This document shows positions 1 to 64,000 of a stretch of 64,000 nt of DNA, in pieces. Below the pieces are notes generated by a model, which ran no database searches, was not told the origin of the DNA, and worked only from the letters and a program-made list of their open reading frames with translations. Each line of letters opens with the position of its first letter. The first letter of the stretch is position 1. The stretch lies in the IMG/VR virus record IMGVR_UViG_3300028920_000034, positions 1 through 64,000 of that record; one strand, given 5' to 3'. Source of the DNA: a virus. The translations under genes and the position numbers were made by a program.

Positions 1-126
1 CTCCATCCCAGCCGGAAGAACCACATCGCCATCCTGGATCACCGGCTCCCGCTGGCGAAGCCAGTAGCACAGGTGGACCACCAGGCCGCCCAGCACCATA
101 CCGATGAACAGGCACGCCACGCTCAC
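1..126 (-). CDS. Small membrane protein, truncated by the window edge
   Basis: The first 42 codons are visible and the gene runs off the left edge. It begins at a GTG that overlaps the TGA of the upstream gene (GTGA). The first 25 residues are hydrophobic (VSVACLFIGMVLGGLVV...), giving one likely membrane segment, followed by a charged stretch (WLRQREPVIQDGD). I do not recognise it. The GTGA overlap indicates translational coupling to the upstream gene. Confidence 0.5.
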   Translation of the reverse strand, partial: MSVACLFIGMVLGGLVVHLCYWLRQREPVIQDGDVVLPAGME

Positions 127-410
127 CTGCCCATCCTCATCGCCGCATCGTCACGCGACCACAAAAGCCAGAGCATCACCATGATGGGGTCCGCCGGGAT
201 CGTGTCCATATCCGACAAGATCATCGCATTCATGCTGGTGTAGTGTGCCCCCTCGGAGCCGAACCTAGCGATGTACGTCCGGCCCGGACCGTTCGGGCAC
301 GTGTAGTAGTCGATCCACTTCCCAGGCGCCATCTCCACGGACCCGAGGAACGCACACGCCTCGCAGTCATGGCTGTGGTACGGAACCTCGCTGTGCTCGA
401 AGCCAAACAT
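123..410 (-). CDS. Small HDCxxC phage protein
   Basis: A 95-residue protein with the motif HDCEACAFLGS near residues 13-23, followed by a YYTCPNGPGRTYIARFGSEG segment. A Cys-His motif of this kind suggests metal binding. The same HDCxACxFLGS motif occurs in the protein at 14075-14374. The start was set at the ATG preceded by GGAGG; an upstream in-frame ATG exists but lies inside the previous gene. Function unknown. Confidence 0.6.
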   Translation of the reverse strand: MFGFEHSEVPYHSHDCEACAFLGSVEMAPGKWIDYYTCPNGPGRTYIARFGSEGAHYTSMNAMILSDMDTIPADPIMVMLWLLWSRDDAAMRMGR

Positions 411-411
411 G

Positions 412-597
412 CTACGCCTCCACTTCATAGGTGGCCATGAACGCCGCCTCTTCCCACTCCGACTTGTAGTTCTGCTTGGACTTCACCCGGATGTGAACCC
501 TGTTCTTGTCCAGTGGAACCTCGCCCAAGCGGAGCCCGATGTGATCCAACACCAGCTTGCGGAGCTCGCGTTCATCGATCTCAATTTTCACCTTCAT
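412..597 (-). CDS. Hypothetical 61-aa protein
   Basis: A short soluble protein beginning MKVKIEIDERELRKLV, with mixed charged alpha/beta character and no recognisable domain. The start is supported by GGAGGG eight bases upstream. It sits between the HTH protein at 607-1338 and the HDCxxC protein, each a few bases away, so the three are probably co-transcribed. Confidence 0.6.
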   Translation of the reverse strand: MKVKIEIDERELRKLVLDHIGLRLGEVPLDKNRVHIRVKSKQNYKSEWEEAAFMATYEVEA

Positions 598-606
598 CGT
601 GCCCTC

Positions 607-1338
607 CTACTTGGGGAACATCTGGTTGGCCACGATGGTCCCGCTTGCCGTCATCTGGAGACAGCCTTCACCGCGCTGGGATTGAATCCACAGAAGCCCC
701 CGGCGCCTGAGCATCCGGATGGCCCGCTCGCAGGTATGGCGGCTCATGTAGTGCTCGAGCTCTGCCGTGAGCTGGCTCTGCTTCACCTCCATCCTGGCCG
801 GCGCCCCGGGCATCGACATGCGAAGCACGTTCCACAGCACAAGCCGCTCCCGGTTGGTGAGGTGCCCGAGGAGCTCGGCCCAGAACGGACTGTCCTCCGG
901 TGGGAGCTCGCCGGCCCTCCGCGCGCCTGGCGGGGGCCCCAGTTGCTCGGCCTTGATCCGCTCCCAGTCCCCGGGGCCCCTGGCGTCCTCATGGAATGCG
1001 TCTGGGTTGGCCTTTGCGAACTCGGCCTCCCACACCTTGTGATCATCTTCGGACAGCCGGAACAGCCGATCATTGTCCGGGGGCAACGGCTCAGGCGCCT
1101 GGCGCCCCATCAGCTCGCGGAGAGCCACCACCAGGTCGTCCAGCTCGAAGGCAGAGGTACAGCACCCCGCCTCGCAGAGCTGGGCCACCAGGGCCCGCTG
1201 GTCAGCCTGGTAGGTCACCGGATAGACGCACTCGCCCACGTCGTCCTCTTGCTCCCCTTCGGGGAACCGTGTCTCCTCGAGGTGGTCATCCCACCAGTTG
1301 AGGAACCGGGTGATCTGTCGCTCCAGATCATCCCTCAC
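607..1338 (-). CDS. Winged-helix DNA-binding protein
   Basis: A 243-residue protein. The C-terminal 85 residues (from about TNRERLVLWNVL to the end) have the spacing of a winged helix: a helix after the first segment, a putative recognition helix near SRHTCERAIRMLRRRGLL, then a beta wing (WIQSQRGEGCLQMT). The N-terminal part is acidic and unassigned. The GTG start overlaps the stop of the preceding gene as GTGA, which excludes the 90-codon in-frame extension. A phage replication or regulatory role is plausible but inferred. Confidence 0.6.
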   Translation of the reverse strand: MRDDLERQITRFLNWWDDHLEETRFPEGEQEDDVGECVYPVTYQADQRALVAQLCEAGCCTSAFELDDLVVALRELMGRQAPEPLPPDNDRLFRLSEDDHKVWEAEFAKANPDAFHEDARGPGDWERIKAEQLGPPPGARRAGELPPEDSPFWAELLGHLTNRERLVLWNVLRMSMPGAPARMEVKQSQLTAELEHYMSRHTCERAIRMLRRRGLLWIQSQRGEGCLQMTASGTIVANQMFPK

Positions 1339-1676
1339 GCCATCACCTCCACCACAGCGGAGCGATCCCCGACGATGCGCCCCTCGTCCCACGCCGCCAC
1401 GAAGCGAATCGTCTGGCCGGTGGGGAGCTCCCACTCGAGCCGGCGCCGCCGGGTGGGTGAGCCGAGCCCGCGCTCCACCAAGATCCCCTCGAGCATCGGG
1501 GCCACGTGCTCCAGCCACTGGTAGCGAGGCACCGCCACCAGGACACCTGGCTCCCCGAGCTCCAATGCGCTCGCCACGGCGTGGCACTGGGCGAACGTCT
1601 TTCCGCACCCCCGGCGCCAGGTCTCGCCGCTCACCACCGCGTGCAGCCGTTCCAGGTCTGTTTTCGTTTCTTGCAT
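1335..1676 (-). CDS. Small protein with a Walker A-like motif
   Basis: A 113-residue protein with RRGCGKTFAQCHAVASAL near residues 22-39, resembling a P-loop, followed by a strand-like GVLVAVP segment. The residue where Walker A usually has Gly or Ala is Trp, so the loop is degenerate. No Walker B or other ATPase motif follows and the length is far below that of a helicase or terminase. It may be a fragment of a P-loop NTPase or a small nucleotide-binding protein. Its start lies three bases from the inverted repeat element at 1679-1751. Confidence 0.5.
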   Translation of the reverse strand: MQETKTDLERLHAVVSGETWRRGCGKTFAQCHAVASALELGEPGVLVAVPRYQWLEHVAPMLEGILVERGLGSPTRRRRLEWELPTGQTIRFVAAWDEGRIVGDRSAVVEVMA

Positions 1677-1678
1677 CC

Positions 1679-1751
1679 GAACACCCTCTTGACTCTTATT
1701 CCCCTACAGAGGGAGATAAGGTTAATTAAGAAGAAGCAACACCCGTGCCAA
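1679..1751 (+). promoter_or_regulatory. Bipartite repeat element, copy 1 (inverted)
   Basis: This is one of six copies of an element with the pattern CACCCTC(TTG or AAG)ACTCTT, 14-15 variable bases, then GAGATAAGGTTAATTAAG, AGAAGCAA and GTGCCAA. The other five copies read on the minus strand, toward their downstream genes. This one reads on the plus strand, toward genes that lie on the minus strand. If it is a promoter it would make antisense RNA across 1755-2364. It has the TTG variant of the first block and a 15-base spacer. Confidence 0.6.
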
Positions 1752-1754
1752 GTC

Positions 1755-1979
1755 TCAACCGATGCGCCGGTAGAACTGGCGCAACGCGCTCCAGGGCACC
1801 TGGAGCTTCGGGCCGATCACGTCGTCCAGGTCTTCCCGGGCCACCGTGGTCTCGAGCCCGGAGAGCACCATCACGATCTGGATCCGCCGGGGCCACGCGC
1901 ACTGGTCGCTCGGCCAGCCCTCGAGGTACTGGGCACGGAGCTGCCACACCTGCCCGTGTCGAATCTGCGCTTGGGTCAT
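1755..1979 (-). CDS. Hypothetical 74-aa protein
   Basis: A short protein beginning MTQAQIRHGQVWQLR and ending in WSALRQFYRRIG. The middle is hydrophobic (RIQIVMVLSGLETTVA) but too short to call a membrane segment with confidence. No family is recognised. It is the last of four small genes between the pentamer array and the inverted repeat element. Confidence 0.45.
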   Translation of the reverse strand: MTQAQIRHGQVWQLRAQYLEGWPSDQCAWPRRIQIVMVLSGLETTVAREDLDDVIGPKLQVPWSALRQFYRRIG

Positions 1980-1988
1980 TGAAAGCCA

Positions 1989-2180
1989 TCACTTACGCAG
2001 CATCCAGGTGGACGGAACACCGTGAGACCAAGTGATTCTCTTGACGTGCCCCTGGGCAGGACGGTCCACCTTGACTCCCACCGCGCGGACTCGCTTGCCG
2101 TCCACCTCGTAGACCACGGCCAACCGCTGCCGCGTGGGATTCCAGTAGACCTGCCCAGGTTTGGCACCCCGCTCAGGCAT
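1989..2180 (-). CDS. Hypothetical 63-aa basic protein
   Basis: Begins MPERGAKPGQVYWNPTRQ and continues with a beta-rich, basic sequence (RLAVVYEVDGKRVRAVGVKVDR) suggestive of a small beta-barrel. The start chosen overlaps the end of the ribbon-helix-helix gene by eight bases; a longer frame exists but would overlap it by about 95 bases. No family is recognised. Confidence 0.5.
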   Translation of the reverse strand: MPERGAKPGQVYWNPTRQRLAVVYEVDGKRVRAVGVKVDRPAQGHVKRITWSHGVPSTWMLRK

Positions 2181-2364
2181 CCCTTCCGTTGGCCTCCGGG
2201 AAACGGTTGGACCACCAGCGATCACCTGCCTCTTCGGCCTTGTCCAGCCAATCCTGTAGGGCCTCATCGATCATCGCCTGAATCGACACGCGCCGCTTGA
2301 AGTTGAGCACCCGGAGCCGCTCATGCGTCTCACTGGTTACGTGTGTTGCCTTACGGTCAGCCAT
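2173..2364 (-). CDS. Ribbon-helix-helix (CopG/Arc-type) protein
   Basis: A 63-residue protein with the pattern of a ribbon-helix-helix fold: a short strand (ATHVTSETHERLRVLNFKRRVS) followed by a helix (IQAMIDEALQDWLDKA). Such proteins bind operators as dimers and often act as antitoxins or small phage repressors. The adjacent 63-aa basic protein could be a partner, but it shows no toxin motif. The start is followed by MADRK and the length is typical for the family. Confidence 0.65.
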   Translation of the reverse strand: MADRKATHVTSETHERLRVLNFKRRVSIQAMIDEALQDWLDKAEEAGDRWWSNRFPEANGRDA

Positions 2365-2388
2365 GTTGCCTCCTCTAGCCGTAGAACG

Positions 2389-2562
2389 CTATACCGGTTT
2401 ACAGGTAGAGTCAACCTGCTTCGGGCGCCACCAGGTCCACCTGGTACGCCCATGGATGCGCGTCCGGCTGCCAAAGGTCCAACCGTCCCGGACGAGCTCC
2501 ATCTGCTCATCGAAGTCCAGCTCACCCTCTACCGTCTTGATCTCTCGCTCACCATTACTCAT
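2389..2562 (-). CDS. Hypothetical 57-aa protein
   Basis: Begins MSNGEREIKTVEGELDFDEQ and ends with a tryptophan-rich basic tail (RWTWWRPKQ). The start has AAGGAG six bases upstream and directly follows the pentamer repeat array. The reading frame is open far upstream through the array, but that extension has only repetitive low-complexity sequence and is not counted. No family is recognised. Confidence 0.5.
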   Translation of the reverse strand: MSNGEREIKTVEGELDFDEQMELVRDGWTFGSRTRIHGRTRWTWWRPKQVDSTCKPV

Positions 2563-2644
2563 TGATAGCTCCTTGCCTTGCCATGCCCTGCCTTGCCTGG
2601 CCGCGCCTAGCCTCGCCCAGCCGCGCCCCGCGTTGCCGGGCCAC

Positions 2645-2754
2645 GCCACAACCCCGAGCCGGCGCCAGTGAGCCCGCACTCGGGATGCTACCTTTCCGCA
2701 GCTCCTTGCCTTGCCCAGCCACGCATCGCCGCGCCTTGCCGCGCCATGCAGCGC
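2645..2754 (-). repeat. 110-bp perfect direct repeat, copy 1
   Basis: Identical base for base to 2888-2997, offset 243 bp. Each copy holds a non-pentameric core with inverted arms CCCGAG and CTCGGG about 20 bases apart, then AAGGTAGC and AAGGAGCTG on the minus strand, embedded in NNGCC pentamers. Confidence 0.85.
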
Positions 2755-2887
2755 CTTGCCGCGCCCAGCTCTGCCGTGCCCTGCAAAGCCACGCTTCGCG
2801 CTGCTTTGCCGGTCCCTGCCCAGCCCGACCATGCCGCGCCCAGCCCTGCCGCACCTCGCAGAGCCTGTCCTCGCCACGCCGTGCTTG

Positions 2888-2997
2888 GCCACAACCCCGA
2901 GCCGGCGCCAGTGAGCCCGCACTCGGGATGCTACCTTTCCGCAGCTCCTTGCCTTGCCCAGCCACGCATCGCCGCGCCTTGCCGCGCCATGCAGCGC
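2888..2997 (-). repeat. 110-bp perfect direct repeat, copy 2
   Basis: Second copy of the block at 2645-2754. The 133 bp between the copies is pentamer repeat. Perfect identity over 110 bp implies recent duplication or ongoing homogenisation. Confidence 0.85.
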
Positions 2998-3092
2998 ATC
3001 GCCGCGCCTTGCCGCGCTACGCCATGCCCAGCATCGCCCCGCTCGGCCACGCCCTACCATGCCCTGCCTGTCCCAGCCGTGCTGTAGGGCTG

Positions 3093-3710
3093 CTACTTCC
3101 ACTCGCTCACCCGAAACTTGCCGTAGACACCCCGGAAGGTCCCCAGGCCGATGGCCACACCACCCTCTTCAAATAGGTTCTTGATCTCCTGTTCCTTGAT
3201 CTCGCGGTTCTGGAAAATCCAGAGGGTAAAGCTCAGGCTCCACGGAAGCGGGAGCACCGGGCGCTCCTTGGGATTCGGAATACCTTTCTCGAGCCTGGCC
3301 ACCCGGCGATCCAGGTAGATTCCAGAGGTTGGGTCTCGCTCCTTGTCCTGGTCAATGTCACCCATCTGAATCGGGTCCCCGTTCCGGCAAAATGGGATCA
3401 TTTCCGGTGACTCCTCCGGCCCCTGAATCATCGTGAAGCTCAGGCACGCATTCGCAATCTTCTTGTACTTGCGAGCGTCCCTGAGCCTCTTGGGGGCAGA
3501 GTTGGTGTTGTGGCTGGACAAGAACGAAATGATGTTTGAAGTCGGAAGCGCCAGCGTCCCGGTGCCAGGGATGAGGTACACTTTCTGGTTCCACATCAGC
3601 TTCGTGTCGTTGTCCCCCGCGTAGCGGTCGAACATGATCGGGGCTATCCCCTCCAGTTTCACCCTCCGCGTTACTTCTGCCATCGCTGTCAGTGATTCTG
3701 TCGCCTGCAT
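3093..3710 (-). CDS. Conserved-looking phage protein of unknown function
   Basis: A 205-residue soluble protein. It has several striking segments: VKLEGIAPIMFDRY near residues 18-31, LALPTSNIISFLSS near 53-66, and a glycine-rich GVAIGLGTFRGVYGKF at the C-terminus. The glycine-rich end is loosely like the loop of RAMP-fold RNA-binding proteins, but I cannot support that assignment. It lies just downstream of the Topo VI-A-like gene, and GAGGGAG precedes the start. Likely a nucleic-acid protein by context only. Confidence 0.6.
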   Translation of the reverse strand: MQATESLTAMAEVTRRVKLEGIAPIMFDRYAGDNDTKLMWNQKVYLIPGTGTLALPTSNIISFLSSHNTNSAPKRLRDARKYKKIANACLSFTMIQGPEESPEMIPFCRNGDPIQMGDIDQDKERDPTSGIYLDRRVARLEKGIPNPKERPVLPLPWSLSFTLWIFQNREIKEQEIKNLFEEGGVAIGLGTFRGVYGKFRVSEWK

Positions 3711-3771
3711 TTCGTTTCTCCCTCATGGTTCCTTGCCTTGTTTGTTCGGCCAGCCCATCCAGCCGAATCGT

Positions 3772-4647
3772 CTACAGCCCCTCGGATGCGCTCCGAAGGG
3801 TCTCCTTGATCTCATTCTCCTGGTCGATGATCTCGTTCATGGTGTCCATGTCCAGCCGGGCCCAGATAGCGCCGTTGATGATGGCCCGGAGCTCACGCGG
3901 CGGAAGCGCGTCCACCTCCCAGCTCTCGCGGCCGTACCTGGCGATGAACGCGCTGGCGCGCGAGTCGGACAGCTTGGCCGGATTCGGTGGAAGCTGATGC
4001 TTCTGCACCTGGTCGATGTTGAGGGCCACCTTGACCACCTCCACCTGGGTGCCGAACAGGTCCATGCGGTCCTGAATGTCCCGCACCATATCCTCGCCGC
4101 TCGGGTCTAGGTCCCCGAGGTACAAGATAGTGGCGTCGTCGCACCCGAGGTTGTCCATCCGATAGCTGATGCGCTTGGCGCTCTCGTACATGGCGCTCTG
4201 GGAGCTGTAGCCCCGGTTGACCATCAGCACGATGTGGCACTCCTTGGAGATAGGCTCGAGCACCCCGGCCAGGGCGTCCTTTTCCACCCACAGCTCCACG
4301 TAGTGGCGCTGCCCCTGGAGCCGCGGAAGCCGGAATGATGCCAGGGCGGACTCCATCAGCGAGCTCGCGGAGTCCCACTCGGGCGCCCGCTTGGCCTGGC
4401 GCACGCGGTCCTCAATCGCATCCCAGTCGATCTGCCCCGCCAGGCGCGCCTTGCTCACCAGGTTGCCCAGGTTCTTGTAGGACCGCTCCTTGTTCGGGAT
4501 GATGTTGGCGCTCACAAGCTGGTAGTAGAGCTGCCGGAGTGTAAGCCGAAGGCCGTCCTCCATGTAGGCTTCCACCACCCGGTTGCAGTGCTCCATCAGC
4601 TCCATGGACTTCGGGGTGAACCCCGCTTCGATGAATCGCTCCATCAT
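3772..4647 (-). CDS. Topo VI subunit A / Spo11-like protein (Mini-A type)
   Basis: A 291-residue protein with the two hallmarks of the Topo VI-A/Spo11 family. The winged-helix segment TLRQLYYQL (residues 36-44) has the Arg and paired Tyr of the catalytic 5Y-CAP domain. A TOPRIM domain follows, with WVEKDALAG (Glu122) and YLGDLDPSGED (Asp179 and Asp181). At under 300 residues it is shorter than classical Topo VI-A and matches the Mini-A proteins described from phages and plasmids, which lack an obvious B subunit. It may cleave or relax DNA; activity is inferred. Its start overlaps the stop of the upstream gene. Confidence 0.8.
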   Translation of the reverse strand: MMERFIEAGFTPKSMELMEHCNRVVEAYMEDGLRLTLRQLYYQLVSANIIPNKERSYKNLGNLVSKARLAGQIDWDAIEDRVRQAKRAPEWDSASSLMESALASFRLPRLQGQRHYVELWVEKDALAGVLEPISKECHIVLMVNRGYSSQSAMYESAKRISYRMDNLGCDDATILYLGDLDPSGEDMVRDIQDRMDLFGTQVEVVKVALNIDQVQKHQLPPNPAKLSDSRASAFIARYGRESWEVDALPPRELRAIINGAIWARLDMDTMNEIIDQENEIKETLRSASEGL

Positions 4648-5297
4648 GACTTGACTCCCATCATGGCCAGCTCGAGGGCCAGCCGCTGCATCAGCTCCTC
4701 CCGGTCGGTCGGGAGCACCACTCGAAGCCCACGGTGCTCGGCCTCGGTGAGCATGAGCCAGAAGATCGCCGGCACCTTGTCCTGCCAGGTGTAGTCCAGG
4801 ACCGCATCGAACTCACGGTCAAAGGCATCCTGGGCCATTTCCCCCCGAGGTGCTGGCCCCATCACGTAGCACGCCGTGAGGGCCGCCAGGTTCTTCGTGG
4901 CATGGCGCTGTAAGAACAAGATGGTGTTCACCAGGTGGTTGTCCCCCATTTCGCTCACACGCACGCGCTCGCCCATGCGAGTGACCCACACGTCATCCGC
5001 CTCCTGGAGCTGGCGCTCCTCGAGCTCGTTCCGGAGGTAGCACACCAGGTCTTCAAGATCCTCGAGCTCCCAGTTGCGCTTGTGCTGACTGGCGCCGTAG
5101 CTGAAACACGGGGAGAACGTCCGGAGCACCTTACGCCGGTTGAACCAGCACACGGACACGCTCCTAGCCGCTCCACGCACCACCAGATGGGGCACGCCGC
5201 GCCTGCTCACGCGACGGGTCACGCGCATCCTGGGCTCGGACGTGAGCCGCTCGGCCACCTGGGTGAGCTCTGGCCACCAGTCGGTGCCACTACTCAT
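4644..5297 (-). CDS. Hypothetical 217-aa protein
   Basis: Begins MSSGTDWWPELTQVAERL. The first 80 residues are basic with a few cysteines (SVCWFNRRKVLRTFSPCFSYG); the rest is acidic and helical (ELEDLEDLVCYLRNELEERQ; TEAEHRGLRVVLPTDREELMQRLALELA). No domain is recognised. The longer frame would overlap the upstream gene, so the ATG at 5297 was chosen. Its end overlaps the start of the Topo VI-A-like gene, suggesting coupled expression. Confidence 0.55.
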   Translation of the reverse strand: MSSGTDWWPELTQVAERLTSEPRMRVTRRVSRRGVPHLVVRGAARSVSVCWFNRRKVLRTFSPCFSYGASQHKRNWELEDLEDLVCYLRNELEERQLQEADDVWVTRMGERVRVSEMGDNHLVNTILFLQRHATKNLAALTACYVMGPAPRGEMAQDAFDREFDAVLDYTWQDKVPAIFWLMLTEAEHRGLRVVLPTDREELMQRLALELAMMGVKS

Positions 5298-5529
5298 AGG
5301 CCGCCTCCTCCTGGCGCTTGCGCTCCTGGTAAGCATCGTCGTCCACCACCACCTCCACGTGCTCCTCTGCCCACGCCGCCCCGGCCCGGAGGGTCATTGC
5401 CAGAGCGAGGTACTCGGGCTCCCGCATCGCCAGGGACCCGATGTTCGCCAGCGTGCCACCGGACCCGGCGAACAACACCGCGTGAACGTGAACGCCGTTG
5501 TAGCTGTTGACCTGGAGCTTGAACCTCAT
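5290..5529 (-). CDS. Hypothetical 79-aa protein
   Basis: Begins MRFKLQVNSYNGVHVHAVLF, a beta-like N-terminus, followed by a helical region and an acidic segment (EEHVEVVVDDDAYQERKRQEE). No family is recognised. It overlaps both neighbours by a few bases, typical of a phage operon of small genes. Confidence 0.55.
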   Translation of the reverse strand: MRFKLQVNSYNGVHVHAVLFAGSGGTLANIGSLAMREPEYLALAMTLRAGAAWAEEHVEVVVDDDAYQERKRQEEAAYE

Positions 5530-5858
5530 TGCGCGTCCCTCCGGGGCCACCCGGTGGCGATGGCCAGCCACTCCTCGAGCTCGGCCTCGGTGAGCCCCAC
5601 GGTCTCGCCCTCGCCGTCCACCGCGGAAATGAAGCACGGCCCATGGATCACGATGGGGCCGAGCTGGCCGGGGAGCACCCGGTTCGGGGCATGGGTGAAG
5701 CGCCCCTCTTCGTTGCACCACAGCACAATGTTCCGGTGTCCGGTGGCCAGCATCACCGATTCGATGTAGCCGTCCACGAAGGTCTGCATGGCCTTCAGGT
5801 TGTCGTCCAGGTCCTCCGCCTTGGCGTGCTCGCCAGGCCGCATTGCGATGATCTGCAT
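5526..5858 (-). CDS. DUF3846-like protein
   Basis: A 110-residue protein with the layout of DUF3846: an N-terminal strand, then LKAMQTFVDGYIESVML (21-37), WCNEEGRF (48-55), and the strand PIVIHGPCFISAVD (68-81), where the family has an invariant Gly-Pro or Gly-Thr turn. The family is common in phages and mobile elements and its function is unknown. The start at 5858 leaves just two bases to the upstream gene. Confidence 0.6.
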   Translation of the reverse strand: MQIIAMRPGEHAKAEDLDDNLKAMQTFVDGYIESVMLATGHRNIVLWCNEEGRFTHAPNRVLPGQLGPIVIHGPCFISAVDGEGETVGLTEAELEEWLAIATGWPRRDAQ

Positions 5859-5859
5859 G

Positions 5860-6063
5860 TTACAGCTTCCCCTGTCGCTTGCGCTCCTGGAGACAATTCC
5901 AGCACAGGTCCTCCCCGTTGGCTCTGGACACACTCCACAGGAGCTTGGTTTTCAAATCGGTCCTCATCTGGTGAGCTTCTTTTCTCCCGCGCCCGCACGT
6001 CTGGCCGTAGGACGGGTGACTGAAGCCACAGCCGTCGCAAACGATCTTGACTTCGATGCTCAC
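5860..6063 (-). CDS. Small zinc-finger protein
   Basis: A 67-residue protein with CDGCGFSH and, further on, LCWNCLQERKRQ, together able to bind one zinc. The GTG start overlaps the TGA of the upstream gene and has GGAGG five bases away, so it is preferred to an ATG 12 bases upstream with a poorer site. Function unknown; probably binds nucleic acid or protein. Confidence 0.5.
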   Translation of the reverse strand: MSIEVKIVCDGCGFSHPSYGQTCGRGRKEAHQMRTDLKTKLLWSVSRANGEDLCWNCLQERKRQGKL

Positions 6064-6581
6064 GCGCGCCTCCATCGCTCCACCAGGGCCTTCCCGGCCT
6101 CGGTGATGAAGTAAATGGTCCAGTCGCCGCTGTCGGTGATCGCGGTGTCGCCTTTTGCCACCAGCCCGAGCTCCTCGAGCTGGGTACACGCCCCGTGGTT
6201 CTCCGGGTCCATCAGGATTGCCACCCCGCTCCCCGAAGTCCGGTCCAGGCTTCGCAGGATGCGCTTCTGGAGCTCCGCGTACTCCCTGGTGAGGGCATCG
6301 GCCACCCGAGCCGCAAAGTGAGCCGGGCGCTCCCCGCGGACACCAGCCGCAAACGCCTCCTCCTCGGTGGGCACACGGTGGCGATGCTGCCACGCCTCGG
6401 GGAGAGCCTTCCCGGCGCACAACCACTCGTCCAGGGCCTCCCATGCGATGTAGAGATCGTCGCAGTGACAAGAGTAGTCGTCACCGCTGCACAGATCGTA
6501 GCCGCCTGCCTTCCCACCGCAATACGGGTGAAGCGGCTTCATCAGCTCGCGGATGGTTTCCAGTGCCTTGTCAGAGTCCAT
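6060..6581 (-). CDS. Hypothetical 173-aa protein with winged-helix-like C-terminus
   Basis: The N-terminal half is Cys/His-rich (HPYCGGKAGGYDLCSGDDYSCHCDDLY). The C-terminal 60 residues look like a winged helix: a helical part ending TQLEELGLVAKGDTAI, then DSGDWTIYFITEAGKALVERW. It may be a DNA-binding protein with a metal-binding head. It is translationally coupled to the small zinc-finger gene. No family is recognised. Confidence 0.5.
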   Translation of the reverse strand: MDSDKALETIRELMKPLHPYCGGKAGGYDLCSGDDYSCHCDDLYIAWEALDEWLCAGKALPEAWQHRHRVPTEEEAFAAGVRGERPAHFAARVADALTREYAELQKRILRSLDRTSGSGVAILMDPENHGACTQLEELGLVAKGDTAITDSGDWTIYFITEAGKALVERWRRA

Positions 6582-6592
6582 TCTCTCCTCCC

Positions 6593-7924
6593 TTACTTGC
6601 TCACGTAGTAGTCCTTTGGAGGTGGCTCTGGGGCCCCCTCGTTGACCTTCGGAATCCCGCCGCGATAGTGAGGCTTAATGAACACCTGGCGCCTGAATTC
6701 GCGCCCTGGCCCGTAGGGCTGATTTCTCCAATGCCCTCTCACTACATGGCGAGCTCGCATCGAAACATCACCACCGGAGTCACCCAGGCGAGATTCGAAC
6801 TTGACACCAACGATGTAGATTGCACCCTTTTGCTTGCGCTCTATTGCGCGCTCGAGCTTACGGCGTTTCCTGGATCCATCCTGGTGCCTCTTCGCTCTGG
6901 CTGCCATCCTGTTGATTTCATCCTGGCAATCCAGTCGCACGTCATCCTGCATGTTGGTGGTGTAAAGGGCAAAATTGGCCACCAACGAAAGCAACCGCGC
7001 GTGCTTTTCATGAAACCCCTTTTTGCCACGATTCCGACCAGCAGCGCCCATGGACTCACTAACAACCGCACGGACGTGTTCGCTCACTGGGCTCCTATTG
7101 CGAGGCATGTGAAATGCGACTGGAAAAATTGGAGAGTCATACCCACAAACAATGCTTGTTGCAATGCTTGTTGCCGCCGCCTCCTCGCCAAACACCAGCC
7201 CTTCACTGACCACCATAGCCTCCAGAGACCCCATATTGCCAAAATGAACTTCATCGCCAGGAAACAAAATCACGCACTGTGGAAAAGGTAACCGCACATC
7301 GAACGAAGGCACATTCACATCCGTATGCCAAAACGATTCGATCAGCGATGACGAAATGTAGAACCTTGGGACAACACCGGCTTGAGCCTTGATCATTGCT
7401 TCATAATACGTTTTCCACCCAAAGGCAGAATCATGGATAGAAATACCAAGGGCGTCTTTTTCCCCATCCGCAACCATTTCCCTCGCGCGCCTAGACTCCC
7501 AGTGGTTCGCTATCCACGCCAATGAATAGGCAATCTTCATGAAACAGTCCGCCTCCATATCCGGAGTACCCTCAATCAAGGACGGATACTTCGCCGCAGC
7601 GGACTTGCAAAACCTGGTAGTCACTTTCAGGTTCGCGTGATTGTGCTTAATTCCACTCCACGCGCCAATTATGGTTTTTTTCCATTGTCTCCACGCACGC
7701 CGACGAATAGATGCTTCAACCTCAGTATCGCCCTCATACATAAGCTGGATAAACCTCAAAGCCACCTTGCCGGACAACAGTAGATCTTGCGCTCCATGTT
7801 CTTGCGCCCAAGCAATAAAAACACCCAGGTACGCAATGGGCTCTTGGTAATTGGAAACACCAGGAAGAGAAACAGCCGCCTCTTTGTAGGCCATTTCTTT
7901 GTACCTATCATTGTCACCCGCCAT
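6593..7924 (-). CDS. Unknown protein in an AT-richer island
   Basis: A 443-residue protein. The C-terminus carries VRGHWRNQPYGPGR followed by VFIKPHYRGG, a pairing I associate with uncharacterised proteins of phages and mobile elements. The middle is hydrophobic and aromatic without a clear membrane segment. Base composition is visibly more AT-rich than any neighbouring gene and codon use differs, suggesting recent acquisition. A perfect 12-bp tandem duplication at 7151-7174 encodes a repeated four-residue unit (IATS). The start ATG overlaps the stop of the upstream gene as TGATG. Confidence 0.65.
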   Translation of the reverse strand: MAGDNDRYKEMAYKEAAVSLPGVSNYQEPIAYLGVFIAWAQEHGAQDLLLSGKVALRFIQLMYEGDTEVEASIRRRAWRQWKKTIIGAWSGIKHNHANLKVTTRFCKSAAAKYPSLIEGTPDMEADCFMKIAYSLAWIANHWESRRAREMVADGEKDALGISIHDSAFGWKTYYEAMIKAQAGVVPRFYISSSLIESFWHTDVNVPSFDVRLPFPQCVILFPGDEVHFGNMGSLEAMVVSEGLVFGEEAAATSIATSIVCGYDSPIFPVAFHMPRNRSPVSEHVRAVVSESMGAAGRNRGKKGFHEKHARLLSLVANFALYTTNMQDDVRLDCQDEINRMAARAKRHQDGSRKRRKLERAIERKQKGAIYIVGVKFESRLGDSGGDVSMRARHVVRGHWRNQPYGPGREFRRQVFIKPHYRGGIPKVNEGAPEPPPKDYYVSK

Positions 7925-8100
7925 CAGTCCCTCCTCACCCACACCTGGTGGATCACAATGCCCGTCAGCGCCGCCATGATGCCAGTGACCGGATCGTCTG
8001 CAATGGCCCACCAGAGCCCAGCGCCAACACCCACCACCAACGCCACGGCCAGCGTGTCCACCACCTTCCTGGACCAGTCCATGAACAGCCTATTGAACAT
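7924..8100 (-). CDS. Small two-helix membrane protein
   Basis: A 58-residue protein with two hydrophobic segments, about residues 15-33 (DTLAVALVVGVGAGLWWAI) and 38-54 (VTGIMAALTGIVIHQVW), and a short charged tail (VRRD). Two short helices in so small a protein fit a small holin or another phage membrane peptide, but no lysis gene is adjacent. It overlaps both neighbours. Confidence 0.5.
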   Translation of the reverse strand: MFNRLFMDWSRKVVDTLAVALVVGVGAGLWWAIADDPVTGIMAALTGIVIHQVWVRRD

Positions 8101-8344
8101 CGGTCCTCACTTTCGTGCCATCGTGGTTGCGCTCCGCCAGCTTCCTGGCCGCCCGGTGGGCGAAAGCGATGGCGCACCGCTTGATACAGAAGTAGCCCAT
8201 GCCGTCCACCCCCCGGGTCAAGGGCGGGGGCTCGCGGTCCGGATAGGCCCTGGCCCACCTCGCCTGGTCCGTGGGTCCGAGAAAGTAGGGCAACGGCTTG
8301 CCGCAGTGCAGACACCTGGGTGTCGGGGTTCTTCGCTTCGCCAT
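8090..8344 (-). CDS. Small zinc-finger protein
   Basis: An 84-residue basic protein. CLHCGKPLPYF near the N-terminus and GYFCIKRCAIAFAHRAARK later form a likely Cys4 zinc site. The start ATG at 8344 follows GAGGTGG and comes three bases after the stop of the large helicase gene. Likely nucleic-acid binding; role unknown. Confidence 0.55.
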   Translation of the reverse strand: MAKRRTPTPRCLHCGKPLPYFLGPTDQARWARAYPDREPPPLTRGVDGMGYFCIKRCAIAFAHRAARKLAERNHDGTKVRTDVQ

Positions 8345-8346
8345 GG

Positions 8347-11058
8347 TTACCACCTCATCTCCACCTGGTTCGCCGGCCGGGACAGCACTCCGCCGCCTCC
8401 ACCCGCCGAATTGGTGTCGCCTTGGCGCTCAGGGCGCCGCTGTGCGGACTTCTTGGCCTTGGCCGTCCGCTTGGCCTTGGGCTTGCGCTCGAGCCCGTGG
8501 TGGGCCAGCCAGGCGCCCAGAAGCTCGCTCCGAATGTCCAGGCTCTCCTTGGTGGGGGCCTCGCCGTCCAGGATGCGCTGCACCACCTCGCGCTTGGATT
8601 CGATCAGCTCGCTGATGTAGTTGTCGATGGTGCCGTCCGCCACCAGGTAGCGGATGGTGACCGCTCGCTCCTGGCCGATCCGGTGGGCCCGATCCTCCGC
8701 TTGCTCCTCGGAGCTCGGGGTCCAGGCGCGCTCCACGAACATCACGTTGCTCGCCCGGGTGAGGGTGATGCCCACGCCACCGGATTCGATCCCGAGGAGC
8801 ATCACGTCCAGGTCCCCCGCCTGGAACGCCTTGACCAGCGCGCCGCGCTTGTCCGCGGAGACGTTCAGGTCGATGCGCCCCACCCGGAGGGGCTCCTGGC
8901 CGCGCTTCGTGGCCTTGCAGCCGGCCTCGAGCTCGTCCAGCACGTCCTGGTGGTGAGCGAACACCAGCACCGGCTCGCCCTGGGCGTGGTACTCGCGGAC
9001 CCACTCCACGGCCGCCTGGGCCTTCAGGCGCCCGGTCTCGTGTCGCTCCCAGGTCATCGCCGCGAGCTGGGCACCAGGCTCGGGGCTGTCCACCATGGCC
9101 TTGACCGTCTTGCGGATGGCGTTGAGCTCCTTGCGGGGCACCTCCACCTTGGTGATGGTGCGCGTCTTGGCGGGGAGCTCCTTGAGCACCTGGTCCTTGG
9201 TGCGCCGGACCATGGTGTCGCGGAGCCGGGCGGAGAGCTCCTCGGTGTTGGTGGCTCCGCCGATCTGCCACCCGAAGCGGTCGCGGTAGGCGCCGCAGTA
9301 CCGGGTAACGTACTTTTTCCAGGAGGCGTAGTCCGCCGGGCGGAGCATCTTGAGCGTGGTGTAGAACTCGACCGGCCGGTTGAGGATGGGCGTCCCGGAG
9401 AGCCCGATCACGGCCTCGGGGTTCACCTGGCTCACCAAGTCCAGCATCGCCTTGGTACGCTGGGCCTTGTAGTTTTTCAGGTAGTGACACTCATCGAAGA
9501 TCAGCGCCTTCGGGGCGAGGGCCTTGAGCTCCTCCACGCGCCGCCGGGCCAGATCGTAGGTGACCACGTAGCAGCTCGCCTTGGGGTCCAGCTTCTGCTT
9601 CCCCGTCTTGATCCGCTGCACGGTCTCCCCGGGGGCCCACTTGTTGATCTCGTCCACCCAGTTGGTGGAGACCACCGCGGGGACCACCAGCACCGCGGGG
9701 CGCGCCTCGGGATGCAGGAGGAGCCACAGGATGGCCTGGATCGTCTTGCCGAGCCCCATCTGGTCACCGATGAGGGCCCGGCCACCGGCCGCGTCCACAA
9801 AAGCCGCTCCGGCGAGCTGGTAGGGGTACGGCTTGAGCCCCTCGGGGAGCATCCCCGCCAGGCGCTCGCCCACGTCCGTGTCCACGTTGGCGTCCTCGAG
9901 GCTCGCCGCGTTGCTCAGGGCCTCGCGCTCGAGGGCCTCCTCGAGCTTCTCCTGGGCGTCGTCGGTGATCGTCACCGTGGCCGGGTCGATGCCCGAGCCC
10001 TCGCCCCAGAGGTAATCGTAGTTGTTTGCCACCAGGGCGGCGCCGATCCACCAGGCGCCCGTGGCCTTGTCCCAGCTCGCGCCCACGCGCTTGAGCCGGT
10101 CCTTGAGGGCCCCATGGTCGGGGTTGTTCCAGGGGGCGTCCAGCTCCACCTTGAGCTCCACGCGGCCGTTGGTGGTCACCAGCACCTGGCCGGGCTTGCG
10201 GAGGGGGATGAGGCCCTCCTTGGCGTCCTTGGCCACCTCGGTGAGCTTCGCGCGGGCCTTGTCGCTCACGGCCACTTTGGCCTCGGTGAACACCTGGCCC
10301 CAGATGGCCGCCAGGGTGTCCGCGGAGATCAGCCACCCGCGGTTCTCGCCGTCCCACGTGGCGCCCACGGACTTGAGCTGGTCCTTGATCACGCCGTGGG
10401 TGGCGTTGTACTTGGGGTGGTCCATCGTGACCAGGAGCCCCGTCTGGCCACCGAAGGCGCTCTGGCCCTTGTAGATGGTGTCGATGCCCACGATGCCCTT
10501 CGGGCGCCGCTCCGGGAGCTTGGCCGCATCCTGGATACTCGACCCGCACGCGATTGCGGCCACCGCGTTGCGCTGGCGCCGGAGCCGGGCGAGGAGCCCC
10601 TTACGGGTCTTCTTGCCCTCCTCCACGGCCTCGAGGATCACCTTGTTGGCGTCCCGGTCCTGGCCGCCGAGCTGGGTGTCCATGTACTTCACCAGGCGCC
10701 TGGCCATCTCCCAGGTGCCTTCACGGGGGCACCCCAGGTCCAGGTAACGCCGCGCGAAGCCAGCGTCCCCAGCATTGAACCCCATGTGGTCCTTGGGCCA
10801 CTTCGGGTCGGTGAGCTCCATCAGGTGCGAGGTGGACTCTTCGATGGCCGGCCGGAACTGCGCCTCGTCCTCGAGGATGGGCGGAAGGCACTTGGTGTGG
10901 GCGCGGCGGAACACCTTGAGGCTCATGCCCAGGGCGTTGAGGGTGGCGAGCTGCGCCGGCTGGAGCCAGACGATCTCCTCGCCGGCCGTGATGGCCTTGC
11001 GGCAGAGCGTACACTTGCCGTCGCTGTGGGCCTCGGTGATCTGGTAGTCGGTTGTCAT
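8347..11058 (-). CDS. SNF2-family (SMARCAL1/HARP-like) helicase
   Basis: A 903-residue SF2 ATPase. Motifs include GDQMGLGKT (431-439, Walker A), DECH (522-525, Walker B), GLSGTP (552-557, motif III) and EQAEDRAHRIGQ (785-796, motif VI), as in SNF2 proteins. An N-terminal CTLC...HTKC (16-57) resembles a zinc finger. Two tandem segments at about 210-253 and 304-351 share the pattern hKxxLKxVGAxWDxxxxxWxI and resemble HARP domains, which in SMARCAL1 drive annealing of single strands. A role in replication-fork repair or strand annealing is likely. The C-terminal 45 residues are basic and disordered. Eleven bases separate it from the upstream gene. Confidence 0.85.
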   Translation of the reverse strand: MTTDYQITEAHSDGKCTLCRKAITAGEEIVWLQPAQLATLNALGMSLKVFRRAHTKCLPPILEDEAQFRPAIEESTSHLMELTDPKWPKDHMGFNAGDAGFARRYLDLGCPREGTWEMARRLVKYMDTQLGGQDRDANKVILEAVEEGKKTRKGLLARLRRQRNAVAAIACGSSIQDAAKLPERRPKGIVGIDTIYKGQSAFGGQTGLLVTMDHPKYNATHGVIKDQLKSVGATWDGENRGWLISADTLAAIWGQVFTEAKVAVSDKARAKLTEVAKDAKEGLIPLRKPGQVLVTTNGRVELKVELDAPWNNPDHGALKDRLKRVGASWDKATGAWWIGAALVANNYDYLWGEGSGIDPATVTITDDAQEKLEEALEREALSNAASLEDANVDTDVGERLAGMLPEGLKPYPYQLAGAAFVDAAGGRALIGDQMGLGKTIQAILWLLLHPEARPAVLVVPAVVSTNWVDEINKWAPGETVQRIKTGKQKLDPKASCYVVTYDLARRRVEELKALAPKALIFDECHYLKNYKAQRTKAMLDLVSQVNPEAVIGLSGTPILNRPVEFYTTLKMLRPADYASWKKYVTRYCGAYRDRFGWQIGGATNTEELSARLRDTMVRRTKDQVLKELPAKTRTITKVEVPRKELNAIRKTVKAMVDSPEPGAQLAAMTWERHETGRLKAQAAVEWVREYHAQGEPVLVFAHHQDVLDELEAGCKATKRGQEPLRVGRIDLNVSADKRGALVKAFQAGDLDVMLLGIESGGVGITLTRASNVMFVERAWTPSSEEQAEDRAHRIGQERAVTIRYLVADGTIDNYISELIESKREVVQRILDGEAPTKESLDIRSELLGAWLAHHGLERKPKAKRTAKAKKSAQRRPERQGDTNSAGGGGGVLSRPANQVEMRW

Positions 11059-11070
11059 CCGGTCCTCCTG

Positions 11071-12231
11071 CTAGGCAGCCAGCGCCAGCGTGAGCTGGAC
11101 GGGCTTGGTGCGGGTAGTGGTGTTGAGGTTGAGCTCGCGCTCGGGGGCGGGCTGGCCGCGGAGCGCCAGGTTTATTGCATCGCGCTTGCGCCAGGCCACC
11201 GCGCCCGTCTCGAGCACCCAGGTGCGGTAGTAGCGGTCGAGCACCTGGTCCGTGTAGTCGTTGCCGTTGTCCTCGAGCCAGTCCACCAGGTTGCCCTCGG
11301 GGGTCTCGCCGGCCACCAGGGTGAGCTCCTCGGTGAGCTCGGTGCGCTGGGCCTCGGTGAGCTCGGCCACCCACTCGGAAGCATCAGCGAAGATCTGGTC
11401 CGTGTAGTCGTGGCCGCCGGAGGCGCTCCACATGCTCTCCTCGAGCTCGCTGTTCACGGCGTCGAAAGCAGCCGTGAGCACCCGGGGGCCCTTGGTGCCC
11501 GTGGCGGGCATCACGCGGCCGTTGGAGCGGCCCACCAGCGAGGCGATGAGCACCGAGTCACAGAAGATGGTGGTGGAGGGGCTGGCGGTCTGCACGGCCT
11601 TCACCAGCTTCTCCCAGCCGGGGCTCTGGGGGCCGCGCCCGAGGAGGTGGACGGCGTGGGGTTGCGCGGTCTCGAGGTAGTCCACCAGCTCCGCCTGGGT
11701 GGTGGCGTCCTTTTTCATCGGGATGGCGGGGAGCCAGTCCGAGAAGCCGAGCGCCTGGGCAGCCGCCTCACCGAACTGGGCCATGGTGAGCTCGCCTTTC
11801 TGGTGGGGCACCAGGACGTTCGCACCGAGCACCCGGCACGCCAGCATGTAGTGGCGGTAGCGGGCCATCCGCTCGAGGGTCTCGGACTGGAAGGCCACCT
11901 TGTCGGGAGCCACCACGTAGAGCTGCGAACCGAGGTGCGCGGCGAGCTCCACGTAGGTCTCGAGGCGCTCGATCCACTGGCTGTGGGTGATCGGCTTGGC
12001 AACGCGAGGAGGGGCATCCTTGGGGAACTCGATCTCGGAGAACGCGCCGGAGTCCACGAACACCTTGACGCCCGTTCCGGCGAGCGCCTGGAGGGCCGCC
12101 ATGGACGCGCCGTTCACGCGATCCACCGCCACGCCCACGTTCATGCCGCAGTCGGCCAGACCGGCAATCTCGCCCTCGTGATTCGAGCCGGAAGCGAAGT
12201 AGCTGATTTCGTTGCGCGTCGTGTTGTCCAT
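11071..12231 (-). CDS. dpdA: DpdA-like DNA transglycosylase (TGT family)
   Basis: A 386-residue protein with features of phage DpdA, the tRNA-guanine-transglycosylase homologue that inserts 7-deazaguanines into phage DNA. It has VDSGAF (59-64), where TGT has its base-recognition Asp; VVAPDKV (106-112); a conserved-looking VPHQKGEL; PAIPMKKDATT; HLLGRG; and FCDSV (223-227), whose Asp225 would be the nucleophile. DpdA normally needs preQ0 or a derivative, but no queC/D/E or folE gene is visible here. A sigma70-like promoter with an operator-like palindrome lies just upstream. Confidence 0.7.
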   Translation of the reverse strand: MDNTTRNEISYFASGSNHEGEIAGLADCGMNVGVAVDRVNGASMAALQALAGTGVKVFVDSGAFSEIEFPKDAPPRVAKPITHSQWIERLETYVELAAHLGSQLYVVAPDKVAFQSETLERMARYRHYMLACRVLGANVLVPHQKGELTMAQFGEAAAQALGFSDWLPAIPMKKDATTQAELVDYLETAQPHAVHLLGRGPQSPGWEKLVKAVQTASPSTTIFCDSVLIASLVGRSNGRVMPATGTKGPRVLTAAFDAVNSELEESMWSASGGHDYTDQIFADASEWVAELTEAQRTELTEELTLVAGETPEGNLVDWLEDNGNDYTDQVLDRYYRTWVLETGAVAWRKRDAINLALRGQPAPERELNLNTTTRTKPVQLTLALAA

Positions 12232-12248
12232 GTGATCCTCCTACCCCA

Positions 12249-12277
12249 GTGATACCCTACCCATGTAAACGTGTCAA
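12249..12277 (-). promoter_or_regulatory. Sigma70-like promoter for the dpdA-like gene
   Basis: On the minus strand TTGACA (12277-12272), a 17-base spacer and TATCAC (12254-12249, four of six consensus bases). Transcription would start near 12242, about ten bases before the start codon, leaving AGGAGG as essentially the whole leader. Confidence 0.55.
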
Positions 12278-12290
12278 CACGTCAACACGT
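12269..12290. promoter_or_regulatory. Operator-like palindrome over the -35 box
   Basis: ACGTGTCAACACGT at 12269-12282 is an inverted repeat with six-base arms, followed directly by a second CAACACGT (12283-12290). It covers the -35 box of the promoter. The XRE-type regulator encoded at 12502-12915 is an obvious candidate ligand, but that is inference. Confidence 0.5.
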
Positions 12291-12299
12291 CTACCGGTA

Positions 12300-12480
12300 C
12301 ACTGCTTTACTATTGCAGTGTCGCGCACTTGCGCCGCTGCGCCCACAAGTTGAGCCCTGTTTAGCCCCACAACTGAATATCAAAAACGTGAGTGATTACG
12401 GTCGAGTGATCTCACTCGGCCAAAAAAACGACATGGGCATGATTTTTTTTGGCGAGTTGTAGTGGGCACCACAAGTCGCC
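12300..12480. other. Gap with stacked inverted repeats
   Basis: The 270-bp gap 12232-12501 contains no credible gene. It holds CACTGC/GCAGTG arms (12300-12320), a CGAGTGA/TCACTCG hairpin (12403-12418), a GCC-A7/T7-GGC stem (12419-12453) and a long imperfect palindrome, GGCGA...TCGCC (12451-12480). The A- and T-runs do not follow the GC-rich hairpins as they would in a standard intrinsic terminator, although the A7/T7 stem could serve as one. The stretch is AT-richer than its surroundings. Confidence 0.5.
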
Positions 12481-12501
12481 GGAGGGCAAGTGTAGCGAAC
12501 C

Positions 12502-12915
12502 TTACTGGTCCTTTTGGAGCTCCCGGTCCACGAAGTTGCCGAGCTGCTCCTCGGTGGGAACAGCTCGAGGTGGCTTCGGCTTCGGCACCCTGGCCGGGGC
12601 CGGAGGTGCAGACGGCCGCATGTTGGCCGCTGGCATCGGGGCCGCCTTGGGCCCCTCGCGCCCCTCGAGCTTTCGCACGGGCGTGGGTGGCGGACTCACG
12701 CCGGCCGCTAGGGCCAGGCTGAATCCAGGGATGTTCTCCACCAGCTCGTCCAGAAGATCATCGTCAATCTCCTGGCCACCGATGCCCTGTTCGATGCCAC
12801 CCAAGATCTTGGGGTGAATCTCGAGCTTCTGGGCCAGCACCTGAAGGTTGATCCCGGCCGCCTTGCGCCGCCGCATCAGGTAGATTCCGAACTGGCGCGG
12901 ATTGTGAATTCGCAT
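12502..12915 (-). CDS. XRE-type helix-turn-helix regulator
   Basis: A 137-residue protein. Residues 8-62 form a compact helix-turn-helix domain (GIYLMRRRKAAGINLQVLAQ, then KLEIHPKILGGIEQG) with the spacing of Cro/C1-type repressors. The C-terminal 65 residues are rich in Pro and Ala and look disordered. It could regulate the palindrome-rich gap and promoter just downstream. Four bases separate it from the DHH gene. Confidence 0.65.
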   Translation of the reverse strand: MRIHNPRQFGIYLMRRRKAAGINLQVLAQKLEIHPKILGGIEQGIGGQEIDDDLLDELVENIPGFSLALAAGVSPPPTPVRKLEGREGPKAAPMPAANMRPSAPPAPARVPKPKPPRAVPTEEQLGNFVDRELQKDQ

Positions 12916-12918
12916 CGT

Positions 12919-13944
12919 CTACTCCTCTGGCACCATCCGCCGCATGTACTCCGGCATGGGCTCGAGCTCCGCCTCGTCCCCCTCGCGATCCAGGCACCAA
13001 GGGGGCAGGTGATTCGAGAAGCCGCTGGCCGCCTTGTGGCCGCCGCCACCGAACTGCTCCGCGATCTTGGCCACGTCCACCTGGGCCGCCCCCTCCACGC
13101 CGCCCTCGCCCCGGGAACGCAGAGAGTAGTGGTACTGGGAGTCCGAGCCGCCATGCCACCACGCCATGCCGTAGTCGATGCCCGGCGCCGTGGCCAGGTG
13201 CCCGGCCACCTCGCTCTGGAAGATGGGAGCGTTCACCACAGCCACCCGGTGCCCATTGAGCTCCATCACCTGGGCCTTGCGCGCGAGGAAGCTCACATCC
13301 GAATCCAGCTTGCGGAGCATCGCTTCCCCGGCCACCACCATCGGGGGCTTCTCCATGTGGCTCCGCGCCAGGCCAGCCGCAACGGCCTCCCGGTGCTCCG
13401 CGTAGTGGCGCACCTGGCGCACCTGCCACGCCAGGTCCTGCCACGTCCGGAAGTCCTTGGTGGTGGTGGCGAGCACCTGGTTCACCTCCTTGGACAACGG
13501 GAGCTGCCAGCGCCACAGATCGCGATCCTCCACGTAGGACACCAGCGTCTCGAGGTGGTCCAGCACCCCCTCGTCCTCGGTGCCCAAGAGCATCGCCTGG
13601 AAGTGTTCCAGGGCCATCCGTGCCCCGCACTTGTCCATATTGAAGGAGGCGTAGGCGAGCCCCACCAGCTCCTCCTGGGCCGACTGGTGGTGATCGTACA
13701 CGGCGATGCTGTCCGCCCGCGCGGCGAACTCCTGCATGGCCTCACGCTTCATGCTGAAATCGAACATCAGCACCTGGCGCCCAGTCGGGTCCGGGGGCTC
13801 GCTCTGGTAGTGCATGGGCACGTACTCTGCCGTGTCTCCCAGCACGTGCCAGGCGATCAGCGCCGCCGTCCACCCATCGTTGCACGGGGGCGCGTGGTAG
13901 ATCACCAGGATGGGTTTGAAGTCCGACACCTCAATCGTAGGCAT
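12919..13944 (-). CDS. DHH/DHHA1-family phosphoesterase
   Basis: A 341-residue protein. HAPPCNDGWTAA (17-28) and VYDHHQS (82-88) are the metal-binding motifs of the DHH domain, and FGGGGHKAASGF (298-309) is the substrate-binding signature of DHHA1. The closest functional types are RecJ-like exonucleases and NrnA-like oligoribonucleases or cyclic-dinucleotide phosphodiesterases. At this length an NrnA-like role (nanoRNA, pAp or cyclic dinucleotide) is more likely than RecJ. The start has GGAGGG upstream; an ATG four codons earlier is less well placed. Confidence 0.8.
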   Translation of the reverse strand: MPTIEVSDFKPILVIYHAPPCNDGWTAALIAWHVLGDTAEYVPMHYQSEPPDPTGRQVLMFDFSMKREAMQEFAARADSIAVYDHHQSAQEELVGLAYASFNMDKCGARMALEHFQAMLLGTEDEGVLDHLETLVSYVEDRDLWRWQLPLSKEVNQVLATTTKDFRTWQDLAWQVRQVRHYAEHREAVAAGLARSHMEKPPMVVAGEAMLRKLDSDVSFLARKAQVMELNGHRVAVVNAPIFQSEVAGHLATAPGIDYGMAWWHGGSDSQYHYSLRSRGEGGVEGAAQVDVAKIAEQFGGGGHKAASGFSNHLPPWCLDREGDEAELEPMPEYMRRMVPEE

Positions 13945-13966
13945 TGCGCCCTCCAATCCGCGGAGC

Positions 13967-14056
13967 TCAGGGAAGGCATCCGCTCATCTTCGCCGCGTAC
14001 CACGCCATGAACATCAGGGCGAACACGCCGCTCGCGTTGCACAGAATACGGCTCAC
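13967..14056 (-). CDS. Possible 29-aa membrane peptide
   Basis: A GTG start overlapping the stop of the upstream gene (GTGA) opens a 29-residue peptide with a hydrophobic core (SGVFALMFMAWYAAKM). It is supported only by the overlap and the hydrophobic pattern. If unreal, the stretch is a short gap. Confidence 0.3.
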   Translation of the reverse strand: MSRILCNASGVFALMFMAWYAAKMSGCLP

Positions 14057-14172
14057 AGCTCATCGTCCATTTCATCAGGAGAAACGTCCCGAGTCATGAT
14101 CCAGATCACCGGCGCCAAGGCCACCGCAATGGTCAACACCGTCAGCGTGAGCATCACACCTTGTTTCAACAT
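14053..14172 (-). CDS. Small single-pass membrane protein
   Basis: A 39-residue peptide beginning MLKQGVM, with a continuous hydrophobic segment (LTLTVLTIAVALAPVIWIM) and an acidic tail (DVSPDEMDDEL). The topology is convincing for a small phage membrane protein. It shares about 98 bases with the end of the HDCxxC gene in another frame, so one of the two may end earlier or be unreal. Confidence 0.45.
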   Translation of the reverse strand: MLKQGVMLTLTVLTIAVALAPVIWIMTRDVSPDEMDDEL

Positions 14173-14374
14173 TCACCACATCGCGGCCCCATCGGTTCCA
14201 CCTGGTGACCGCTCCCAGCTTGTTCGCCAGCTCCCTCACGCCCGCCAGCACCCGTCCAGCGAGTCTATCCGTGGAGAACCCCCACCCACGCCACCTGGGC
14301 GCCACGCGGTCCTCAGAGCCCAGGAACACACACGCTGGGCAATCGTGCTCAAATGTTGGCCAGCTCACCAGCAT
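14075..14374 (-). CDS. HDCxxC protein, second copy of the motif
   Basis: A 99-residue frame beginning MLVSWPTFEHDCPACVFLGSE, whose HDCPACVFLGS matches HDCEACAFLGS of the protein at 123-410. Beyond the motif the two diverge. The last 33 codons overlap the small membrane gene in a different frame and are Asp/Gly-rich (DHCGGLGAGDLDHDSG), so the true C-terminus may be shorter or frameshifted. Confidence 0.45.
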   Translation of the reverse strand: MLVSWPTFEHDCPACVFLGSEDRVAPRWRGWGFSTDRLAGRVLAGVRELANKLGAVTRWNRWGRDVVNVETRCDAHADGVDHCGGLGAGDLDHDSGRFS

Positions 14375-14391
14375 CCGTAGATCCTACCGCA

Positions 14392-14862
14392 TCAGGCCGG
14401 AAAGTACACTGCGCCCCCGCGCTCGCCCTCTCTGCGGAGCTCGCCAGCATCGTGGAGCTTGCCCAGGAGCTTGCCTGTCCTGGTGCGATCCAGGCCAATC
14501 CGCTCGGCAATCTCCGAGCACGCGCACCCTGGCCTTTTCTTCACCGCAGCCACGATCTTCTTGGACGCCTTCGCGATCTCCGCTGGTTTCATCCGATGGG
14601 CTCGCCTCTGGCGCACCTTGCCGCGGTCGAGCTGCACCTTCACGCCATCGGATTGCGCCACCGCCACAGCGAGCTCACGGAGAGTCATCGGGAGAATATG
14701 CTGGTCCCAAACCTCGTCCGTGGAGTCCAGCCATAGGTCCTCCACGCGCCCCTCTCCAGCCCCATCCGTTGACAGGGCCTCGAGCACACCATGGGCGTCC
14801 GTGGCCTTGGCCAATCGCTTGCGAACGACCTTCCACCGCTTGGACGTGTTCGGGCCTGGCAT
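14392..14862 (-). CDS. Winged-helix DNA-binding protein
   Basis: A 156-residue protein. The last 58 residues form a winged helix: KKIVAAVKKRPGCACSEIAE, then RIGLDRTRTGKLLGKLHDAG, then the wing ELRREGERGGAVYF. The N-terminus is basic (MPGPNTSKRWKVVRKRLAK). A transcription-factor role is likely. Its start overlaps the last base of the ParB-like gene, so it probably belongs to the operon driven from 15784-15855. Confidence 0.6.
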   Translation of the reverse strand: MPGPNTSKRWKVVRKRLAKATDAHGVLEALSTDGAGEGRVEDLWLDSTDEVWDQHILPMTLRELAVAVAQSDGVKVQLDRGKVRQRRAHRMKPAEIAKASKKIVAAVKKRPGCACSEIAERIGLDRTRTGKLLGKLHDAGELRREGERGGAVYFPA

Positions 14863-15749
14863 TACGGAATCACCAGGAGGCGCTCACCGTGGAGCTTTAC
14901 GATGAGGCGCCGCACCGCGTCCGCCGCCTTCGGGGAGAGCTTGCTCGCCCCCATCTCCTGGGCGAGCTCGGTCTCCATCCGCTGGGTGAGGGCCTCTATA
15001 CGTTCCTCGGTTGTGCCCTCCATGGCCATCCGTCCAGGCATGTCGCCCTTGCGGTCCGCGGCGGCGCGGCGCTCCGGCTTCTTGGCCTGGCGCGTGCTTT
15101 GTCGGACGGCCTTGCGCGTGGCTGCTTTGCGCTTGGACGTGCTCGGCTTGCGCGGGCTCGCGGGCTCGGGCGCGGAAGCATCCGCCTCGAGGGCCTTGCG
15201 GAACGCAGCGAGCTGGGCCTCCTCGCGGGTCCCGTCATCCGCCTTCACGCCGGACAAGTCTCGCAGGTCCGAAAACTGGATCTTGCCGTCGCGGAACGCC
15301 TCCTTGATCTCCTCTGGGAGCCGGTGAATGCTGATCCGCTGGGTGATATAGCTCTGTGAACGGCCGTACAGCTCCGCGAGCTCCTTGGCACCGAGCGTTC
15401 CAGAGTCCCGGATCCCAGCCAGGGCGCCGCACTCGTCCAGGAGGGAAAGCGGCTCACGGTCCACGTTTTCGATGAGCTGCACCACGGGCACCTGGCTCAC
15501 CGGGATGCGCTTCACCACGGCGGGGATCGTCGTGCGACCCAGGAGCTTGTGGGCCGCGTAGCGCCGAAAACCGCACACCAGGTAGTAGCGCCCATCGGAC
15601 GTGTTCCCTCCGCTCACCACGATGGGCTGGAGCTGGGAATGGCTGTCGATAGAAGCCGCCAGCTTGGCGATGCTGCCTGGGTCGAGCTGTCCCCGCGGAT
15701 TCGGGAATCGCTCGGTGTCGATCTTGTTGAGGGGGATGTTTTTGCTCAT
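14862..15749 (-). CDS. ParB-like nuclease-domain protein
   Basis: A 295-residue protein. The first 100 residues match ParB/RepB/Spo0J: an N-terminal LNKI motif, IDSHSQLQPIVV, then YLVCGFRRYAAHKLLG (where ParB has GERRxRA) and VQLIENVDRE. A central helix-turn-helix (GTLGAKELAELYGRSQSYI) follows, then a lysine/arginine-rich linker. This architecture fits a DNA-binding regulator or partition protein; no parA is visible nearby. It is the first gene after the second repeat element, and GGAGG precedes its start. Confidence 0.8.
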   Translation of the reverse strand: MSKNIPLNKIDTERFPNPRGQLDPGSIAKLAASIDSHSQLQPIVVSGGNTSDGRYYLVCGFRRYAAHKLLGRTTIPAVVKRIPVSQVPVVQLIENVDREPLSLLDECGALAGIRDSGTLGAKELAELYGRSQSYITQRISIHRLPEEIKEAFRDGKIQFSDLRDLSGVKADDGTREEAQLAAFRKALEADASAPEPASPRKPSTSKRKAATRKAVRQSTRQAKKPERRAAADRKGDMPGRMAMEGTTEERIEALTQRMETELAQEMGASKLSPKAADAVRRLIVKLHGERLLVIP

Positions 15750-15783
15750 CGGGGCCTCCTTTCCAGAGGTTCAAATCAAAAAC

Positions 15784-15855
15784 TGGCACGGCCGTTGCTT
15801 CTGCTTACTTAACCTTATCTACCCTTACTGGGAAAGAAGAGTCAAGAGGGTGTTC
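15784..15855 (-). promoter_or_regulatory. Bipartite repeat element, copy 2
   Basis: Lies between the stop of the gene at 15857 and the ParB-like gene. It has the TTG variant of the first block, a 15-base spacer, and TAGATAAGGTTAAGTAAGC in place of the majority second block. Candidate promoter for the operon that begins with the ParB-like gene. Confidence 0.65.
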
Positions 15856-15856
15856 G

Positions 15857-16627
15857 CTAGGCGTCCGGCTCATCCGCCAACCGCTCGAGCACATCCAGGC
15901 CGTACTGGACCTTGCGGGATGCCTCGTCCACCACCACCAGGCGCACACCCATGATCTTCTCGATCTTGGCGATGTAGAGCTCGCTCATCTTCGTGCCCGG
16001 GCTCGAGGAGAACACGTGGTCCGCCTTGAACGTCGTGCAGATCAGATCGATCAGGTGGCCGCGCTTGTCGCTCTCCGCGATCTCCTTGGCGAGCTCCAAG
16101 GCGTCCTCCACGTTGGCCACCTGCTCGGGGTAGAGCTTGATCGAAAGCGTGGTGAGCTTCTCCGTCTCCTCGCCCGGCGTCTTGCCAGCCTTGAGCTCCT
16201 TGATAAACTCCTGGAGCGCCGCCAGGGTCATCTTCTCCGCCCTGGCCACCCACTCGTCCACGTTTGTCTCGTCCACCACGCCCACCAGGAGGCGCACCTT
16301 GGACCAGCCCAGGTGTTCCACGCGCTGGCGCACGTGCGGGTGATCCTTGAGCACCTTGTTGAACCACTTGTGAATAGACAGGAGGTACTGACAGCGGCGT
16401 TCGGACATGCCGAGCTCGCTCTCCACAAACTCCTTCCAGGTGGGGAACCCCCACGTCGTGTGGGCCCCGAGCTCATAGGCTCTCTGGAGCACCTCCCCGA
16501 ACTCGAAATAGGTCCGGGTGAAGCGCCCCTTGAGCTCCTGAAGGTGCTCACGGATCGCGTTGGTGTCGTCCTGGACAGGCGCTTGCCCGTCCACCACTTG
16601 CAGGTCATTCTCGGTTGCGGCTACCAT
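15857..16627 (-). CDS. Phage protein with helical DNA-binding-like core
   Basis: A 256-residue protein. Residues 25-90 contain a pattern common in phage proteins: RTYFEFGEVLQRAYELG, WGFPTWKEFVESELGMS, ERRCQYLLSIHKWF and GWSKVRLL. I associate this with ParB-like or DUF3102-like DNA-binding proteins, but cannot assign it firmly. The C-terminal half is an alpha/beta region of unknown fold. The start was set at an ATG with GAGGGAG upstream. It overlaps the SSB gene by 23 bases. Confidence 0.55.
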   Translation of the reverse strand: MVAATENDLQVVDGQAPVQDDTNAIREHLQELKGRFTRTYFEFGEVLQRAYELGAHTTWGFPTWKEFVESELGMSERRCQYLLSIHKWFNKVLKDHPHVRQRVEHLGWSKVRLLVGVVDETNVDEWVARAEKMTLAALQEFIKELKAGKTPGEETEKLTTLSIKLYPEQVANVEDALELAKEIAESDKRGHLIDLICTTFKADHVFSSSPGTKMSELYIAKIEKIMGVRLVVVDEASRKVQYGLDVLERLADEPDA

Positions 16628-16943
16628 CGGCTCCCTCATCGTCTATCGGTTCGATTGAAAAGGCCCTCACCTCGGTGAGCTGGGGACCATTGCGTCCGCC
16701 CTTGTTCCTGTTCATGAGCTCGCCCTCCACCTGAACCATCGTCCCCTTCACGATCTGGCGCTTGACGTACTTCACCAGCTCCTGATCGTAGACGTTGATC
16801 CGCACCCAGGTGAGCCGGTCTCCCCGGCTGGTGGTGGTCACCTGAAACGAGCACACACGCTGCCCCTCTCCGGTCCGGCCGTAGCGAATGTCCTGGGCCA
16901 CACGGCCGATACCGCTCCAGGTGTTGGCAGGGTTGGGCATCAT
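16605..16943 (-). CDS. ssb: Single-stranded DNA-binding protein (SSB, OB fold)
   Basis: A 112-residue protein with the SSB core: N-terminal NTWSGIGRVAQDIRYGRTGEG, QRVCSFQVTTTSRG, TWVRINVYDQELVKYVKRQI and VKGTMVQVEGELMNR. It is short and lacks the acidic IPF-type tail of bacterial SSB, ending GADGSRNRE. It may cover single strands during replication or recombination. A second ssDNA-binding-like protein at 27708-28532 does have the acidic tail. Confidence 0.75.
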   Translation of the reverse strand: MMPNPANTWSGIGRVAQDIRYGRTGEGQRVCSFQVTTTSRGDRLTWVRINVYDQELVKYVKRQIVKGTMVQVEGELMNRNKGGRNGPQLTEVRAFSIEPIDDEGADGSRNRE

Positions 16944-16946
16944 GGT

Positions 16947-17531
16947 TCACAGCTTCACTACTTGCTCGCTCTCCAGAATCGGATCGAACATGCAATCCAG
17001 GCCATTCCGCTGGCAGTAGTGATAGTACCCCACCACGAAGGCATCGGACACGTCATCCGTGGGGAATGCGAATCCACGATTGGCCAGGAATGCGAGAATC
17101 TGGTCTTTCTTCTCGAGGGGCTTCACGCCGTTCTTCTTGTCCGCCTTGCGCTTGCCGCGGAGGGAGCCGCCAATCAGGAAGGATCTAGCCGTGCCCATCG
17201 GAACAAGGCCGGCCGCAATGCCGACAGCCAGGCGGAGCTGGGAACGGACTACTCCACCGATCTCCGCCTGGCGATGTACGGCGTTACCCTTGGCGCGGTA
17301 GGCGTACTCCTCCACCACAATCTCGTCTGGCTTCGTGCGCCTGGCGAGGTTCACGGCCGTCCTGGCCGCAGTGAGCATGATTTCGATGGCCGTGGAGTCT
17401 TCGATGCGCCCCTTGGCGCCGTACTCACAGAAGTCCGTCACCAGGGACTCGAAACGACCGTCCCACCCACCAGGGATGAAACAGAAGCCGCTGTGGCGTT
17501 GAGCCAGGTCTGCACCGAGTACCGAGATCAT
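16947..17531 (-). CDS. RuvC-like Holliday-junction resolvase
   Basis: A 194-residue protein with the RNase H-fold acidic residues of RuvC: Asp8 in VLGADLAQ, Glu74/Glu75 in IVVEEYAY, and Asp160/Asp163 in DDVSDAFVVGYY. It is slightly longer than bacterial RuvC and likely resolves branched DNA before packaging. It lies three bases from ssb and overlaps the GroES-like gene by four. Confidence 0.75.
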   Translation of the reverse strand: MISVLGADLAQRHSGFCFIPGGWDGRFESLVTDFCEYGAKGRIEDSTAIEIMLTAARTAVNLARRTKPDEIVVEEYAYRAKGNAVHRQAEIGGVVRSQLRLAVGIAAGLVPMGTARSFLIGGSLRGKRKADKKNGVKPLEKKDQILAFLANRGFAFPTDDVSDAFVVGYYHYCQRNGLDCMFDPILESEQVVKL

Positions 17532-17893
17532 CCTATGTCCAGCACCTTTGCCGCCTCCTCGGTGACGCCCTCCAGGACGCCTTCAATCTGATCCACGGAC
17601 AGCACGCGAATCTCCAGGTGCTCCACGTTCTTCCCATCGTACACCACCGCCCCGAAGATGTGGTCTGTAACCACAAAGTCCCCCACCTTGAGCTCATGTG
17701 GCGTCACCTTGTCGCCTTTCTTGGCCGGAATGCCATCGCCAATGGCGATCACCTTCCCGATGCGCCAGACGGCTTTCTGGTGCGGAGCTCTGGCCAGGTA
17801 CAGCCCGGAGCTTGGATCCAATGGGAACTCCTGATCCGGGTAGAACTTGAGCATCACGTAGCCGTGCAGCGGTTTCACGTTCGGGATGTTCAT
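17528..17893 (-). CDS. GroES-like co-chaperonin
   Basis: A 121-residue protein with the layout of GroES: VKPLHGYVMLKF at the start, a mobile-loop region with GLYLARAPHQKA, then GKVIAIGDG, KVGDFVVTD, FGAVVYDGK and ISVDQIEG-like C-terminus. Phage T4 gp31 is a known phage co-chaperonin that redirects host GroEL to fold the capsid protein. No GroEL gene is visible here. The ATG overlaps the stop of the upstream gene as ATGA. Confidence 0.65.
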   Translation of the reverse strand: MNIPNVKPLHGYVMLKFYPDQEFPLDPSSGLYLARAPHQKAVWRIGKVIAIGDGIPAKKGDKVTPHELKVGDFVVTDHIFGAVVYDGKNVEHLEIRVLSVDQIEGVLEGVTEEAAKVLDIG

Positions 17894-18936
17894 CCGTTCG
17901 GCTCCTTGAAGCAAAGCTGGCACAGGTCGCAGTCCTTGGCCCGGGGCACTTCCGCGTTGACGCAGATCCGCTTCGTGACCGTGCCGACCTTGAGGGCTTC
18001 GCGCATCTCGGTGACCGGACCCCAGACCGTAGCCTCGAGGGTGCCCTCATCGTAACGCACCACCACCTGGTGAAAGAAGTCCTCCGGCTTCCAGCCGTCA
18101 GGGAACCGCCAGATCGGCGCCTTGCAGAAGTAGACGATCTCGCCCACGTCCCACCCGGAGAGCCAGAGGCCCGCCTGGGTCTGGACCACGTGCTCAGGCT
18201 TGGCCGCGCCACTGGACTTGATCTTCTTGTAGCCGTTCGGGGAGATACTTTTGAGCTCCTGGAATAGAATCTTCTCAGTGCTCAGGGACTGGCGCCACCC
18301 GTCAGGCATCACCCGTACCCGGTACTCCTCATTCGTGAGGAGCCACTCCTGGTACACAATGGCCCGCTGGTGGCCGTCCACCTCGCGCCCGCTGGCCGTC
18401 CAATCAGGAAATGCGCGCTTGCCGCCGCAGCTCGGGCACCGCTCTGGCATCTTCGCCAGGAGGATGTGCTCCTTGCTCGGGAAGTCGCCCTCCGGCATGT
18501 AGCTGGTGGGCTTGAGGGGCGCCTTGGCCGGCTGTGGGGTCCCGTGCTCGCCCCAGTCGAGCGGTTTCTCCACTCCCTGGTCAGTGTTCCAGCCGCACCG
18601 CAGACACCGCCAGCGCCCCAGGTAGGCGCCACGCGGGCCCATGTAGTGCTCCCGGTACATATCGTGGTAGGCGTTGCCCACGTCAAAGGTCCACTGCATC
18701 ACGCCGGTGGTGGTGTCCTGGATCGTGATCTCGTGAGCTGCCCGAAGAGTCTCGTACCGGGGGCACAGGCGCCCCAGCCCCGAAGCTGTCACCCAGGAGT
18801 CCGGCTCGAGGGGTGGCTTCTCCCGCACCGAGGTGAGCTCGCCCATGAGCCACTCTGGCACCCCTTGGTTCTTGTAAGCTGACCGGGCTTGCTCGAGCTC
18901 CGGTTTTTTCTTGGCGAATACCGCTGCTACCGACAT
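17890..18936 (-). CDS. Cas4/RecB-like nuclease with Fe-S cysteines
   Basis: A 348-residue protein with a PD-(D/E)XK core: His91 after a helix, Asp188 in GREVDGHQ, and Glu227-Leu-Lys229 in FQELKS. Cys58 in RLCPRY and the C-terminal CxxCxxC (336, 339, 342) are placed as in the 4Fe-4S cluster of Cas4 and AddB. CLRC (111-114) and CPSC (167-170) add a probable zinc ribbon before the core. Cas4-like enzymes are single-strand exonucleases found in many phages. The start has GGAGG upstream. Confidence 0.75.
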   Translation of the reverse strand: MSVAAVFAKKKPELEQARSAYKNQGVPEWLMGELTSVREKPPLEPDSWVTASGLGRLCPRYETLRAAHEITIQDTTTGVMQWTFDVGNAYHDMYREHYMGPRGAYLGRWRCLRCGWNTDQGVEKPLDWGEHGTPQPAKAPLKPTSYMPEGDFPSKEHILLAKMPERCPSCGGKRAFPDWTASGREVDGHQRAIVYQEWLLTNEEYRVRVMPDGWRQSLSTEKILFQELKSISPNGYKKIKSSGAAKPEHVVQTQAGLWLSGWDVGEIVYFCKAPIWRFPDGWKPEDFFHQVVVRYDEGTLEATVWGPVTEMREALKVGTVTKRICVNAEVPRAKDCDLCQLCFKEPNG

Positions 18937-18986
18937 TCCAATCCTCCAATCATTGCCGGTGGGCCACCTGGTGACCCGTGTTCCGT

Positions 18987-19457
18987 CTACTCCCCGGCCG
19001 CCGCGTCCCGCCCCCGGTCCGCGATAGCCTTCAGTCTCTCCTTGCGCTCCGCCTCTGCCGCTGCCAGCGCCTCGCGCTTCCACAGCTCCGCTGCGCTCAC
19101 CTGGGCGTCAAGCTCCCCCTCGAGGGGGGACAGCTTGGCCGTCTTGTCCAGGCGGAGCTCCGCGAGCTTGTTCTGGTGGTGAGCACCGAGGCTCTCGAGG
19201 GTGGCCTTGTGGTTCCGGTCGAGCTCTGCGCGGCGAGCTCCATGCTCCCGCTTGGCGTCCCCGATGCTCTCCCGGTGGACACGCTCGAGGAGCTTGCGTT
19301 GCTCCTGATACCACCCCTCCACCCGCTTCGCCTCCCCGGCCAGGACGGCTCGCGCCTCCCCGGCAAGTCGCTCCACCTCACGGTCGATTTCCTCGAGCCG
19401 CTTGGTGAACCACCCTTCGGTCTCTGCCACCTGGGCCTGTTGCCCGTCGTCGCTCAT
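18987..19457 (-). CDS. Coiled-coil protein
   Basis: A 156-residue, almost entirely helical protein rich in Glu, Ala, Arg and Leu (KRLEEIDREVERLAGEA; RLDKTAKLSPLEGELDAQVSAAELWKREALAAAEAERKER). No signal or membrane segment is present. It may be a scaffold or structural helper; function unknown. Its start overlaps the transglycosylase gene by four bases. Confidence 0.55.
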   Translation of the reverse strand: MSDDGQQAQVAETEGWFTKRLEEIDREVERLAGEARAVLAGEAKRVEGWYQEQRKLLERVHRESIGDAKREHGARRAELDRNHKATLESLGAHHQNKLAELRLDKTAKLSPLEGELDAQVSAAELWKREALAAAEAERKERLKAIADRGRDAAAGE

Positions 19458-20392
19458 CGGCTACCTCCAATCTGTGACACCCGAACGGGTTTGTTTGTCG
19501 GGCGCGGGCGAGGGGGCTCGGGAAGGGGCTTCCAGGAGTACAGCTTCTGCATCCCCTTCCAGGTCCACACGCGCCTGCATGACGCACGGTGAAGGGACTT
19601 AACCTTCCAGCCGCTTCGCGTCCACCGGCGCCGCGCGTACTTCGGTGTCTTGTTCAGGCGGATCCCAGTCGCAAAGCACATGGTCCGGAGCCAGTACCGG
19701 TTCCGGCTCCTGCACTTCTTGGCGCGCTTGTCGAGCACCGCTTGAGACGGGTCCTCCCGGAACCGATGCTTCCACTTGCATGTGTTCCACCTATACGTGA
19801 CGAACCTGGGCCCTTGATTGTAGACGTTCAGGACACACATCCAGAATCGCTGGTCATCGTTGAGCCCGCGCCATTCCCCGGTCCCGCGCTGGTATCGCTT
19901 GATCCGTTTGAGCCACTTCGGTGTGCAGTAGCGCGCCTTCACCGTGTTGAGCTCCTTCATCGTCCACACCATGGACAGCTTGGTGTTCTTCCGCATGGAT
20001 CGGCAGAGCTTCCGCTTCTTGTAGATGGTCATGCGGAGGCGAGTGAGGTTCACCTGGGTGAGCCCGCAGTCTGCCACGGTGCCGTAGCCGCGCTTGAGCC
20101 AGCCGCGAAGATCGCTCTCGGTGACAGCAAGCCCGAGTAGGATGTGAGGCTTCATCCATCCGTTGCCGGGCATGGCGATCACCTCCTTGGCCTCACGCTC
20201 GAGGCGCCTCACCAGGGCCGGCTTCACGTGACGCTGGTGACCACGGACAGCCAGGAGCCCCTGGGCAAGAGGGGCCAGGGTAGGGATGGCCGCCTTCGTG
20301 GCGCTCGCCACCTTGCTGGCCTGAGCCGGCTCTCGGGCGCCAGCTTCGGGCATGATGGCGAACAGGGCAATGATGAAAACTAGGAAACGCAT
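19454..20392 (-). CDS. Secreted lytic transglycosylase-like protein
   Basis: A 312-residue protein with a signal peptide (MRFLVFIIALFAIMPEAGA, cleavage near residue 19). LAVTESDLRG (88-97, Glu92), DCGLTQVN (108-115) and LNVYNQGP (188-195) correspond in order to the catalytic Glu, GLMQ and AYNxG motifs of soluble lytic transglycosylases (SLT fold). The remainder is strongly basic. It probably cleaves peptidoglycan during lysis or host entry. Confidence 0.65.
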   Translation of the reverse strand: MRFLVFIIALFAIMPEAGAREPAQASKVASATKAAIPTLAPLAQGLLAVRGHQRHVKPALVRRLEREAKEVIAMPGNGWMKPHILLGLAVTESDLRGWLKRGYGTVADCGLTQVNLTRLRMTIYKKRKLCRSMRKNTKLSMVWTMKELNTVKARYCTPKWLKRIKRYQRGTGEWRGLNDDQRFWMCVLNVYNQGPRFVTYRWNTCKWKHRFREDPSQAVLDKRAKKCRSRNRYWLRTMCFATGIRLNKTPKYARRRWTRSGWKVKSLHRASCRRVWTWKGMQKLYSWKPLPEPPRPRPTNKPVRVSQIGGSR

Positions 20393-20415
20393 ACCGATCC
20401 TCCTTGCGTAACCCG

Positions 20416-21852
20416 TCAGCCGATCCCGAGCTTCTCCAGAATGTCCGCGTGGTGGTCCTTGAGATAGGTCTCCCGGATTGTTCTTCCCGGGCTTTTTTCA
20501 TCTGGGTCACGCTGGACACCAAGGCGATAGTCCGCCACCAGGTCGATGGTCGCACCGTTCACGACGCCATGGCCGGTTGCGTCCAGCATCCGGCGACACG
20601 CCACGGCGATGTACCACCACTTCGGTGAACTGGTACGCGCCCGCCACTGGGCAAGAAGCACCAGCTTGGACACGGGATCGTCTTCGGGGATGTTCTCCTC
20701 CATGATGCGCCGGCAAAGCTCTCGGTTCGCCGCGCGCTTGGCCGTTCGGGGCTTGCCCTCGCGGGCCGCCTCCTGGCGCTCGAGCTCCGCCCACCAGAGC
20801 TCCTTCAGGTCCTTGTAGGGGATGTACTTCCCCAGGAGCTCGTCCCAACAGGTGCCGGTGTAGAGCTCCATCAGCTTGTGCCTGGGCGGATAGGAGTCCA
20901 CGCCCACGGTGTCCTTCCAGAACGGTCTGGCGTAGGAGCTCCACATCCCGCCGTTCTGAATCACGGTGTCGCAGAACAGTAGCAGCGCCCGCTCCCAGTA
21001 CCGGTGCAGCTTCGGGTGACCTTCCCAGTCGCAGATCTCCGGTAGATCCTTCATCTGGCGCTTGGCCACCCTGAGCACCACCTCATCGAAGTACACGTCC
21101 TGGGCTTCGATCCCCTTCACCGAGCCGAACCAGCTCTGGATCGTTGGATTCGGAATATCCAGGTAGGCCCTGGGGAAGTCGCTGATGGCGTCCTTCCAAT
21201 ACTTCGCCAGGTCCGGACGTGCAGCCCACTCCTGAATGGGGGGCATATCGTCCTCTTCGATCTTGAGCTCCTCGCGCGCCCGGTTGGCGATCTTCCGGAT
21301 CGTCGGGCTGCGCTGGGCCACACCTGGCTGCACCAGCCACTCCTTGATCCAGGACGTGCGTTTTCCCTTGCCGAGATACACGTCTACCAGGTGCTCCGCG
21401 CCGGCCAGCTTGAGCACATGCTCCACGCTGCCCAAGCTGTTGCACTGCATGAACCCGTAGTTGGCCCCGGCACCGTCGCCAATGTCCGATTCGGACATGC
21501 CGTAGGCGTCCATGGTGGTGCTCGTCTCGAAGTAGGTGATCACGGATTGGATCTGAAGCCGTAGCCCCGGCTTCCACCCGGCCGCCTCCGCCTGGCGCAG
21601 TAGCAGCGTCTGGGTGATCTTCCCGGCCACGCCGTCCTGGTCCAGCCCGTGGTCTGCCTGGAACTTCACCAGTCCGTCCATGGCCTCCCCATCGGCGCCC
21701 TGGCGCCCCTGGGTGACCCGCCCGAACCAGTTGTCGATGGCGCCCTTGTAGTAGCCCAAGTGGGCCATGGCGCTCTGTAGGAGCCCAACCTCGGGGCGCT
21801 TGCACCCCTTTCGGAGCTGCACCAGACTCAATCGCTGGTAATCATGCTTCAT
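20416..21852 (-). CDS. Endolysin with peptidoglycan-binding domain
   Basis: A 478-residue protein. Residues 20-85 form a peptidoglycan-binding domain (EVGLLQSAMAHLGYYKGAID ... LVKFQADHGLDQDGVAGKIT). The next region has ITYFETSTTMDAYG (105-118, Glu109) and DIGDGAGANYGFMQ (123-136), loosely like a chitosanase (GH46) or lysozyme-superfamily core. The C-terminal 230 residues are unassigned. The start was taken at the ATG after the stop of the previous gene. It is likely the main cell-wall hydrolase. Confidence 0.6.
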   Translation of the reverse strand: MKHDYQRLSLVQLRKGCKRPEVGLLQSAMAHLGYYKGAIDNWFGRVTQGRQGADGEAMDGLVKFQADHGLDQDGVAGKITQTLLLRQAEAAGWKPGLRLQIQSVITYFETSTTMDAYGMSESDIGDGAGANYGFMQCNSLGSVEHVLKLAGAEHLVDVYLGKGKRTSWIKEWLVQPGVAQRSPTIRKIANRAREELKIEEDDMPPIQEWAARPDLAKYWKDAISDFPRAYLDIPNPTIQSWFGSVKGIEAQDVYFDEVVLRVAKRQMKDLPEICDWEGHPKLHRYWERALLLFCDTVIQNGGMWSSYARPFWKDTVGVDSYPPRHKLMELYTGTCWDELLGKYIPYKDLKELWWAELERQEAAREGKPRTAKRAANRELCRRIMEENIPEDDPVSKLVLLAQWRARTSSPKWWYIAVACRRMLDATGHGVVNGATIDLVADYRLGVQRDPDEKSPGRTIRETYLKDHHADILEKLGIG

Positions 21853-22078
21853 CATCATCTCCGCCGAGCCGCTCGGCCAGCCCATCGGCACGGCTCCGCA
21901 GCTTCGATTTGGCTCCTGCACGGATCCTTGAACCCGAAATCAGAACAGAAACCAGGCTGATAGTCAATCCGCCCACCTCCTGGACCAGCTCGAGGAGCTG
22001 GACGATGGCCTTGTCCACCCGCTTCATGCCGGTCTCGAGCTTGGCGATCCGGCTCTCCAGGTCACCGGTCCCTGCCAT
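21842..22078 (-). CDS. Small protein with amphipathic or membrane helix
   Basis: A 78-residue protein: a coiled-coil N-terminus (DLESRIAKLETGMKRVDKAIVQLLELVQEV), a hydrophobic stretch (GGLTISLVSVLISGS), then a basic and acidic tail. It precedes the endolysin and could be a holin or antiholin-like protein, but the single weak hydrophobic stretch leaves this open. The ATG overlaps the upstream stop as TGATG. Confidence 0.5.
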   Translation of the reverse strand: MAGTGDLESRIAKLETGMKRVDKAIVQLLELVQEVGGLTISLVSVLISGSRIRAGAKSKLRSRADGLAERLGGDDDEA

Positions 22079-22797
22079 CAGCTCCCCCCCTCCCGGGACG
22101 CCAGCGCCACCGCCTCGGAGTCGGACAGCTTCTGGATCCGGTGAACCTGGGCGTAGATCGGCCCCCACTTCAGTATGTCACCGTTGTGAATGGCCTTTTC
22201 GGATGCGGAGAGGCGCCTGGTCATGGCCTTTTTGAAGGGCCACATGAAATAGTAGGCAGGCCCGGTGAACCGCTCCGCCATCCAGGTCTTCGTGTCCGCC
22301 GGGATGCTCCCGTCCCGCCAAGCGTACATGGCCATGCTCATGCTGTAGCCGCGGAGCTCCCACCACATCCGCCAGTAGGCAGGCAATGGCAGTAGAAACA
22401 CCAGGGCCACCAGGAACATCAGGAACCAGTTGCTCGCCCAGATGGCCGCCAGGGCCCCGAGCGCCAGCGGGGCCAGCACCGCCGGCAACAGGTAGGAGAA
22501 CGCAAACCAGCCACGGCGCCGGTGATCGTCCATGAGGTGGACAGCTTCGTGCGCCAGCGTCTTGAATGCCCCACGCGGATCGTCCCTGTAGTCCGCCTCG
22601 GTGGGCCAGTACACCCGAGGGTAGAACGTGCTGATGTAGCGGGTCATGTACTCCCGGTTGAATAACCAGATCAGCTTGGCGATCAGCTTCTGGCCGCCGG
22701 ACCCGGGCCCCTTGTCCTTGAAGCGCACCTCGAAGGATGGGATCTGCTTCCGGATCACATCCTCGAGGAGCTTCAGTCTCGCCTCATCTGGGGTCAT
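22078..22797 (-). CDS. Membrane-anchored HExxH metalloprotease-like protein
   Basis: A 239-residue protein. LAHEAVHLMDD (81-91) is an HExxH zinc site. Two strongly hydrophobic segments follow at about 98-119 and 123-142. A tail of 100 mixed residues includes WELRGYSMSMAMYAW, where a third zinc ligand (Glu) could lie. The pattern resembles small gluzincins. Its role is unknown; its position beside the endolysin suggests envelope activity. Confidence 0.6.
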   Translation of the reverse strand: MTPDEARLKLLEDVIRKQIPSFEVRFKDKGPGSGGQKLIAKLIWLFNREYMTRYISTFYPRVYWPTEADYRDDPRGAFKTLAHEAVHLMDDHRRRGWFAFSYLLPAVLAPLALGALAAIWASNWFLMFLVALVFLLPLPAYWRMWWELRGYSMSMAMYAWRDGSIPADTKTWMAERFTGPAYYFMWPFKKAMTRRLSASEKAIHNGDILKWGPIYAQVHRIQKLSDSEAVALASREGGS

Positions 22798-23165
22798 TTC
22801 GGCACCTCGGGGCGCGTCGGGGGCTTCGGTGCCCCCATCCTGGTCCGGCCCTTCGTGCCGTTGCCGCCCTCTGGCTCCTCGGTGGTCTCGGCACCGCCGC
22901 TCTCGGCACCGCTGTCCACCTCGGTTTCGTTGTTGTGGCTGCGCTTGATCGGCCCGGCGTCCTTGAAGATCCGCGTGAGGGTCTTCTCGCACTTGGGGCA
23001 CAGATCTGCGTAGGCGTGCCCTTGGCCACCCAGGAAGATCTTGAACACCTCGAGCTCCACCTCGTCCTCCTGGGGCTCGGGCACCTGGCCGATCTCGAGC
23101 TGCACGGATTTCATGGTGCCGCCGCAACGGTCGCACGTCCGGTTCACGCTGTAGGTTCTCGCCAT
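22794..23165 (-). CDS. Zinc-ribbon protein
   Basis: A 123-residue protein with CDRCGGTMKSV (11-21) and LCPKCEKTLTRIF (55-67), a Cys4 zinc ribbon, followed by an acidic disordered tail (Glu, Gly, Thr rich). It overlaps the protease gene by four bases. Nucleic-acid or protein binding is likely; function unknown. Confidence 0.6.
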   Translation of the reverse strand: MARTYSVNRTCDRCGGTMKSVQLEIGQVPEPQEDEVELEVFKIFLGGQGHAYADLCPKCEKTLTRIFKDAGPIKRSHNNETEVDSGAESGGAETTEEPEGGNGTKGRTRMGAPKPPTRPEVPK

Positions 23166-23170
23166 CGCTG

Positions 23171-23614
23171 CTACCTCCGAATCAGGCCCCGCCGCTTCAT
23201 CTCCGCGGCGAGGGTCTTATCTCCGGGTGACTTGTTGTAAAGATGGACGAATCGCGCCGTGCTCTGCACCCGAACCATCGCCAGCACGATGGCGAGCTCC
23301 ACCTGGGGCGGAATCTCGCCAGCTTCAATCTCCATGGCCGCCGTCCACACGGCCACGTACAAGGGAACCAGTGGGCGCGCAATGTCCTTTTTCAGTCCGG
23401 ACAGCACCCGCACCACGGTCGCGTCCAGCCGGTCCGTGAGGTGACGGTTCTCCTCCTCTACCAGCCCGCGCACGCATTGGCCCTCCACCACGTGGCCCCA
23501 CGGTCGCACCTGATCTGCCCAGCTCGCGCACCACCGAAGGAGCTTCTGGGCCTCCTCGGTGGCGCGCTGGCGCTGGTGGTCATTCAGAGCCTTCCACGTC
23601 ACCATCTCCCGCAT
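23171..23614 (-). CDS. Hypothetical 147-aa helical protein
   Basis: A soluble, mainly helical protein (WKALNDHQRQRATEEAQKLLRW ... IPPQVELAIVLAMVRVQSTARF). It ends in a basic stretch (LAAEMKRRGLIRR). No family is recognised. The start has GGAGG upstream and overlaps the ExK nuclease gene by 35 bases. Confidence 0.5.
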   Translation of the reverse strand: MREMVTWKALNDHQRQRATEEAQKLLRWCASWADQVRPWGHVVEGQCVRGLVEEENRHLTDRLDATVVRVLSGLKKDIARPLVPLYVAVWTAAMEIEAGEIPPQVELAIVLAMVRVQSTARFVHLYNKSPGDKTLAAEMKRRGLIRR

Positions 23615-24020
23615 GGTACGCCTCCATGAGCTTCGCCAGATACCAGTCCGGCACCATCGCCCAGCCGGGGGTCATGAACTTGCACTCCGGGTCCCCCTCG
23701 AAACCGATCCACTCGAGGTGGAACACGGGCACCCGGCCCTCCCCGGCCGCCTCGTTTTCGATCTGGGCCAGCCAGGCACGTTTGATACTGATGGACTTCG
23801 CCGCCGTCTGCTTTGCCTCCCCGAGCTCGAAGCGCCCCACTGCATCCCCGGGGGCGAGCTTGTTGCTCCCGGACCCTGGGCGGCGCCGCCCGCCCATCAG
23901 CTTGCCCAGGTGGCGCTCCTGGCGCTTCACGCTCCTCGGGGTGCTCCGGCCATCGGTCTCCTGGTCAAGCCACCGCCGCTTGAGGGTGGGCTGCTGGCCG
24001 CGCTGTCGCTTCGGTTTCAA
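23580..24020 (-). CDS. PD-(D/E)XK-type nuclease, Holliday-resolvase-like
   Basis: A 146-residue protein: a very basic N-terminus (LKPKRQRGQQPTLKRRW), then a compact core with SNKLAPGDAVGRFELGEAKQT. Asp59 and Glu68-Ala-Lys70 have the spacing of a PD-(D/E)XK active site, followed by SISIKRAWLAQIENEA. Small phage resolvases and VRR-like nucleases have this layout. It probably starts at a TTG, because the only ATG in the leader opens a five-codon frame. It is the first gene after repeat element copy 3. Confidence 0.6.
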   Translation of the reverse strand: MKPKRQRGQQPTLKRRWLDQETDGRSTPRSVKRQERHLGKLMGGRRRPGSGSNKLAPGDAVGRFELGEAKQTAAKSISIKRAWLAQIENEAAGEGRVPVFHLEWIGFEGDPECKFMTPGWAMVPDWYLAKLMEAYHAGDGDVEGSE

Positions 24021-24021
24021 G

Positions 24022-24093
24022 TTGGCACGCTCATTGCTTCTGCTTAATTAACCTTATCTCCCCCTTATGAGGAGAAGAGTCAAGAGGGTGTTC
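24022..24093 (-). promoter_or_regulatory. Bipartite repeat element, copy 3
   Basis: Lies between the end of recA and the ExK nuclease gene. It has the TTG variant and a 14-base spacer. An ATG inside the element (ATGAGCGTGCCA) opens only a five-codon peptide here, whereas at 42.7 kb the same ATG starts a real gene. Candidate promoter. Confidence 0.65.
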
Positions 24094-25279
24094 ACTGGGC
24101 GGTGATCTGCGCCATGATGATCCGCTTCGCTTCCTCGTACTCATCCGGATGCGCTGCCCAGTGTTCGATCAGCCCCTTTTTGCCCAGGTACTCCTCGCCG
24201 TTGTAACCGAGCTTCTTGGCGGACACCTCGGTGACCAGCCCCACCTTGAGCCCCCAGTTGAGCACGTGTCCCTGGTCCATCACGTCCCCGAGCTGGAATG
24301 GCCCCTGGGGACTCATGCAGAGGGTGTAGACGCCCTTGCGCTTGGCCGGGGCCGTCTTGTTCTTGTTGACGGTGAACCCGAGCTGCACCTTGTAGGTCTC
24401 GTCCCCCTTGTCGTTCTGAGTGTACTTCACCGTCTTGGTGCGAACCTCGCAGCTCGTAGCGAACCCCTGGCCGCGCCCGCCGGTCACCACCTCGGGGTTC
24501 CCGAAGGCCACCCCGATCTTCAGGCGGAGCTGGTTCACCAGCCACAGGGTGGGCACCACCTGGGCCGGTTCGATGTTGTCCCGCATGGCGTCCCGCATCT
24601 TGGCGATGAGCTGGCTGATCCACTTGCGGATGGCGCTGTTCATGATGCGCGCCTGGAGCCCGGGGTTGTTGATGCTGTCCACCGCGCTGTCCTCGAGCTC
24701 CTTGGAGGGGGCCATCGCGCCGATGCTGTCCAGCACGATAATGTCCGCCGCCCCGAGCTCCATGATGGCGTCAATCACGTCCACCGTCTGCTCGGAGTAC
24801 AGGGGGCGCGACAAGATCACCCGCTCCTCGAATACCCCGAGGCGCCTGGCCCACTCCCCATCCCAGGTGCCCTCCTGGTCCACCCAGGCCGTCCGAATGG
24901 ACTTGGGCTTCCCGCACGCGCACTCGCCCACGATCATGGACTCCTTGATCTCCACCTCGCCGGTGTTGGGGTTGATCGTCTCCACCTCCCCCTTCACCAG
25001 CTTCGCCGGCTGGAAGCACGTGCCACAGATACGCTGGGCATTCGCCACGGCACGGACGAACAGGCTGGTCTTCCCGGTGGACTCCCACCCGTAGACCATG
25101 GACACGCGCCCGGCTGGCCAGCCACCGCCCAGCGCCTTGTCCAGCTCGAAGATCCCGGAGCTCACCCGGGGGAGTACCACGTGTGCCACACGGTCCGCCG
25201 TCATCAGTGTTCCGACACCGTGGTTTTTGACGATGCTCTGGGCGAGCGTGGCCAGGGCGCTGGGCTTCTTGGCTGCCAT
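24092..25279 (-). CDS. recA: RecA-family recombinase with cysteine insert
   Basis: A 395-residue RecA-like ATPase. Walker A is GWESTGKTS (64-72); Walker B lies in ADIIVLDSIGAM; TLWLVNQLRLKIG and VVTGGRGQGFATS match the L1 and L2 DNA-binding regions. Between Walker A and the usual next strand is an insert of about 45 residues with RICGTCFQ (84-90) and ECACGK (119-124), likely a zinc site; E. coli RecA lacks it. It should catalyse strand pairing in recombination-dependent replication or repair. Confidence 0.85.
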   Translation of the reverse strand: MAAKKPSALATLAQSIVKNHGVGTLMTADRVAHVVLPRVSSGIFELDKALGGGWPAGRVSMVYGWESTGKTSLFVRAVANAQRICGTCFQPAKLVKGEVETINPNTGEVEIKESMIVGECACGKPKSIRTAWVDQEGTWDGEWARRLGVFEERVILSRPLYSEQTVDVIDAIMELGAADIIVLDSIGAMAPSKELEDSAVDSINNPGLQARIMNSAIRKWISQLIAKMRDAMRDNIEPAQVVPTLWLVNQLRLKIGVAFGNPEVVTGGRGQGFATSCEVRTKTVKYTQNDKGDETYKVQLGFTVNKNKTAPAKRKGVYTLCMSPQGPFQLGDVMDQGHVLNWGLKVGLVTEVSAKKLGYNGEEYLGKKGLIEHWAAHPDEYEEAKRIIMAQITAQ

Positions 25280-25280
25280 G

Positions 25281-25607
25281 TTACTTCCCCTTACTCAGAG
25301 CTTCCTTCGTGGCATCGATCTCTTCCCCGAGGCGCTCGTCCACCCACCTGGTGGCCTGCTCAAAGGTCTCGTCCACGTGCTCCGCGTAGCAGGGCATCTT
25401 GAGGCTCACGTCCACCCGCACGAACTCGAATCGCGCCGGGCTGATGGTGACGCCCTTGCTGATGTTGATCACGGCCGGCTCGGTGATGAAGTCGTGAATC
25501 GCCACGGGCTCCATTACCTCCTTGGCCCAGATCTGATTCTTGTTGATCTCCACCGAGCTGGCGACTGTCACCTCGCTCGCTACCTCGTTCTTTTCCTTGC
25601 CTGCCAT
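25281..25607 (-). CDS. Hypothetical 108-aa protein next to recA
   Basis: A soluble protein with a beta-rich middle (AVINISKGVTISPARFEFVRVDVSLKMPCY) and a helical C-terminus (EQATRWVDERLGEEIDATKEAL). One base separates it from recA, so the two are certainly co-transcribed. It may be a RecA accessory protein, by context only. The start overlaps the previous gene by 28 bases. Confidence 0.55.
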   Translation of the reverse strand: MAGKEKNEVASEVTVASSVEINKNQIWAKEVMEPVAIHDFITEPAVINISKGVTISPARFEFVRVDVSLKMPCYAEHVDETFEQATRWVDERLGEEIDATKEALSKGK

Positions 25608-26383
25608 GTTGCTCCCTTCATGCGGCGCCTGTACGCCTTGATTTCCGGCCGCCATGCCTCCCGTAGCTCCCGGCGCAACGTGGCATCCTGCCACGGCACC
25701 ACGCCCCCGCGGGCCTGCACGGCCGCAGATAGAGCCCGGATCATCCCGGGCGTGAACACTTCCTCCTCGCCATAGCGAAGCGGGGTCCTTGGGATCAGCC
25801 CACATCGCTGCCAATCCACCACGGTCTGCACCTGGCGCCCGAGCTCCTCGGATGCGCCCAGCACCGTGTAGGCCACCAGCTCGCCGTCCTGGTACACGCG
25901 GCGGAGCTCCTTGAGCTCCACGTCCACATGCTCCTCGAGGTGCGCCAGGTCCCCCTGGAGCCACTGGAGCAACACGCGGTAGTACCAAAGGGCATCATCG
26001 TCTCGCACGCGCCCGCCTGCCCGAATGAGGGCATCTTGGATCGCCTTGATCATGCCCTCGCTGTAGTAGCGCACTCCACCCCGCCGAAACGGGGTATCTG
26101 GAAGGGCGCCGCGGGCCTGCCATGAATCCACGGTTCGAACGGTGCGACCGATCCACTTCGCCAACACGCCCACGCTCCACAGCACGATCACGCGCCCACC
26201 GGCCTCGAGCTCGAGGGGCGCCACATGCTCTCGCCCCTTTGCGCGCCTCCGCCCGCGTGGCCTGTTTCGCACCTGGCGCCTTCGGTATGCTGGGTCCTCG
26301 CGCCACCGCTTGCGGCGCCTGGCGTTCCGTTTCGCCCGGTTCTCCGCGTACCACTGGGCGTAGTAATCGTCCCGATTGCCCAT
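25580..26383 (-). CDS. Tandem MerR-like helix-turn-helix protein
   Basis: A 267-residue protein. After a very basic N-terminus, two related segments occur at about 66-123 and 168-228. Each has a helix-turn-helix of the pattern LxxxxGRxVxTVxxWQxxGxxPxTPxRxG, followed by a strand and a helix (YYSEGMIKAIQDALIRAGG; FTPGMIRALSAAVQARGG). This is MerR-type geometry duplicated within one chain, which suggests binding to two adjacent half-sites. Function unknown. Confidence 0.6.
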   Translation of the reverse strand: MGNRDDYYAQWYAENRAKRNARRRKRWREDPAYRRRQVRNRPRGRRRAKGREHVAPLELEAGGRVIVLWSVGVLAKWIGRTVRTVDSWQARGALPDTPFRRGGVRYYSEGMIKAIQDALIRAGGRVRDDDALWYYRVLLQWLQGDLAHLEEHVDVELKELRRVYQDGELVAYTVLGASEELGRQVQTVVDWQRCGLIPRTPLRYGEEEVFTPGMIRALSAAVQARGGVVPWQDATLRRELREAWRPEIKAYRRRMKGATWQARKRTR

Positions 26384-27708
26384 CAGTAGGGTAGTGCCTT
26401 CATGCGGCGGTAGAACCGCTCACGGCTTCGCCAGAGGTGCTGGTAGAGGGACACCTCCGGGCTGTCAATGAAGTCCACCACCACCGGCTGCTTCTTGCCC
26501 TCCACCTTGCGGGTCACCCGGTAGTACGCCTGTTCAATGTCCCCGATGGGGCTGCCGACAAACATGCAGTCCAAGTCCGGAATGTCCAGGGCCTCCTTGG
26601 CCATCTTGTAGGTGGCGAAGATCACCTGGGCGAGCTCGGCCTTGTCGAGCTCCTCCTGCTTCCTGCCCCCGACGTAGAAGTCCGCATCCGCATCCGGCTG
26701 GGCCTCGAGGAGCATCGCGTGGAGGGTGTCCAGGTGCTTTCGCTGGGCAGAGAACACGATCACCTTTCGGCCGGCCGCCACGGCCTTCAGGAGCTGCTCC
26801 AGGACCATCTGGTTCCGGTAGGAGCTCGCCACCAGCTTCCGCATAATCACGAAGTCCGGGAGCTCGCTGTTGTCGCCCTGGCGACGGATCGGTGCCCAGT
26901 CGGTCCACACCCGCCGCACCACCCCCTGCATCGTCCCACGCTTGCCGACGTGGAGCACCTTCCCGATGTGCAGACGGAACACCTTGTCCGCGCCGTCCTT
27001 GCGGCGAGGTGTGGCGCTCAGGCCGAGCCGCCACCTGGCGGGGAAGCGGGGGGCCACCGGGGCCCAGGTGTCCGCTCCCAGAATGTGAACCTCATCGGTG
27101 ATCAGGAGCCCGGGCCAGGTATAGAGCTCCTCGGGGTACTGGCGGTCTCCGGCCAGGCTGTGGATCATGGCGATCACCACGTCCACGTCCTGAATCTCGC
27201 ACCGCTCCTGTTGCACGATGCCAATCCGCACCCCAGGCAGGAACGCCTCGAGGCGCTTGCGCCACTGGTTCACCAGGTAGCCCCGGTGGACCATCACCAG
27301 GGTGGTGACGCCCAGGGTCGCAATCACGTTCGCCGCCCAGACCGTCTTGCCCCAACCGCCGATGGCCTGCATGATTCCACCGGCGGCCGGGGCAGAGCGG
27401 AGGTAGTTGACCACGGCCTCTGTGGCCTCCGGCTGGTCATCCCGGAGCCGGCCGTTGAACGTGAGATTGATGGGGCTCCCCTCTGACACCTGGTAGTCGA
27501 TGGGGCCCCCGTACTTGGTGATCTCCTTGTGCTCCCTGGGAATACCCAGGAGGCCATCACGTTCAGTGTAAAGGCGGATGGGTCGTGACCCTCGCTTGTC
27601 ACGCTCGTCCCTTCGGGGGGTCACGTGCAAGCTGCGCCGGAGCGAATCCAGGCCCCGCGGCGTCCAATCTTCCGGCGCGAGCCACGCCCATCCGCCAACC
27701 GAAATCAT
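26383..27708 (-). CDS. SF2 helicase, UvsW/XPB-like (DEVH)
   Basis: A 441-residue helicase. Motif I is AIGGWGKT (115-122), motif II DEVH (205-208), motif III LSATPRRKDG, and near the C-terminus QAYYRVTRKVEGKKQP stands where motif VI usually has QxxGRxxR. The order resembles UvsW, RadD and XPB, which unwind or reanneal branched DNA. It joins the primase, DnaB and RecA in the replication block and overlaps both neighbours by one base. Confidence 0.8.
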   Translation of the reverse strand: MISVGGWAWLAPEDWTPRGLDSLRRSLHVTPRRDERDKRGSRPIRLYTERDGLLGIPREHKEITKYGGPIDYQVSEGSPINLTFNGRLRDDQPEATEAVVNYLRSAPAAGGIMQAIGGWGKTVWAANVIATLGVTTLVMVHRGYLVNQWRKRLEAFLPGVRIGIVQQERCEIQDVDVVIAMIHSLAGDRQYPEELYTWPGLLITDEVHILGADTWAPVAPRFPARWRLGLSATPRRKDGADKVFRLHIGKVLHVGKRGTMQGVVRRVWTDWAPIRRQGDNSELPDFVIMRKLVASSYRNQMVLEQLLKAVAAGRKVIVFSAQRKHLDTLHAMLLEAQPDADADFYVGGRKQEELDKAELAQVIFATYKMAKEALDIPDLDCMFVGSPIGDIEQAYYRVTRKVEGKKQPVVVDFIDSPEVSLYQHLWRSRERFYRRMKALPY

Positions 27709-28532
27709 CAGAACGGAATCTCCTCATCGGCCCCGGGACCATCGTTGTCGTGCATCTCAGTCTGCGTGGACTCCTTGGGCTGGCTCGTCTGGCGTCCGCC
27801 TTCACGCAGGGCCCGCCGGAGCTCATCGTTGCTCATGGGGGCGAGGATCTTCTTCAGGTCATAGGGCATCGGGGGATGGATTCCACCCTCCCGATCCTTC
27901 CACCAGTATTGCTTGTCCGACAGGAGGAACAGGCCGTCACCGGTGTATCCGCAGCCGCCGCAGAAGTGCTCGGTGACACCGCCCTCGCCCTCGCGGTCAT
28001 GGAGCTCCATACGGCACTCGGGGCACGCGCGGAAGGTGTCCTCCTGGCCCATGGGCTCCCAGTCGTTTCCGACGTTGGGCGACTTCGCGCTGGTACGGGC
28101 GAAGAGGAACCGGCGCCCGACCAGGCCGCCCACGCGGTCCTTTTTGATCTTGATCTTCTTGAGTCCCTCGAGCCGCAGCGCGAGGAGCCGCCGAAGGTTC
28201 TTGTAGGACTTCCCCTTGTAGGTGAACTCGGTGGTGTCCAGGATGGTGTAGAAGCCCATCTTGTAACGCGAGATCCCCGCCTGGCACATGGCGCACGTGG
28301 GGTCCTCGCGGAACACTCCCTGGCGACACGTGTACCAGTTGTCCGGCTTCCACTCGCCGTTGACGAGCGGGTTGTGCTCCCAGATCCGCACCGCGTCGTT
28401 GGAAAGGAAGATGATCTCCCGCTCGGTGTTCTCCCGAAGGAAGAACCGCTTTGCGCCCTTGGATTGGTTCTCTTCCTTTTCCTGGCGCTCGTCCTCGTCC
28501 AGGTTGTCTTCGCCTGTTGTGTACCAGCTCAT
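27708..28532 (-). CDS. ssDNA-binding-like protein with DEEIPF tail
   Basis: A 274-residue protein. CAMCQAG (79-85) and CPEC...CGGCG (about 170-205) form probable zinc sites. The last 70 residues are acidic and end DEEIPF, close to the DDDIPF tip that bacterial SSB uses to recruit partners. It starts right after the intrinsic terminator at 28572-28602, between primase and helicase genes. A gp32-like or replication-accessory role is likely. Confidence 0.6.
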   Translation of the reverse strand: MSWYTTGEDNLDEDERQEKEENQSKGAKRFFLRENTEREIIFLSNDAVRIWEHNPLVNGEWKPDNWYTCRQGVFREDPTCAMCQAGISRYKMGFYTILDTTEFTYKGKSYKNLRRLLALRLEGLKKIKIKKDRVGGLVGRRFLFARTSAKSPNVGNDWEPMGQEDTFRACPECRMELHDREGEGGVTEHFCGGCGYTGDGLFLLSDKQYWWKDREGGIHPPMPYDLKKILAPMSNDELRRALREGGRQTSQPKESTQTEMHDNDGPGADEEIPF

Positions 28533-28571
28533 CGTTGTTCTCCTTGTTGTTCTCTTTCATCCAGGTATTGC

Positions 28572-28602
28572 GAAAAAACGGACACTCCAAAATACAGTGT
28601 CC
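28572..28602 (-). terminator. Intrinsic terminator after the primase gene
   Basis: On the minus strand a perfect seven-base stem (GGACACT and AGTGTCC) with a nine-base loop is followed by GTTTTTT. It sits ten bases past the primase stop and before the DEEIPF-tail gene, so it would separate the DnaB/primase transcript from the helicase/recA transcript, or act as an attenuator. Confidence 0.8.
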
Positions 28603-28612
28603 ACCAGCTTTG

Positions 28613-29611
28613 TCAACATTGAATCACCCGCGCTGATGCCACCAGCTCGCAGTAGGCACCTGGGTCCTCGAGCACCAGGTCCGCCGGGTCCTTGCCCTCG
28701 GGAAACCTGGGGTCAAACAGGGGGACCCGTCCGTCCAGCTTCGCGATCAGCTCGTCCCTACCTTCCCGGCCGTACTGGTCCTGGTCCAACCCCACCACCA
28801 ACTCGCCGTCACGGTCCAGGAGCTCGAGGATCGTCGCCACCTGCTCATCGCTCGGCTTGCTCCCCTGGAGCCCCACCGCCGGCACCCCCGCCTGGTCACT
28901 CAGCACCACGTCCAGGTGCCCCTCGGTGACCAGGAGCCGCTTCACCGGCGCCTGCACCATGTTCTCGCCGTAGCAGATCAGGCGCTTCTCCACTCGCAAG
29001 AATTCCTTGTGCCGGTTGTAGTCCACCCACGGCACCAACTTCTCCTCCCTGGTGTCCCATGAGTAGTGGCAATACTTCGGCTTCTGTTGCTTGAACAGCG
29101 CACGCCCGCACACGCCACGAAAGCGCCCCAGGCGATCCCGAATCGTGAACATCGCCCGCTTGAACTCCCGGTCGAATCCGAGCTCCCACCGCTTCGCCGT
29201 CTCGAGCTCCACACCACGCTCCACCAGGTAGCGCGGAATGCCACCCTGGAACCGCCGGAGGAGCTCCTCCGGGGGCATCAGGATGCAAGTCTCCTCATCG
29301 CCGCCCCACAGTTTCCTGTTCTCCGCTGGGAACCAATCCTCCGGATCGTACTTGCGCCCTTTCTCAGGCATGTACTGAGGCATCCCGTGTTCCAGCGCAA
29401 GGTACTCCACTGTGCCCTTGAGTCCACACGCCTGGCAGAAGTAGGGGCTGTAGCCGTCCGGATTGATGCGCGCGGAGAACGATGGGTTCCTGTCCATGCC
29501 ACGGCTGTGGTTCGCCTCCTCTGGACACGTCGAGCGCACCTCATCGCCGTAGGCTCTCACGCGCCGGCACCCGCATTGCTCGAGTACCGAGATCAGGTCC
29601 AGCTCGCGCAT
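28613..29611 (-). CDS. dnaG: DnaG-type primase
   Basis: A 332-residue primase. An N-terminal zinc-binding region (Cys29, His35, Cys59, Cys62) matches the CHC2 domain. The TOPRIM domain carries LLVTEGHLDVV (Glu230) and VVGLDQDQYGREG (Asp276, Asp278). It is about half the length of E. coli DnaG and lacks the C-terminal DnaB-binding domain, as in several phage primases. It directly follows the DnaB-like gene with a one-base overlap. Confidence 0.85.
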   Translation of the reverse strand: MRELDLISVLEQCGCRRVRAYGDEVRSTCPEEANHSRGMDRNPSFSARINPDGYSPYFCQACGLKGTVEYLALEHGMPQYMPEKGRKYDPEDWFPAENRKLWGGDEETCILMPPEELLRRFQGGIPRYLVERGVELETAKRWELGFDREFKRAMFTIRDRLGRFRGVCGRALFKQQKPKYCHYSWDTREEKLVPWVDYNRHKEFLRVEKRLICYGENMVQAPVKRLLVTEGHLDVVLSDQAGVPAVGLQGSKPSDEQVATILELLDRDGELVVGLDQDQYGREGRDELIAKLDGRVPLFDPRFPEGKDPADLVLEDPGAYCELVASARVIQC

Positions 29612-30885
29612 CAGAACGGCACCTCCTGGCCTGCTACACCCGGCTCGCCGGCCTCGAGCTCCGCCTCCCCGCCGAGCTCTCCGAAGCTCATCCTGGACAG
29701 ATCCCAGTCAATCACCACATCGTCCATGGCGCCAGACTCGCGGAGGGCCATCGGCCGGATGATCATCTGCTTGTCCTCACGCATGTCGTCGGTCTGGAGT
29801 AGGGCGAACGCAGCCGACACGTTCCAGCCGATCACATCCGAGCCGCCCAGGTTCTCCAGGCGCCCGGTGGACAGATCGTTGGGGTCCACATCCCGGTTGA
29901 ACTGGTGCGTACCGATGATCGGCACGCTGTGGAGCTGCGCCGTCTCCACCAGATCGTTGGCCACATTTGAGAGCTTCTCCTGGCGCGTGCCGCCCTGGGC
30001 CTTCAGGAGATACATGCCGTCCACCACCACCAGGTCCGGTTTGGTGATGGCGATGGCGTCCTCCACGTTCACCGTCGTGTAGTGCCACCCAGCTCCGATC
30101 ACCTCGAGCCCGGGCTGGCCGATCAGCTTGCGCGTCTCCTCGAGGAACCGCTCCTCCTCGTACATATCCAGCTCGCCGCGGACCAGATCGTTGTAGGGGA
30201 GCTTGAGCTCGAGGGCCACGAAGCGCCGGAGAAGCCGCGCCCGGCTCATCTCAGTGGAAATCACCAGGACGTTGGAACCGTCTTTCCACGCCTGGTGGGC
30301 CATCATGAGCAAGACCCAGGTTTTGCCGGTCTTGGGCCGAGCCGCGATCACCACGAAGTCCTCCGGCCACCACCCACGGGTCGAATCGTCCAGGGTAGAC
30401 CAGTAGGTTCTGATGCCCAGCTTGCCGTCCTTGGCGTCCAGGTAGGCTTGAATCACTCCTTCGGCATAGTCGAAAAGGGACTCCACCTTGCTGCCAACCA
30501 TCTGGGCCTGGCGCACCTGGCGCTGGTACTCCTCCACCGCCGCGTGGGCCTCGTGAGGGGTGCGACCGTTCACCAGCTTCTCGAAGTCCCCCAGGAATGT
30601 CCCCTGGAGCTGCCACAGGTGGCGGTCGCGGATCTCGCTAACCAGCACCGGGAGCGAATCTTTCACCTCGGGCAGCTTCACCCCGAACTTGGACACCACC
30701 AGGTCCTCGCTCGGGAGCTCCCGGTGTTCACGGGTGTGGGCTTCGATGAAATCGAACACCTGCTTCGCGTTTGAACCGCTCAGAAGCTCGGCAGTGATTC
30801 CGGAGTCGCGCGCAACCTTCAGGGCGCTTCGGCCCCCCATCAGGAGAGACGACACCAGGGCCATGTCCAGATCAAGCGCCGGCAT
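29611..30885 (-). CDS. dnaB: Replicative DnaB-like helicase
   Basis: A 424-residue RecA-fold helicase. Walker A is AARPKTGKTW (181-190), then VLVISTEMS, KPDLVVVDGMYLL (Walker B) and GTHQFNRD. The N-terminal domain (1-130) is shorter than in bacterial DnaB. Unusually, the C-terminus is GVAGQEVPF, resembling an SSB-type acidic tip. The ATG at 30885 follows GGAGG. It overlaps the DnaC-like gene, so helicase and loader are likely coupled. Confidence 0.85.
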   Translation of the reverse strand: MPALDLDMALVSSLLMGGRSALKVARDSGITAELLSGSNAKQVFDFIEAHTREHRELPSEDLVVSKFGVKLPEVKDSLPVLVSEIRDRHLWQLQGTFLGDFEKLVNGRTPHEAHAAVEEYQRQVRQAQMVGSKVESLFDYAEGVIQAYLDAKDGKLGIRTYWSTLDDSTRGWWPEDFVVIAARPKTGKTWVLLMMAHQAWKDGSNVLVISTEMSRARLLRRFVALELKLPYNDLVRGELDMYEEERFLEETRKLIGQPGLEVIGAGWHYTTVNVEDAIAITKPDLVVVDGMYLLKAQGGTRQEKLSNVANDLVETAQLHSVPIIGTHQFNRDVDPNDLSTGRLENLGGSDVIGWNVSAAFALLQTDDMREDKQMIIRPMALRESGAMDDVVIDWDLSRMSFGELGGEAELEAGEPGVAGQEVPF

Positions 30886-31549
30886 TCTCGCCTCCATCTA
30901 GCATGGCCTTGAGCTCGGCACCGAGCTCCACCCCGTAATCGTGACCGGCCACTGGCACGGGCACCAGCACCTCACGCATGAGGCGCACCATGGACTCCGG
31001 ATAGATGCGCTCGAGCTGACTGGGCTTGCCGTCCACCTGGTGGGGATTGATGTTGCTTGTCACGATGGTGACCAGCCGGTCCTCCGCGCGGGCCCGTAGT
31101 AGGTTCTCGGTGATCCGCTCATTGTAGGCGTGGGCCTTGGTTCGGTGCTCCTTGCCAAGATCGTCCAGGCCCAGAGCATCCACCACCTTTGCTCGCTGCA
31201 TCATCGTGGTGGATTCATCGTACCGGGTACGGTTGTTCACCAGCTCCATCAGGTCCGAGCTCCGCACGTACAGCCCCGAGGCGCGAAGCCGCCGCACCGC
31301 CTTCAGGATGATCCCCAGCAAAGCCGTCTTGCCGGACCGGTTCGGCCCCCACAGGTACAAACCGCCACCGCGGCGCACCATCGCCGGGAGCACGTCCAGG
31401 TAGCGTTGCACCTGGCGCCGGTGAATGCTGTCCGCGGGGAGCACCTTGTCCATGCTGGCCGTCCAGTACAGGCGTGGTAGCTTCATCCGCTGGAGCTGCT
31501 TCGCAGTGAGCTCAGATTTACCAGCCGACTTTTCCAAGGGAACCCCCAT
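30872..31549 (-). CDS. dnaC: DnaC-like helicase loader ATPase
   Basis: A 225-residue AAA+ protein. Walker A is LWGPNRSGKTALL (66-78), Walker B VVDALGLDDLG (122-132), and LVTIVTSNI matches sensor 1. Helicase loaders of the DnaC/DnaI family have this size and gene position. The start was placed at ATG 31549 behind AGGAC; upstream in-frame ATGs lie in the coding region of the previous gene. Confidence 0.75.
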   Translation of the reverse strand: MGVPLEKSAGKSELTAKQLQRMKLPRLYWTASMDKVLPADSIHRRQVQRYLDVLPAMVRRGGGLYLWGPNRSGKTALLGIILKAVRRLRASGLYVRSSDLMELVNNRTRYDESTTMMQRAKVVDALGLDDLGKEHRTKAHAYNERITENLLRARAEDRLVTIVTSNINPHQVDGKPSQLERIYPESMVRLMREVLVPVPVAGHDYGVELGAELKAMLDGGENAGA

Positions 31550-32450
31550 CGTCCTGGAATTCATCCGCGCGCAACGCCTCTCCCTTTGAGCCACCAGGTG
31601 GTAGCCCCTGGGCAGCTTCGGCAAAAAGACCTTCGCGGTAACCCCACACCAGCTTGATCGTCGGCACGCCGTCCAGGCTCCATCGGCGCGCATAGTCCTC
31701 CCAGTATTCGATCACTCGCTCGCACACCTCGAGGGCCAGCTCGGGGTAATTGGTCACGATCCGCTTCGCCAGGCTGCGCTCTGCCTTGCCCCACGTTGGC
31801 ATGGGCAGATTCGGCCACTTCTCGCGGTAAAGCTCCATCCATCTGAGCCGGAACTTCTCCCCTGTCAGCCCGGTCTCTCGCTCCACCTTGGCCGCGCGCT
31901 TGTCCGCCTTGGCCGCCTGGCGCGTGGCCTCCTTGGCGCCCCGGGCGGCGCGGGCCTCCTCGGTGCGTTGCGATGCTGCACCTACTACCAGGGCCACGGT
32001 GCCCATGTCCACTGGCGGAGGTGGCTCGCTTGGCACCTCCTTGGACACCTTTACATCCTTTCGCTTGGGGATGCGACCGTCATCGTCCAGGCTGCACACG
32101 GCAATGGCCTCTTCGGTGAACCGGTGTGGCTCATCAGCACGCCCGTACACGTTCCACATGGGAATAATCCAGTACACCTGGCTCGTGCCAACGCGCCTGG
32201 TGGTGCTCACCAGGCCCACCCGGCGGAGCTCCTGTAGGTGGGCCGTGATCCGCCGCGGAGACTTGCCGCGGTCCCTGGCGATCCGATCCAGCCCAGGCCA
32301 ACACCGCTGCTCCTGGCGAGCAAAGGACACCAGGGTCGCGTAGGTGCGGAGAGCACCATCGGACAGCCGGGAATCCCGTAGCACCGCTACCGGGAGCTGC
32401 ACAAAGCCCAGCGCGGAAACCTGGTCAACAAATTGCACCTGTTCTGTCAT
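31518..32450 (-). CDS. Replication initiator-like protein (HTH)
   Basis: A 310-residue protein. LPVAVLRDSRLSDGALRTYA (18-37), WPGLDRIARDRGKSPRRITA and LQELRRVGLVSTTRR form an HTH_36-type winged helix typical of phage replication initiators. A lysine/alanine-rich linker (180-200) leads to a C-terminal helical domain (WPNLPMPTWGKAERSLAKRI). Its location just before dnaC, dnaB and primase supports an origin-binding role, by analogy with DnaD or O proteins. Confidence 0.65.
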   Translation of the reverse strand: MTEQVQFVDQVSALGFVQLPVAVLRDSRLSDGALRTYATLVSFARQEQRCWPGLDRIARDRGKSPRRITAHLQELRRVGLVSTTRRVGTSQVYWIIPMWNVYGRADEPHRFTEEAIAVCSLDDDGRIPKRKDVKVSKEVPSEPPPPVDMGTVALVVGAASQRTEEARAARGAKEATRQAAKADKRAAKVERETGLTGEKFRLRWMELYREKWPNLPMPTWGKAERSLAKRIVTNYPELALEVCERVIEYWEDYARRWSLDGVPTIKLVWGYREGLFAEAAQGLPPGGSKGEALRADEFQDDGGSLGKVGW

Positions 32451-32806
32451 CGGCCTTCCCCCCGCTTTCCGTACATATCGTGCATGAGCTGTTTCTGGGT
32501 CTTCTGGGCCCGCTCGAATTCAGTGTTCTGCCGATCTGCGTTCGCCCGAACCTTGGCGCGCACGGCCACCGCGCACCTGACGCAGTAGCGCACCTGGAAC
32601 TTCTTGGAGCCCTTTTTCCCTGGGTTCACGATGAACGTCACCAGCTCGGCCCGACGCAGCGACACCTGGGATTCGCACAGGCCGCACGTGATGGACGCGC
32701 CGCGGAGCGCCTGGGCGCACTCTCCGCACCGATGCTTCCAGCTCTCCTTGTCGCCGTGGATCTGGAACTTGTGGCCGCACGTATCGCACTTGCGATACTG
32801 CTTCAC
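32447..32806 (-). CDS. Multi-zinc-finger protein
   Basis: A 119-residue protein with four Cys pairs: CDTC, CGEC, CGLC and CVRC, spaced as two zinc ribbons. The C-terminus is charged and helical (RQNTEFERAQKTQKQLMHDMY). The GTG start is preceded by AGGGGGAAG and comes 20 bases after the upstream stop; no in-frame ATG fits. Likely nucleic-acid binding. Confidence 0.55.
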   Translation of the reverse strand: MKQYRKCDTCGHKFQIHGDKESWKHRCGECAQALRGASITCGLCESQVSLRRAELVTFIVNPGKKGSKKFQVRYCVRCAVAVRAKVRANADRQNTEFERAQKTQKQLMHDMYGKRGEGR

Positions 32807-32826
32807 CTTCCCCCTACCACTGGAGC

Positions 32827-33018
32827 CTACCCCTCGAGTAGCAGCTCCTTGCCGTTCATCTGATGCGCGTCCGCCTGGCGCTCCAGAACCGGCTCCTCCA
32901 CGCACACCTGACACACCCAGTTGACTTTCTGGGCTTCCGTCAGCATCCCCGCCTTGATCGTCTTGGCGCTGTGGCACTTGGAACAGATCACCGTTTCGGT
33001 CTTGGACTCGAGCATCAT
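32827..33018 (-). CDS. Small zinc-ribbon protein
   Basis: A 63-residue protein with CSKCHSAKTIKAG and WVCQVCVEEPV, a classic Cys4 ribbon. Two adjacent ATG codons follow GAGGAAG; either may be used. Function unknown; the third of several zinc-ribbon genes clustered here. Confidence 0.55.
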   Translation of the reverse strand: MMLESKTETVICSKCHSAKTIKAGMLTEAQKVNWVCQVCVEEPVLERQADAHQMNGKELLLEG

Positions 33019-33039
33019 TGCTTCCTCTCTTGGGGGCCA

Positions 33040-33426
33040 TCAGTGTGCCCCCGTGGTCTGAATCAGTTGTCCGCACACCGAGCACCGAGCACCAGCCCAT
33101 CTCTCAGGCCAATGCAGTGGCCGGGGCTCACCGTCCGGTCCGCGTACATACGCTATCCCGTCCGCCGCCTCGAAGTCATCACGGTACGCCCTGAGACCAG
33201 CGAGCCAGACGCGGTATTCGTCCCGATTGTACCGCATCTCAGGGCACCCACAATGGTAGTACCCCTGGAGCCGTGGCATAGGGGGCTCGGGCTCCTCTGG
33301 CTGGCGCTCCACGGGTGGACGCGGAGCGTACAGTGCGTCCGCGTCAGCCAGATCACGATCCAGCACCTGGGTTCCCCGGTGGGGGTAATCGATCAGGAAG
33401 CCATCATCCGGCGCCTCCATCCTCAC
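33040..33426 (-). CDS. Hypothetical protein with Cys-rich motifs
   Basis: A 128-residue protein beginning VRMEAPDDGFLIDYPHRG, with GYYHCGCPEMRYNRDEY in the middle and RCSVCGQL near the end, possibly one zinc site. The GTG start at 33426 has GGAGGG seven bases upstream and overlaps the previous gene by 23 bases. Earlier ATGs (up to 33522) would overlap by 119. Function unknown. Confidence 0.5.
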   Translation of the reverse strand: MRMEAPDDGFLIDYPHRGTQVLDRDLADADALYAPRPPVERQPEEPEPPMPRLQGYYHCGCPEMRYNRDEYRVWLAGLRAYRDDFEAADGIAYVRGPDGEPRPLHWPERWAGARCSVCGQLIQTTGAH

Positions 33427-33865
33427 TGTCCGTCCCTCCACCGTCACCGGAACCATCTCCCCCTTGGAGAATCTCAGCACCTTCGATCTCATCTTCGGCC
33501 ACTTCTCCCATGCGTCCGTCATGCTCGAACTCCATTGTCCCGCCGGCCTCGGTGTACTGGCGTTGCCACTCCTCGAGGGCTTGCCCTATGGTGGTGAGGA
33601 TCAGCCCGCTCAGATGGTCAAATTGCTTCGCTCGCGCCCGCGCGCTTCGCGCCCGCTTGCGATAGGTTTCGATCCCCTGGCCTTCGGTGGCCACCTCGTC
33701 CAGGATCACCTGGGCGAGCTCAGGCCACTGGTAGGAGCACGATCCGCAGTTGTCCCCCACGCCGAAGTACATGCAACGGATCGGCTTCCCCTTAGCTTTC
33801 CACGCTGCCACTATCGGGCAGTCCCGCATCAGGAGCTGCACCACTCTTTCCCTGGTCTCGCTCAC
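33404..33865 (-). CDS. Hypothetical protein with Cys motif and acidic tail
   Basis: A 153-residue protein beginning VSETRERVVQLLMRDCPIVA, with RCMYFGVGDNCGSCSY (three Cys) in the first half, an arginine/alanine-rich helix (YRKRARSARARAKQF), and a highly acidic Gly-rich tail. The GTG start follows GAGGGAG. It could be a metal-binding adaptor; unassigned. Confidence 0.45.
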   Translation of the reverse strand: MSETRERVVQLLMRDCPIVAAWKAKGKPIRCMYFGVGDNCGSCSYQWPELAQVILDEVATEGQGIETYRKRARSARARAKQFDHLSGLILTTIGQALEEWQRQYTEAGGTMEFEHDGRMGEVAEDEIEGAEILQGGDGSGDGGGTDSEDGGAG

Positions 33866-34151
33866 GTCTCCCTCGCTTGCGCGCCGCAGCCCTGTCCAGC
33901 ACCCCCAGCATTGCCTGGCGCGTCTTTTCAGGCACCCCATCCGTCTGGACGGGGAACAGATCATCCTGGTGGTCAAAGCACGGGGTCATCTGCACGGTCA
34001 CCCCGTCGAATGACACCCCCTCGCATCCGCAGATCCACCGGTACTCCCTCGGTGAACCCTTGGGTGGCCATCTGGTCCCCAAGGTCGCATCCGCGTAGCA
34101 GCCATCCCAGAATCCCAGGATGGCGTTCACATCACTCAGCCGGTGCGCCAC
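33792..34151 (-). CDS. Hypothetical 119-aa protein
   Basis: Begins at a GTG after GGAGGGG and reads VAHRLSDVNAILGFWDGCYAD, then a central segment (EYRWICGCEGVSFDGVTVQ). The last 35 residues are basic and overlap the next gene by 74 bases. No family is recognised. Confidence 0.45.
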   Translation of the reverse strand: MAHRLSDVNAILGFWDGCYADATLGTRWPPKGSPREYRWICGCEGVSFDGVTVQMTPCFDHQDDLFPVQTDGVPEKTRQAMLGVLDRAAARKRGRRERDQGKSGAAPDAGLPDSGSVES

Positions 34152-35106
34152 CGTCCCCTCCGTCTGGCGGAGGCTGCATCATCCCCATGATCGCCATCTT
34201 CGCCGCCATGATCAGGTGCTCTGGCTTATCGGGGCGCTTGGCGAGGATCTCCTCCTCTGGCACCCCCGCGTCCTTGAGCATCCCATCGAAATCGAACATC
34301 GTGGCCGCCAGGCGCTTCCGCACTATGTCCGGGAGCTGGAACGCCTTGATCGCGTACAGCACCTCCTGGTGCTCCTGGCTCATCCGGAGGTACTCGCGCA
34401 CCACGTGATTGCGAAGCCACTTCTGCACCGTGAAGCCGGCCGGCTTGATCGCCTCCGGCATACACTCCTCGCAGGTCTCCAGTGGACACGAAAAGCGCCA
34501 CGTGGCTGGCTGCCCCTCCTTGGCTGGGCTGCCCACCCGCGCCATCGGGAAGAACTGGCACAGAATGGGCGCCACCTCTCCCAGACCACACGTGAACCTG
34601 GGCTTTCCGTTCACCGTCCAGAAGCCTGGCCCGGGGAGCTTGCCGGCGAGGAGGGCTTGCGCCTCGAGCTCGCCCACCTGGTCGTCATCCCACTGGACAA
34701 AGGGGCAATGCTCTGCCGCCCCCTCCTGGCCACGATACGGCTGGGGCATGATCATGCAGAGGGGCATCCGCTTCTGCTCGCCCACCCCCATGGTCACCAG
34801 CCCTTTTTCCCAGAGCTCCCAGGTAAATCGCACGCCCCACTTGCGGAGCGGACTCTTGCGGGCGGAGACCATCCGCCACACATCGAACGGCGTGAGGTTC
34901 ACCCAGCCGTTCCAACAGCACCTCCCGGCCAGGTTGCACTGGTGAGGCACTTCAGTCTTGGGCCCAAGGAACCCCTTGGGCCGCTTGTCCACAGGACCGA
35001 TCTTGCGGCGCTTCAAACGGAACGGCCGCTTCGCTTTCTTCTTACCTGTGGCCGCCTTTGCCGCGGGCCTCACGGGCTTCTTTCTGGGCTTGCGTTGCTT
35101 CGCCAT
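34132..35106 (-). CDS. YkgJ-type Cys-rich metal-chelating protein
   Basis: A 324-residue protein. After a very basic, lysine-rich N-terminus, it has QCNLAGRCCWNGWVNLTPFD, which fits the first cysteine cluster of the YkgJ/CxxCxxCC Fe/Zn-chelating family, then CGLGEVAPILCQFFPMA and FSCPLETCEEC. The C-terminal part is helical and ends in a Pro/Gly-rich tail. The family role is unclear. The start was chosen at an internal ATG; an alternative nine bases upstream cannot be excluded. Confidence 0.55.
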   Translation of the reverse strand: MAKQRKPRKKPVRPAAKAATGKKKAKRPFRLKRRKIGPVDKRPKGFLGPKTEVPHQCNLAGRCCWNGWVNLTPFDVWRMVSARKSPLRKWGVRFTWELWEKGLVTMGVGEQKRMPLCMIMPQPYRGQEGAAEHCPFVQWDDDQVGELEAQALLAGKLPGPGFWTVNGKPRFTCGLGEVAPILCQFFPMARVGSPAKEGQPATWRFSCPLETCEECMPEAIKPAGFTVQKWLRNHVVREYLRMSQEHQEVLYAIKAFQLPDIVRKRLAATMFDFDGMLKDAGVPEEEILAKRPDKPEHLIMAAKMAIMGMMQPPPDGGDGGAPAE

Positions 35107-35263
35107 CTTGCTCATCCAGGTAGCATTCCATGTGGTAGTACATCGAACCGAGCGGAGTCTCTGACCGGCCACGGTGGGCGATCACGATCACCTCCACGCA
35201 GTCGTCCATGCTAACCGCCTTGTCGCAGATCCCGCACTTCGGCCCCATCGTCTGCACGCTCAT
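35042..35263 (-). CDS. Small zinc-finger protein
   Basis: A 73-residue protein with KCGICDKAVSMDDCVEV, and later YYHMECYLDEQDGEA, forming a possible Cys/His zinc site. It overlaps both neighbours by about 50-65 bases, and either of two ATGs could be the start. Function unknown. Confidence 0.45.
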   Translation of the reverse strand: MSVQTMGPKCGICDKAVSMDDCVEVIVIAHRGRSETPLGSMYYHMECYLDEQDGEATQAQKEAREARGKGGHR

Positions 35264-36620
35264 CCAGCCACTCCATCCCGAAGCGTTCCAGCACCACCCT
35301 CATGCAGCGCACCCACAGGTGCTCCGCCACGCTGATGTGCGCGTGGGTGCCGTCTCCGGCTTCGGTCAAATCATGGGCCAGCTCATGGAGGTAGGTCCCC
35401 AGGAACTCTGGCACGTCCGTGAGCACGCGGCGTGAAACACCAACGCGGCGCGTCTTGCGCTCCCACGTACCCAGTATCTGATCGTCCGTGTACTCCACCA
35501 CGTCCAGCCCGGCGAGGAGCTCCTGGTAGCCCCGGCTCCACCCGAGCCCGTCCATGGCGAGCTCCACCAGGCGCACTCCCCTGAGCACCACCTGGCGCTC
35601 GAGCTCGGTGAGCTCGGCTGTGGCCACCACAACCTTGTCCGCCTTGGCCACGTTGTTGAGCATCGCGTAGAACGGCCCGTAGTGGGCCTCGAGTACCTGG
35701 GCCGCGGACTTGGACACCCGCACGGGCTTGCGACCCAGGTGTTCGATCTTCTGCATCTGGTGGTCATCGGCCGCCGGAAGGGCATCTTCGCCATGCTCCG
35801 CCTGGAACACATCTGCCACGGCCTTGGCCACCCGCGGGTTGGGGTGGCGCTGTAGGTGGCTCCCGAGTCCGGCCACGTCCGGCTTCTCGGACTTGAGCAT
35901 CTCCCACGCGGCGCGCCCGTTGCGACCGGGCGACTGGCTGATGGCGGTTTCCCACAGGATGGCCGCTTCCCAGCGCACGTCAAAGCTGTTCACGAGCATC
36001 CGGTCCAGGTCCACCCGCGCGTCTTGGAAATCGTAGCCGTGCTGTAGGTCCTCCACCTTGGACACGAAGATCCCCTTGACGTACACGCACCCGCGCCTGT
36101 CCGCATCGAAGATGATTCGACCGGACTCGCCCGGGGTGGTCTCGTCCGCCGGCTGGAGCTCAAGGAAGCGCCACTGGAGCTCGGCCCATTGATCCTCGGT
36201 GATCCGAAGGTGGACTTCCGTGCCGGCGCGGTCCCGCACCTGGCGCGTGAACACCGCGAGAACCTCGTCTGCGAATGATGCGCTCTGGACCAGCTTCGGG
36301 GTCCACCGCTCCGCGCCCGTGTAGACCACCACGTCCAGCCCGGCCCGGGTGGCCACCAGGAGCCCCATGTCGAGCCCCTCGCCCCACTGGCCGCGTGCGT
36401 CCGCGTCCGTCGCCTTCGTGGTGAACCCGAGGAGGAGCGCCTCGCGCGGGAGAGCCACCTCTTCGTTGCGAAGCACCAGCCAGTCGCCGTCCCGGCGCAT
36501 GGACTTCGTGAACCCCTTGTCGTCCCCGTCCAGCCAGTTTTGAATGAACTCCCGGACTGCCTCCGGAATCCCCCAGTGGGGTCGGTATGTCCGCTTTAAC
36601 GTCAGCTCAATCTTCGCCAT
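35211..36620 (-). CDS. GHKL ATPase fused to HExxH zinc-peptidase motif
   Basis: A 469-residue protein. The N-terminus has a GHKL (Hsp90/Topo VI-B/histidine kinase) ATP site: REFIQNWLDGDD (23-34) for the N box and GQWGEGLDMGLLVA (77-90) for the G box. The last 75 residues contain LHELAHDLTEAGDGTH, an HExxH (412-416) with a later His, as in metallopeptidases. The middle 250 residues are unassigned. The start ATG follows GAGGAG and comes 37 bases after a likely transcription start. The combination is unusual; it may act in concert with the Topo VI-A-like protein, but that is speculation. Confidence 0.65.
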   Translation of the reverse strand: MAKIELTLKRTYRPHWGIPEAVREFIQNWLDGDDKGFTKSMRRDGDWLVLRNEEVALPREALLLGFTTKATDADARGQWGEGLDMGLLVATRAGLDVVVYTGAERWTPKLVQSASFADEVLAVFTRQVRDRAGTEVHLRITEDQWAELQWRFLELQPADETTPGESGRIIFDADRRGCVYVKGIFVSKVEDLQHGYDFQDARVDLDRMLVNSFDVRWEAAILWETAISQSPGRNGRAAWEMLKSEKPDVAGLGSHLQRHPNPRVAKAVADVFQAEHGEDALPAADDHQMQKIEHLGRKPVRVSKSAAQVLEAHYGPFYAMLNNVAKADKVVVATAELTELERQVVLRGVRLVELAMDGLGWSRGYQELLAGLDVVEYTDDQILGTWERKTRRVGVSRRVLTDVPEFLGTYLHELAHDLTEAGDGTHAHISVAEHLWVRCMRVVLERFGMEWLDERADDGAEVRDLRQGG

Positions 36621-36663
36621 TTGACTCTCCTCGTGAGTTAGAAAGGCTTGCCAGGAGTCCAGA

Positions 36664-36691
36664 AGTATCACAGGGCAAAACGGCCGGTCAA
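36664..36691 (-). promoter_or_regulatory. Sigma70-like extended -10 promoter for the GHKL gene
   Basis: On the minus strand TTGACC (36691-36686), a 16-base spacer and GATACT (36669-36664), preceded by TGT, an extended -10. The transcript would start near 36657, 37 bases before the ATG. Confidence 0.5.
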
Positions 36692-36835
36692 CTTCTTTCA
36701 GCCCAAAACTCGGTGGTCAATTTTCGTGCCAGGTGAGCCGCCGTCAGAGAGCTGCCTTCGGAACACCTGGCAGCCGGGGCGCCCGAGCCCCGCTCTGCTT
36801 CTCTGCATCTTTTTCTCTGCATATACTTCTATATA

Positions 36836-36859
36836 GGTCAGGACGTTTTCGTCCTGACC
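36836..36859. repeat. Hairpin with 10-bp perfect stem
   Basis: GGTCAGGACG and CGTCCTGACC flank TTTT, forming a perfect 10-bp stem with a four-base loop. It abuts an AT-rich stretch (TATATAGAAGTATATG on the minus strand) and the 23-bp repeats. It is part of the 355-bp gap 36621-36975, in which I see no convincing gene. Confidence 0.75.
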
Positions 36860-36927
36860 ATGTAGACGTTTTCGTCCTGACCATGTAGACGAAAACGTCC
36901 TGACCATGTAGACGAAAACGTCCACAT
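36859..36927. repeat. Three 23-bp tandem repeats with flipped core
   Basis: Three successive 23-base units, CATGTAGACG-NNNN-CGTCCTGAC, at 36859-36881, 36882-36904 and 36905-36927. The four-base core is TTTT in the first and AAAA in the other two, although the flanks are unchanged; the last unit is degenerate at its right end. Each unit contains GACG/CGTC arms. The arrangement suits binding of a repeat-recognising protein (iteron, operator or centromere-like site). Confidence 0.75.
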
Positions 36928-36975
36928 GGGCAAAAACGGACCACCAGATGTAGTGGTTTCAGTCCACCAGGGACA

Positions 36976-37689
36976 CTACATGGGGATGGCGGAAGCGCCG
37001 CAGATCCGACTTGTGGATTCTTGCACTAATTCTGGATTCAGGTCAGATCCAAGGAACCGGCGCCCGAGCTTCACGGCTGCCTGGCCCGATGCCCCAGAGC
37101 CCAGGAAGGGGTCCACCACCAGCTCGCCGGGCCTGGTGCTTTGTCGGACCAGCACCTCCATGAGCTCCACGGGCTTTTCCGCGGGGATCCCCCGCCAGAC
37201 CCGTTTCACCCGGAGTACATCCGGGACCCCCAGGTCATTCAGCTTGCGCTTGCCCAGCTCGAGGAAGGCGATCAGCTCATGGGTGGCGCGGTAGTGGTAG
37301 CCCATCCCGATGGCCACCTTGTCCCACACCAGCGCCTTCCACCACGTGAACCCGGCCGCCTCTGCCGCGGGGCGCAAGGCGAACATGGTCTCCTGGTCCA
37401 CGAAGATGTAGCAGTGCCGGTTGCGCTTCAAGACGCGCCTGAGCTCCGCCAGGAGCTCTGGGAACCGTGCGTTGGGGAACGTCTTGAACCAGGCGTTGGA
37501 GCTCGCCTTGGACACCTTCAGGCGCGTGGTGGTGCCTTTCTTGCGATGCTTCTCAAGGGACTCGTATGGCGGGTCCGTGATCACCAGGTCCACCGAGGCG
37601 TCCGGGAGCTGGCGGAGGAACGTCACGGCGTCACTGCACACCACGTCCCACGCGCACCAGAGGGGGGAGGATTCCAATCGTTCAATCAT
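36976..37689 (-). CDS. DNA methyltransferase (N4/N6, beta class)
   Basis: A 237-residue enzyme. Motif IV VITDPPYESL (36-45, DPPY) precedes motif I VVDPFLGSGASGQAA (191-205), the order of beta-class amino methyltransferases. Length is typical for stand-alone phage enzymes. No restriction nuclease is adjacent, so it probably protects phage DNA or marks it. The ATG start lies right after GGAGGCC, and the hairpin at 37700-37738 is immediately upstream. Confidence 0.85.
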   Translation of the reverse strand: MIERLESSPLWCAWDVVCSDAVTFLRQLPDASVDLVITDPPYESLEKHRKKGTTTRLKVSKASSNAWFKTFPNARFPELLAELRRVLKRNRHCYIFVDQETMFALRPAAEAAGFTWWKALVWDKVAIGMGYHYRATHELIAFLELGKRKLNDLGVPDVLRVKRVWRGIPAEKPVELMEVLVRQSTRPGELVVDPFLGSGASGQAAVKLGRRFLGSDLNPELVQESTSRICGASAIPM

Positions 37690-37699
37690 CGTGGCCTCC

Positions 37700-37738
37700 A
37701 AAAAGTCGAATCCCCGCTGCTATTGCAGACGGGGATTC
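37700..37738 (-). terminator. Intrinsic terminator or attenuator before the methyltransferase
   Basis: On the minus strand GAATCCCCG and CGGGGATTC form a perfect nine-base stem, continued inside by CTGC/GCAG around a short loop, and followed three bases later by TTTTT. The T-run is directly followed by the methyltransferase ribosome-binding site, so the hairpin could control that gene. Confidence 0.75.
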
Positions 37739-37838
37739 ATGCCTGGCCGGGGAGCTTCTCGCAGAGGAGACTGGAGAGCCTGGCAAGCCTTCCAGCGCCC
37801 CTCCAGGCGCGCACCCGTCAACGTAGCAGACAAAGGGC

Positions 37839-38585
37839 TCACAGGTCAAACAGGCTGGGTTGGTTGCCAGCTTGCTCGGGGAGCTCCTGGATTTTCTTGC
37901 CCCCGAGGAGCTGGTCCTTGTAGCCCATGATCCCGGCTGCATCGCCGTGCTGCTTGAAAAAGAACGGCACGCCAGCCGCACGGGCTTGGCGTAGCAGGTC
38001 CAGGGCCCATGCCTCGTCCATGGGGCGCACCCTGTTCCCTCGCTCCCCGCCCACGATCACCCAGTCGATGCCCGTGAAATCGAAGGGGCCGATTTCGGCC
38101 ACCAGGGGCTCGAAGGAGACGAATCGGAGCCGCGCCTCGGTGTCCAGGAGCTCAGGGATGCGCCGCTTCACGTACCGGGGATGCTCCACGGTCACGCCAG
38201 CCCAGATGTTGCTCGGCCAGCCGATCTTGTTGCCGAGCTCGCGCATCCGCTCCGCTCGCTTCGTGAGCACCTGGTAGGTGTGCCGCGGAGTCCGCCGCAT
38301 GATGGCGAACACGCGCTCCAGGTACTCGAATGGCACCTCCTCGTGGAACAGATCGCTCATGCTGCACACGAAGATCAACCGGCTCGTTTTCCACCCCAGG
38401 GGCTCCTCGAGCACATCCGGGTGGATCGTCGGCTTGAACCCGTACCTGTAGCGCGCCTTGCCGTCCCGCTGGAACTGCTCGGCCATCCGCTTCGCGTAGC
38501 AGTTTCGGCACCCCGTGGAGACCATCGAACACCCGGTCACAGGGGACCAGGTGTAGTCCGTCCACTCAATCGCAGAGCGACCCAT
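37839..38585 (-). CDS. DUF5131 (Gp37/Gp68-like) protein
   Basis: A 248-residue protein beginning MGRSAIEWTDYTWSPVTGCS, the signature of DUF5131. Cys19, Cys26 and Cys29 form a CX6CX2C cluster of the kind that binds Fe-S in the radical SAM-related members of the family; later FVCSMSDLFHEEVP, VLTKRAERM, VSFEPLV and WVIVGGERG are conserved patches. It is common in phages; the reaction is not known. The start was set at ATG 38585. Confidence 0.75.
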   Translation of the reverse strand: MGRSAIEWTDYTWSPVTGCSMVSTGCRNCYAKRMAEQFQRDGKARYRYGFKPTIHPDVLEEPLGWKTSRLIFVCSMSDLFHEEVPFEYLERVFAIMRRTPRHTYQVLTKRAERMRELGNKIGWPSNIWAGVTVEHPRYVKRRIPELLDTEARLRFVSFEPLVAEIGPFDFTGIDWVIVGGERGNRVRPMDEAWALDLLRQARAAGVPFFFKQHGDAAGIMGYKDQLLGGKKIQELPEQAGNQPSLFDL

Positions 38586-38612
38586 CACGTACCTCCAATC
38601 GTGTCGCTGGAC

Positions 38613-38663
38613 AAAAAAAAGGACTGGCCAGGGGGGGGTGTTGGGGGGCTGCCCGACCAGTCC
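38613..38663 (-). terminator. Intrinsic terminator with C8 loop
   Basis: On the minus strand GGACTGG and CCAGTCC form a seven-base stem around a long, C-rich loop (including eight C in a row), followed by TTTTTTTT. It lies 28 bases before the DUF5131 start and about 27 bases after the predicted start site of the promoter at 38697-38725. Confidence 0.75.
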
Positions 38664-38696
38664 GAGGGAGCCGTGACGAAACACAGCGTTGCGGAC

Positions 38697-38725
38697 AGGG
38701 TACTTTGGCCAGATCTGACTGTCAA
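38697..38725 (-). promoter_or_regulatory. Sigma70-like promoter upstream of the terminator
   Basis: On the minus strand TTGACA (38725-38720), a 17-base spacer and TACCCT (38702-38697, a weak -10). The predicted transcript begins near 38690 and would meet the terminator at 38613, giving an RNA of about 75 bases, or a leader for the DUF5131 gene. The rest of the gap 38664-39009 shows no supported gene; a 50-codon plus-strand frame from 38869 has a ribosome-binding site but no recognisable product. Confidence 0.45.
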
Positions 38726-39009
38726 CACTATCTCCTCCCGGGCAAAAGGTGGCGGATTCAATGCCTCCGCCGGGGCCGGTTTCTCAAGCTGCCCTCCGGC
38801 CCAGCCTTGCAGCCATCACAGGGGAGCGAGCTACCTCGCGGCTTGGACCCGGGGATGGGGGAGGGCCATGGCAACCGAACTGACCACCGAGGCATCGCAG
38901 GAACCGCCCCCGCGTCCGCTGTCGGGCAGCCGCTACCACCCGAGCTTCTACAGTTACCCTACCAGGGCACCCGACACAAGAGGGATAAGGGAAAGTAAGG
39001 GAAAGGCTG

Positions 39010-39513
39010 CTACTTCTTGAGCTCGTTGACGCCCCACACCGCGAGGCCCCCGAGCCCGAGCGTGAGGATGGTGCCGATCACGATGCCCACGGTGAGCTTG
39101 TGCCGGTTCCACCAGGAGTCTTGGGCCTTGCGAAGCCTGGCGATCTCCTTGTCGGCCGCCGCGAGCTGCTCATCTGCCGCCCGAAGGGCCACACCGGTGA
39201 AGCGCCGGTTGATCGTCGCAATATCGTACAGCTCATCGTAGGAGATTCGGAGCCGGGCCGCTTTCTTCGCCCGGTCCTCGGTGAGGAGGATGCCATCGAA
39301 GGGCACCTGGTCCCCCTTGCGGACAGCCACCACCGTGCCGGTCTTTTTGGCCGGCTTCTCCACCCGGGCCGGGAGCTTGGACAGCTCCTGGGCTTTCTCG
39401 AAGATGGGCGCCCGCTTGGCCGTCTGCACCTGGGGGGCGCACGCCCAGGTGGTCATCGTGAGCATCGTGGTCACCAGGATCAAGGCAATCCCGCGCCGTT
39501 CAGTCCCTGTCAT
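39010..39513 (-). CDS. Candidate unimolecular spanin (lipoprotein plus C-terminal TM)
   Basis: A 167-residue protein. The N-terminus is a lipoprotein-type signal (RRGIALILVTTMLTMTTWAC, Cys25), although the residue before Ala is Trp, so the lipobox is imperfect. The middle is charged with a helical, coiled-coil part (ADEQLAAADKEIARLRKAQ). A hydrophobic segment at 141-162 ends in a short cytoplasmic tail (NELKK). Outer-membrane lipid anchor plus inner-membrane C-terminal segment is the topology of T1 gp11-type spanins, which fuse the membranes at lysis and imply a Gram-negative host. Confidence 0.5.
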   Translation of the reverse strand: MTGTERRGIALILVTTMLTMTTWACAPQVQTAKRAPIFEKAQELSKLPARVEKPAKKTGTVVAVRKGDQVPFDGILLTEDRAKKAARLRISYDELYDIATINRRFTGVALRAADEQLAAADKEIARLRKAQDSWWNRHKLTVGIVIGTILTLGLGGLAVWGVNELKK

Positions 39514-39922
39514 CGTGGCCTCCGTTTCCCGGCCGCGTGAGGCGCACTGCCGCCACCGCGCCCCCGCGCCCGCGCTCGAGCTCCTCCTCGGAACTCAGGG
39601 GTCGAAAGGGCCGATCTTGGCCCTGTTCCAGTAGCACCTCGCCCAGGCCGCCCAGGAGCCCCGTGGACGGCGCCCCAGAGGGCTCCACCTCCTGCGTGGC
39701 GACGTTGATCGTCCACTCGCGGGGGTCGAGCCCACGGGCCTGTAGGATGGCCGCTATGGCGTGCTGGCGCGCCTCGGTGGTGGCCTTCACCCGGGCCACC
39801 AGCTCGGCCCTGGTGCCCTGGTAGGCCACCTCGTGGTCCGCGAGGGCCACCTTTGCCTCGAGCTGGGCCTGTTGGGCCGCCAGGGCGAGCTCAAGCTCCG
39901 CTTCGGTGAGGGTCTGGTTCAT
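39500..39922 (-). CDS. Hypothetical helical protein
   Basis: A 140-residue protein whose N-terminal 65 residues are a strongly helical, alanine-rich region (TEAELELALAAQQAQLEAKVAL). The rest is glycine- and proline-rich without a domain. It overlaps both neighbours by a few bases. No family is recognised. Confidence 0.5.
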   Translation of the reverse strand: MNQTLTEAELELALAAQQAQLEAKVALADHEVAYQGTRAELVARVKATTEARQHAIAAILQARGLDPREWTINVATQEVEPSGAPSTGLLGGLGEVLLEQGQDRPFRPLSSEEELERGRGGAVAAVRLTRPGNGGHDDRD

Positions 39923-40332
39923 GGGGTCTCCGCGAGGGTGGCCGGTTGCTGGACGTTGAACCGGAACGGGTCCTTGAGCTGGAGCTTCCGCCCGGTGGGG
40001 AGCTGGATCACTGCATCCGACACGTAGCCGCCAGCGTCCAGGTCCACGGTGTCCGCGGGCAGGACGTAGACTTCGATGATCCTGGCCACGCCGTCCACCA
40101 CCTTGGCCTGGGAATCGTCGCCCCCGGTGATGCCAGTGGACTTCTTGGTGATCACCGCTTCGCTGTCGGTATCGGTCACCTCTTTTTTCACAGAGAACCA
40201 GATCAAGGCGCCCGTAATGTCACCCACGTCCTCATTGGTGATGGTGAACCGAATGGTGCGGTCCCGGTTCTTGTAGAGGTTGACCACATCCGAGCACACG
40301 CAATCGGGCTGGAAAAACGGGGAGTCAGCCAT
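39919..40332 (-). CDS. Virion-associated beta-sandwich protein (BppU-like)
   Basis: A 137-residue beta-rich protein. The pattern LYKNRDRTIRFTITNEDVGD, then ALIWFSVKKEVT, then VYVLPADTVDLDAGGYVSDAVIQLPTG resembles the N-terminal domain of baseplate BppU-type and tail-fibre adaptor proteins. It probably joins the tail-fibre apparatus. It follows the small membrane protein at 40332 with a one-base overlap. Confidence 0.5.
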   Translation of the reverse strand: MADSPFFQPDCVCSDVVNLYKNRDRTIRFTITNEDVGDITGALIWFSVKKEVTDTDSEAVITKKSTGITGGDDSQAKVVDGVARIIEVYVLPADTVDLDAGGYVSDAVIQLPTGRKLQLKDPFRFNVQQPATLAETP

Positions 40333-40643
40333 CAGTCACACTCCATTTTCACGGTGATGCCAGAGTCCTCTACCACCACGCCGGTCTCGGTGTCGAGCAC
40401 CTCCACCTCCACGGTGATCTCACCAATGTCCTCGAGCTGCACCTGCATGGTCTCCGGCTCCACTTCCACCATTTCCACCAGGAGCTCGCTCACCCCTTCC
40501 ACGTCCGTGTCGAGCTCGGTGAACTGCTCCCTGGTGATGGCCGCCTGGGGCCAGATCTTCCCGAGGGTGGACAGGGAAATCCCGACCACCACGCACACGG
40601 CGAGGAGCTCGAGGAGACCGGTCTGGGCGATGAAGGCGATCAT
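40332..40643 (-). CDS. Small membrane-anchored acidic protein
   Basis: A 103-residue protein. Residues 8-32 form one hydrophobic membrane segment (TGLLELLAVCVVVGISLSTLG); the remainder is acidic and beta-like (VEVEPETMQVQLEDIGEITVEVEVLDTETGVVV). The start ATG overlaps the upstream stop. No family is recognised. Confidence 0.5.
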   Translation of the reverse strand: MIAFIAQTGLLELLAVCVVVGISLSTLGKIWPQAAITREQFTELDTDVEGVSELLVEMVEVEPETMQVQLEDIGEITVEVEVLDTETGVVVEDSGITVKMECD

Positions 40644-41200
40644 GGCTCGAGCACCTGTTTGAACACCTTGTACCGGTTGGTGCCCTCCCAGGTGATCCCG
40701 ATGGTGTACTCCGCCAGGTGCTCCGGGTCCGTGCCGGCCGGAGGGGGCTGGCCGCCATCGGTGGCAAGCTCCACGTCCGCCTTGGACTCGAAGAGGCGCA
40801 CGCGGGCCGCTACAAGCTGGCCATCTGCATCGTAGCTGGTGGTGTCGATGAAGATGTTTTCGTGGACCAGGCCCAGGGCGCGAGCCACCATCTGGTAGAT
40901 CTCGCTCTGCGAAGCGTCCACCACATCGTACTCCTCGTACCAGACCTGGAGATTGTAGTCGATCAACACCTCCACCAGCCAGAAGCCGGTGGCGTTGGGC
41001 GTCCAAGAGATTCGGTACTCGCCAAGATTATCAATCTCCGCGATTCCGTAGACGTAGCCGGTCTGCTCAACACCATCGTGGAAGATGGTGACAGTGAAGT
41101 CCCCGATGGTGAGCCCGCTGTGCTTCTGGCCGGAGCCGTCCGGTTCCCAGACTGGGAACTGGTCAATGACTCCTACGTTGACAGGTAGCTCTCTGCTCAT
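40640..41200 (-). CDS. Probable virion beta-sandwich protein
   Basis: A 186-residue beta-rich protein beginning MSRELPVNVGVIDQFPVWEPDG. LTIGDFTVTIFHDGVEQTG and EYRISWTPNATGFWLVEVLI resemble the modules of tail-fibre and baseplate proteins. No catalytic motif is visible. Structural role inferred from the context. Confidence 0.5.
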   Translation of the reverse strand: MSRELPVNVGVIDQFPVWEPDGSGQKHSGLTIGDFTVTIFHDGVEQTGYVYGIAEIDNLGEYRISWTPNATGFWLVEVLIDYNLQVWYEEYDVVDASQSEIYQMVARALGLVHENIFIDTTSYDADGQLVAARVRLFESKADVELATDGGQPPPAGTDPEHLAEYTIGITWEGTNRYKVFKQVLEP

Positions 41201-41203
41201 GGT

Positions 41204-42211
41204 TCATGCCACCGCGCCATCGGACTTCCGTAGCCCGCGGAACTCGCTCACGTCCTTGAGAATGCTCGGCCACAGGAACCCATTGTACGATGCGAGGAGC
41301 ACGTTTTGGAAGGTAGCCGTTTCATAGCCCACGCCCATGGCCTTGGACATGAGAAGATGAACGGCCACGCCGATGAAAAAGCCCACCACCAGATTCATGA
41401 AATCGAACCGCTCGGTGGCAAGCCCGGCCGCCTGGCACCGGCGGCGCTCGAGGCTGTGGTCCCACACGAATCGGAGCACCACCCCGAGGAACGTGGTGAG
41501 GAAGTAGACGATCTCCGCGTACTTCTGCCAGATGCCCTTGCCCTTTCGATTCGCCACGTCCTTGCCCACGTTCCCAACGCCTGGCGCGAAGCCCTGACGC
41601 ATCACCTGGGGCCGCATGGGGGCAACACGCATCACGTCCTCGCGGAGCTTCACCACGTCCGTGATCGGCTTCTTGTCTGCCTCGAGCACCGCCCGGGCCT
41701 CCTTGGACCCGAGCTCGAGGCACCTCACACCGTCCTTTGTGACGTGTACGATCCTCCCCGGGTCACACCGGTCCATGGGGTTGTCGATGGGATCCACCCC
41801 GTCATCAGTGACCACGATCACCACCTGCATCCGGCGCCCGCGCCGCCGCCTCGATGGCCCCATGGCACTCATGGCTTCGGGCCGCATGGCGTCCATGTCG
41901 GCGCTCACCCCAGAGGTGCGTTTGGGTTTCGTCTTGGTGGCGCCATCTGACTCTCCGGCCATCAGTCTGATGGCAAGCGCCCCCAGGGCCGTGGCCACCA
42001 CCACACCGGTCGCCATCAGGCCCATCATCCAGCCCCTGGAAACGGCGTGTGAGCCCCTGAAGGCGTCCACCATAGCCTCGAGCTCCTGGGTCTCCCGGCC
42101 CGAGCCCGTGGCCACCTGGCGCCGCTTGCGCCGATTGAAGTAGGCGCGGTAGCCGGCAATGATTCCCCACATCGTGCCGATCATCGCCAGGAGGATCACA
42201 GTGGAAGTCAC
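41204..42211 (-). CDS. Multi-pass membrane protein
   Basis: A 335-residue protein with membrane segments near residues 4-22, 64-82, 235-255 and 268-290. The long middle part is basic and soluble (PSRRRRGRRMQVVIVVTDDGVDP). It may be an envelope-associated structural or lysis-related factor; no family is recognised. It overlaps the amidase gene by four bases. Confidence 0.55.
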   Translation of the reverse strand: MTSTVILLAMIGTMWGIIAGYRAYFNRRKRRQVATGSGRETQELEAMVDAFRGSHAVSRGWMMGLMATGVVVATALGALAIRLMAGESDGATKTKPKRTSGVSADMDAMRPEAMSAMGPSRRRRGRRMQVVIVVTDDGVDPIDNPMDRCDPGRIVHVTKDGVRCLELGSKEARAVLEADKKPITDVVKLREDVMRVAPMRPQVMRQGFAPGVGNVGKDVANRKGKGIWQKYAEIVYFLTTFLGVVLRFVWDHSLERRRCQAAGLATERFDFMNLVVGFFIGVAVHLLMSKAMGVGYETATFQNVLLASYNGFLWPSILKDVSEFRGLRKSDGAVA

Positions 42212-42747
42212 AGGGGCACCTCAATCTGCTCGAGCTCCGGGCAGCCGGACAGCCACACGCGAAGCTGGTCTGGTGTGGTGGCCTCGGGGTCAATGCGAAA
42301 CGAGCCGCCCACCCCGGCCGCCTGGAGCATGATGATCGCCGCCTCCTGGCACGCCCACCGGTTGGGGTTGCGCCATGGGCGCCTGAGCCAGCGTCCGAAC
42401 CAGCGCCGAAGGGCGTGCCAGAGCATCAGCCGGTAATCGTAGGGACGCCCGAGCTCGGCCGCCACGTGCTGGAGCCCCTTCAGGAGACTGATGCGCGCTT
42501 CCGCGTACACCCACACCCGCTTGCCCGGGTCCATGCGCTTCCACTTGGCCCAGGGGAGTACCCGGTATCCGGAGGCGCTGGCCTCGAGCACCAGGCGCTG
42601 CCCCAGCTTGCCGGAGTAGTAGCTCACCGAGGCGTGGCTTGCGCCCGCGGGGGCGCGCGTGAACCACCGGATGGCCCTCCCCAGGAAGGTCTCGGTGGTG
42701 CTCAAGATCACCCAGGTCCGCTGGTCTTCCGAAATTGGCACGCTCAT
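42208..42747 (-). CDS. NlpC/P60- or YiiX-like papain-fold amidase
   Basis: A 179-residue protein. GASHASVSYY (36-45, His38) and WACQEAAIIML (131-141, Cys133) place the catalytic His before Cys, as in the circularly permuted YiiX/YebB branch of the NlpC/P60 family. These cleave peptide or isopeptide bonds, often in cell-wall or lipid-linked substrates. The ATG and next codons (ATGAGCGTGCCA) are part of repeat element copy 4, so the element and start codon are fused here. Confidence 0.6.
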   Translation of the reverse strand: MSVPISEDQRTWVILSTTETFLGRAIRWFTRAPAGASHASVSYYSGKLGQRLVLEASASGYRVLPWAKWKRMDPGKRVWVYAEARISLLKGLQHVAAELGRPYDYRLMLWHALRRWFGRWLRRPWRNPNRWACQEAAIIMLQAAGVGGSFRIDPEATTPDQLRVWLSGCPELEQIEVPL

Positions 42748-42805
42748 TGCTTCTGCTTAATTAACCTTATCTCCCCTCTTAGAAGAGAAGAGTCTTGAGG
42801 GTGTC
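42735..42805 (-). promoter_or_regulatory. Bipartite repeat element, copy 4
   Basis: Has the AAG variant of the first block and a 14-base spacer that includes CTCTTCTAAGAG, a small perfect hairpin. It overlaps the first codons of the amidase gene and the stop of the fibre gene at 42805. Candidate promoter. Confidence 0.65.
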
Positions 42806-43410
42806 TACTCGCCGTTCCCCTTCTCGACCGGGCTGATGGACAGGCGAGCTCGCCGGATCAGGGCCTCATCGCTGCCACCCAGACGACGCCAGTTGATGGC
42901 CAGCACCGGCTCACCTCCGGCGGGGAACGGGGCGATGGCCGAACCACTGAACGCGCGCCACTGGTTCAGGTCGGTCACGTCCGTGCCGCGCTCCGTACCG
43001 TTGAGGGTCATCTGGGCGAACGCCCCGGTGTTGGGCGTACCGCTCAGGAGCTTGATCTCGCAGTACCACGTGACCAGGTACTCGCCCCCACTCAGCGGAG
43101 CGGACTGAAGCTCCAGCTTCTCCATCCAGGTCTGCCCAGTGGTGCCTTGCTCGTTCTCCGAGTAGGCATACTGCACATCGCTGGTCGTCTGCTCTCCGGT
43201 GTGGTTCGCAACCAGGTTGTCCAGTGCCGTCTTCTCGGCGGGTGAAAGCGGCCCCTCGAAGACGATGCTGCACACATCGCCGTCCACGTTGATCGCCTCC
43301 AGGGGGACGGTGATGGCCGATTCGGCGTTGATCTCTGCGTACAGCACAGAGGGGTTCACCTGGCCGTTCGGAAAGTCGTCTGCGATGCTGTAATCGTAGC
43401 TGGTGCTCAT
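42805..43410 (-). CDS. Fibre-like protein, short paralogue
   Basis: A 201-residue protein. The N-terminal 85 residues (SYDYSIADDFPNGQVNPSVL ... AINVDGDVCSIVF) match the N-terminus of the protein at 43458-44483. The C-terminal 100 residues (QTWMEKLELQSAPLSGGEYL ... IRRARLSISPV) match the C-terminus of the protein at 44483-45562. It thus looks like a head-and-tail fusion of two neighbours. A virion role is inferred. Confidence 0.6.
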   Translation of the reverse strand: MSTSYDYSIADDFPNGQVNPSVLYAEINAESAITVPLEAINVDGDVCSIVFEGPLSPAEKTALDNLVANHTGEQTTSDVQYAYSENEQGTTGQTWMEKLELQSAPLSGGEYLVTWYCEIKLLSGTPNTGAFAQMTLNGTERGTDVTDLNQWRAFSGSAIAPFPAGGEPVLAINWRRLGGSDEALIRRARLSISPVEKGNGE

Positions 43411-43457
43411 GAGAAACCTCCATAGAGCGTCAAGCAGCCAGTCGGCTGCGCCTGGGA

Positions 43458-44483
43458 TCACTTGTCATATTCCATGCAGTAGAACGTGACCGACACCACC
43501 TCGCCATCGAAGGCGTTGTGCTCCTCCAACCAAATGCGGATCTCGATGCCCTGCCCATCGATCAGCTCCCGCACCGGGCCAAAGTCGAACGGGATGTTCA
43601 CCACGTCGTACTCCAGGCCGCGCTTCGCTCCGCCCAGCGCCGGAGTGATCGGGAACACGCCGTTGGCCTCCTGAACCAAGTCGAACCACTTCTTGTAGAT
43701 GTGGCCCATGCTGACCGTGGGGCCGCCGATCACAGCCGGCTGGTACTGGAAGGTGTCGTTCATCGTAATGTCGGTGGTGAATTGCGCCTCCGACTTCTCA
43801 ATCCAGAGTTTTTTGCCTTCGTTCGGCCGCATGTAGAACGTGGACCCGTTCTCGTAGCTGTAGTCCGCCGTGACCGTCTTGCCCGCCTGCGACTCAGCGA
43901 ACGTCACCGTGCCGCTCTCGTAGTCGATGGTGTAGTCGCCGCCCTCGTCCTTGAACGCCGGCCGCTCGGCTTTCTCCACGCCGTCCACGTAGACCTTGGC
44001 CAGATACGGTGCGCTCACCCGGTCCTCGCGGAACACCCGGCCGTGAGCCAGATCGATCCAGTTGTCGTGCGGGCTATTGAACGTGAGCCCGTCACCGGAA
44101 TCGGTGAGCGATCCGCCTTCCACGCGCTCGCTGTCACCATACCAGGTACATGGGTCGGTCCACAGGTGCGTCACGATCAGTCGCGCCTCTCCATCGTGCT
44201 GTGGCTCCTTCACCGTGACCAGGCGGTTCTGTGAATCCAGTTGCGCCGTGGGATTCGGAAGCGGCTCGCCACTGTGGGCTGCCACCACACCATCCAGCGT
44301 CGTCTGCTCCCCGGCCGAAAGCTCTGCCTTGAACCAAATATCGCAGTCGTCACCGTTGACGTTGATGTAGTCTAGGGCCACCGTGATGGTGCTCGCTTGG
44401 ATCTCCTGGGTGAGCCGGTCGGACGCGACCTTGCCGCTCGGGAAATCCTCGCTGACGCTGTAGCTGTACTTGGTGTCCGCCAT
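43458..44483 (-). CDS. Fibre-like protein with beta module
   Basis: A 341-residue protein. Residues 1-75 share the N-terminal domain of 42805-43410 (SYSVSEDFPSGKVASDRLTQ). About residue 180-215 has the recurring beta module with YTIDYESGTVTFAESQAG and VTADYSYENGS. The C-terminus (EIRIWLEEHNAFDGEVVSVTFY) is beta-rich. Probably a tail-fibre or baseplate accessory protein. Confidence 0.6.
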   Translation of the reverse strand: MADTKYSYSVSEDFPSGKVASDRLTQEIQASTITVALDYINVNGDDCDIWFKAELSAGEQTTLDGVVAAHSGEPLPNPTAQLDSQNRLVTVKEPQHDGEARLIVTHLWTDPCTWYGDSERVEGGSLTDSGDGLTFNSPHDNWIDLAHGRVFREDRVSAPYLAKVYVDGVEKAERPAFKDEGGDYTIDYESGTVTFAESQAGKTVTADYSYENGSTFYMRPNEGKKLWIEKSEAQFTTDITMNDTFQYQPAVIGGPTVSMGHIYKKWFDLVQEANGVFPITPALGGAKRGLEYDVVNIPFDFGPVRELIDGQGIEIRIWLEEHNAFDGEVVSVTFYCMEYDK

Positions 44484-45562
44484 TAGATCACTCTCCAGAT
44501 TTCCAAACGAGCACGCTTGATTGATGCCGTGTTTCCGCCACTGCTCGCGCAGTAGTCAATGTCAATTTCATGCGACCCGGCCCCCAGGGTCACGTGGCCG
44601 AAGCCAGAGGCCGGATGCGACTGGTTGCCTCCTGGGTCCTTGGGCTCCTGGCGCTGCTCTGCCAGGGTAGTGGTGTCGTCCACTTGGACCCGGCCACGGA
44701 AGTCCTGGCTGGCCAGGCTGTACCGCCACTCATAGGACCAGCCAATCCGGTACGTGCCAGCCGGGAGCGACGGCGTGGTCAGCTTCAGCTTTTGCTGCCA
44801 AGCCGTACTGGTGGTACTTGATTCGCTGTCGCTGGCCGACTCCTGAAACTCGGAACCGAACACGACGGACAGTGGCGTTGGAGCCCACGCGGAACCACTC
44901 CAGGCAAGCACCTCGTCTGCCGATGGTTCCGTCGCAGATACGTTCCGGCCCTGTAGCTTGTCTGCGTCCTGTTTGTCGGCCAGAACGCCGTTCAGACCAG
45001 CTACGCTGATCTCGTCTGCTCCGCCGTCCTGGTGAGTCGATGCGTGATTGGAAGGTGTCTGCGGGTCTGCCAGCGTCCCAGATAGGCCGGTCACGCTGAT
45101 TTCGTCGCTGCCTCCATCCTCATGCGTCGAGCCGTGGCCCGATGGTGTCTGCGGGTCGGCCAGGGTGCCAGATAGGCCAGCCACGCTGATCTCGTCGCTG
45201 CCGCCGTTCTGGTGACTTGCTGCGTGCGCGTTGGGATCACGGGGACTGCTCGCATCGTCCAACGTGGCATCGGAGATCTTGGTGTTCAGGTTGGCCAGCG
45301 TGTCGGCCAGGTGCTCGGAGCCACCGATCAGGTGAGCCTCCACCGCAGCCGTGAGCGTATCCCACGCCGTGTTGCCATCGTTGCGGCGATACAGCTTGGA
45401 GTCCGTGGTGCGCCAGAACAGCTCCTTCGGCTCAGGGCTCGCAGGCAGGGTGCTCCCAGACGGAACAATGAGAATACCACCATCGTCCCGGTCGAATTCA
45501 TACACCCCGGCGATGACCTTGCTGGTGGAGTCGTCAATGACGACAATCGTTGCTCCGCTCAT
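44483..45562 (-). CDS. Tail-fibre-like protein with three tandem repeats
   Basis: A 359-residue protein. Residues about 112-200 consist of three copies of a unit of about 29 residues (HAASHQNGGSDEISVAGLSG, HGSTHEDGGSDEISVTGLSG and HASTHQDGGADEISVAGLNG, each followed by xLADPQTP). Such His/Gly/Asp-rich repeats occur in phage fibres and may bind metal or form a triple spiral. The last 115 residues form the C-terminal domain shared with 42805-43410. It starts one base before the previous gene ends. Confidence 0.65.
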   Translation of the reverse strand: MSGATIVVIDDSTSKVIAGVYEFDRDDGGILIVPSGSTLPASPEPKELFWRTTDSKLYRRNDGNTAWDTLTAAVEAHLIGGSEHLADTLANLNTKISDATLDDASSPRDPNAHAASHQNGGSDEISVAGLSGTLADPQTPSGHGSTHEDGGSDEISVTGLSGTLADPQTPSNHASTHQDGGADEISVAGLNGVLADKQDADKLQGRNVSATEPSADEVLAWSGSAWAPTPLSVVFGSEFQESASDSESSTTSTAWQQKLKLTTPSLPAGTYRIGWSYEWRYSLASQDFRGRVQVDDTTTLAEQRQEPKDPGGNQSHPASGFGHVTLGAGSHEIDIDYCASSGGNTASIKRARLEIWRVI

Positions 45563-46113
45563 GTAAGCACCGCCGTCTGGCTGGCCAGCTTTCCGCCGCT
45601 CCAGGTGTACGTGATCGTCAGTGTCTCCACAGCGACACCGCTCCCATCGTACTGAATGATCACTTCGGTGGCCACCCGGCTCCCGCTGTAGGTGTACTGG
45701 TACTCGCGCACCTTCAACGTCTTGGTAACGTCGGTCCAGTAGGTCATGTTGGTGAGCCTGGCACCGCTCCAGGTGTTCTCCAGGTAGTAGCTCTCGGCCA
45801 CATCGTGTACGAGCTGGTCCAGCACCCTGTGGGTTGCCGGCGTGAGCCCGCCACCACCTGTAGCTAGATCGGTAAGGGTCAGAGGCGTGGTGTTCTCCAC
45901 GTCCTCGAAGGTCATGCGGTCCGCGCCGTCCTGGGACAGCTTGACCGTCTTGCGGATGGTGGTGTCCGGAGATGGGCGCTGGGGGTAGATTCCACGGGCA
46001 GCGAGCACATCTTCCCAGGGATTCACCTCCCCTGGGGTGTAGTCGGTCTCGGTGCCTCCGCTGCTAGGACTTTCCCACTTTACAGGGAGTACCGCATCGC
46101 CATCGGTGCCCAT
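45559..46113 (-). CDS. Probable fibre-associated protein
   Basis: A 184-residue protein with a beta-rich C-terminus (TKTLKVREYQYTYSGSRVAT and ETLTITYTWSGGKLAS) that repeats an alternating Tyr/Thr pattern. The N-terminus is Gly/Pro-rich. It lies between fibre-like genes, so a structural role is likely. No family is recognised. Confidence 0.5.
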   Translation of the reverse strand: MGTDGDAVLPVKWESPSSGGTETDYTPGEVNPWEDVLAARGIYPQRPSPDTTIRKTVKLSQDGADRMTFEDVENTTPLTLTDLATGGGGLTPATHRVLDQLVHDVAESYYLENTWSGARLTNMTYWTDVTKTLKVREYQYTYSGSRVATEVIIQYDGSGVAVETLTITYTWSGGKLASQTAVLT

Positions 46114-46134
46114 CTGCGGCCTCCAATCTGGAAG

Positions 46135-46160
46135 GCCGGGCAGCCCTATCGCTGCCCGGC
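46135..46160. other. Intercistronic hairpin, 9-bp stem
   Basis: GCCGGGCAG and CTGCCCGGC form a perfect nine-base stem with an eight-base loop, right after the stop of the fibre gene at 46172. On the minus strand no T-run follows, so it may be an RNA-stability or processing element and not a terminator. Confidence 0.6.
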
Positions 46161-46171
46161 TCCAGGTTGCG

Positions 46172-47572
46172 CTACACGCGCTTGGTGCCCAGGTCCATCA
46201 CCTGCACGTCCAGGTCGGATCCGTTGGCGGCATAGCCCATGCGGACCACGCGGCCCGGGGTGGGGATGCTGCCGAAGGTCACCAGGGCGCCAGCCGTGCC
46301 CAGGAAGTAGGGCGTGTTGACCGTGGCGCCACTCAGGCACCCGGTACAGATCCCATGCTTCACCACGTCGCTGGTACCGGGGTTGGCCCCGCCGCCCGTC
46401 TGGGCCACACCGATGGTCCGGGAGTTGGCCGGGGTGGCGATGGGCGCGTTGTCCGCGTGCTGGATCTCGTTGTTGACCGCGCTCCACCGGACCGCACGGC
46501 CACTGGTGACGGCCGCGTTGTTCAAGTGCGTGTCGAGCACCTTTTTGGCGCTGGACACCGCGGAAATGGTGTGGGTGTGCAGCGAGTCCGCGTTGGACGT
46601 GGGGCCCGCCGTGAGGGTGTTCAGGTTGGCCGCCGTCACGTTGGCGCTCACGGCCACGTCGTTGATCTTGAACAGGCTCGGCACACCGACCACCTTGAGC
46701 CCGTCGCCGTCCACGTCCAGGGTGTCCGGAGTGTCGTCCAGCTCGAGCTCCACGCCGCTGGTGCCAAGCACCAGGCCGTGGGCGCCGTCCACCAGGACGC
46801 GGAGCTGCTTGTCCGGCGAGGTGCCGGTGAGCTCGAGGCCCGGCGTGGTGGCCAGGTCGATGCCCACGCTGTCCGTGGGGAGCTCGGTGATACCGTCACC
46901 GAAGTTGACGGACAGCACGTTGCCGGTCAGGTCCAGGCCGGCGCCCGCGGTGAAGTTGCCGCCGGAGAACTGGATCCAGGTGTTGGTATCGTAGACGAAC
47001 GCCTTGTTCTCGTAGATGGACTGCTCACCGTTGATCAGGATGGCCCAGCCGTCCGTGGTGGTATCGAAGCTCCAGGAGTCCCCGGTGGCATCGTAGGTGC
47101 CGATGTTGTTCTCTTCGCTGGCGAACGATCCGGCGGCGCCGGTGCCGATCACCACCACCCGGGTGCCGTCCGGGGGCTCGCCGCCGGAGTTGGCCACCAC
47201 CACGTTCCACTGGGAGCCGTCCCACTCCACAATGTCCCCGTCCGTCTGGGTGCTCCAGTTGTTTACCAGGTAAGCGTCACCGGCCGCCGGCGCCGCGGGG
47301 TCGGATCCGCCCTGGTCTGCGTCGGACACGATCTTGAGCACAGCCGCCGGATCCTTCCATGCCAGACCCGAGGCCACGCTATCCACGTAGGCTTTCGATG
47401 CCGCCGCCGTGTCGCCGCTGGGTGTACCCGGTAGACCGGTCACCTCGTTCGATCCCATGGCAATGTCGCCATTCATCACGATGCCAGCGAGGGTGAGCTC
47501 GTCCGCCGTGGGGTCGTGCTGATCGTGGAATCCGTTGCTCGGATCCAGCTTGAAAAATCTGACTTGGGCCAT
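46172..47572 (-). CDS. Tail-fibre-like protein
   Basis: A 466-residue beta-rich protein. The N-terminus has DIAMGSNEVTGLPGTPSGDT, then AYVDSVASGL, typical of phage fibre neck regions. It continues with domains such as LLGTGDAYLVNNWS-like carbohydrate-binding patches (GDAYLVNNWSTQTDGDIVEW). It has a glycine/valine-rich C-terminus. Probably part of a long tail fibre. Confidence 0.65.
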   Translation of the reverse strand: MAQVRFFKLDPSNGFHDQHDPTADELTLAGIVMNGDIAMGSNEVTGLPGTPSGDTAAASKAYVDSVASGLAWKDPAAVLKIVSDADQGGSDPAAPAAGDAYLVNNWSTQTDGDIVEWDGSQWNVVVANSGGEPPDGTRVVVIGTGAAGSFASEENNIGTYDATGDSWSFDTTTDGWAILINGEQSIYENKAFVYDTNTWIQFSGGNFTAGAGLDLTGNVLSVNFGDGITELPTDSVGIDLATTPGLELTGTSPDKQLRVLVDGAHGLVLGTSGVELELDDTPDTLDVDGDGLKVVGVPSLFKINDVAVSANVTAANLNTLTAGPTSNADSLHTHTISAVSSAKKVLDTHLNNAAVTSGRAVRWSAVNNEIQHADNAPIATPANSRTIGVAQTGGGANPGTSDVVKHGICTGCLSGATVNTPYFLGTAGALVTFGSIPTPGRVVRMGYAANGSDLDVQVMDLGTKRV

Positions 47573-47599
47573 GTCTCGGTGCTCCTGTCCAGAAGATGG

Positions 47600-48160
47600 T
47601 TAGACCACCCGACTGTTCAGGAATTCGGCTTCCGCCTCGTCCTCAGATCCAGATTCGGGTGATTCGGTTTTCTTGGGCTGGCTGGCCTGTTGAGACGGCT
47701 TCTGATTGCCGATCTCGTTCAGGTCACCCATGTAGATGATCTTGCCGTCCGACTGCCAGGTGTAGTTCTGAAGGTTGATCCCGAGCTTGTTCTCGAGCTC
47801 CCCCAAAAACACCTTCATCTCGTTGTCCGCCTGGCGAACCTCCGCCTCCGCGGAGTTGATCTCGGCCCGCTTGGCTGCCTTTTGTGCGATGTGATCCCGC
47901 ATGAGGATCTCGAGCCCTTGCCTGGCGTTCAGGAGCTTCGCCTGGGTGCCGTTCACCCGCTCCACCATGAACTTGCTCATGAGCCAGTCGCGCTCCTCGA
48001 GGGTAATCTCAGCGAGCGGATGGAGCTCGTCCTTGTCCGCAGGCTCTGGCACAGACTTGGCCTTGGCCGGCTTCTTCTTGGAAGCCGCCTTGCGCTTCGT
48101 GGTGCGCTTCTTGGCCGGAGCCTTTTTTGAACGGGTGGATTTCGATGCCTTCGTTGTCAT
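47600..48160 (-). CDS. Histone-H1-like N-terminus plus helical protein
   Basis: A 186-residue protein. The first 45 residues are lysine/alanine/serine/threonine-rich (MTTKASKSTRSKKAPAKKRT, then TKRKAASKKKPAKAK), as in H1-like DNA-compacting proteins. The central part is helical (EERDWLMSKFMVERVNGTQAKLLNARQ) and the tail acidic (ESGSEDEAEAEF). It may bind DNA or another charged polymer. The start follows GGAGG. Confidence 0.55.
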   Translation of the reverse strand: MTTKASKSTRSKKAPAKKRTTKRKAASKKKPAKAKSVPEPADKDELHPLAEITLEERDWLMSKFMVERVNGTQAKLLNARQGLEILMRDHIAQKAAKRAEINSAEAEVRQADNEMKVFLGELENKLGINLQNYTWQSDGKIIYMGDLNEIGNQKPSQQASQPKKTESPESGSEDEAEAEFLNSRVV

Positions 48161-48256
48161 CTTCGCCTCCAATCGGGTTTCCCTTTGGTGGGATTCGAAT
48201 CTTGATTTGGATCTCGGGCATCATTGTACCCGTAACCCATGGCCGAGACAACAGTA

Positions 48257-48673
48257 TCAGGAACGTCTGATGGTGATGAGAGTGTCGGGTCTCACGTGGA
48301 ACCGGTCATCGCCTAGGGACCGGCCCATGAATTGGATCCAAGAGTAGCCGTTGGGGCCCACCACGGGCGGAGCTGCCTCGAGGCCCCCGGTGCCCCCCAC
48401 CATGTAGCCGTGGCCGCGCTGGAGTCCGGACAGGATCCCATGCGGTAGGATCCCATCTGTTTGTACTAGGCATGAAGTAGGAGATAGCTTGCGGATCACA
48501 ATGCCAAACGCTGGCATCTTGTCCTCGTCCCACGCCTCCGCCTTTTCGACTGGGTACACGTAGCCGGAGGGGTCACCTGTGAGGTAGACCGGATCCCCGA
48601 CCGATTCCGCCGCGGTGCAGGAGCCGCGGACGATGGAGCCGGCCGTTGACGCTACGGTGTTTCGTTGGCGCAT
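48257..48673 (-). CDS. Structural-type beta protein
   Basis: A 138-residue protein with short beta segments (GDPVYLTGDPSGYVYPVEKA, PAFGIVIRKLSP, HGYMVGGTGGLEAAPPVVGPNG) of the kind found in phage tail and capsid decoration proteins. No exact family is recognised. It sits beside several small membrane and coiled-coil genes. Confidence 0.5.
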   Translation of the reverse strand: MRQRNTVASTAGSIVRGSCTAAESVGDPVYLTGDPSGYVYPVEKAEAWDEDKMPAFGIVIRKLSPTSCLVQTDGILPHGILSGLQRGHGYMVGGTGGLEAAPPVVGPNGYSWIQFMGRSLGDDRFHVRPDTLITIRRS

Positions 48674-48682
48674 CGGGCCGCA

Positions 48683-48820
48683 TCATACCGTGAGTGCGTG
48701 GAGTTTCGCCAGGAGCGTGTCCATGCGCTCCACGAACGCCTGGCGCCGCTTGGTGGTCTCGCGGTCCTGACGGATCTGCTTTGCCACCACCGGTGAGACC
48801 GATTCAGCCAGATCGATCAC
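48683..48820 (-). CDS. Possible 45-aa helical protein
   Basis: A GTG start with AGGAG upstream opens a 45-residue, mostly helical peptide (VIDLAESVSPVVAKQIRQDR, then ETTKRRQAFVERMDTLLAKL). It lies five bases downstream of the next gene's stop. Support is moderate: codon use fits and the helix is continuous, but no homologue is known to me. Confidence 0.4.
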   Translation of the reverse strand: MIDLAESVSPVVAKQIRQDRETTKRRQAFVERMDTLLAKLHALTV

Positions 48821-48825
48821 ACCGG

Positions 48826-49293
48826 TTATCTCCTGCTCATCCCATTCCGCTGGAGGAGGAAGTTCAGGGTCTGAATCACATTCTCCACCTTCGCATCCAG
48901 CCGGGCATCCGTGATCGCCTTCGCGTCCTCCACCTTGTCCCGGAGGGCTTCCAGGCGGTCGTGTTCCACCTGAGTCATGTAGACGCTCCGGCACGATCTC
49001 TGATGCTCCGAGATGGTAGTAGCCTGGGCCGAGATCTGCGCCACCAGCCTGTTGGCCTTGCTCCAGAGCTGCTCCTCCACCGTTCTCCTCTCGTTCCGTT
49101 CTCGCTCGAAGGATTTTTCTAAGTTCTCCAGTATCACGACTATTTTGAGGAGCTCCTCCATGTCCGTCTGGAGATCCTCTATCTCCTTGTCCTTCCGGCG
49201 GATCTCCCTCAGAGCCACCCAGCCTATGATTGCGAAGATAGCTGAGAGCAGTGCTCCGGCGGTTGTCACTATCGGTCCGATCCACTGGTTCAT
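48826..49293 (-). CDS. Coiled-coil membrane-anchored protein
   Basis: A 155-residue protein. Residues 8-28 are hydrophobic (VTTAGALLSAIFAIIGWVAL), then a long coiled coil (RRKDKEIEDLQTDMEELLKI and VILENLEKSFERERNERRTV). It ends with a second helical part and VIQTLNFLLQRNG. A single anchor plus coiled coil fits an i-spanin or structural accessory protein. Its start was set at ATG 49293. Confidence 0.55.
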   Translation of the reverse strand: MNQWIGPIVTTAGALLSAIFAIIGWVALREIRRKDKEIEDLQTDMEELLKIVVILENLEKSFERERNERRTVEEQLWSKANRLVAQISAQATTISEHQRSCRSVYMTQVEHDRLEALRDKVEDAKAITDARLDAKVENVIQTLNFLLQRNGMSRR

Positions 49294-49324
49294 GGTGCTT
49301 ACCGTTTGCCATCGCGTCCCCTCG

Positions 49325-49627
49325 CTACAGCACCTCGTCCAGGTAATCGGCCAGCCGTTTGCGGCGGGCAAAATCGTCCTCGACTTTGCCGATCTCCTCG
49401 AGCTTGGCTCGCTCCACGGAGCTCTTGGCCTCTACCTTGGCGCGTTCGATGGTGGCGTCGGTTTCGGCCTTGAGGATCTCCTTGCGGGCCTTCACGGTGA
49501 AGGTCTCGGCCGGAGCCGGTTTGGGGCTTTTTCGTAAGAGTAGATACAAAACAAGTCCGCCCACTGTCACCAGCACCAACACCAGGACCCACCACCACTT
49601 TCGGATCCACGCTTTGAAGCGGGCCAT
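49325..49627 (-). CDS. Small membrane and coiled-coil protein
   Basis: A 100-residue protein. A strong membrane segment at 11-31 (WWWVLVLVLVTVGGLVLYLLL) is flanked by basic residues, followed by a helical coiled coil (ETDATIERAKVEAKSSVERA). N-terminal anchor with periplasmic coiled coil is i-spanin-like, though pairing with the candidate at 39.0 kb is speculative. Confidence 0.55.
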   Translation of the reverse strand: MARFKAWIRKWWWVLVLVLVTVGGLVLYLLLRKSPKPAPAETFTVKARKEILKAETDATIERAKVEAKSSVERAKLEEIGKVEDDFARRKRLADYLDEVL

Positions 49628-49631
49628 GGTG

Positions 49632-50360
49632 TTACCCGTTCCGGGTCACGGCTTTGGCGTCCACCTTGTCCGCCGCGCCGTTGTCCGTTTTGAGCTTCGC
49701 CGCCTTGTCGGCTGCCTCCCGCTTCACCAGGACCATTTCCTCCGCAGAGAGCTCCTGGGTGCCCTCGCCCTTGAGCCAGTCGTTCACCCGCTTGAGGAGC
49801 TCCACCAGCTTGTCATCGCCCTTCCAGGAGGTGCCCTTGGCCAGCGACTCCACCACGGGGAACGCCTGGTCCACGTAGCCCAAGATCTTCTGCCAGCGTT
49901 CCGTCTTGAGCTTGGCGCGCCAATCCTGGCCCTTCACCACGCCCAAGATGGCCCCGATGATGCTCAGGAGCCCGATCAGAATCTTGACGATCAGCCCGAT
50001 CCACTTGTCCGCCTTGTCCCACCCGCTCGCCTTGGGCGCGGATGGGGCCGCCATGGCCGCTGGCTGGCCGCTGGCTGGCACTGTGGCCATGGCAGGAGTC
50101 TCGGTGGCCGGAGCTGCCGTCATGGCCGCCACAGGGGCGCTGACGGGCGCCGTGGCCATCGCGGGGGCCTCGGTGGCCGGAGCTGCCACCACGGGCGCCA
50201 TGGCAGCCATCGCAGGCGCGGGCGCGGGCGCGGCCATGGGCGCGGCGGTCATGGCCGTGGCCGGGGTCATGGCCGGCTGGGTGGCCGGCTGGGAGCTCGA
50301 GGGGGTGACGCCCACCAGGAGGAGGGCCAGGAAGGCCAGGGTCATCATGGATCGTCGCAT
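49632..50360 (-). CDS. Ala/Pro/Met-rich secreted protein with TM
   Basis: A 242-residue protein. It starts with a signal sequence (MRRSMMTLAFLALLLVGVTP), then about 85 residues of repetitive Ala/Pro/Met/Thr sequence with recurring APAT, APAM and PVxAP units. A hydrophobic segment (WIGLIVKILIGLLSIIGAIL) lies near 120-142. The C-terminus is helical and charged. The repetitive part looks like a flexible linker to the envelope. Function unknown. Confidence 0.55.
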   Translation of the reverse strand: MRRSMMTLAFLALLLVGVTPSSSQPATQPAMTPATAMTAAPMAAPAPAPAMAAMAPVVAAPATEAPAMATAPVSAPVAAMTAAPATETPAMATVPASGQPAAMAAPSAPKASGWDKADKWIGLIVKILIGLLSIIGAILGVVKGQDWRAKLKTERWQKILGYVDQAFPVVESLAKGTSWKGDDKLVELLKRVNDWLKGEGTQELSAEEMVLVKREAADKAAKLKTDNGAADKVDAKAVTRNG

Positions 50361-50364
50361 CGTT

Positions 50365-50580
50365 TCACGTCCTTTCCCATGGCCGGCGCCCTTCGGCTAC
50401 GGCCTGTACTGCGCTCTCGAGGGTGTGTCCCACGAAGTCCTGGACACTCATCCCGAGGCGAATCGCTGCGTCGGAGAGCTGCCTATATCTTACAGGAGTT
50501 GTCACCAGAACGAAATTGTCCTCGCCCTGGACGGTCTCCACGGGGACCGCGCTCGCATCATCATCCGGTTGGCTTCTCAT
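50365..50580 (-). CDS. Small ribbon-helix-helix-like protein
   Basis: A 71-residue protein with a short strand (FVLVTTPVRYRQLSDAA) and a helix (IRLGMSVQDFVGHTLESAVQ) similar to ribbon-helix-helix regulators. It is the first gene after repeat element copy 5, so it could be an autoregulator of that operon. Moderately confident. Confidence 0.5.
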   Translation of the reverse strand: MRSQPDDDASAVPVETVQGEDNFVLVTTPVRYRQLSDAAIRLGMSVQDFVGHTLESAVQAVAEGRRPWERT

Positions 50581-50581
50581 C

Positions 50582-50653
50582 TTGGCACGCCTGTTGCTTC
50601 TGTTTCTCTATACCCTATCTCCCCTCTTAGAAGAGAAGAGTCTTGAGGGTGTC
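50582..50653 (-). promoter_or_regulatory. Bipartite repeat element, copy 5
   Basis: Has the AAG variant and a 14-base spacer with the CTCTTCTAAGAG hairpin. The second block is diverged (GAGATAGGGTATAGAGAAAC in place of GAGATAAGGTTAATTAAGC), which is the main variant among the six and introduces TATAGA. The ATG of the 71-aa gene follows GTGCCAAG. Confidence 0.65.
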
Positions 50654-50669
50654 CGCCTGGCACCCGTGA

Positions 50670-51353
50670 CTAATAGCCCGTGTTGTTTCCTCGCCACCTG
50701 TAATTCTTGGCCACCGTTTGCCATGCAGACCGGCCGCTCCACTTGATCGACTTCGGCTTCTGCACCGTTTCATTGAACTGGAGCGACACCTCCGCCAGGC
50801 GCGTGGTGCCGTCCGGGAACCACCGCTTCCGGGTCACGTCGCACTGGGCCATGATGCAGAGCATCTGGTCCGGCACACTGGTCCTGCTCGCGCTTGGCGA
50901 GATGGCGTTCTTGGGGATCACCAAATAGATCAGCGGCGGAGGCAGAACAAACTGCTTTTTGGTGTCATAGGTCGGGGTGCTCAGGCTTCGCAGGTAGGCG
51001 ATGGCCGCTTCAATGTCCACGTCGTGCTTGCTCTCGGTGAGCTGGCCAGGAGCTGGCCCGAACTCCCCCGCCAGGTCTCGGGCGAACGTAGCCGTGAAGC
51101 TAATGGTGTGCTCCCCCATGGCGATGAACTGGTACAGGGGCACCGAGCCGCCCGGGATGGTCTTGTTGGACCAGTTGGGGCTGTAGTTGTCAGAGATCTC
51201 CGGGGGCCAGAACTGAAAAGCCCTCGTCTGATCCTTATCGACGTTGCCCTCTGGGTCGCATGGGATCAAAAAAACATTCGATGGGCTGTCCTGCATGAAG
51301 CCAGACTTCTGGCCACCTACCCAGCTCCCCACAAGTGAAAGCAGACCAGCCAT
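50670..51353 (-). CDS. Tail or baseplate protein
   Basis: A 227-residue protein. PSNVFLIPCDPEGNVDK, FQFWPPEISDNYSPNWSNKT, AIAYLRSLSTPTYD, PPPLIYLVIPKN and ARKRWFPDGTTRLAEVSLQF are patches I associate with baseplate proteins of contractile-type tails. No enzyme motif is seen. It lies between the candidate promoter and the 1058-aa fibre. Confidence 0.55.
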   Translation of the reverse strand: MAGLLSLVGSWVGGQKSGFMQDSPSNVFLIPCDPEGNVDKDQTRAFQFWPPEISDNYSPNWSNKTIPGGSVPLYQFIAMGEHTISFTATFARDLAGEFGPAPGQLTESKHDVDIEAAIAYLRSLSTPTYDTKKQFVLPPPLIYLVIPKNAISPSASRTSVPDQMLCIMAQCDVTRKRWFPDGTTRLAEVSLQFNETVQKPKSIKWSGRSAWQTVAKNYRWRGNNTGY

Positions 51354-51356
51354 GCC

Positions 51357-54300
51357 CTACACCTCCTCCAGGTCCCAGGTGTTGAAATTGAAGGTGGTGC
51401 TCCTGGTGAGATTGTTCCCACTCAGGCCCACGATCCGATTCGTGCCCCCTCCGCCCGGATACCGAGCTCGCCCCTGGCCGGAGTTACTCATGACACAGGC
51501 GTCCGGGAAGCCCACCACCATCGTGTTGACCCAGAACGCCCGGCCGAAGTTGGGCGACGTTCCAATCATGGCCACCGAATTCCCGGTTACGCTCACCCCA
51601 TAGGGGCCGCCGCTGGGGTAGTCGCTCAGGTAATCGATCCCCAGCCACACCCGCTGGTCTGCCCCCGAGGCCCCCATCTGGTCCTCGTAGACGCAGTTGG
51701 CCACCACCAGGCTCAGAATGTCGTCCACGCGGATCCGCGCGTTCAGTTGGCCGGCCTTGTGCCGGTCAGACCCTGTACTGACATGGTGCATCCCATCGAT
51801 CACCAAGCGGCAAAACGCATCGCAGTGAACGTCATTCGTCTGCCAGTTTTTGATAGAGCCGCCGATGATGTTCACCGAGCCGTAGGTGGCACTGTTGGTG
51901 ATATAGACCCCCTTATAGGACTCGGTGGCCACTTGCGGGTCTGGGCCGGAGAGGTTCGCCGCCACAATGTCCACCTGGCCACGCTGTTCCACGTTTCGCA
52001 GCCGGATAGCCGTGAGCCCGAACACGGTGCCCCCCACCGTGGAACTGTAGTTGACAATGGCCGGCCGGATGATCTTGACGCTGGCCTCCGCGCTCACGTC
52101 GCTCACGATCAGCAAATTGTTGTCATCGTGATCAAAGGTGCGACCGTAGCCAACATTCTTGAACACAATGTCCTCCAGGACGTGCTCCTGGGGACCAGCC
52201 GTACAGTCCAAGGCAAACACCCCTCGCAGAGAATTGCTCCCAGCGATGAAGTTGGGCTCGCCCTCGCCCATGTCGATCTCGAGGCCGTGAATGTCCACCA
52301 GCATTTTCTGGCCGGCTTGATAGATGGCAAACAGGGACACCCCGATGTTGGTGTTGACGGGATGATCGTACTTGAGCTTGCAGTCTCGCACCGTGAGCCG
52401 GCCGTAACCGCCACCGCTTCCACGCTGGCCGATGAACACGCCGTAGTTGGTTCCACGGTGGACAAAGGAAACCCGGTTCAGAGTAAGGAAGATCCCCTCC
52501 GCCAAATTCGTGTCCACGTACAGACACGACGGGTAGGCCGCCCCGTCTTTTTGGCCAATCCGGCAATCCTCGAAGAGAATGTCTCCGGTCTCTGCGTCCT
52601 CATCGATCCACACCCCGCCGCCTTCGTTTCCACTGTTGACGGTTGGGTCAATGTCACAGTCCCGGAACACCACGTAGGCGTAATTGACGATGCTACCCGT
52701 GATCACCAGGCAATACTCGTCCGTGAGCCCAGTCACGCTGTAGGGAATGAAGCTGCACGTCTGGAACACCAGGCGCATTGACCATTCGTTGCTATCCGTG
52801 AGCGTGCGCCCCACGTCGTCGCAGATCACTTGGCCGTCAAACTTCACGTTTTCCACGATGCCCCAAGCGTACTGGAACGTGGTGGCCCCAGAGCTGGCAA
52901 AGTGACACTGCCGCATGTCTAGGTCACCACTGGTCACCGTGGAGTCCTCATTGAACACGCAGTTGCGAACCGCGACCATGATGCCCCGCAAGGTCACCGC
53001 ACCGTCAAAATTGCACCGCCTTAGAACCGTGCGGTCCTGGACACCGAGGCGCCCGAAGGTACACGGTCCGGCAATGTCACAGCCGTCCAGAATGACGGTG
53101 CCCCCGTTGGTTCCGCTGTCGATGGCAACGTCCCCGGAGGTGCTCGAGATATAGAGCCCGTCGCACTCCAGAACCGCACTGGAGCTTGCAAGCTGGATCA
53201 TCGGAACGGCATCGGCCCCGAGTCGCTTCACAACAATGTTGGGCCGCTCGCAAACGATCTTGATCTTCGTGGAAATGGACAGCGTGCCGAGCCAATACTG
53301 ACCAGTGGTAGCGATCCCTGGAGCGCCCTTCAGATAGATCGTGCCGCTCAAATTGTTGCTGGTGAGATACTGGATAGCGTTTGCCAAAGCACTGGCACCA
53401 GCGAAGTCCACACTGGCATCTGAGTCATCAGACGACACCACAGTGGCCGCGCAGTGATCCCGGATGGTCTGGCTGGTGACGGCGCTCATGCCCTCCCGCA
53501 CGCCCAGGACGCCCTTCGTGTACTCCTGAACGTCCAGGGAGCCGAAGGTGGACTTGGCTCCGGCCTTCACCGCTACCTCAGCCCACACCTGGAAGGGATC
53601 CGTCAGCCGGATGAACGGGTTTTCGTAGAACCCATCAGCATCCGCGTCCGAGCTCGGGGTAAGCTGCGATGTGTTGGTGCTGTCATAGATCCCATCGATC
53701 TGAATCGCCTTCCAGGTGTAATAGTCCCGGAGCCCTTCCTCGAGCGCCTCCCCGCCGCTGGCGCAGAACAGCTCAAACCACTTCTTGGCCGTCCCGACCG
53801 CGCCCTTCCCGATGTACCAGGTGCCCAGGAGCTGGAAACTGGCCACCGGAGGAGTCACGCTCACCACCTGGGTGGTCTTCTTGGCGAACACCCGGGCCTC
53901 GGTGGCGCTGATCGTGGCGAACGGATTGCTCGAGCTCGGGGAACTCGCCCCGTCCATCGCATCTTTCTGGTCCTGGTTCGGGAGTCGATCCCAAGCATCC
54001 TGGTTCATGAACCCGTAGGGATTCTTGTAGGTGGTGCTCGGCACCGGCTCGAGTGTGTTGGCCAAACTGTCGAGCTGCTTCACGTAGGACGTGAGGATCG
54101 TGGTGGCCCCCAGGGGGATCTCAACCTTGGCGAACGGGATGGAGTTGGCTCCCAGGTCCCCGATCTCGCCCACGCGCACGTAGCCCGTGACCGTGGAGCT
54201 CACTTGGTAGGTGGCGTCCAGCCACAGGTACAGGTCCAGCGAGGCCGCGCTGGCATCGAACTCGAACTCGAAGTCAAAGGCCGCATCGAAGCGGATCGCC

Positions 54301-54530
54301 AGCTTGTAGCCGCTGGCCAGATCTTCGTGCAGCGCATAGCTATCACGCCCGCTCGCGGGAGAGATCTTCACCCCGGCCCCAGGGGTATCCATTTCCTCCA
54401 CGGTGAACCCGCGGTAGATCCCTCGAGGAAGCCCGGAGCCCATGCGGTTGATCGCCGCGCTCACGTAGGGCTCCTCGAATCGGGCCTTGAGGTTGTCTGC
54501 TACGATGCTCAGGGACTGCGGAAACGCCAT
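51357..54530 (-). CDS. Large tailspike or fibre with right-handed beta-helix
   Basis: A protein of about 1057 residues. After an N-terminal attachment region (1-330) of mixed beta modules, residues about 390-1000 consist of repeated short strands with spaced Asn, Cys and Asp turns (VILDGCDIAGPCTFGRLGV, then LRRCNFDGAVTLRGIMVAV), the pattern of a pectate-lyase-like beta-helix. Such tailspikes bind or degrade surface polysaccharide. The ATG at 54530 is used; an upstream GTG overlaps the previous stop. Confidence 0.7.
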   Translation of the reverse strand: MAFPQSLSIVADNLKARFEEPYVSAAINRMGSGLPRGIYRGFTVEEMDTPGAGVKISPASGRDSYALHEDLASGYKLAIRFDAAFDFEFEFDASAASLDLYLWLDATYQVSSTVTGYVRVGEIGDLGANSIPFAKVEIPLGATTILTSYVKQLDSLANTLEPVPSTTYKNPYGFMNQDAWDRLPNQDQKDAMDGASSPSSSNPFATISATEARVFAKKTTQVVSVTPPVASFQLLGTWYIGKGAVGTAKKWFELFCASGGEALEEGLRDYYTWKAIQIDGIYDSTNTSQLTPSSDADADGFYENPFIRLTDPFQVWAEVAVKAGAKSTFGSLDVQEYTKGVLGVREGMSAVTSQTIRDHCAATVVSSDDSDASVDFAGASALANAIQYLTSNNLSGTIYLKGAPGIATTGQYWLGTLSISTKIKIVCERPNIVVKRLGADAVPMIQLASSSAVLECDGLYISSTSGDVAIDSGTNGGTVILDGCDIAGPCTFGRLGVQDRTVLRRCNFDGAVTLRGIMVAVRNCVFNEDSTVTSGDLDMRQCHFASSGATTFQYAWGIVENVKFDGQVICDDVGRTLTDSNEWSMRLVFQTCSFIPYSVTGLTDEYCLVITGSIVNYAYVVFRDCDIDPTVNSGNEGGGVWIDEDAETGDILFEDCRIGQKDGAAYPSCLYVDTNLAEGIFLTLNRVSFVHRGTNYGVFIGQRGSGGGYGRLTVRDCKLKYDHPVNTNIGVSLFAIYQAGQKMLVDIHGLEIDMGEGEPNFIAGSNSLRGVFALDCTAGPQEHVLEDIVFKNVGYGRTFDHDDNNLLIVSDVSAEASVKIIRPAIVNYSSTVGGTVFGLTAIRLRNVEQRGQVDIVAANLSGPDPQVATESYKGVYITNSATYGSVNIIGGSIKNWQTNDVHCDAFCRLVIDGMHHVSTGSDRHKAGQLNARIRVDDILSLVVANCVYEDQMGASGADQRVWLGIDYLSDYPSGGPYGVSVTGNSVAMIGTSPNFGRAFWVNTMVVGFPDACVMSNSGQGRARYPGGGGTNRIVGLSGNNLTRSTTFNFNTWDLEEV

Positions 54531-54532
54531 GG

Positions 54533-55567
54533 TCACACCACCAAGTCAATCACGCGGGTCAAGGACGCCGCGCTGGTCTTTTTGATCCCGGGCCAGGTGA
54601 AGTACATCACCAGCACGTCGTCGGACGTGTAGATCCCACCCTCATAGTACACCGGAGCGGCTCCAGATCCGTCATCGTTCCCTTCGGCCGCCTCGAGCTC
54701 ACAGGTGACGCGCACGGTGCGCGTCCCGGCCCCCTGATACACCGTGTCCGCGAGCTCCAGGTCCTTGCGGATCGTGAACAGCCCCTTATCCACCGCGTCC
54801 AGGTCCGTCTGGCCTGCGTTTGGCTGCCACGGGCGCCGCCAGTAGCGATGGGTGACGCGGATCGGACACAGGTTCTCCACGATGGATCCAAACGTCACCG
54901 AGAAATCGCCGGTCTCGTAGTCGATGGTGCCAGAACCACCACCTCCAGACGGGTCCACCAGGACACCAGAGCCGTTGTCCACCAGGTACTGGGAGAAGCA
55001 ATCCCAGAACACCGCGGAGCCGGGCACCACGGGCACACCGATCAGCGTCCCGGTGTAGGGGCCCGCTGCCCCTGTACCGGTGGCCCCGTCTTGCATCAGG
55101 TAGTCCGATTCGGTGCCCCCGGTCCGGTAGGTGGCCATCACCGGCTGGGCCCCCGCCGGAGGCGTCGTGAATGTGATGTTGAAGGCACCGCTCAGGTAGT
55201 TGATCGTGCCGCTGGCACCGGTCCCCACCAGGTTCCCAGCTCCATCATCGGTCACAGTCTGGCCGTCCACCGTCACGGACACCGTGCCGGGGGCCACCAC
55301 GTACTTCGTGGTCTGGCCGAGCACCGTGGCACCCCCAGAGCTGGTACCAGCTTGCTCGGTGAGCTCTGCGCCTGGAGCCCAGCCACCGCACCCGAACTTG
55401 AAGTAGCCCACCTGGGAGCCACCGAGGCCCCCGCGGAGCTTGATCAGCTCGTCCCGGCCCACATCGCAGACCACCACGTTGATCACAGTCGGGTCCGGAA
55501 TCGGGTCCGGAGGGATGAACGGATCGTAGAACCCAGGGGCGAACGGCGTAGCAGTGTAATCAGCCAT
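54533..55567 (-). CDS. Fibre-like protein with two beta modules
   Basis: A 344-residue protein with two copies of the recurring module: VTDDGAGNLVGTGASGTINY, then FNITFTTPPAGAQPVMATYR; and a second at about 210-245 (GSGTIDYETGDFSVTF). The C-terminal part (DLELADTVYQGAGTRTVRVTCE, then VYYEGGIYTSDDVLVMYFTW) matches the paralogue at 57436-58398. Probably a baseplate or fibre-attachment protein. Confidence 0.6.
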   Translation of the reverse strand: MADYTATPFAPGFYDPFIPPDPIPDPTVINVVVCDVGRDELIKLRGGLGGSQVGYFKFGCGGWAPGAELTEQAGTSSGGATVLGQTTKYVVAPGTVSVTVDGQTVTDDGAGNLVGTGASGTINYLSGAFNITFTTPPAGAQPVMATYRTGGTESDYLMQDGATGTGAAGPYTGTLIGVPVVPGSAVFWDCFSQYLVDNGSGVLVDPSGGGGSGTIDYETGDFSVTFGSIVENLCPIRVTHRYWRRPWQPNAGQTDLDAVDKGLFTIRKDLELADTVYQGAGTRTVRVTCELEAAEGNDDGSGAAPVYYEGGIYTSDDVLVMYFTWPGIKKTSAASLTRVIDLVV

Positions 55568-55570
55568 GTC

Positions 55571-56485
55571 CTACGTCCCCCACAGGGTGTCCGTGGACTC
55601 CCACGGAAAGCAGTAGTCCGAGCACACCACAAACGCATCATCATGCAGGTGCGCCCCGTCTGCCTTGAGCTCGCTCACACGATACACGTCTGGGATCTTC
55701 CCGCGCACGTGCTGGTTGTCATAGCAGCACACCCACACATTGTGCATCACCGGGTCCCCAGTGACCGGATCGTCTGGCATCGAATCCATCATGTTTGAAT
55801 TCGGGCACTGGTACTTCGCCGCACTGTACTGGTACACGTTCCCGCCAGGGTGGCGCCCCCTGTTGTTTGCTCGCGTGTCCTCCATCCGCACCGCAAGCCA
55901 CGCCTTGTAGCTGGTGCCGTAGCTGTTGTACCCCCACACGCGGAACCAATACGGATACGGGTCCGTCTGGTCTCGCACGTCCAGCTTCACGAAGCACATG
56001 GACGGCACACCACGATAGGCGCTCCCTGTGCGCCCAAAAGTCAGGAACGAAGTCTCGTTCACCAACAGGGTGGCGTAGCAATCCACGTAGGGCGAAAGAT
56101 CGTTGTTTCCATCGGCCCCTGGGTTGCACAGGTCTGCCGGTGGACTCGAATTTCCGGGCGGGCTCGAGGCGCTCACGCCAGTGGTGTTGAACCCGTCAAA
56201 GCTGGCCCACAGCCACCAGTTGTAAGTGTCCTGAAACCAGAGCACGCACTCCACGTCCTCGACGTTCTTGATCCAGAGCCAGCACCCCTGGGACATTGCG
56301 CCGGCCGAAGTCCAAAGATCTGCTCCGGCCACATCGAAGCTCGAGCTGCCGTTCCCGGTGCCGAGAATGGTCCACCCGTTCTCCACCAGGCGCTCCTTGA
56401 TCTGATACCAGGCATTCCGCCCACGGGGATCGTAGCTACCGCCGGTGTACGGAATGTCATTCCGGTAGATGTTCCACACGGTCAT
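55571..56485 (-). CDS. Fibre-like protein, first of a paralogue pair
   Basis: A 304-residue Trp/Tyr/Gly-rich protein beginning MTVWNIYRNDIPY. It shares the layout of the protein at 56482-57426: an opening WxxYRN segment, a NGWTxxGxG motif, CFV segments, then a DPVTGxPxMxxxxV region and VRGKIPDVY or VKGRLPDMF. Cysteines are abundant. A receptor-binding role is plausible. Pair overlaps by four bases. Confidence 0.6.
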   Translation of the reverse strand: MTVWNIYRNDIPYTGGSYDPRGRNAWYQIKERLVENGWTILGTGNGSSSFDVAGADLWTSAGAMSQGCWLWIKNVEDVECVLWFQDTYNWWLWASFDGFNTTGVSASSPPGNSSPPADLCNPGADGNNDLSPYVDCYATLLVNETSFLTFGRTGSAYRGVPSMCFVKLDVRDQTDPYPYWFRVWGYNSYGTSYKAWLAVRMEDTRANNRGRHPGGNVYQYSAAKYQCPNSNMMDSMPDDPVTGDPVMHNVWVCCYDNQHVRGKIPDVYRVSELKADGAHLHDDAFVVCSDYCFPWESTDTLWGT

Positions 56486-57426
56486 GGGACCACAACCTCC
56501 GAATCAGATCCCCAGGGCAGCATCAGGTGGCCGCACTGGATATACTCGCCGCTGTTCACCCGGTCGTTGTTAGGCATCCCAGAGTAGAACATATCCGGAA
56601 GTCGCCCCTTCACGTGCCCGTTGGTGTTCCAGCTCATGACGTGCATTCCGTACATCGTCGGCTCGCCGGTTACCGGGTCCAGTCCGGGCCGAATGTCACC
56701 TCCACCGCATTGCAGCTTGGCGATCCCGTATCCGTCCGCACTGGCCCCGTTGTTGCCCCAAATGTCCCCCGCTGTCGGGTGGTACGCCATGATGCTCGCG
56801 TTGCCATTCTGGTAGCTGAACTGCCACATATCGATCATCTGGTAGTTGTAGGAGCTCCGGTGGAAGCAAGCGTAGGGGTACAGGTCCAGCTCCTCCACGT
56901 CCATGCAACGCACGAAGCAAGACATGGCAGATGCGTTGTTCCTGGTGGAGCTGTAGGCGATGTAGGATCCATCGCTGGCAAAACAGAACGTCCACCGGCT
57001 CGCCGCGGTTCCAGAGTTGGACTCCAGATCGGTGGACGTGCGTCCCATCTCACCACCGAGTCCAGCCGTGGGGCGAACATTCGAGTCGATCCCGGCGTCA
57101 GTGTAACCACCCTCGTGCCGCACCCACATCATCAGACTGTTGGTGGACCACGGCTCCTGCCACACGATCTCAGGGCGCGTCTTGCCGTCACCGTTGTCCG
57201 GCGCCTGGAGACATGCCCAGCAATTCGTCTGGCTGGTGGAGAAAGGTGTGGTGACCCCGTTACGATCCCAGTAGTAGGCGCCCCCACCACTGAACCCGCC
57301 CTCGCCCCAGCCGATCAGCGTCCAGCCATTGGACTCCAAGATCGGGATCAGGAACGCCATCCAATCGTAGAACCAGAAGCTGGGAGTAAAAAGCTGATTC
57401 CGGTACACGGTCCAAGTCTTATCCAT
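56482..57426 (-). CDS. Fibre-like protein, second of the pair
   Basis: A 314-residue protein beginning MDKTWTVYRNQLF, related to the protein at 55571-56485 through ESNGWTLIGWGEGG, DPVTGEPTMYGMHV and GHVKGRLPDMF. The adjacent paralogues differ enough to suggest divergence of receptor specificity after duplication. No catalytic motif is seen. Confidence 0.6.
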   Translation of the reverse strand: MDKTWTVYRNQLFTPSFWFYDWMAFLIPILESNGWTLIGWGEGGFSGGGAYYWDRNGVTTPFSTSQTNCWACLQAPDNGDGKTRPEIVWQEPWSTNSLMMWVRHEGGYTDAGIDSNVRPTAGLGGEMGRTSTDLESNSGTAASRWTFCFASDGSYIAYSSTRNNASAMSCFVRCMDVEELDLYPYACFHRSSYNYQMIDMWQFSYQNGNASIMAYHPTAGDIWGNNGASADGYGIAKLQCGGGDIRPGLDPVTGEPTMYGMHVMSWNTNGHVKGRLPDMFYSGMPNNDRVNSGEYIQCGHLMLPWGSDSEVVVP

Positions 57427-57435
57427 GGCGAACTC

Positions 57436-58398
57436 CTACAGCACCGTGTCCACATCGAAGTCGATGCGCGTGGAGCCGGTCTTCCTGATCTTCGCGTAGG
57501 TGAAGTAGACAGCCATCTCATCGTTGGAGCTGAATAGTCCTCCTTCAAACAGGTACGGCGTGTAGCCGTTCCCATCATCGATCCCTTCCCACAGGTCCAG
57601 GTAGATGGTGCAGCGAATCCGCCCACGTGTGGTCTCCACGAACGTGATTTCGCCTTCCTCGAAATCGCGCTGGAACGTGTAGAGGTTCGGGTCTCCCTCG
57701 GATTCCAGATCCGTGAGGGTCGGGTCTGGTGCCTTCGGGGCTCCATCGTACTTGTAGGTGGCCGTGATTCGGCTGTGGAGCGCCACCACCCCAGAGAACA
57801 AGGCGAACACTTCACCGGTCTCGTAATTGACCGTGCCGCTGCCGTCGCCCACCAGGTTGCCGTTGCCGTCATCAGTGAGGCTCAGGCCCCCCTCCTCGTT
57901 CACCGTGAGCGTGCCCTCCGCCACGGGGAGGCTCTCCAGGTCATGGTAGTAGGGACCAGTGGTGCCGTCACCCAGCCCGAAGTCACTGGACTGCTCGGAG
58001 CTCAAGGCGCCGTGGTACTGGTAGTCCGCCTGGATAGGGTCCCCGGCGCTCACCGCGACGTTGAACATCACCTCCCACTCGCCCGTTTTATAATTGATCG
58101 TCCCGCTTCCGCCAGCGCCGGACAGGTTCCCCGCACCATCGTCTGTGACCACCTGTGCAGAACCAAGCGGATCCGCAGTGATGGTGACGGCATTGCGACC
58201 CACGGGGAGCCGCTCGAGGGTGCCGCTGTAGGCGGTAGCCCCAGAGCCGTACCCGGCGATCTCGGTGCGGACCGCGGACAGATCGAAGCCACCCTCGCCC
58301 AGCTTGAAGTAGGCAATGTCCGCATCCGAAAGCAACCGGAAGATGTACTGGACGAATTCGTCGTCTCCGCCGTTGCAGCTCACCGCAGTCAGATCCAT
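57436..58398 (-). CDS. Fibre-like protein with two beta modules, paralogue
   Basis: A 320-residue protein beginning MDLTAVSCNGGDDEFVQYIF. It has two modules, VVTDDGAGNLSGAGGSGTINY and SLTDDGNGNLVGDGSGTVNY, and the C-terminal region YLFEGGLFSSNDEMAVYFTY that matches VYYEGGIYTSDDVLVMYFTW of 54533-55567. Likely structural, and coupled to the P2 gpI-like gene by a one-base overlap. Confidence 0.6.
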   Translation of the reverse strand: MDLTAVSCNGGDDEFVQYIFRLLSDADIAYFKLGEGGFDLSAVRTEIAGYGSGATAYSGTLERLPVGRNAVTITADPLGSAQVVTDDGAGNLSGAGGSGTINYKTGEWEVMFNVAVSAGDPIQADYQYHGALSSEQSSDFGLGDGTTGPYYHDLESLPVAEGTLTVNEEGGLSLTDDGNGNLVGDGSGTVNYETGEVFALFSGVVALHSRITATYKYDGAPKAPDPTLTDLESEGDPNLYTFQRDFEEGEITFVETTRGRIRCTIYLDLWEGIDDGNGYTPYLFEGGLFSSNDEMAVYFTYAKIRKTGSTRIDFDVDTVL

Positions 58399-59390
58399 CA
58401 GGACACCACCTCTGCCCGGAAGCCGGAGTCAGCGGACACATCGCTGTCCGCCAGAATGTCATAGCGATGCCCGATGCTGGCCACGGCCGTGTCCTCCGCC
58501 ATGATGTACTCGAGCTCCACGTGGATCGGCACCACGCCATCGCCAGTGTCCAGCCCGATCTTGCGCCACATGCGCTTGAAAGCATCCGCGATGGTGAGCT
58601 CGCTCTGGCCACCGATGGCGCCAGTGGTAATCTCCAACCGAATGCGATGCGTCTTGCACTTCCGACACGTCTCCACGCACCCGCCCACCACGCTCTGGTA
58701 GGTGGCCTTCGGTGCCCCGGCCACCACCCCGGTCAGCGTCAAGTCTGCATAGCCCCACCCGTAGTCGATGGTGCCCACCTCGGTGAGCCCCACCAGGAGC
58801 TTGCCGTCACCGTCATCGGTGATCGTGTTACCGGCGATGGTGATCACCACCGAGCTCGGTTCCGCGGGCGCGCACTTGAGCCAGATCTTGTACCGGGTAT
58901 CCGTGGACACCGTGCGCTGGTAGGTCGGGCTTTCCCCGCCCACCACCGGAGGCGTCGTGAGGTACTTGATCCCATCCCACCAGAGCGGATGAACGTCCAC
59001 CTCGAAGCCGTGAACCCTGCACAGCACCACGTAGGACTCGAGGATGCCTTTGATGATGTTCCACCTGGCCGCCAGGCCCGCGCGCATCCGCTGGTAGCCG
59101 AGCGGCTCCGCCAGGTCCACTTCGATCCCGAAATTCTCCCCCAGGTACAGGAGGAGATCCTCGCGGATCTCCCTCGGATTGGTGATGTACTTGAACCGGT
59201 CCAGGTGCCGCTTGAGCCAGGTGAAGCTGGGGCACATCGCCTCCACGAACTTCAGGTACGGGCCCCCGGCGTCCACGTCCTGCTGACGCACATCACCCGG
59301 GAGCTCATCGTACAGGACGATCTTGCACCAGTCGCTCTCCCCGAATGGGGTCGTCCCGAAAGCACGATTTCCGAATCCATACCGAGCCAT
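58398..59390 (-). CDS. P2 gpI-like tail protein
   Basis: A 330-residue protein. The first 140 residues match the phage tail protein I (P2 gpI) family: LPGDVRQQDVDAGGPYLKF, then TWLKRHLDRFKYI, REIREDLLLYLGENFGIEVD and QRMRAGLAARWNIIKGILES. A later module ITDDGDGKLLVGLTEVGTID belongs to the recurring beta family. GpI-type proteins form the baseplate wedge. It is the first gene after repeat element copy 6, with AAGGAC upstream. Confidence 0.75.
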   Translation of the reverse strand: MARYGFGNRAFGTTPFGESDWCKIVLYDELPGDVRQQDVDAGGPYLKFVEAMCPSFTWLKRHLDRFKYITNPREIREDLLLYLGENFGIEVDLAEPLGYQRMRAGLAARWNIIKGILESYVVLCRVHGFEVDVHPLWWDGIKYLTTPPVVGGESPTYQRTVSTDTRYKIWLKCAPAEPSSVVITIAGNTITDDGDGKLLVGLTEVGTIDYGWGYADLTLTGVVAGAPKATYQSVVGGCVETCRKCKTHRIRLEITTGAIGGQSELTIADAFKRMWRKIGLDTGDGVVPIHVELEYIMAEDTAVASIGHRYDILADSDVSADSGFRAEVVS

Positions 59391-59394
59391 GATG

Positions 59395-59464
59395 TTGGCA
59401 CGTCCTTTGCTTCTGCTTAATTAACCTTATCTCCCCCTTATGGAGATAAGAGTCTTGAGGGTCC
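59395..59464 (-). promoter_or_regulatory. Bipartite repeat element, copy 6
   Basis: Has the AAG variant, a 14-base spacer and a perfect nine-base hairpin (CTTATCTCC and GGAGATAAG), the best example of the symmetrical core. It lies between the coiled-coil gene at 59465 and the gpI-like gene. Candidate promoter. Confidence 0.65.
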
Positions 59465-59959
59465 TCAGTCGCCTGATGCCTCCTCCGCGGCCGGAGCCGG
59501 TTCCTCCTGGGGCTCCTCGGGTGCCTCGGTGTCCTTGTCGCCCTCGGGTTCGCTCTCCTTGCTCGCCGCGTCCTGGGCCGCCTCGAGCTGCTTCTTGAGC
59601 TGCGTGTTCTCGGTGACCAGGCCGCCGCTCTCCTCGTCCGACAGATCGATACTGAACCACTCCTCGAAGCCGTGGGCTTTGAACACCCGGTCCACCTCTG
59701 CCTGGAAGCGGGCGCTGGCCGTCTGGGCCTTAACCTGGAGCTCGGCCAGCTTCTCCTGGGCCGCCTGGAGCTTCGTGCCGATGGCCTCGCCTTGGTACTT
59801 GAGCTTCTGGAGCTTGAGGAGCTCCACCTCGCTCACGCGGTACTTGCGCTCCCGCACCTGTGCGAGCACCGCCTCTCGCTTCAGGTCGTCCTTGGACTTC
59901 GCTTTCCCGGCGCGCTTCGCCGTCCGCTTCGCTCTGGTCTTCTTGCTGTCCCGGGCCAT
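59465..59959 (-). CDS. Coiled-coil protein with basic start and acidic tail
   Basis: A 164-residue protein: a basic N-terminus (KKTRAKRTAKRAGKAKSK), a central helix and coiled coil (VLAQVRERKYRVSEVELLKL, then KLQAAQEKLAELQVKAQTAS), and an acidic Glu/Pro tail (EAPEEPQEEPAPAAEE). It resembles the layout of the protein at 47600-48160. Could be a chaperone or scaffold. Function unknown. Confidence 0.55.
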   Translation of the reverse strand: MARDSKKTRAKRTAKRAGKAKSKDDLKREAVLAQVRERKYRVSEVELLKLQKLKYQGEAIGTKLQAAQEKLAELQVKAQTASARFQAEVDRVFKAHGFEEWFSIDLSDEESGGLVTENTQLKKQLEAAQDAASKESEPEGDKDTEAPEEPQEEPAPAAEEASGD

Positions 59960-59988
59960 TCCAATCCTCCTTGTTCAATCGTGTTGGC

Positions 59989-62900
59989 CTACTGCCACAC
60001 GGCCAGCCATCCGGCCGTTCCGCCCAAGTCAATCTTGAGCATCCGCCACAGCGTCCAGGTCCCGCTGGCCGGCGCGTTGCCGTCCGGGGTTCCTACGCCA
60101 CTCGAGATGTTGTTTGTCTTGTCCGCAGCCGTGGAGCCGATGAAGTCCATGAAGGATACATCGTTGTCCGCCTGGTCCACAGTGAGGGCCACCACGGCGC
60201 CAGTGGCGCTATTCTGCTTCACATAGCCGGGGCTCAGGGTGTAAAGGCCGTACTCCCAGCTCGAGTCCGCGTAGAACCCGCGCTTGGTGGTGGCTGCACT
60301 TCCACCGGTGAGCTCCACGAACACACCGTAGATCTGAGAAGTCGCATCGTCCGTAGCCCCGGCCAGCGACACCTTGTGTCCGACCAGGCCCTGCCCGCTG
60401 CCCAAGTTGCCGGACTGGCCTTCGGTCCGGAGCACCTCGGTGGCAGTGGTGATCCCGGTAACCTGTTGCGTGATGCGCCCGTTGTTCTTGACGGCGAACT
60501 TGGACGTGCCGCTCAGGCGAGCATCGAAAATGTCACCAGCCCCATCCTGGTCAACGGTCAGGCCGGGGTTAGCGGAATTCGCGCTCATGTCCACCGCGCC
60601 ATTTTCTGCAATAGCCCAGCGTTCGGTGGTGCCGTCCAGTAGGCGGAGAATGTCCCCGGTGCTGTCCTGGCGCACTGTGAGCACCCCGATGCTCCCGCTG
60701 GTGGACGCAGTAATGTCGGTCCGCACGTTCACGTCCAGGAGCGTACCGGTGATCTTCGTGGAAGCCGCCACATCCGCGCCCACCTCGATCGCCTGACCGT
60801 TGCCTTGAATCTTGACCGAATGACCGGCCGCGCTGTTGTAGTCGATCTGGGCGCAGCGGAGTCGGCTGTACCCAGTCAGGTCCAGGTAGCGCCCGCTTGC
60901 TTGCTGGATCTCCACCTTGCCATGCGTGCTCACCTGGAGGTAGCCGTTGCCGTACTGGCCCTTGCACTGGAAAAGCGGGATCTCATTGAACCCGTCATCC
61001 GCTTCAACCTTCACCACGTACTCGGTGTGAGTACCGTTGTTGAGTTGCTTAAACCAAGCAATCGGAGCCGTCTCGTCTCCGCTCGCCTTGCTTCTGTGGA
61101 CGTAGAATGCGTTGCCGCTGTTGGAAGTCTGGTTGATCTCGAATGGGTCGCCCGCACCGGACACCGTGAGCACATTGCTGTTCGGGTCCGCGGCGTACAT
61201 CCCATCCCAACTCGAGACACCTCCACCTGGCAACGTGGTGGAACTGTAGGCTGGGATCCACCTGGTGCTTCCGCCCACCACCATGCGAAGCATGTCGGCC
61301 GTGGCACCGCTATCGGTGCTGATGTTACCAGCGGACCCAGCTTGCGGATTCCCTGCGTACTCGGCAAAAGGTGTAGTCCCGGTCAGGGACCAATAGGACG
61401 GTGCGTAGGCCCACAGAGACCAATCCCACGAATTCTGCACGTACATCGCCTTCGTGAGAGCTGTGACCGAACCGGCTTCGGTGTACCCGAAATTGACACC
61501 GATGAAATCGTAGTCATCGTTGGCGCCCCCATTGGCTTGGCCCTGGGCAGACACGGTGAGGATCTCGAAGGTCTTACCGGTATGGGTTGCCACGGTGTTC
61601 TGTCCGGAAACGGAAAGAACTGGCTGCGTTGCCGTTGCCAAGCCACTAGACGAAAACACGCCGGCCTTCACGTCACCGGTGTGACTCGCCTGGAATGCGG
61701 GATTGCTCGCAGACGATTCGATGTTCAGTGCGGACTTGAGGTACATGCCCAGGGTCCACGTGTCGTCCGCGTAGTAGCCCACGCCAACACCAGACCCGAG
61801 CGAGGTAGCCGTGGCCCTGTACCCGAACACGGCAGAGTCCGCCTCGGTGAGATTCGAGCCATCCGCTTCCACTGCCATGCCATAGGCCCAGGTGGCCGCT
61901 GCGAGAGCCCCCGACTGGTATGACAGCAAATAGCCGTCAAACGTGGCCGTTCCAGAATCCGAAACACTGTGATCAATTTTGCCACCGTGCCAAATATCGA
62001 ACCTCGGTGTCTGGGAAAGGAAGTTGCCATCAGCCACAGAGAAACTGGCTCCAGCTCCACTTCCGTTATTCAGAACACCGAGGGCAGATCGGCCAGTCGG
62101 AACATCGTCCACCACTACAATGGCGATGGCCTCTGAAATCATCCCGAAGTCCAAGGAGCTCGCTGCGTAGTACCCAACGTAGTCAGGACCAGGGAAAGAT
62201 GGGGCCGGCTTGGTGCCCGATGCGCTTGCCTCGAATGCACGGAAGGAATTGAAGCCAGCCGTGGAGTCGCCAGGGTTGGCCACCACCTGGGAGTGAATGT
62301 TTCGCTGGACCCTGGCCGCTTGGGTGATCGCCGCAGAACGGGTGGGCGAAATAAACACCAGGTCAACATCGCCAGCCACATCGGTGAGCGTTCCGGTCAG
62401 GTTCAGTGCCGTAGAATCGCTGGCCCCCACAAAGCTGGCCAGGCCCGTGGACAGGAGCGCCGTGGAACCGGCCACGCTCAGGGCCGCCTGCGTGTCTGCC
62501 GCGTTGACAGTCTCCACGGACATGAGCGGAGCATCGCTGGTGGACTGGTCTCGGAACACCCGGAAGCCGGAGCCAGTGGCAATGTCCTGCTCCCACTGGA
62601 GCACCGCCCCGTCGATGGTCATCGTCTTGCTGGCAGAGTACAACGCATTCCAGCTCGAGACGCCCCCGCCGCCAGCGCCGGGCTGCCACCTCGAATTGCC
62701 CGTAGACCAGACCAGCGCCTCGCCGTCCGCGGGCGCCGTGTTGGCCACATCGCGCCCCTGGAGCCCAACCACCGTGGCCGCGCCGATCTTGCCGCTCAGG
62801 TCCCCACCAGGGCTCACATAGCCCCACTCGGAGCCACCGTCATCCCATTCCATGAGATTGCCGTCTGCACGGGCACCCGTGGTCACTCCGCCGCCCCTGA

Positions 62901-63159
62901 TGGCCACCACCGTCGCAGACGCAATGGTGCCGCTCAGGTCTCCTCCAACCGCCGGGTCGAGCTGCCCTGGCTGGTACTCGCTGGCGGAACTGTTCCACTG
63001 GAGCACATCGCCGTCCGAGCTCGGCGCACCGGTGCCGATGGCATAGCCGCGGAGCTTCGCCACCACGGCCGCCGTGTTGTCCCCGGACAGATCGCCCGCC
63101 AGGTTGGCGATGGGTTCCGTCTGGCTGAATTGTGCCGCTCTGGGGAGTCCGTCGCTCAT
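59989..63159 (-). CDS. Very large tail-fibre protein
   Basis: A 1056-residue protein. The N-terminal 160 residues hold three copies of a unit (GDLSGDNTAAVVAKLRG, GDLSGTIASATVVAIRG, GDLSGKIGAATVVGLQG) each followed by a VLQW-, LMEW- or LVW-containing stretch, as in phage fibre stems. The rest is beta-rich, with repeated TKRGFYADSSW or YYADDTWTLGMY motifs that suggest a repeating fibre shaft. It likely mediates host recognition. Confidence 0.7.
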   Translation of the reverse strand: MSDGLPRAAQFSQTEPIANLAGDLSGDNTAAVVAKLRGYAIGTGAPSSDGDVLQWNSSASEYQPGQLDPAVGGDLSGTIASATVVAIRGGGVTTGARADGNLMEWDDGGSEWGYVSPGGDLSGKIGAATVVGLQGRDVANTAPADGEALVWSTGNSRWQPGAGGGGVSSWNALYSASKTMTIDGAVLQWEQDIATGSGFRVFRDQSTSDAPLMSVETVNAADTQAALSVAGSTALLSTGLASFVGASDSTALNLTGTLTDVAGDVDLVFISPTRSAAITQAARVQRNIHSQVVANPGDSTAGFNSFRAFEASASGTKPAPSFPGPDYVGYYAASSLDFGMISEAIAIVVVDDVPTGRSALGVLNNGSGAGASFSVADGNFLSQTPRFDIWHGGKIDHSVSDSGTATFDGYLLSYQSGALAAATWAYGMAVEADGSNLTEADSAVFGYRATATSLGSGVGVGYYADDTWTLGMYLKSALNIESSASNPAFQASHTGDVKAGVFSSSGLATATQPVLSVSGQNTVATHTGKTFEILTVSAQGQANGGANDDYDFIGVNFGYTEAGSVTALTKAMYVQNSWDWSLWAYAPSYWSLTGTTPFAEYAGNPQAGSAGNISTDSGATADMLRMVVGGSTRWIPAYSSTTLPGGGVSSWDGMYAADPNSNVLTVSGAGDPFEINQTSNSGNAFYVHRSKASGDETAPIAWFKQLNNGTHTEYVVKVEADDGFNEIPLFQCKGQYGNGYLQVSTHGKVEIQQASGRYLDLTGYSRLRCAQIDYNSAAGHSVKIQGNGQAIEVGADVAASTKITGTLLDVNVRTDITASTSGSIGVLTVRQDSTGDILRLLDGTTERWAIAENGAVDMSANSANPGLTVDQDGAGDIFDARLSGTSKFAVKNNGRITQQVTGITTATEVLRTEGQSGNLGSGQGLVGHKVSLAGATDDATSQIYGVFVELTGGSAATTKRGFYADSSWEYGLYTLSPGYVKQNSATGAVVALTVDQADNDVSFMDFIGSTAADKTNNISSGVGTPDGNAPASGTWTLWRMLKIDLGGTAGWLAVWQ

Positions 63160-63168
63160 GGTCTGCTC

Positions 63169-63957
63169 CTAGTAGGGGAACTTGATTTCCACTACGTCTC
63201 CGGCCGTAAGGCCGGCGCCGAATTGGATCACTGGGGCCGGCGAACCGGTGGTCACCCAGGTCCATTCGTTGATCCCAGACGGGGCCGCAGCCCACCGCAC
63301 CAGGATGTTGTTCAGGTGAACGTCCACGCCATCGGGTGGATATAGCGGCGCCGTGGCGCCAGGGCCCTGGATTGGCCCGGCCAGGCTTCCCTGGGCATTG
63401 GCCGTATCGGTGCCCCCTCCTCCGCCAACCCACGCATCGCCAGTTGTCGCCACTGCCACGGTCTGCCGGTCGAATCCGGAGATCCCACCGCCGCCACCAC
63501 CACCACCAGCCGGGTACAGTGGCCCCGAGTAGGTGTCCTCCATGCGGAGCCCGTTGCGCCACCACAGCGAGGTGCCGTAGCGGTAGCACAGGAGGAGCCC
63601 GTCATCAGTGTTGGGCACCGTGGCGGCGCGCCTGGCTGTGAGAGCGATGTTGCTCCCCGGATTGCGCGACACGTCCACGTAGAGCACCTGGCTCTCCGCG
63701 ATTTCAATGTTCCCCGCCGCCACGCTTTCCTGGAAACCCTTTTGGGGGCTGTTGAGCACGATGGGCGCGTTCCAGCTCAGGGTGTTGGAGGTGGCATCCC
63801 AGGAGAGCGTTCCGCCCCCCACGATGAGGATGTTGCGGTCCTCACGGTGGGCGTACAGCATGGCGTCGAGCTGGTTGAGCATCGCTTCAAACAGATCGAA
63901 CCACGGCTCCTGGCCGCGCGCCGGGTACTTCAGGCTGGTGCGGCTGGTGGTGGGCAT
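63169..63957 (-). CDS. Fibre-like protein with Gly-rich hinge
   Basis: A 262-residue protein. The N-terminal part (SLKYPARGQEPWFDLFEAML) is helical and may attach to the baseplate. The central region has a run of eight glycines after YPAG and the C-terminus is beta-rich (WTWVTTGSPAPVIQFGAGLT). Probably a short fibre or an adaptor for the large fibre downstream. Confidence 0.6.
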   Translation of the reverse strand: MPTTSRTSLKYPARGQEPWFDLFEAMLNQLDAMLYAHREDRNILIVGGGTLSWDATSNTLSWNAPIVLNSPQKGFQESVAAGNIEIAESQVLYVDVSRNPGSNIALTARRAATVPNTDDGLLLCYRYGTSLWWRNGLRMEDTYSGPLYPAGGGGGGGGISGFDRQTVAVATTGDAWVGGGGGTDTANAQGSLAGPIQGPGATAPLYPPDGVDVHLNNILVRWAAAPSGINEWTWVTTGSPAPVIQFGAGLTAGDVVEIKFPY

Positions 63958-63999
63958 TTAGACGATCTCCTCATACGTGATTGTTCCCCTGGTGATGAT
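63958..63999 (-). CDS. C-terminal end of a gene cut by the window
   Basis: Thirteen codons ending IITRGTITYEEIV are followed by TAA directly before the ATG of the gene at 63957. The rest lies beyond the right edge. No assignment is possible. Confidence 0.4.
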   Translation of the reverse strand: MITRGTITYEEIV

Positions 64000-64000
64000 C

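Follow-up and report, generated by a model that had tools for sequence, protein, structure and literature searches.

A 2026 preprint describes VIPR, a phage-encoded system whose prototype is found in Escherichia phage SUSP1 (PMC13142463). According to the preprint, VIPR consists of a RAMP protein, Vipr, and of vrRNAs that each comprise 9-16 YNNGG repeats and a conserved 3′ tail; the NN dinucleotides act together as a gapped guide to DNA that leaves out one target base per unit, guide function was demonstrated in Vipr homologues, and an accessory gene, vap, is typical of the system but not universal (PMC13142463). Our literature search returned no other paper combining the terms "VIPR" and "vrRNA". 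Here we analyzed a window of 64,000 nucleotides from a virus (positions 1 to 64,000 of the 153-kb IMG/VR record IMGVR_UViG_3300028920_000034), and we put at about 0.93 the probability that it contains a phage-borne VIPR, in which Vipr would use the vrRNAs of the array as gapped guides to repress genes on rival DNA.

The locus had been singled out in a first-pass annotation, made from the letters alone, as a degenerate pentamer array at positions 2563-3092 containing a perfect 110-bp block twice. The autocorrelation check proposed there confirmed the periodicity: self-match at lag 5 was 0.50, above all of 2000 base shuffles (mean 0.32, maximum 0.38), further peaks occurred at lags 10, 15, 20 and 25, and other 530-bp stretches sampled across the window reached at most 0.32 at lag 5. 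On the transcribed (−) strand, which is the direction of the flanking genes, the array unit reads GGCNN, or GGY-NN when GGT is allowed, and the exact GGC(NN) x6 pattern had no occurrence outside the array in the 153-kb record. Parsing of this strand yielded three tracts, divided by two 66-nt cores, each overlapping the last pentamer of the tract before it (tract 1 or 2; Table 1); tract 3 leads into the ribosome-binding site of the next, small open reading frame. The 110-bp duplication is exact and maximal and consists of a duplicated guide end plus tail, while the inverted CCCGAG/CTCGGG pair, which is present as described together with the AAGGAG motifs, is the larger stem of the vrRNA 3′ tail. 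The array is crossed by long open frames, a trivial result for a 5-nt repeat with almost no stops, and the view that it is non-coding was upheld. Rfam searches of the window and of 12 related loci matched no family, and no tRNA genes were found in the window. Elsewhere in the window, a 23-bp tandem repeat occupies positions 36842-36923 (3.2 copies) and a 69-bp tandem repeat positions 50069-50219 (about two copies).

Table 1. Features of the putative VIPR locus in the window
Feature	Position	Strand	Description
vipr gene	3093-3710	−	205-aa Cas7/Csm3-like RAMP protein, phrog_4652 superfamily (fold, profile homology)
vrRNA tract 1	2949-3078	−	24 variable GGY-NN units + GGCAA GGCAA anchor; 7/24 non-GGY
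vrRNA tail 1	2888-2953	−	structured 66 nt, two hairpins, MFE −29.3 kcal/mol; overlaps last anchor unit
vrRNA tract 2	2706-2890	−	35 variable units + GGCAA GGCAA anchor; 11/35 non-GGY
vrRNA tail 2	2645-2710	−	identical to tail 1
vrRNA tract 3	2573-2647	−	13 variable units + anchor, without tail; 1/13 non-GGY
110-bp duplicate copy A	2888-2997	−	exact duplicate of copy B
110-bp duplicate copy B	2645-2754	−	10 guide-region units including anchor, + tail
Lone anchor-like AAGGCAAGGAACC	3727-3741	−	before vipr gene; relatives have an upstream vrRNA there
Exchangeable cassette	2549-3771		absent from sister phage L090

The array starts 14 bp past the stop codon of a gene for a 205-aa protein, which the earlier annotation had left unlinked to the array. 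The protein matched no family in Pfam or NCBIfam and gave a weak match to phrog_4652 (E 4.7e-7). Its AlphaFold model was confident (pLDDT 92.8), and nearly all of the best 50 Foldseek matches in the PDB were chains of CRISPR type III/VII complexes, mainly Csm3/Cas7-type subunits, with probabilities of 0.98-1.00 and TM values of about 0.4-0.5. A divergent family member, found through the DNA pattern, has a Csm3/Cas7 fold too. The family shares a conserved C-terminal motif, GLGTFRGVFGKF (pattern GxGTxRGxxGKF), which we take to lie at the glycine-rich loop of RAMP proteins. Together, the fold search and this conserved G-loop-like motif agree with the small RAMP protein, with RRM core, G-loop and thumb, that characterizes VIPR. 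The reading frame in the window is intact and keeps the family-invariant residues. The earlier suggestion of a structured RNA, or of a sponge for an RNA- or DNA-binding protein, is probably right to the extent that the array would be a structured RNA with the Cas7-like RNA-binding protein as its partner. Adjoining the cassette, at positions 3772-4647, is a phage DNA topoisomerase gene (phrog_6247, E 8.6e-87) with relatives in many phages.

Homology to the characterized Vipr was found with a strict seed profile, built only from the window and 80 phage loci selected by protein homology: SUSP1 Vipr was its sole significant match among 144 SUSP1 ORFs (E 2.8e-9). Alignment with hhalign of SUSP1 Vipr and four other members against the window family gave an E-value of 5.7e-15. 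SUSP1 Vipr belongs to PHROG 4652 (E 1.4e-96), and this PHROG ties both ends independently, matching the window protein as well as a mycobacteriophage protein that adjoins an array; on profile homology, PHROG 4652, an unnamed protein family, is thus tied to VIPR. The locus also has vrRNAs of alternating GGY and variable NN, an invariant structured 3′ tail, to which the structured tails of relatives are comparable, and a viral carrier. The described range of 9-16 repeats per vrRNA includes the length of tract 3 (13 units) and is exceeded by tract 1 (24) and tract 2 (35). Because Vipr profile homology, a Cas7 fold and an adjacent GGY/NN array coincide, we assign the locus to VIPR as a new member; judged from its sequence, the window holds a VIPR system. 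The statement in the first-pass annotation that no described phage element matches therefore did not survive, as the vrRNA arrays described in the preprint do match (PMC13142463).

The association between gene and array extends to other phages. The 80 protein-selected loci had been fetched solely by homology to the 205-aa protein, and a same-strand GGCNN array lay at most 1 kb from the gene in 78 of them; one locus had an antisense array, and the reversed-sequence control gave 13. In the opposite direction, 120 loci were taken among the matches listed for the bare pattern GGC(NN) x6. A divergent homologue ORF accompanied 79 of these 120 listed loci, in 76 on the array's strand, and a related ORF accompanied 59 of the 70 arrays with at least 20 units, all three counts coming from an iterated profile partly trained on those loci, with inflated E-values. 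The strict seed profile, which we prefer, gave 73 matches at E<1 in loci outside the seed set versus 1 for reversed sequences, some of the 73 being the same contigs fetched again. Several loci showed other arrangements. Arrays lie on the strand opposite the vipr-like gene in L117 and L141 and on both strands in L171 and L177. In L046, an AT-rich phage, a degenerate 5-periodic GG[A/C]NN array with repeated TTTTTACCCAAAACTAAAAATATA cores lies downstream of vipr (5590-6390) and was missed by the GGC scanner. In L050, a CRISPR-like array of 29-nt repeats (GTGATYCCCACGCGGGTACGGAGAYGCCG; spacing 61 or 53) at 3656-4051 ends about 20 bp upstream of the VIPR array (4073-4188) on the same viral contig.

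Arrays are in sense orientation, and many of them stop immediately ahead of a start codon, a layout that would suit a Cas7-like protein coating pentamers only within the mRNA of its own operon, for regulation or protection as with T4 gp32, the NN bases not being guides. We consider this very improbable. Arrays precede and follow the gene with about equal frequency; tails and tracts recur as units; NN is nearly random between close relatives, whereas scaffold and tails persist; and guide function of homologues is reported in the preprint (PMC13142463).

Consistent with a guide role, and independently of the preprint, the two parts of the unit behave differently. The consensus over 5859 units was G.955, G.961, C.913 (T.059), N, N, and NN identity between adjacent units was 0.117 versus 0.104 after shuffling. 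Neighbouring dinucleotides are thus almost independent, and an origin by slippage, which had been one of the earlier proposals, was rejected. In 139 close-family tracts (median 16 units), NN entropy mostly lay at 3.6-3.8 bits in the tract interior and dropped to about 2 bits over the final two units; a close-family tract is a variable guide followed by a constant 3′ anchor. Among 55 orthologous, non-identical tract pairs, for which vipr was on average 92% and the tails 95% identical, GGC positions were 96% identical but NN only 43%, close to the 40% found between random tract pairs; many of the 55 pairs come from the same phage and are hence not independent, but the contrast is large. Comparison of these pairs indicates that guides turn over on a scaffold that is retained, and a fixed scaffold with replaced NN constitutes an evolutionary test of the guide model. 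The exact 110-bp duplication, which for its exactness points to recent recombination, is what one might expect of functionless repeat DNA made by slippage or prone to recombination. With neighbouring NN almost independent, a near-universal linkage to one gene family and a strand bias, such an explanation retains next to no probability. In some relatives (L061, L062, L064 and L076), hairpins of the tails carry GGTTCGANTCC-like loops recalling tRNA T-arms, and ARAGORN found no tRNA in these tails; in L029, a tRNA-Gly gene directly follows a tract.

Comparison with a sister phage, L090, which is about 90-96% identical to the window phage in the main aligned stretches, delimited the exchangeable part. 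An unrelated short ORF, within a stretch of about 300 bp, takes the place of window positions 2549-3771 in L090, and neither the vipr gene nor an array is present in its record. Since both are missing, gene and array come and go as one cassette. Related VIPRs occur in F1 mycobacteriophages, among them Donkeykong, Quico and Saal. Their arrays form blocks, mostly of 7-15 units separated by a short phase shift, and whole blocks are gained or lost and differ between phages. In L007, L008, L009 and L251-L256, all F1 mycobacteriophages, the arrays have the antirepressor region on one side and the vipr-like gene on the other.

The state of the window system itself can be read in more than one way. 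Non-GGY units make up 29% of tract 1 and 31% of tract 2, compared with 1 of 13 in tract 3 and a family mean of 12.5% non-GGC. This makes tract 3 the likeliest of the three to function as a guide; tracts 1 and 2 may have decayed in part or may comprise guides that overlap. The lone anchor-like element before vipr may be the remnant of an upstream vrRNA. Within the VIPR interpretation, these features tentatively suggest a decaying or disarmed system in which an intact protein would be served by tract 3 alone, the other two tracts being degenerate copies. We think this somewhat unlikely, given that the vipr frame is intact with its family-invariant residues and that the duplication is recent and exact. 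Also rather unlikely is a minimal VIPR variant of one gene and RNA, without an accessory protein, exchanged between phages as a single cassette, in which the unusually long or overlapping tracts (24-35 units) would provide either a set of guides that overlap or a single gapped guide of great length.

We searched for targets of the window guides, scanning the large collections with exact gapped patterns only. No natural target was found by these scans in viral contigs or genomes, and the window and the L090 stretch contained no self target. Patterns from tract 3 matched nothing in viral contigs, and their 4 matches in genomes did not extend; the 8-unit guide common to tracts 1 and 2 had 30 viral matches without convincing extension, the best one being off codon phase. 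We also saw no clear resemblance of the NN dinucleotides to codon positions 1-2. We count this against the VIPR reading, as we do the absence of a target in these scans, the length and degeneracy of tracts 1 and 2, and the failure to recognize a vap gene. By analogy with the described skipping rule, the skip-1 target predicted for tract 3 would be GTNCCNAANGGNGCNTGNGANTANGCNCANAANAGNAT.

For the mycobacteriophages, 15 guide blocks were compared with seven genomes, using up to 50 kb of each. A single perfect match emerged: Quico block 2 pairs with the tape-measure gene of Che8 at 18/18 bases when 1 nt is skipped, and the skipped bases fall on wobble positions. Unit shuffles of block 2 scored above 16 in 0/1500 cases, and Quico's own first 50 kb gave at best 14/18 under the same skip. 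Wachhund, Squirty and Minnie have the Che8-type target allele as well; none of the three is among the VIPR carriers listed. With 2 nt skipped, block 2 also matched 17/18 bases at a conserved site shared by Quico, Tweety and Fruitloop (L260, L261, L263). We take this as probably a chance match, although it counts against the reading. The Quico-Che8 pairing is one match and bears on the window by homology only.

To the linkage, fold, prototype homology, scaffold and guide evolution, and joint gain or loss observed here, a mechanism can be added whose RNP assembly, DNA recognition and repression are borrowed from the preprint (PMC13142463). Vipr, the 205-aa Cas7-like protein, would coat the small vrRNAs that transcription of the array yields. 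Each protomer would presumably grip one GGY triplet and present the next NN dinucleotide, and the tail would cap the vrRNA 3′ end. Together, the NN pairs would form a gapped guide that anneals to double-stranded DNA of a rival, phage or prophage, with a single target base passed over from one pair to the next. Guide binding would repress the target gene. Expression, RNP formation and targeting in the window phage would, by analogy, follow this scheme, and phages probably use VIPR to shut down rival phages.

VIPR, so far described only in the 2026 preprint (PMC13142463), was thus reached here from raw sequence. The odd pentamers are most probably guide-RNA genes of a phage-carried, CRISPR-related system and not junk. 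The analysis also places VIPR in named F1 mycobacteriophages, whose host is a standard laboratory bacterium, M. smegmatis, and the predicted targeting of the Che8 tape measure by Quico block 2 makes the targeting rule testable.

Three known systems invite comparison. The TRAP protein binds (G/U)AG-NN RNA targets and regulates trp mRNA, and its spacers carry no information. TRAP works like the proposed window system in a single point, the recognition of triplets with two free bases between them, but its fold is unrelated. With the Csm3/Cas7 backbone of Class 1 CRISPR-Cas, the window protein shares a Cas7-type fold and a glycine-rich C-terminal motif, whereas the window RNA is a 5-nt repeat with a constant triplet and not a contiguous spacer; no CRISPR repeats were noted by the gene, nor any other cas genes in the cassette, and the flanking proteins tested matched no Cas family in Pfam. 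From VIPR as described, the locus differs in its GGC rather than GGT scaffold, in the much longer and more degenerate tracts 1 and 2, and in that no vap gene was recognized in the exchanged cassette absent from L090. Like VIPR, it has a small phage-encoded RAMP protein, here a homologue of SUSP1 Vipr, next to GGY/NN tracts that lead into a structured tail; its NN positions are hypervariable, and several vrRNAs occur in one locus.
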